NCBI GenBank assembly: GCA_903844785.1
Contig: CAIMVB010000139.1
Span: forward strand, 1 to 13,989
Direction: 5' to 3'
Length of the DNA stretch: 13,989 bases
Origin: an uncultured Rhodospirillales bacterium
GTDB taxonomy: Bacteria; Pseudomonadota; Alphaproteobacteria; Acetobacterales; Acetobacteraceae
The position numbers and the translations under genes were made by a program. Below are positions 1-13,989 of the stretch, piece after piece. Each line of letters begins with the position of its first letter. Within the stretch, counting starts at the first letter, position 1. The notes under the pieces were generated by a model. That model had not been told where the DNA came from. It worked only from the letters and a program-made list of their open reading frames with translations, and ran no database searches.

Positions 1-22
1 AAAACTGGAGACTTCCAGCTGA
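1..22 (-). terminator. Possible hairpin with T-run at the window edge
   Basis: Read on the minus strand, CTGGA AGTC TCCAG forms a 5-bp stem with a 4-base loop. It extends by a G-T and an A-T pair and is followed directly by TTTT at the window edge. This is the shape of a weak intrinsic terminator, but the T-run is cut off by the edge and the stem is short. Confidence 0.25.
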
Positions 23-117
23 CAAAGAAGAATTTATTATGAAAATATTGCTAAAAGTATAAGACTTTATGTTTCGTGAAAATTGTGATGAAGACTAGGT
101 TTTGCGAAAAATGCGGA

Positions 118-137
118 CAAAAAATAAACCTGTGGTT
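118..137 (-). terminator. Weak candidate terminator downstream of maf
   Basis: On the minus strand AACC ACA GGTT, a 4-bp stem with a 3-base loop, runs into TATTTTTT. The T-rich tail suits an intrinsic terminator for the maf operon, but the stem is very short and lies about 200 bases beyond the maf stop. The call rests on the shape alone. Confidence 0.15.
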
Positions 138-339
138 GAGAGGGTTTTGGTGCGGTTTTCTCACCCACTCGCGCGCAGCATTGATTGCTTCCACCAAACA
201 TATCACCGTGCCGATACTGGATCGTCATATGCCCAATGCATTTTGCCGCAGCACGATGTGGCGCGCTGCAAGGCCCCTCAGGTTTTGTGCGGGTGTATTT
301 AATGTGCAGCCAGGCGCTATCGCTTGGGTTGAAAAGGCT

Positions 340-951
340 TTAGCGCAACAAAACCCCATGCTGGCGCAGAAAGCCAAGCAAGGGCAGCAAAGGCAGACCC
401 AATATCGCCGGCTGATCGCCCTCAATCCGGTCAAATAATTGCGCGCCATGGCCTTCCAGCCGATAGGCGCCAACGGAAGAAAGCAGCGCTTCACCTTCCG
501 CGGCCAGATAGGCTTCAAGGAATTCATCAGAAAAATCACGCATCGTCATGCGCGGCTTGGCCACATGCTGCCAGATGCGCTGCCCACCGCGGTGGCAAAC
601 CAGCGCCGTGACCAATTCATGCGCCCGCCCGCGTAAGCGCTGCAAATGCGCGCGCGCCGCGGCCATATCGGGTGGCTTGTCGAACCAGGCGCCTTCGCAC
701 ACCAGCAATTGATCCGCGCCAATCACCAAGGCATCAGGCGCCCGCGCCGCCACGCGTTCTGCCTTGGCATCGGCCAGCAGTAGCGCCGCATCTTCGGGCG
801 TAAGCCCCTCAGCCTGCGCGGCTTCCTTGATGGCGGCTTCATCCACGCCAGCGACGCGGATTTCAAAGCGAAGCCCAGCGCCTTCCAGCACCGCGCGCCG
901 AGCAGTTGAAGCAGAAGCAAGAATAAGCGCCGGCGTCGCCGCCTGGATCAC
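340..951 (-). CDS. maf: Maf/YceF-like nucleoside triphosphate pyrophosphatase
   Basis: This 203-residue protein has the full length and motif order of the Maf family. Maf proteins are cytosolic house-cleaning enzymes that hydrolyse non-canonical or methylated NTPs to the monophosphate plus pyrophosphate. The N-terminal substrate loop is LASASTARR (residues 11-19). GADQLL at 78-83 carries the catalytic Asp80, DKP follows at 91-93, LRGRAHELVTA at 106-116, and the conserved GAYRLEGHGAQLF region begins at 161. GADQ rather than GADT recalls the YceF branch (7-methyl-GTP specific in E. coli) more than the dTTP/UTP branch, so m7GTP is a reasonable but unproven substrate. The ATG overlaps the stop of the upstream receptor gene as ATGA, so translation is probably coupled. 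It is not in the common maf-aroE-coaE-dnaQ setting. Confidence 0.93.
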   Translation of the reverse strand: MIQAATPALILASASTARRAVLEGAGLRFEIRVAGVDEAAIKEAAQAEGLTPEDAALLLADAKAERVAARAPDALVIGADQLLVCEGAWFDKPPDMAAARAHLQRLRGRAHELVTALVCHRGGQRIWQHVAKPRMTMRDFSDEFLEAYLAAEGEALLSSVGAYRLEGHGAQLFDRIEGDQPAILGLPLLPLLGFLRQHGVLLR

Positions 952-1889
952 TGGCGCACTTCCGAACGCAGGCCAAGGGCGGCTTCCTCACCCGCCGCCG
1001 CCGCCAGATAGGCAGCATAGGCTGGGCCATCACGTAAATCCTCGGTCATGCCAAGCCGCGTCATAACTGTTTTCACGGATGGCGCGCGCAGCGCAGCGGT
1101 GAAGGCAACTTCCAACCTTTGGCGCTCGGCGGGCTGCATATTGGGCGGGCCAATCAAGCCAAAGGGCGCGGTTTCTGTCAGCCCATAGCCAAGTTCAAGC
1201 AGGGTTGGCACATCCGGCCAGCGCGGATTGCGCGCGGGCGACCAAAGCGCCAGCCAGCGCGCTTCACCCTGATCGACCGCGGCATGCAGCCGCGCCCCAC
1301 CCGCCATGACATCCAAATCACCCGCTTGCAGCGCTTCAACGCCATCTGCGGCGCCGCGGAAGGGCAGATGCACGGCTTGGATATTTTCCTTCACCATCAG
1401 CCTGGCCATGGTGACCTGGCCGACCGAGCCATTGCCCGCGCTACCATAAGAAAGCTTGCCGGGATTCTGCCGGGCCTCGGTCACAAAATCGCGCCAGCCG
1501 CCGGGGAAGCGATCCGCCTTGGCAATCACCCCATAAGTGCCGCCGGCCAGGCACAAAATGGGCGTGGCATCGCGGCCTATGGTGAAATCCACGCCGCGTT
1601 CCACCAGGGCACGCAAGGTTGCCACCGGGAACAGCATCACCACCGATCCATCCGGGGCCGCGCCACGCAGTTGCGACAAAAGCCGAAGCCCCGTGCGGCT
1701 CGGTTTATTTTCCAGGCGGATTTCCTGGCCCAACGCCTTGCTGGCGGATTTCGCCACTGCCCGGGTCATCTGGTCCGTGCTGCCGCCCTCAGCAAAGGGA
1801 ACCAGCAGCGTAATGCTGCGCTGCTGCGCCTGCGCGAGAGACGGCGCGGCCAGCAAACTGGCACTCGCCAGAAACAGCCGCCGCTTCAC
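948..1889 (-). CDS. Orphan Bug-type periplasmic solute receptor (TTT family)
   Basis: This 313-residue protein belongs to the Bug / TctC family, the periplasmic binding components of tripartite tricarboxylate transporters. These usually bind carboxylates, aromatic acids or other small polar solutes. MKRR plus a hydrophobic stretch ending in AQA (about residue 21) is a Sec signal peptide. The family loop VPFAEGGSTD (30-39) and the YGSAGNGSVGQVTMARL region are recognisable. It is divergent: the usual VENRPGAGG motif reads LENKPSRTG. No TctA or TctB membrane gene is nearby, so it is an orphan receptor that may serve a distant transporter or act in sensing. It sits between the HD hydrolase and maf with ATGA overlaps on both sides, which implies co-expression with two nucleotide hydrolases. 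The ligand cannot be told from sequence. Confidence 0.9.
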   Translation of the reverse strand: MKRRLFLASASLLAAPSLAQAQQRSITLLVPFAEGGSTDQMTRAVAKSASKALGQEIRLENKPSRTGLRLLSQLRGAAPDGSVVMLFPVATLRALVERGVDFTIGRDATPILCLAGGTYGVIAKADRFPGGWRDFVTEARQNPGKLSYGSAGNGSVGQVTMARLMVKENIQAVHLPFRGAADGVEALQAGDLDVMAGGARLHAAVDQGEARWLALWSPARNPRWPDVPTLLELGYGLTETAPFGLIGPPNMQPAERQRLEVAFTAALRAPSVKTVMTRLGMTEDLRDGPAYAAYLAAAAGEEAALGLRSEVRQ

Positions 1890-2437
1890 GGCATTTCGCT
1901 GGCTAATCGGGCCAGCGCGGCGCGATAGGTGGTGTCGAACAAGGTATCCAAGTCAGGATTGACGCCCTTCAAGCCTGCCGCCACGCGACCCGCCCAGCCG
2001 ACATATTCAATGCGGCGCGCATGGTTCCAATTCGCCGGTGGGCTATCGGCGATGGAGCGCAAATTCGCAATCTTGTCAGCAAGTTTCAACTGCTTGGCCG
2101 CTTCGCTATGCTTTGACGCCTGGCTGATCTGCAAGGCCTTCCGTATTTCCTTGGGCTTGTCTTTATCATCGGTTGCTTCCGCCACCAAGCCTGCGATTAG
2201 GGGGCCGAATACCGCTACAAGATCGGCATCGGTGGTTTCTGTATCCTCCACCGTGTCATGTAGCAGCCCGGCCAATATGGCTTCGTCCGGCGCGCCATGT
2301 TCGGCCAGGATCGCCGCGACTTCGATCACATGGTTTACATAGGGCTCAGCGGCCGCACCCTTGCGCACCTGCCCTGCATGGGCACGGGCGGCGAAAAGGG
2401 TGGCGCGCAGGATCTGCGCGGGAAAGCTTGGCTCCAT
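1886..2437 (-). CDS. MESH1-like HD-domain (p)ppGpp hydrolase
   Basis: The 183-residue protein is a stand-alone HD phosphohydrolase of the MESH1 / small alarmone hydrolase type. This type removes the 3'-pyrophosphate from ppGpp; animal MESH1 also dephosphorylates NADPH. The metal ligands are visible as His36 (in EPYVNH), His60-Asp61 (LLHDTVEDT) and Asp121 (KLADKIANLR), with the catalytic Glu64-Asp65 pair in HDTVEDT. These positions almost coincide with human MESH1 (H35, H61, D62, D122). TDDKDKPKEIRK at 89-100 is also family-typical. There is no synthetase, TGS or ACT domain. I chose ATG 2437 because it directly precedes the conserved domain. In-frame ATG 2524 is possible, but it would overlap the divergent gene's start and add a low-complexity leader. 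The stop overlaps the next receptor's start (ATGA). Confidence 0.9.
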   Translation of the reverse strand: MEPSFPAQILRATLFAARAHAGQVRKGAAAEPYVNHVIEVAAILAEHGAPDEAILAGLLHDTVEDTETTDADLVAVFGPLIAGLVAEATDDKDKPKEIRKALQISQASKHSEAAKQLKLADKIANLRSIADSPPANWNHARRIEYVGWAGRVAAGLKGVNPDLDTLFDTTYRAALARLASEMP

Positions 2438-2522
2438 AAGCGTTTCACTAGCGCCCTCAGGAACAGGCGAAAAGAGGGGGGCGGGGGCTGCAATCCGCCC
2501 AAAAGCCTGATATGCGGCCGCC
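2438..2522. promoter_or_regulatory. Divergent promoter spacer
   Basis: These 85 bases separate the minus-strand HD-hydrolase operon from the plus-strand receptor gene and must hold promoters for both, unless transcription starts inside the coding regions. I see no clear -35/-10 pair, no strong ribosome binding site for either start, and no palindrome. A G-run (GGGGGGCGGGGG, near 2476-2487) is the only notable feature. Confidence 0.4.
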
Positions 2523-3497
2523 ATGCCGAGAGAAATCATAACGCGCCGCGGTTTGATCGCGGCCAGCCCCCTGCTTGCCGCGCCCGCGCTGGCGCAGGCA
2601 CCCTTTCCAAACCGGCCGATCCGCCTTGTGGTGGGCTTCACCCCTGGCGGGGCCACCGATATCTCGGCGCGCGCCTTCGCGCCTAAAATGTCGGAAGTGC
2701 TGGGCCAGCCGGTGATTGTGGAAAACCGCCCCGGCGCGGGCAGCAACCTTGCCACTGAAATCGTCGCCCGCAGCCCCGCTGATGGCTACACGATCCTGCT
2801 GGCAACGCTGGGCGCCCTGGTGATCAGCCCCATGGTGATGCGCCTGCCGATAGACCCGGCGCGGGATCTGGTGCCGATTTCAATCGCGGTTGACCTGTTC
2901 AATATCCTGACCGTGCCGGCGGAACGCCCCTGGCGTACCGCCGCCGACATCATCGCTGCCGCCAAGGCCCGCCCCGGTGAGCTTTCCTGGGGCCATAGCG
3001 GCATTGGCAGCGCGCCCCAATTGGCGGGCTTGCTCTTCGCCAAAATGGCCGGGATTGAAACGATTGAGGTTTCCTACCGTGGCGGTGGCTTGGTGGCGAC
3101 GGATATGATTTCGGGCCGGTTGGATTACGGCTTCCCGACCTCGCCTTCCGTGATGACGCATATTGAAAGTGGCAAGCTGCGGGGCCTTGCGGTGCCAACG
3201 CTGCAACGTTCCCGCCTGCTGCCCAATATCCCAACGGTCGCGGAAACCGGCCTGCCCGGCTTCAACGTGCCATCCTGGTATGCGGTGGTGGCCCCGCGCG
3301 GCACGCCGGAACCCGCTGTGGAACGCTTGGCCCAGGCCATGCGGATTGCGCTGGAAGATCGCGATGTGATCGGCATCCTGAACCGCAATGGGCTGGAGGC
3401 CATGCCCTCCACCCCTGCGGAATTCGGCGCTGCCTGGGCGGCGGAGCGCACCAAATGGGAACCCATCATTCGCGAAAGCGGCATCAAGATCGAATAG
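2523..3497 (+). CDS. Bug-type periplasmic solute receptor (TTT family)
   Basis: A second Bug / TctC-family receptor, 324 residues, close to the family's usual length and more canonical than the one at 948-1889. The N-terminus has a twin-arginine-like ITRRGLIAA followed by a hydrophobic stretch and a cleavage-type APALAQA ending near residue 26. GFTPGGATD (38-46), VIVENRPGAGSNLATEIVA and SPADGYTILLAT are textbook Bug motifs involved in ligand binding. It should be a soluble periplasmic protein feeding a TctAB permease, but none is encoded here. It is followed 50 bases later by proA on the same strand. The start lacks a good Shine-Dalgarno sequence, but there is no better ATG before the signal peptide. 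The ligand is unknown. Confidence 0.93.
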   Translation: MPREIITRRGLIAASPLLAAPALAQAPFPNRPIRLVVGFTPGGATDISARAFAPKMSEVLGQPVIVENRPGAGSNLATEIVARSPADGYTILLATLGALVISPMVMRLPIDPARDLVPISIAVDLFNILTVPAERPWRTAADIIAAAKARPGELSWGHSGIGSAPQLAGLLFAKMAGIETIEVSYRGGGLVATDMISGRLDYGFPTSPSVMTHIESGKLRGLAVPTLQRSRLLPNIPTVAETGLPGFNVPSWYAVVAPRGTPEPAVERLAQAMRIALEDRDVIGILNRNGLEAMPSTPAEFGAAWAAERTKWEPIIRESGIKIE

Positions 3498-3531
3498 CCG
3501 CTTGGGGCCGATTGGGTTTATGATCGGCCTG

Positions 3532-3537
3532 AAAGGA
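3532..3537 (+). promoter_or_regulatory. Ribosome binding site deciding the proA start
   Basis: AAAGGA lies 10 bases before GTG 3548 and 19 bases before the in-frame ATG 3557. The spacing favours the GTG start for proA. Confidence 0.6.
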
Positions 3538-3547
3538 TCTTCTGCCC

Positions 3548-4813
3548 GTGAACGCCATGCCCCCTGATCCCGTCCAGGCCTTGGAACAAGCCGCGCGCGC
3601 CGCGCGCGCCGCGACAACTGCCTTGGCCGCGGCACCAACCGCCATCAAGGATCAGGCGCTGATGCTGGCGGCGGCGGCATTGCGGGAGCATGCGGGCGGG
3701 ATCATCGCCGCCAATGCTGAAGATATTGCCGCCGCACCTGGGCTTTCGCCGGCCTTTCGGGACCGGCTGCTGCTGAACACTGCGCGCGTTGAAGCCATGG
3801 CCAAGGGCCTGGAAGAAGTGGCGGCGCTGCCTGATCCGGTGGGCCGCGTGTTGAGCGAATGGAAGCGCCCCAATGGGCTGCGCTTGCAGCGCGTGGCACA
3901 GCCCTTGGGCGTGATTGGCATGATTTTCGAAAGCCGGCCCAATGTCACCGCCGATGCCGCAGCACTTTGCCTCAAATCCGGCAATGCGGTGATTCTGCGC
4001 GGCGGTTCTGAAAGCATTCGCAGCGCCAGCGCCATCCATGCCTGCATGGTGCAAGGTTTGCGTGCGGCGGGCCTGCCGGAAGCCGCGGTGCAGGTGGCGC
4101 CCAGTGCGGATCGCGCCTTTGTCGGCGCCATGCTGCGCGCTTCGGGCCTGATTGACCTGATTGTGCCGCGCGGCGGCAAGGGCCTTGTGACGCGTGTGCT
4201 GGAAGAAGCGCGCGTTCCGGTGCTGGCCCATGCGGAAGGGCTTTGCCACACCTATATCCATGCCGGGGCGGATCACGCCATGGCGCGTGCGGTGCTGGCC
4301 AATGCCAAGATGCGCCGCACCGGCGTATGTGGCGCCACCGAAACCTTGCTGATTGATGCCTCCATCGCGCCCGTGCTTTTGCCGGCGTTGATTGCGGATT
4401 TGCGTGCGCTTGGCTGCGATTTCCGCGCCGATGAGGCAACACGCGCCATTGTGCCGGGGCTGACGGCTGCCACTGATGAGGATTACGCCACCGAATGGCT
4501 GGATGCGATCCTGTCGGTGAAAGTGGTCTCAGGTGTGGCGGAAGCGCTTACCCATATCCGCCGCTTCGGCAGTGAGCATACGGAAGCGATCATCACCGAA
4601 GATGCCGCTGCCGCGCAGCAATTTCTGGATGGCATTGCCTCCGCTGTCGGGCTTTGGAATGCTTCCACGCAATTCTGCGATGGTGGGGAATTTGGCTTCG
4701 GTGCGGAAATCGGCATCGCAACCGGGCGGCTGCATGCGCGCGGCCCCGTCGGGCTCGAACAGCTTTGCACCTATCGCTACAAGATTTTCGGCACGGGGCA
4801 GGTACGGCCGTGA
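3548..4813 (+). CDS. proA: Glutamate-5-semialdehyde dehydrogenase (gamma-glutamyl phosphate reductase)
   Basis: The 421-residue enzyme catalyses the second step of proline synthesis: NADPH-dependent reduction of glutamyl-5-phosphate to glutamate-5-semialdehyde in the cytosol. It has the full length of ProA and its signature segments: FESRPNVTADAAALCLKSGNAVILRGG, the catalytic cysteine Cys261 in TGVCGATETLLI, and the C-terminal ARGPVGLEQLCTYRYKIFG. The start is GTG 3548, set by AAAGGA. ProB, its usual upstream partner, is absent; a Bug receptor lies there instead. The stop TGA shares its last base with the ATG of the next gene, so the two are likely translationally coupled. This proA is the left remnant of the alphaproteobacterial obgE-proB-proA-nadD-rsfS-rlmH order. 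Confidence 0.97.
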   Translation: MNAMPPDPVQALEQAARAARAATTALAAAPTAIKDQALMLAAAALREHAGGIIAANAEDIAAAPGLSPAFRDRLLLNTARVEAMAKGLEEVAALPDPVGRVLSEWKRPNGLRLQRVAQPLGVIGMIFESRPNVTADAAALCLKSGNAVILRGGSESIRSASAIHACMVQGLRAAGLPEAAVQVAPSADRAFVGAMLRASGLIDLIVPRGGKGLVTRVLEEARVPVLAHAEGLCHTYIHAGADHAMARAVLANAKMRRTGVCGATETLLIDASIAPVLLPALIADLRALGCDFRADEATRAIVPGLTAATDEDYATEWLDAILSVKVVSGVAEALTHIRRFGSEHTEAIITEDAAAAQQFLDGIASAVGLWNASTQFCDGGEFGFGAEIGIATGRLHARGPVGLEQLCTYRYKIFGTGQVRP

Positions 4814-5670
4814 TGCTGCGGCGCCTTGGCGCGGCGCTACTTTTCAGCATTGCGTTGGCGCCAGGCGCCCAAGCTGCCTGCCCGGATGATGCGGCGATTG
4901 CGCGCTTTGCCGGACAGATTTTGCAACGCCAATCGCCAACGCCTTTCACGTCTCTTTCACCCGCAGATGGGCGTTGCGTGCAGGATAAGCTGGTGGCGAT
5001 TTTCGTCCAACCACTCGGCGATGTTGTCGGCTTCAAGCTTGGCCTGACCAATCCCGCCATCCAGCAGCGCTTTGGCATTGATCACCCGATCCGCGGCGCG
5101 ATTTTCCACGCCACCTTGCGCGCGACGTCGGGGGCGGAGATTGAAGCGCGTTTCGCCGCCGTGCCAGTGCTGGAAGCCGATATGCTGATGCGCATCGGCA
5201 TGGGCGGGGTTGAGGCAGCGCTGAATGACCATGCCGCGCTGATCCGCCATGTGGATCAGGTGATCCCCTTCATTGAATTGCCCGATCTGGTCTATGCGCC
5301 CGATTATCGCCCAAGCCTTGGCGATCTGCTTGCCGTCAATGTCGGTGCGCGGCTTGGCGTGGTGGGCAAGCCGATTGCCGTCACACCCAGCCCTGATTTC
5401 ATCGCGGCCTTGGGGCGCATGAGTGTCTCGCTGCATCAGGATGGGCGGGAGGTTTCGCGCGCGCCGGGTGCCGCGATTCTGGGCCATCCCCTGAATGCGC
5501 TGGCCTGGATCGCGCGCGATTTGGCCCGTGATGGGCGGCCCTTGCGCGCGGGGGATGTGGTCTCGCTTGGTTCCTTTTCGCCGCCCCAGCCCGTGGTGGC
5601 GGGGCAGGCCTGGACAGCGCGTTATGAGGGGCTGGGTGAGGCGCAGGAAGTGGCGGTGCGTTTCCGGTAA
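4813..5670 (+). CDS. Secreted 2-keto-4-pentenoate hydratase-like protein (FAH superfamily)
   Basis: This 285-residue protein has a clear Sec signal peptide (MLRRLGAALLFSIAL, cleavage after AQA, about residue 21) before a hydratase / decarboxylase domain of the MhpD-DmpE type. The family acts on 2-oxo-4-pentenoate in meta-cleavage pathways, normally in the cytosol. Conserved points are VGFKLGLTN with Lys75, metal-ligand-like Glu121 and Asp123 in VPVLEADML, Glu155 in PFIELPD, and the C-terminal GDVVSLGSFSPPQPV. The usual Glu-x-Glu reads Glu-x-Asp. Cys23 and Cys55 are the only cysteines after the signal and could form a disulfide, which fits export. ATG 4813 is chosen because it begins the signal peptide and overlaps the proA stop by one base. 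The periplasmic substrate is unknown. The fold is confident; the reaction is not. Confidence 0.85.
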   Translation: MLRRLGAALLFSIALAPGAQAACPDDAAIARFAGQILQRQSPTPFTSLSPADGRCVQDKLVAIFVQPLGDVVGFKLGLTNPAIQQRFGIDHPIRGAIFHATLRATSGAEIEARFAAVPVLEADMLMRIGMGGVEAALNDHAALIRHVDQVIPFIELPDLVYAPDYRPSLGDLLAVNVGARLGVVGKPIAVTPSPDFIAALGRMSVSLHQDGREVSRAPGAAILGHPLNALAWIARDLARDGRPLRAGDVVSLGSFSPPQPVVAGQAWTARYEGLGEAQEVAVRFR

Positions 5671-5720
5671 CGCGGGTGCTTCGCTGAAGCCGCGCCGCCT
5701 GCTAGCATAAAGCCCGCGCC

Positions 5721-5727
5721 AGGAAAG
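5721..5727 (+). promoter_or_regulatory. Ribosome binding site of the monooxygenase gene
   Basis: AGGAAAG lies 9 bases before ATG 5737 and supports that start. Confidence 0.55.
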
Positions 5728-5736
5728 ACTGACACC

Positions 5737-7242
5737 ATGCCCGATACCGCCACGCTGCACAGCCAAAGCCAACCAATTTCCGTCGAATATTTCGATGTGC
5801 TTATTGTGGGTGCCGGCATTTCCGGCATTGGCGCGGCCTATCACCTCACCACCCAATGCCCCGACAAGCGCTTTGTCGTGCTGGAGAATGAGGAGACTTT
5901 CGGCGGCACCTGGTGGACGCATAAATATCCCGGCATTCGTTCGGATAGCGACCTGCATACCTTCGGCTATCGCTTCAAGCCCTGGCGCGGCGCGCCCATC
6001 GCCACCGCCGAGGAAATCCTGCGCTATATGGGCGAAGTCATTGCCGAAAATGATTTGGCGCGGCATATCCGCTATCGGCACCATATCAGCCACGCAAGCT
6101 GGGATAGCCAGACCAAGCTTTGGACATTGGAAGTCCTGGACAAGACCACTGGCCTTCCCCGCCGCTTCACCGGCAAGTTTTTGTATATGTGCCAGGGCTA
6201 TTACCGCCATGGTCAGGGCTATATGCCGGAATGGCCGAATATGGCGGCCTATCAGGGCCGGCTGGTGCATAGTGAAGAATGGCCCGAAGGGCTGGATTAT
6301 GCCGATAAGCGCGTTCTGGTGATTGGCTCAGGCGCAAGTGCTGCAACCATTATTCCCGCCATGGCCGCCAAGGCCGCCCATGTTGTTATGCTGCAGCGTT
6401 CGCCCACTTATTTCCGTGTGGGCCGCAACGCGATTGAGATCGCTGAAGAATTGCGCACGCTTGGCATTTCCGAAGATTGGATCCACGAAATCACGCGCCG
6501 CAAGATCCTGTTTGAGCAAGCAAAATTCGCAAAACAGACCTTCACGCAACCTGAAACAGTCAAGGAAGCGCTGCTGGATGGTATCCGCAACATTGTCGGC
6601 CCGGATTACGATATCGCGACCCATTTCACGCCAAGATATCGCCCCTGGCGGCAACGCATGGCCTTTGTGCCGAATGGCGATCTGTTCCATGGAATCGCGA
6701 GTGGCAAGGCCAGCGTGGTGACAGACGAGATCGAGAGATTTTCGGAAAAAGGTATTGTCACCAAATCCGGTGAGGAAATTGAAGCGGATATCATTGTCGC
6801 CGCCACCGGCTTCAACCTGAATGTTCTGGGTGATATCGCGTTTGAAATTGATGGCAAGCCGCTCGATTTCCATGAAACCGTGACCTATCGCGGCATGATG
6901 TTCACCGGCATTCCCAATATGGTTTGGGTCTTCGGCTATTTCCGCGCTTCCTGGACGCTGCGCGCCGATCTAGTGGGGGATTTTGTCTGCAAATTGCTGA
7001 AGCATATGGATGCTGAGGGCAAGGCGCAGGTCGAAGTGGCGCTGCGCGAAGAAGATCATAATATGCCCATCCTGCCCTGGATGGATCCGGAAAATTTCAA
7101 TCCGGGCTATCTGATGCGCGGTATGCATCTGCTGCCGCAGCGCGGCGATAAGCCCGAATGGATGCATAATCAGGATTATTGGGCGGAAAAAGATGAATTC
7201 CCCAAAATAGACCTGAACGACGCTGCCTTTGTGTACAAGTAA
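5737..7242 (+). CDS. EthA-like Baeyer-Villiger / flavin-containing monooxygenase
   Basis: A 501-residue, two-dinucleotide-domain flavoprotein that by family uses FAD, NADPH and O2 to insert oxygen into ketones or to oxidise S or N atoms. The FAD-binding Rossmann motif GAGISG is at 25-30. FGGTWWTHKYPGIRSDSD at 55-72 is typical of type I Baeyer-Villiger enzymes. The fingerprint FxGxxxHxxxW appears as YQGRLVHSEEW (172-182), with Tyr for the usual Phe. The NADPH motif GSGASA is at 197-202 and ATGFN at 356-360. The runs PGIRSDSD, LQRSPTY, VPNGDLF and GIPNM follow the pattern of mycobacterial EthA, so I place it in that branch. There is no signal peptide, so it is cytosolic. It lies between proA and nadD, where most relatives have nothing. 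The natural substrate is unknown. Confidence 0.92.
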   Translation: MPDTATLHSQSQPISVEYFDVLIVGAGISGIGAAYHLTTQCPDKRFVVLENEETFGGTWWTHKYPGIRSDSDLHTFGYRFKPWRGAPIATAEEILRYMGEVIAENDLARHIRYRHHISHASWDSQTKLWTLEVLDKTTGLPRRFTGKFLYMCQGYYRHGQGYMPEWPNMAAYQGRLVHSEEWPEGLDYADKRVLVIGSGASAATIIPAMAAKAAHVVMLQRSPTYFRVGRNAIEIAEELRTLGISEDWIHEITRRKILFEQAKFAKQTFTQPETVKEALLDGIRNIVGPDYDIATHFTPRYRPWRQRMAFVPNGDLFHGIASGKASVVTDEIERFSEKGIVTKSGEEIEADIIVAATGFNLNVLGDIAFEIDGKPLDFHETVTYRGMMFTGIPNMVWVFGYFRASWTLRADLVGDFVCKLLKHMDAEGKAQVEVALREEDHNMPILPWMDPENFNPGYLMRGMHLLPQRGDKPEWMHNQDYWAEKDEFPKIDLNDAAFVYK

Positions 7243-7303
7243 CCGGCTGCTGCGCCATGGCAGGCCAATTCACCTTGGCGCCTGAGCGGTTTATGCTCCC
7301 CCC

Positions 7304-7912
7304 ATGATCCCAGCCCGCTTTGGCGATGGCCGCCGCCGCCGCATTGGCCTTTTGGGCGGGTCCTTAAACCCGGCCCATGCCGGGCATATCCATGTGGCGC
7401 GGCAATCTATGCGGGCGCTGGGCTTGGACCAGGTTTGGCTCATGGTCTCGCCCGGCAATCCGTTGAAGCCCCGCGCCGGCATGGCGCCGCTGCCTGCGCG
7501 GCTGGCGGGGGCAAGGCGGCTTGCCGATGGCAGGCGCGTGATGGCGACCGATATCGAAAGGGTTTTGGGCACGCGCTTTACCGCCGATACCCTGGCCAAG
7601 CTGCGCCGCCGCTTCCCCCGCGCTGCTTTCGTGTTTTTGATTGGCGCGGATAATCTGGTTCAGCTACCTCGCTGGAAATCATGGCGACGCATCGCAGCTT
7701 CCACCCCACTTGCCGTTCTGCCCCGCCCGGGCTGGACGCGTCAGGCGCTGCATGGCGCGGCCGCTTCCGTGCTGCGCCGCCAGCGCTGCCGCCCCGGCGC
7801 GTTGCTTGCCGGGGCGAAGCGGGCTACGAGGCACGCCAAGTGGTGTTTCGTTTCCGCCCGGGAACACGCCGCTTCCGCCACCGCGATAAGGGCGGCAGCG
7901 CTGCACCCGTGA
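7304..7912 (+). CDS. nadD: Nicotinate-nucleotide adenylyltransferase
   Basis: The 202-residue enzyme adenylates nicotinate mononucleotide with ATP to give deamido-NAD, the step before NAD synthetase. It shows the nucleotidyltransferase signature GGSLNPAHAGH (18-28, with the HxGH ATP loop), SPGNPLK (49-55, NaMN contact), LIGADNL (112-118) and the C-terminal SATAIR (191-196), the counterpart of the usual SSTxIR. Length is normal. The start ATG 7304 has no strong Shine-Dalgarno sequence, but the first motif lies only 17 residues in, so little else fits. It heads the conserved nadD-rsfS-rlmH block. The stop is 22 bases before the proposed rsfS start. Confidence 0.95.
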   Translation: MIPARFGDGRRRRIGLLGGSLNPAHAGHIHVARQSMRALGLDQVWLMVSPGNPLKPRAGMAPLPARLAGARRLADGRRVMATDIERVLGTRFTADTLAKLRRRFPRAAFVFLIGADNLVQLPRWKSWRRIAASTPLAVLPRPGWTRQALHGAAASVLRRQRCRPGALLAGAKRATRHAKWCFVSAREHAASATAIRAAALHP

Positions 7913-7923
7913 CGTATCGAGAG

Positions 7924-7929
7924 AGGAGG
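7924..7929 (+). promoter_or_regulatory. Perfect Shine-Dalgarno facing an ATA codon
   Basis: AGGAGG, the strongest ribosome binding site in the window, is 5 bases before ATA 7935. No ATG, GTG, TTG or CTG in the rsfS frame occurs between the upstream stop (TAA 7887-7889) and ATG 8379. The site therefore points to ATA as the start, or to a former ATG that has become ATA. Confidence 0.65.
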
Positions 7930-7934
7930 CGGCC

Positions 7935-8750
7935 ATAGCCCGCAAACCCACCCCGGCTGAAGAAAGCCCAAAGCGCCGCGCCACCGCCGCGCCCAAGCCC
8001 GCTGTTGCAGCAAAAGCCAAGGCTGCGCCGAAGGCCAAGGCGGCGCCCGAAGCTAAGGGTGCATCGAAGGCTAAGGCCGCGTCCAAAGCCAAGGCTGCAC
8101 CTAAGGTCAAGGCTACGCCTGAAGCCAAAGCCGCACCCAAGGCCAAAGCCGCCGCCGCGCCCAAGGCGAAAGCTGCGCCCAAAGCCAAAGCTGCGCCTAA
8201 GGCTGCCGCCGCCAAGGCCGCGCCAAAGCGCGCCGCCGTCAAAGCGGCGCCAAAGCCCGCTGCCACCAAAACCACAAAGGCGGCCCCCAAGGCGAAAACC
8301 GCCGCCGCCAAGGCCAATGGCGAAGCGAAGCCCACCACGCCGCGCATCAACCGCGCGCGCAGCAAGCGCCGCGAAAAAATGCCGCTCGACCGCCTGGAAA
8401 TCCTGGTCGAAGCCGCGCGCAAAAGCCTGGAAGATGACAAGGCCGAAAACATTCTGGTGCTGGATGTGACCGGCCGCGCCGATTACACGGACCGCCTGAT
8501 CATCGCGACCGGCCAGGTGGAGCGTCAATTGCAAGCCATGGCATCCCACTTGGATGAGGCTTTGGGCAAGGCCGGGCTGCATTTGAAGCGTGATTCCATC
8601 CAGGCCTCCCCCGATTGGGTGCTGATTGATGCGGGGGATCTGGTGATCCATCTATTCCGCCCGGATGCGCGCGAACTCTATCGCCTGGAACGCATGTGGG
8701 GCCCGGAAAGCCCAAGCATGACGGAGCCTTCCGACGCCGCGCGCGGTTAG
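7935..8750 (+). CDS. rsfS: Ribosomal silencing factor RsfS with a long histone-H1-like tail
   Basis: RsfS (Iojap / DUF143) binds bL14 on the 50S subunit and blocks subunit joining in starvation. The RsfS domain is clear from about residue 149 (ATG 8379): [49 protein letters not shown] and LYRLERMWG. The frame is open for 148 codons before that ATG. They encode a low-complexity Ala/Lys/Pro tail built on AAPKAK repeats, with no aromatic residue and no Cys. Synonymous codons vary freely (GCC/GCG/GCT/GCA, AAG/AAA), which argues that the tail is translated. It contains no standard start codon. ATA 7935, behind AGGAGG, is my choice and gives 271 residues. The conservative alternative is ATG 8379 (123 residues), which lacks a ribosome binding site. 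The domain is certain; the start is not. Confidence 0.82.
7990..8318 (+). repeat. Degenerate 18-bp coding repeat (AAPKAK units)
   Basis: Imperfect tandem units of about 18 bases, with a consensus like AAGGCCAAGGCTGCGCCC, each encode roughly KAKAAP. Differences between units fall mostly at third codon positions of the rsfS frame. The repeats create long open frames on the opposite strand, which I regard as artefacts. Confidence 0.75.
8723..8726 (+). promoter_or_regulatory. Putative ribosome binding site before an ACG codon
   Basis: GGAG lies 7 bases before ACG 8734, inside the end of rsfS. It is the only well-placed Shine-Dalgarno-like site for a full-length rlmH. Confidence 0.4.
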
Positions 8751-9201
8751 GATCATCGCCATCGGGCGCATCAAGCCCGGGCCGGAAGCCGCGCTTTACG
8801 CCCATTACGCGGCGCGGCTGCGCCCGGCGCCGGAGCTTGTGGAAATTCCCGAAGCACGCGGTAGCGCGGCGGAAATCCGCCGGCGGGAAGGTGAGGCGAT
8901 GCTGGCTGCCCTGCCATCCGCGGCCCTGCCCGTGGCCTTGGACCTGGGCGGCGCCATGCCCGACACCGAAGCCCTGGCCGCGCTGCTGACCCGCTGGGAT
9001 GAAGCCGGGCGCAGCGTGTGTTTCCTAATTGGCGGCGCTGAGGGGCTGGACCCCGCCGTGCAGGCACGCGCGGAATACCGGCTATCCCTCGGCCCGCTCA
9101 CCTGGCCGCATTTTCTGGTGCGCGGGATGCTGGCCGAACAGCTTTACCGCGCGCAGGCAATCCGGACGGGTCACCCCTATCACCGCACCTGGCGGCCCTG
9201 A
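8734..9201 (+). CDS. rlmH: 23S rRNA pseudouridine-1915 N3-methyltransferase
   Basis: RlmH is a SPOUT-class S-adenosylmethionine methyltransferase that modifies pseudouridine 1915 of 23S rRNA on assembled 70S ribosomes. Typical segments are [13 protein letters not shown] (6-18), [30 protein letters not shown] (97-107) and the SAM-knot and C-terminal region [24 protein letters not shown] to HPYHR (118-151). The first standard start codon in frame, GTG 8839, would remove the first beta strand and the GRIKPGPE motif. TGA 8719-8721 closes the frame upstream. Only ACG 8734 (protein [11 protein letters not shown]) gives the usual 155 residues, and GGAG is 7 bases before it. I therefore annotate an ACG start overlapping rsfS by 17 bases; the true start could also be another non-standard codon nearby. 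Confidence 0.88.
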
Positions 9202-9414
9202 TGCGGGAAGCGGTTTCCGCAAAAGATTGGGCCTCTTGCGGCCGCCGCAGGCGGATGAGCGCCCGAATGGGCGCCGCTGCTGATGCAGCGAAGCCAAGCG
9301 CGCAGCGGCGCGCGCCGGCGCCAGAGGGCGGATCGGTCTCGATCCGCGACAAAGGAAGCAACTGGAAGCAAGAAGCGGATGGCGGGGCGCATCGCCTTGG
9401 CTGAAATTAGCGCC
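9202..9414. other. Spacer between rlmH and ada
   Basis: This 213-base gap is too GC-rich for an obvious promoter. It contains a 67-codon open frame beginning at ATG 9201 (TGATG overlap with rlmH), but the product resembles nothing and I do not call it. Two inverted repeats lie here: a short GCTGC/GCAGC pair near 9277-9290 and the stronger one at 9328-9347. The ada promoter presumably lies in the right half. Confidence 0.5.
9328..9347 (+). terminator. Perfect 8-bp hairpin between rlmH and ada
   Basis: GCGGATCG GTCT CGATCCGC is a perfect 8-bp stem with a 4-base loop. It is followed by GACAAAGG, not a T-run, so it is not a classical intrinsic terminator. It may be a Rho-assisted end of the nadD-rsfS-rlmH transcript, an mRNA stabiliser or a protein-binding palindrome. 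The structure is certain; the function is not. Confidence 0.35.
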
Positions 9415-10473
9415 ATGAACGCGATCACCGATGATGTTGATGATGCCCGCTTCGCCGCCGTGCTGGCGCGAGACGCCGAGCCCGCCTGCGGCGCCTTTCT
9501 CTATGGCGTGACAACGCAGGGGGTTTACTGCCGCCCTGGCTGTCCTTCGCCACCGCCGCTGCGGCGCCACACGCGCTTCTTCGCCGATGCGCCTGTTGCC
9601 GAAGCCGCCGGCTTTCGTGCCTGCAAGCGCTGTGACCCCCGTGGCGATCGCGCGCGGCTACAGGCCGAAGCGGTTGCCGCCGCCTGCGCCATGATCGAAG
9701 CGGCGGAGGGCATTCCATCCCTCGCCACGCTGGCGGCCCGCGCCGGTTATGCGCCGCATCATTTCCAGCGGATGTTTCGCGATATCACCGGTGTCACGCC
9801 GCGTTCTTATGCGGAAGGCGTGCGCGGGCGGCGGCTTTCGGCGGCCTTGGCCGAAGGAGCGCGCGTGGCGGAAGCCGTGGCCGGGGCAGGCTTTGGCAGT
9901 GAAAGCCGCGTTTATGAGAAATCCGCGCGCCATCTTGGCATGCGCCCCGGCACCGCCCGGCGTGGCGGCGCGGGAGAGGTGATCCGCATCACCTGGGCCG
10001 AGAGCGCCTTTGGCCCCTTGCTTTTGGGCGCGACCGATAAGGGTGTGTGCTTCCTGGGCTTTGGTGAGGCGCGCGATGCGCTGGAAGGTGATTTGCGCGC
10101 GCGCTTCCCCCAGGCTCGCGTTGAAGCCGCGCCGGAAGCCTTGGCCGCCTTTGCCAAGCAAAGCATTGCCTTCATCGCCGAACCACGCGCCGCGCTTGAT
10201 TTGCCGCTTGATTTGCGCGGCACGATTTTCCAGCGCCGCGTCTGGGAAGCTTTGCGCCATATACCGGTTGGTGAGACCACCACCTACAGCGCCTTGGCAG
10301 CGCGCATGGGCAACCCCAAAGCAACGCGCGCTGTCGCACGCGCCTGCGCGCAAAACCCTGTGTCACTCGCGGTGCCTTGCCATCGTGTGGTGGGCAAGGA
10401 TGGCGATGTGACAGGGTATCGCTGGGGGGTGGAAAGAAAGCGGGTGTTATTGGCCGGGGAGAAGGGGCGATGA
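9415..10473 (+). CDS. ada: Ada: bifunctional alkylation-response regulator and DNA methyltransferase
   Basis: The 352-residue protein matches E. coli Ada (354) in length and architecture. The N-terminal zinc domain has the four cysteines Cys39, Cys43, Cys70 and Cys73 (GVYCRPGC, FRACKRC); by analogy Cys39 accepts methyl from DNA phosphotriesters and switches the protein into an activator. An AraC-type helix-turn-helix follows (about 84-180, including LAARAGYAPHHFQRMFRDITGVTPRSYAEGVR). The C-terminal O6-methylguanine transferase has acceptor Cys322 in AVPCHRVVG. ATG 9415 is chosen because TDDVDDARFAAVLARD aligns with the N-terminus of E. coli Ada. In-frame ATGs upstream would only add a basic leader. 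All key residues are present, so both repair functions should work. The stop is 3 bases from that of the convergent permease gene. Confidence 0.95.
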   Translation: MNAITDDVDDARFAAVLARDAEPACGAFLYGVTTQGVYCRPGCPSPPPLRRHTRFFADAPVAEAAGFRACKRCDPRGDRARLQAEAVAAACAMIEAAEGIPSLATLAARAGYAPHHFQRMFRDITGVTPRSYAEGVRGRRLSAALAEGARVAEAVAGAGFGSESRVYEKSARHLGMRPGTARRGGAGEVIRITWAESAFGPLLLGATDKGVCFLGFGEARDALEGDLRARFPQARVEAAPEALAAFAKQSIAFIAEPRAALDLPLDLRGTIFQRRVWEALRHIPVGETTTYSALAARMGNPKATRAVARACAQNPVSLAVPCHRVVGKDGDVTGYRWGVERKRVLLAGEKGR

Positions 10474-10476
10474 ACC

Positions 10477-11400
10477 CTAAGGCTGCTCAAACCCCTTCAC
10501 CACCGCCACACGCCGCACCCTTTCACGGATAGAAATATAAATCGCGCAGGCAATCAGGATCGCAACGCCAATGAAGGTCCAGCGATCAGGCATTTCACCA
10601 AAGAACCACCAGCCAGCGAAAGTCGCCATCACCATTTCCGTATAGGCCAGCGGGGCGAGCAGCGATGCCTCGGCCATGGTATAGGCGCGCGCGATCAGGA
10701 AATGGCCGAATACAGCGATGCCGGCCAGCAACAACAATAATCCCCATTGCGGCGCATCCGGCGCCTGCCACAGAAAGGGTAGACAAGCGCTCATCATCGC
10801 GGCGCCCAGCAGGCTGGTATGGAAGGTGGTCATCAGCGCGGCTTCATCGCGCGCCAATTTGCGCGTGATGAGCATGTAAAGCGCCATGCAGGTACCGGAA
10901 GCGAAGGCCAGCGCCATGCCTGGATTGAAGTCCTGCAAACCGGGGCGGATGATGATCAGCGTGCCGCAAAAGCCAATCGCCACCGCTGCCCAGCGCCTTG
11001 GCCCAACATGTTCCTTCAGCAATAGGGGCGAAAGCGCCGTAATCAGCAAAGGCTGGACGAAAAAAATCGCCAGGCTATCGGCAATGGGCATGAAGCTGAT
11101 GGCGCCGAAGAAAAAACCGGTGGACCCAATCAGAAACGCCGCGCGCGCGGCATGAAAGCCGGGCCTATCCGGAAGCAATCCGCGCACGCCCGCTTCACGC
11201 AACGCAAAAGGCAGGGTGAAGACCGCGCCAAAGAACATGCGCGCCCAGACGATTTGCAGAATGGGAATGCCGCTCTGCGCCAGATATTTCGCGCAAACAT
11301 CCAAAAGTGGCAGCACACCCATCGCGATGATCATCAGCGCGATGCCTTGGGTTGTCTTGTTTTGCCCGGAAATGAGTTTTGCCCCGTGGGATATTTTCAA
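10477..11400 (-). CDS. EamA/DMT-superfamily permease
   Basis: A 307-residue inner-membrane protein with two EamA repeats and about ten hydrophobic segments (roughly residues 17-150 and 160-293). This is the usual layout of drug/metabolite exporters such as RhtA or RarD relatives. SFMPIADSLAIFFVQPLLITALSPLLLKE is characteristic of the first repeat. APLAYTEMVMATFAGWWFFGEMPDRWTFIGVAILI is characteristic of the second. The substrate cannot be predicted. The called start is TTG 11400, and the only nearby ribosome-binding-like bases are AGG three bases upstream; an internal start (for example ATG at Met23) would cut into the first membrane helix. It lies 77 bases downstream of pyruvate kinase on the same strand and may be co-transcribed. 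A stem-loop sits just upstream of its start. Confidence 0.88.
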   Translation of the reverse strand: MKISHGAKLISGQNKTTQGIALMIIAMGVLPLLDVCAKYLAQSGIPILQIVWARMFFGAVFTLPFALREAGVRGLLPDRPGFHAARAAFLIGSTGFFFGAISFMPIADSLAIFFVQPLLITALSPLLLKEHVGPRRWAAVAIGFCGTLIIIRPGLQDFNPGMALAFASGTCMALYMLITRKLARDEAALMTTFHTSLLGAAMMSACLPFLWQAPDAPQWGLLLLLAGIAVFGHFLIARAYTMAEASLLAPLAYTEMVMATFAGWWFFGEMPDRWTFIGVAILIACAIYISIRERVRRVAVVKGFEQP

Positions 11401-11408
11401 CGCCTATA

Positions 11409-11434
11409 GCGTGATTCGCCCATTGGGATCACGC
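11409..11434 (-). promoter_or_regulatory. Stem-loop between pyruvate kinase and the permease gene
   Basis: GCGTGAT and ATCACGC form a perfect 7-bp outer stem. Inside, CCC and GGG pair across a 3-base loop, with a 3-base bulge. On the minus-strand transcript the hairpin ends 8 bases before TTG 11400, with TATAGGCG between. There is no U-run, so it is unlikely to be an intrinsic terminator. It could hide or present the weak ribosome binding site of the permease gene, be a processing site, or be an operator. A GANTC (CcrM) site lies in it at 11413-11417. Confidence 0.4.
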
Positions 11435-11477
11435 CATGCGTTTGGTTTGCCTGCGGCGACTGGCGCCTGCCGCTTGT

Positions 11478-13130
11478 TTACTTAACCACCGCAACGCGCA
11501 AGGCATTCGTGGTCCCCGGCGTCCCAAAGGGCACGCCGGCGGTTACCACCACCTCATCCCCGCTTTTGGCGAAGCCTTCATGCTGGGCGGCGCGGGTGGC
11601 GCGCGCGACCATCTCTGTCATCGAATGGATTTCATTCACCTCCAGCGGATGCACGCCCCAGATCAGCGCCATGCGCCGCGCCACACCTGCACTCGTGGTC
11701 AGGCCCAGGATCGGGCAATGCGGCCGCTCACGCGCTACGCGGAGCGTGGTGGACCCGGTGGAACTGAAGGTCGCAATCACCTCCGCCTCAATGGTCTCGG
11801 CCACCTGGCGTGCGGCGGTGGCGATAGCCCCGGCGCTGGAATGTTCCGGGCCTGGGCGCGCGGCATCTGTCAGGCGGCGCCAGTCTGAGTCCTGTTCCAC
11901 GCGCGCCACAATGCGGTCCATCATATTCACGGCTTCATAAGGGTATTGCCCGGCGGCGGTCTCAGCCGAGAGCATCACCGCATCCGCGCCATCAAAAACG
12001 GCGGTGCCGACATCGGAAACCTCGGCCCGCGTTGGGCTTGGCGCGGTGATCATGCTTTCCAGCATTTGCGTCGCCACTACGACAGGTTTGCCGAGGGCAC
12101 GCGCCGTGCGCACGATGCGTTTTTGCGCAAGTGGCACTTCTTCCGGCGGCAATTCCACGCCCAAATCACCGCGCGCCACCATGACGCAATCCGTCAGCGC
12201 CATGATTTCATCCAGGTTTTCCAAGGCCTGCGGCTTTTCCAGCTTCACCATGATCCAGGCCCGCCCGGCGGCGATCTCCTTGGCCTCCGCCACATCTTCC
12301 GGGCGCTGCACAAAAGACAGCCCGATATATTCAATGCCTTTATCCAGCACGAAGGCGAGGTCCGCGCGGTCCTTTTCCGTCAGGGCTGGGATGGGCAGCA
12401 CCACATCGGGCACATTCACGCCCTTGCGGTCAGAGAGCGGGCCGCCGACCACCACCTGGGTTTCCAGATGATCCGGGCGCTTATGCGTCACGCGTAGCCT
12501 GAGTTTGCCATCATCCAGCAGCAGCGAAGTGCCAATCTGGGCGGCGGCGATGATTTCCGGGTGCGGCAGATTGACGCGGCGGGCATCGCCCGGCGTGGGG
12601 TTGAGATCGAGCCGAAAGCTCTGGCCGGTTTGCAACTGCACCCGCCCGGCCTGGAAGCGCCCGACGCGGAGCTTCGGCCCCTGCACATCGGCCAGAATGC
12701 CGATGGGCCGGCCCACCTTGGCTTCCACAGCGCGGATGGTGGCAATGCGTGCGGCATGATCCTCATGGCTGCCATGGGAAAAGTTAAGGCGGAAAATATC
12801 TGCGCCGGCGCGATGCAGGCGTTCGATCATCTCGGCGCTGCTGCTGGCGGGGCCAAGCGTTGCGATGATTTTGGTGCGGCGCCGGCGGCGCAGAACGGGG
12901 CGGGCCACCATGCGAGGCGCTCCTTGAGGTTGGTAAGATGGCGGAGCTGGGGCCAAATCAGGCCGCAGGCTTTCCGGCGGTAAGTTCAGCAGAGTGGCGA
13001 TTTCCGCCACGCGATCTTCCGGGATGCGCTTCCATTGGGAAACGGCGGCGGTGGAAATGCCAAGCCCGGCGGCGATCTGCTTGACCGTGCCGCGCCGGGC
13101 GAGGAGGGCTTCAAGGGCTGGGTCGCGCAT
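11478..13130 (-). CDS. pyk: Pyruvate kinase fused to an N-terminal YdaS/Cro-like HTH domain
   Basis: The 550-residue protein joins two domains. Residues 1-58 form a small helix-turn-helix of the YdaS/Cro type (TVKQIAAGLGISTAAVSQWKRIP, then ERVAEI-like and LRPDL segments). A Pro-rich linker (60-73) follows. A complete pyruvate kinase begins near residue 84 (RRTKIIATLGPASSS) and converts PEP plus ADP to pyruvate plus ATP. Catalytic features are present: RLNFSHG (Arg114, Asn116, Ser118), VKLEKP (Lys297, Glu299), MVARGDLGVE (Asp322), ATQMLESM (Thr354), PTRAEVSDV and MLSAETAAG. DVQGPKLR has Lys153 where K+-dependent enzymes have Glu, which predicts a K+-independent enzyme. ATG 13130 is used because the HTH begins at once and stops lie upstream. 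The start at Met74 would give an ordinary kinase. Glycerate kinase lies upstream, as in ttuD-ttuE. Confidence 0.95.
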   Translation of the reverse strand: MRDPALEALLARRGTVKQIAAGLGISTAAVSQWKRIPEDRVAEIATLLNLPPESLRPDLAPAPPSYQPQGAPRMVARPVLRRRRRTKIIATLGPASSSAEMIERLHRAGADIFRLNFSHGSHEDHAARIATIRAVEAKVGRPIGILADVQGPKLRVGRFQAGRVQLQTGQSFRLDLNPTPGDARRVNLPHPEIIAAAQIGTSLLLDDGKLRLRVTHKRPDHLETQVVVGGPLSDRKGVNVPDVVLPIPALTEKDRADLAFVLDKGIEYIGLSFVQRPEDVAEAKEIAAGRAWIMVKLEKPQALENLDEIMALTDCVMVARGDLGVELPPEEVPLAQKRIVRTARALGKPVVVATQMLESMITAPSPTRAEVSDVGTAVFDGADAVMLSAETAAGQYPYEAVNMMDRIVARVEQDSDWRRLTDAARPGPEHSSAGAIATAARQVAETIEAEVIATFSSTGSTTLRVARERPHCPILGLTTSAGVARRMALIWGVHPLEVNEIHSMTEMVARATRAAQHEGFAKSGDEVVVTAGVPFGTPGTTNALRVAVVK

Positions 13131-13136
13131 GGCAGT

Positions 13137-13142
13137 ATCTTA
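13137..13142 (-). promoter_or_regulatory. Possible -10 box implying a leaderless pyk mRNA
   Basis: On the minus strand TAAGAT (four of six matches to TATAAT) is followed by ACTGCC and then the ATG at 13130, which would put the transcript start at or near the A of the ATG. No Shine-Dalgarno sequence precedes this ATG, which agrees with a leaderless message. No convincing -35 box is seen. Confidence 0.25.
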
Positions 13143-13148
13143 GCAAAA

Positions 13149-13158
13149 TTAAGCTTAA
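13149..13158. promoter_or_regulatory. Palindrome 1 upstream of the HTH-pyruvate kinase
   Basis: TTAAGCTTAA is a perfect 10-bp palindrome, 19 bases upstream of the pyk ATG. It is made of TTAAG and CTTAA half-sites that recur in the second palindrome at 13181-13200. The position, next to or just upstream of the likely promoter, suits an operator. Confidence 0.45.
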
Positions 13159-13180
13159 ACACCATCTAAAAACCGCGCGA

Positions 13181-13200
13181 CTTAATTTTTAAAAGTTAAG
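13181..13200. promoter_or_regulatory. Palindrome 2 between glycerate kinase and pyruvate kinase
   Basis: CTTAATTTTTAAAAGTTAAG is a 20-bp palindrome with one mismatched pair. It carries outward CTTAA and TTAAG half-sites and overlaps the stop codon of the glycerate kinase gene. The segment AAAAGTTAAGCT (13191-13202) is a near-direct repeat of AAAATTAAGCT (13146-13156). Being made of A/T pairs it would be a poor terminator hairpin, so an operator is the better reading. Confidence 0.45.
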
Positions 13201-13989
13201 CTACCAGCAGCGCACGAAAATCATTCACATTGGTCAGCGTCGGGCCCGTCACCACCAAATCACCCAGAAGCTGGAACAGGCTGTAGCTATCATGCCCGGC
13301 CAGCAAGGCACGGGGATCAAGCCCGGCGGCGCGGGCGCGGGCAAGTGTATCCGGGGCGGCGATGGCGCCGGCGTTATCCTCAGACCCGTCAATGCCATCC
13401 GTATCGCCCATCAACGCCCACACCTTGTGCGCCCCGGCCAAGGCAAGCGCGCAGCCCAGCAGGCATTCCCCATTGCGCCCGCCGCGCCCGGGCTTGGGGT
13501 TGCGGATGGTCACGGTGGTTTCCCCGCCAGAGAGCAAAATGGCGGGGCCGGGCAGGGGGTGGCCATGGGTTGCGGCGGAACGGGCCATGCCGGCCAAGGC
13601 GGTACCCAGTTCTCGCGCCTCGCCCTCCAAGGCATCCCCCAGGATCAGCGGGGTCAGGCCAAGCCCGCGTGCGGCGGTGGCGGCGGCTTCAAGCGCCATG
13701 GCGGGGGTGGCGATGAAGCGGTAATCCGGCGAACCAAGCCGGGGGTCGCCGGGCTTCGGGCTTTCTTCCAAGCCTGCCGCCAAATGTGCCTGCACGGCTT
13801 CCGGCAGCTTCATCCCGAAATGCGCCACCAAGGCGCGGGCATCGGCGAAGCTGGACGGGTCCGGCACGGTGGGGCCGGAGGCAATCACACTCGGGTCATC
13901 CCCCGGCACATCGGAAATAGCGAGGGTCACCACCCGCGCCGGATGCGCGGCAGCGGCCAGCCGCCCGCCGGAAAAGGCGGAAAGATGTC
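13196..13989 (-). CDS. ttuD: Class II glycerate kinase / TtuD-like (MOFRL family), 3' part
   Basis: The last 263 residues of a GckA/TtuD-family protein; the start lies beyond the right edge, and the family is usually a little over 400 residues. The first residues visible, HLSAFSGGRLAAAAHPARV, continue into SDVPGDDPSVIASGPTVPD, a hallmark of the family. The C-terminal MOFRL domain shows LLSGGETTVTI, GRGGRNGE, DTDGIDGSEDNAGA and the terminal GPTLTNVNDFRALLV. Members phosphorylate D-glycerate, commonly to 2-phosphoglycerate; some are annotated as hydroxypyruvate reductase (ttuD) from tartrate-use loci. It lies 65 bases upstream of pyruvate kinase on the same strand, so its product could flow through enolase to PEP and into that enzyme. 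GTG 13933 is an internal codon, not the start. Confidence 0.93.
   Translation of the reverse strand, partial: HLSAFSGGRLAAAAHPARVVTLAISDVPGDDPSVIASGPTVPDPSSFADARALVAHFGMKLPEAVQAHLAAGLEESPKPGDPRLGSPDYRFIATPAMALEAAATAARGLGLTPLILGDALEGEARELGTALAGMARSAATHGHPLPGPAILLSGGETTVTIRNPKPGRGGRNGECLLGCALALAGAHKVWALMGDTDGIDGSEDNAGAIAAPDTLARARAAGLDPRALLAGHDSYSLFQLLGDLVVTGPTLTNVNDFRALLVA

Follow-up and report, generated by a model that had tools for sequence, protein, structure and literature searches.

Why should a pyruvate kinase begin with a DNA-binding domain, and does that domain act on the gene that encodes it? The question is raised by a minus-strand open reading frame at positions 11478–13130 of the stretch of DNA analysed here (13,989 nucleotides, termed the window), which encodes a protein of 550 amino acids. 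The original prediction had recognized this frame, leaving its strand unstated, as a helix-turn-helix (HTH) domain joined to a pyruvate kinase (PK), and had suggested that the enzyme may couple metabolite state to transcription, perhaps of its own operon. The frame is confirmed here as encoding a P22-Cro-type HTH, a variable linker and a PK, and control of its own gene by this HTH-PK is strongly supported by comparison of upstream sequences.

The fused gene and its distribution

The genes and domains discussed below are as follows.

11478–13130, minus strand: HTH-pyruvate kinase gene, 550 aa (ATG at 13130, stop at 11478–11480; open reading frame list, Pfam and NCBIfam)
12957–13130, minus strand: N-terminal HTH region, residues 1–58 (Pfam P22_Cro match at residues 13–44)
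12882–12956, minus strand: variable linker, approximately residues 59–83, Pro-rich and then an Arg run (alignments and dN/dS)
11928–12881, minus strand: PK barrel domain, residues 84–401 (PF00224)
11493–11828, minus strand: PK C-terminal domain (PK_C), residues 435–546 (PF02887)
13196–13933, minus strand: upstream gene, 3′ part, glycerate kinase type (DUF4147-MOFRL; Pfam and NCBIfam)

Because its DUF4147 match is partial, we take the upstream gene to be incomplete in the window, and it probably continues beyond the window end.

Both Pfam PK domains score above their cut-offs (barrel, 375.8 bits; C-terminal domain, 125.5 bits), and NCBIfam identifies residues 81–549 as pyruvate kinase (PRK06247, 699 bits against a cut-off of 623). 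For the PK part the closest entries are 7oo1 and 7ueh. Residues R114, N116, S118, D148, K296, E298, D322 and T354, which we take to be catalytic by correspondence to rabbit PK, are among the invariant columns of 45 aligned sequences; the claim of a PK with its catalytic motifs is thereby borne out. This protein is the sole PK match in its own genome, which is ∼92% complete.

The HTH had been called YdaS/Cro-like, which was right in kind, although P22 Cro is the better name. The P22_Cro match (PF14549) reaches 31.3 bits, barely above the Pfam gathering cut-off of 30.2, and the nearest solved relatives by sequence in the PDB are P22 Cro (1rzs, E 5.6e-4) and another Cro (3bd1, 7.6e-4). Membership of the YdaS toxin family was rejected, the Pfam YdaS_toxin score being 21.6 bits, below the cut-off of 30. 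The NCBIfam model carph-isopro (NF046037) gives the PK HTH 17.2 bits, below its cut-off of 38. Whereas P22 Cro is a stand-alone phage repressor, of 61 aa in 1rzs, here the HTH heads a metabolic enzyme.

The architecture is also found elsewhere: all 63 proteins matching residues 1–80 carry both P22_Cro and PK, the candidates being only proteins of 0.55–1.75 times the query length. A PK match (E up to 1e-120) is present in 280 of 299 genomes of the family Acetobacteraceae, and in at least 44 of those 280 it starts at residue 1, that is, with the HTH; in a separate set of 119 genomes, no member of another family has a PK match starting at residue 1. When an HTH alignment was used to scan one genome per species, 86 relatives were found, and in 79 of the best 80 loci the HTH runs into a PK, the exception, as read, being L251. 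By record title these HTH loci belong to Roseomonas, Neoroseomonas, Falsiroseomonas, Plastoroseomonas, Pararoseomonas, Paeniroseomonas, Belnapia, Siccirubricoccus, Roseococcus, Humitalea, Rubritepida and Craurococcus, with some MAGs under broader or other names.

On a tree of 84 PK-core sequences, all 47 rows with the HTH (HTH+) fall in one clade of 50 (support 100/100), whose remaining three rows (L080, L082 and L083) lack it (HTH-); more HTH- relatives occur in genera that also have HTH+ members (e.g. g4 and g93). The minimum number of HTH+/HTH- label changes on this tree is four, a figure that fits one gain of the HTH with later losses, although L082 may branch at the base.

Pairwise dN/dS (Nei–Gojobori, three groups) is 0.12, 0.23 and 0.27 for residues 2–58 of the HTH, 0.51, 0.45 and 0.71 for the linker (residues 59–79) and 0.035, 0.12 and 0.22 for the PK, in the same three groups. 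The HTH is under purifying selection, looser than that on the PK, and the linker changes much faster. The recognition helix, assigned by homology to residues S26–W33, does not vary among the 45 aligned proteins; in wider sets S26 and T27 do. Loss of HTH residues in close relatives, which the original prediction had named as evidence against itself, did not turn up: the residues are kept under selection within the clade, although some relatives have lost the whole domain.

The fusion is real. A chance frame or an over-extended start was rejected since the HTH is conserved and under selection and the spacing of the upstream sites (below) is fixed relative to the upstream ATG. Nor do the orthologues all start at the equivalent of Met74, a second outcome that would have counted against the original prediction; such an internal start was rejected as a general one, several orthologues having no Met at that place.

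Two side observations concern duplication. In L101, L123 and L207 the start of the HTH-PK is doubled (MRDPSLRDPALE), apparently a small in-frame duplication, and a C-terminal PK fragment lies ∼3 kb from the HTH-pyk gene at G001:C1:710439-710900, possibly a partial duplication.

Operator-like sites upstream of pyk

Comparison of upstream regions side by side revealed a 15-bp inverted repeat, CTTA-N7-TAAG, that ends 8–9 bp before the pyk start codon, usually with a second copy 41–42 bp further upstream. The window has both, within the 65-bp gap that follows the glycerate-kinase-type gene.

13139–13153, no strand: proximal operator-like site, an exact match to CTTA-N7-TAAG, with 8 bp between its end and the ATG
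13181–13195, no strand: distal operator-like site, CTTA-N7-TAAG with one mismatch, 42 bp upstream of the proximal site and adjoining the stop codon of the upstream gene

The operators of P22 also read as TTAA-N7-TTAA.

HTH+ and HTH- loci were compared after duplicate removal, with the start codons of HTH- genes guessed by rule. Exact sites, counted up to 200 bp upstream, are present in 63 of 70 distinct HTH+ loci, a set that includes the loci on which the motif was defined, and in none of the 67 HTH- loci. Tolerating one mismatch raises these figures to 68/70 and 2/67. As the loci are related by descent, none of these are counts of independent trials. Shuffled HTH+ upstream regions give 0.2% for exact sites and 2.9% for one mismatch. 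Of 31 HTH+ loci that were first parsed after the motif had been defined, repeat copies of earlier genes among them, 25 carry an exact site; the count rises to 29 when a single mismatch is allowed. Omitted from the comparison were L051-L058 and L067, which are not PK genes or are a fragment; the rows L040, L061, L063, L066, L167 and L177 were unparsed, and L072 was added later.

The proximal site is exact in 59 of the 70 HTH+ loci and within one mismatch in 66, the distal site in 30 and 49, respectively, so that 21 loci have no distal site within one mismatch. Where both sites occur with at most one mismatch, they are 41–42 bp apart in 38 of 47 loci and 37–40 bp apart in some others. The named-genome set (the best 80 of 86 loci, overlapping the 70-locus set) has an exact proximal site in 66/80, with L207, whose start was misassigned, scored as a miss, an exact distal site in 45/80 and a spacing of 41–42 bp in 47/59.

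In line with this pattern, no CTTA-N7-TAAG sites were found upstream of L080, L082 and L083, the HTH- rows inside the HTH+ clade. The exceptions, all HTH+, are of several kinds. One genus (L077, L139, L141, L144 and L146) combines an altered HTH start, RRGTGAKIA, with degenerate proximal sites, which may reflect co-evolution or a loss in progress. L079 has only the distal site and L148, by eye, a shortened proximal repeat; several genera, including Belnapia and Siccirubricoccus, have no clear distal site.

A blind search of 299 genomes for two exact sites 20–32 bp apart found the double site in 14 genomes, at one place each, and the reversed-pattern control found none. All 14 places lie 8–9 bp before the ATG of an HTH-PK gene, seven of them in genomes not examined before; all 14 genomes are among the at least 44 that are HTH+, the others of which have no exact pair.

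The sites might instead be bound by another regulator, with the PK HTH a passenger or serving some other purpose. This would be compatible with the fact that the HTH is connected to the sites through co-occurrence, but exact sites are restricted to HTH+ loci, they are missing from the HTH- rows of the clade, and a different word precedes the genes in which an HTH is fused to CarA (below); we consider such a regulator very improbable.

Single exact sites, counted in 25 whole HTH+ genomes, are rare. Of 84 in all, 42 lie before pyk (9/18 and 33/66, by coordinates). In this single-site search the reversed-pattern control was commoner than CTTA-N7-TAAG (5–43 per genome), and that control therefore says nothing for the pattern; the reversed word has a different composition order. 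The 42 exact sites elsewhere could mean that several genes are under HTH-PK control, or that the HTH anchors the enzyme to DNA on a broader scale. Of the seven that were inspected, two (L110 and L119) seem to fall between genes, ahead of other reading frames, L119 only ∼20 bp before a frame that by eye is amidase-like, and are possible further targets in single genomes; the other five (L105, L106, L107, L108 and L118), however, are inside long coding frames, and we think wider control of this sort quite unlikely.

Probable control of pyk by its own product

The explanation that we favour, with good confidence, is that a PK with intact catalytic motifs doubles as a transcription factor of its own gene, most likely as an autorepressor. 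The P22-Cro-like HTHs would pair up within the PK oligomer, which would supply dimerisation. As co-occurrence suggests, and as is expected of a Cro-type dimer, the paired HTH would bind one or two CTTA-N7-TAAG sites in the short interval ahead of pyk. Binding at the proximal site would most likely repress pyk, because that site ends so close to the start codon, in what is likely the core promoter or start region. The level of PK would then be held steady by its own amount, and ligands that alter the PK tetramer may, more speculatively, tune this autoregulation.

A scan for sigma-70 promoters and terminators around the pyk start of the window gave no match, and for this reason repression, rather than activation, is something that we infer. 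HTH-PK might instead activate pyk through the distal site, whose centre is near -58 from the ATG, or might act by covering the translation start region, before which no conserved Shine-Dalgarno sequence is evident by eye. Both proposals are unlikely, given that the proximal site is the better conserved (59/70 exact, against 30/70 for the distal site) and is nearest the start. Since no conserved ribosome site is visible upstream of the start codon, a leaderless pyk message is possible.

The autorepressor could also engage both sites at once. DNA has 10.5 bp per turn; the usual spacing of 41–42 bp is close to four turns and would fit a tetramer that bridges two operators, although bridging of both sites by one PK tetramer is speculative. 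Moreover, 21 of the 70 HTH+ loci show no distal site within one mismatch that could be bridged. Same-face phasing was rejected as proof of it: pairs before CarA are 38–39 bp apart and some pyk pairs 37–40 bp, and phasing alone therefore proves nothing.

The first half of what had been proposed, control of the enzyme's own transcription, thus has strong support from the exact sites of HTH+ loci and the 14 blind double sites. In the other half, metabolite sensing, HTH-PK would be a metabolite-gated trigger enzyme whose oligomer either catalyses or binds DNA depending on PEP, ADP, AMP or sugar phosphates, and the pyk promoter would thereby respond to flux. This extends the autorepressor reading and is not its opposite; we regard it as possible, with rather less than an even chance. 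The same operator evidence (63/70 against 0/67 loci, and 14/14 places) counts in its favour, and PK enzymes are commonly allosteric tetramers. The linker, on the other hand, is long and evolves fast, which speaks against rigid allosteric coupling.

It is established that some enzymes double as gene regulators, and HTH-PK would be a further one, of the autoregulatory kind. The folds and DNA-binding domains of PutA and BirA differ from those of HTH-PK. In each of these two proteins one polypeptide is both enzyme and transcriptional repressor (PMC6978683), which counts in favour of the trigger-enzyme reading; they are, however, other enzymes acting on other operons, and neither is a pyruvate kinase. 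BzdR is alike in linking an XRE-type HTH to a kinase fold: an HTH-XRE domain is joined by a linker to a shikimate-kinase-like domain that binds an effector and whose enzyme activity, in the authors' model, has been lost (PMC3602430). In contrast, HTH-PK keeps the PK motifs and is the only PK match in its genome. A literature search covering mainly non-subscription papers found no report of an HTH-pyruvate kinase.

If the autorepressor reading is true, few loops between metabolism and transcription could be shorter than that formed by a central glycolytic enzyme reading its own operator. Matched natural experiments are at hand in relatives that have or lack the HTH, and that have or lack the sites.

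Other enzymes with an N-terminal HTH

A P22_Cro search of 289 genomes of the class gave a match in 40, above the cut-off in 10, and led to other HTH fusions: with CarA (in the genome of the window too), with TorD-like chaperones, with crotonyl-CoA carboxylase/reductase and with an NAD(P)H-hydrate epimerase-type protein. These partner names are from NCBIfam, the TorD match being below the cut-off of that model. Against the carph-isopro cut-off of 38 bits, the CarA fusion scores 66.7 and the crotonyl-CoA carboxylase/reductase fusion 57.0, whereas the TorD and epimerase-type fusions are not above it. The enzymes of the carph-isopro group thus resemble HTH-PK in having an N-terminal HTH on a metabolic enzyme, and CarA also has paired 15-bp repeats, but the PK HTH itself scores below the cut-off. 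The name ‘carph-isopro’ was not found in the papers searched.

Perfect 4-base inverted repeats were counted by spacer, 42 of 47 CarA and 19 of 28 TorD loci being kept. Repeats with spacer 7 occur in 66/69 HTH+ loci for PK (25 when shuffled), 32/32 for CarA (12.7) and 5/5 for TorD (1.9), and in 39/67 HTH- loci for PK (26.5, a mild excess), 4/10 for CarA (4.3) and 6/14 for TorD (5.3). Other spacers are also raised in the PK HTH+ loci, spacer 12 for example being found in 50/69 (23.7 shuffled), below spacer 7. A unique N7 peak in every HTH+ set was rejected: spacer 7 is the top spacer for PK only and is equalled by spacer 5 in CarA and TorD, a tie that longer, nested arms would produce.

Each HTH+ set has its own word, the exact words having been chosen after the sequences were seen. 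CTTA-N7-TAAG is found in 62/69 PK loci, GGGA-N7-TCCC, with the same 4+7+4 layout as the PK sites, in 32/32 CarA loci and ATAG-N7-CTAT in 5/5 TorD loci, and each is absent from all the other PK, CarA and TorD sets.

For CarA the parallel to PK is strong. The repeat is paired in 31 of the 32 HTH+ loci, nearly all from the genus of the window, with the copies 38–39 bp apart. A blind search for the pair (spacer 23–24) found it in 34 of 120 genomes, at one place each; the reversed control gave nine places, all in one genome (G048). Thirty of the 34 places were inspected, and all 30 precede an HTH frame and then CarA, the two being in different frames in L421. Genes for HTH-CarA with paired repeats before the start were seen at L279/L281 (G000:C117), L281-L310 and L405-L434, in many genera of the family.

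The parallel is partial for TorD. The word ATAG-N7-CTAT precedes L311-L315 (the same genes as L268, L269, L274, L275 and L278), and no such word was found within one mismatch at three further HTH-TorD genes (L056, L277 and L316), whose HTH sequences also differ; it was rejected as a general rule, being present in only five of the eight HTH-TorD genes read. Crotonyl-CoA carboxylase/reductase with an N-terminal HTH was observed at L271 and L272, of which L271 is above the carph-isopro cut-off. No common N7 repeat was found upstream of these two genes.

Together these sequences point to a broader class of enzymes, each equipped with a domain that reads its own operator. We tentatively propose a class of ‘self-operator enzymes’ in the Alphaproteobacteria, an idea with a substantial chance of being right, if somewhat short of even, in which a Cro/YdaS-like HTH is carried by PK, by CarA, by some TorD and possibly by crotonyl-CoA carboxylase/reductase and an NAD(P)H-hydrate repair enzyme. 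Each would read its own 15-bp word of 4+7+4 layout before its own gene; the oligomer would span paired operators and report its own abundance and ligand state to the promoter, with no separate regulator. The proposal is weakened by the three HTH-TorD genes that have no TorD word and by the two reductase genes that have no common repeat. The operator geometry common to PK and CarA is the part furthest from anything that we know to have been described. That CarA and some TorD genes show a parallel arrangement suggests that bacteria have a more general route to building feedback into an enzyme, and the differing half-site words could help to work out the DNA-reading code of the recognition helix in this HTH family.

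Two minor observations concern fusions of other kinds. L263 joins a P22_Cro HTH to the NAD(P)H-hydrate epimerase-type protein; this fusion was seen in one of the 58 genomes searched and has, by eye, two GTAA-N7-TTAC-like repeats upstream. In L273 and L276 the HTH is fused to a long protein that, by eye, is acidic or coiled-coil and possibly membrane-bound.
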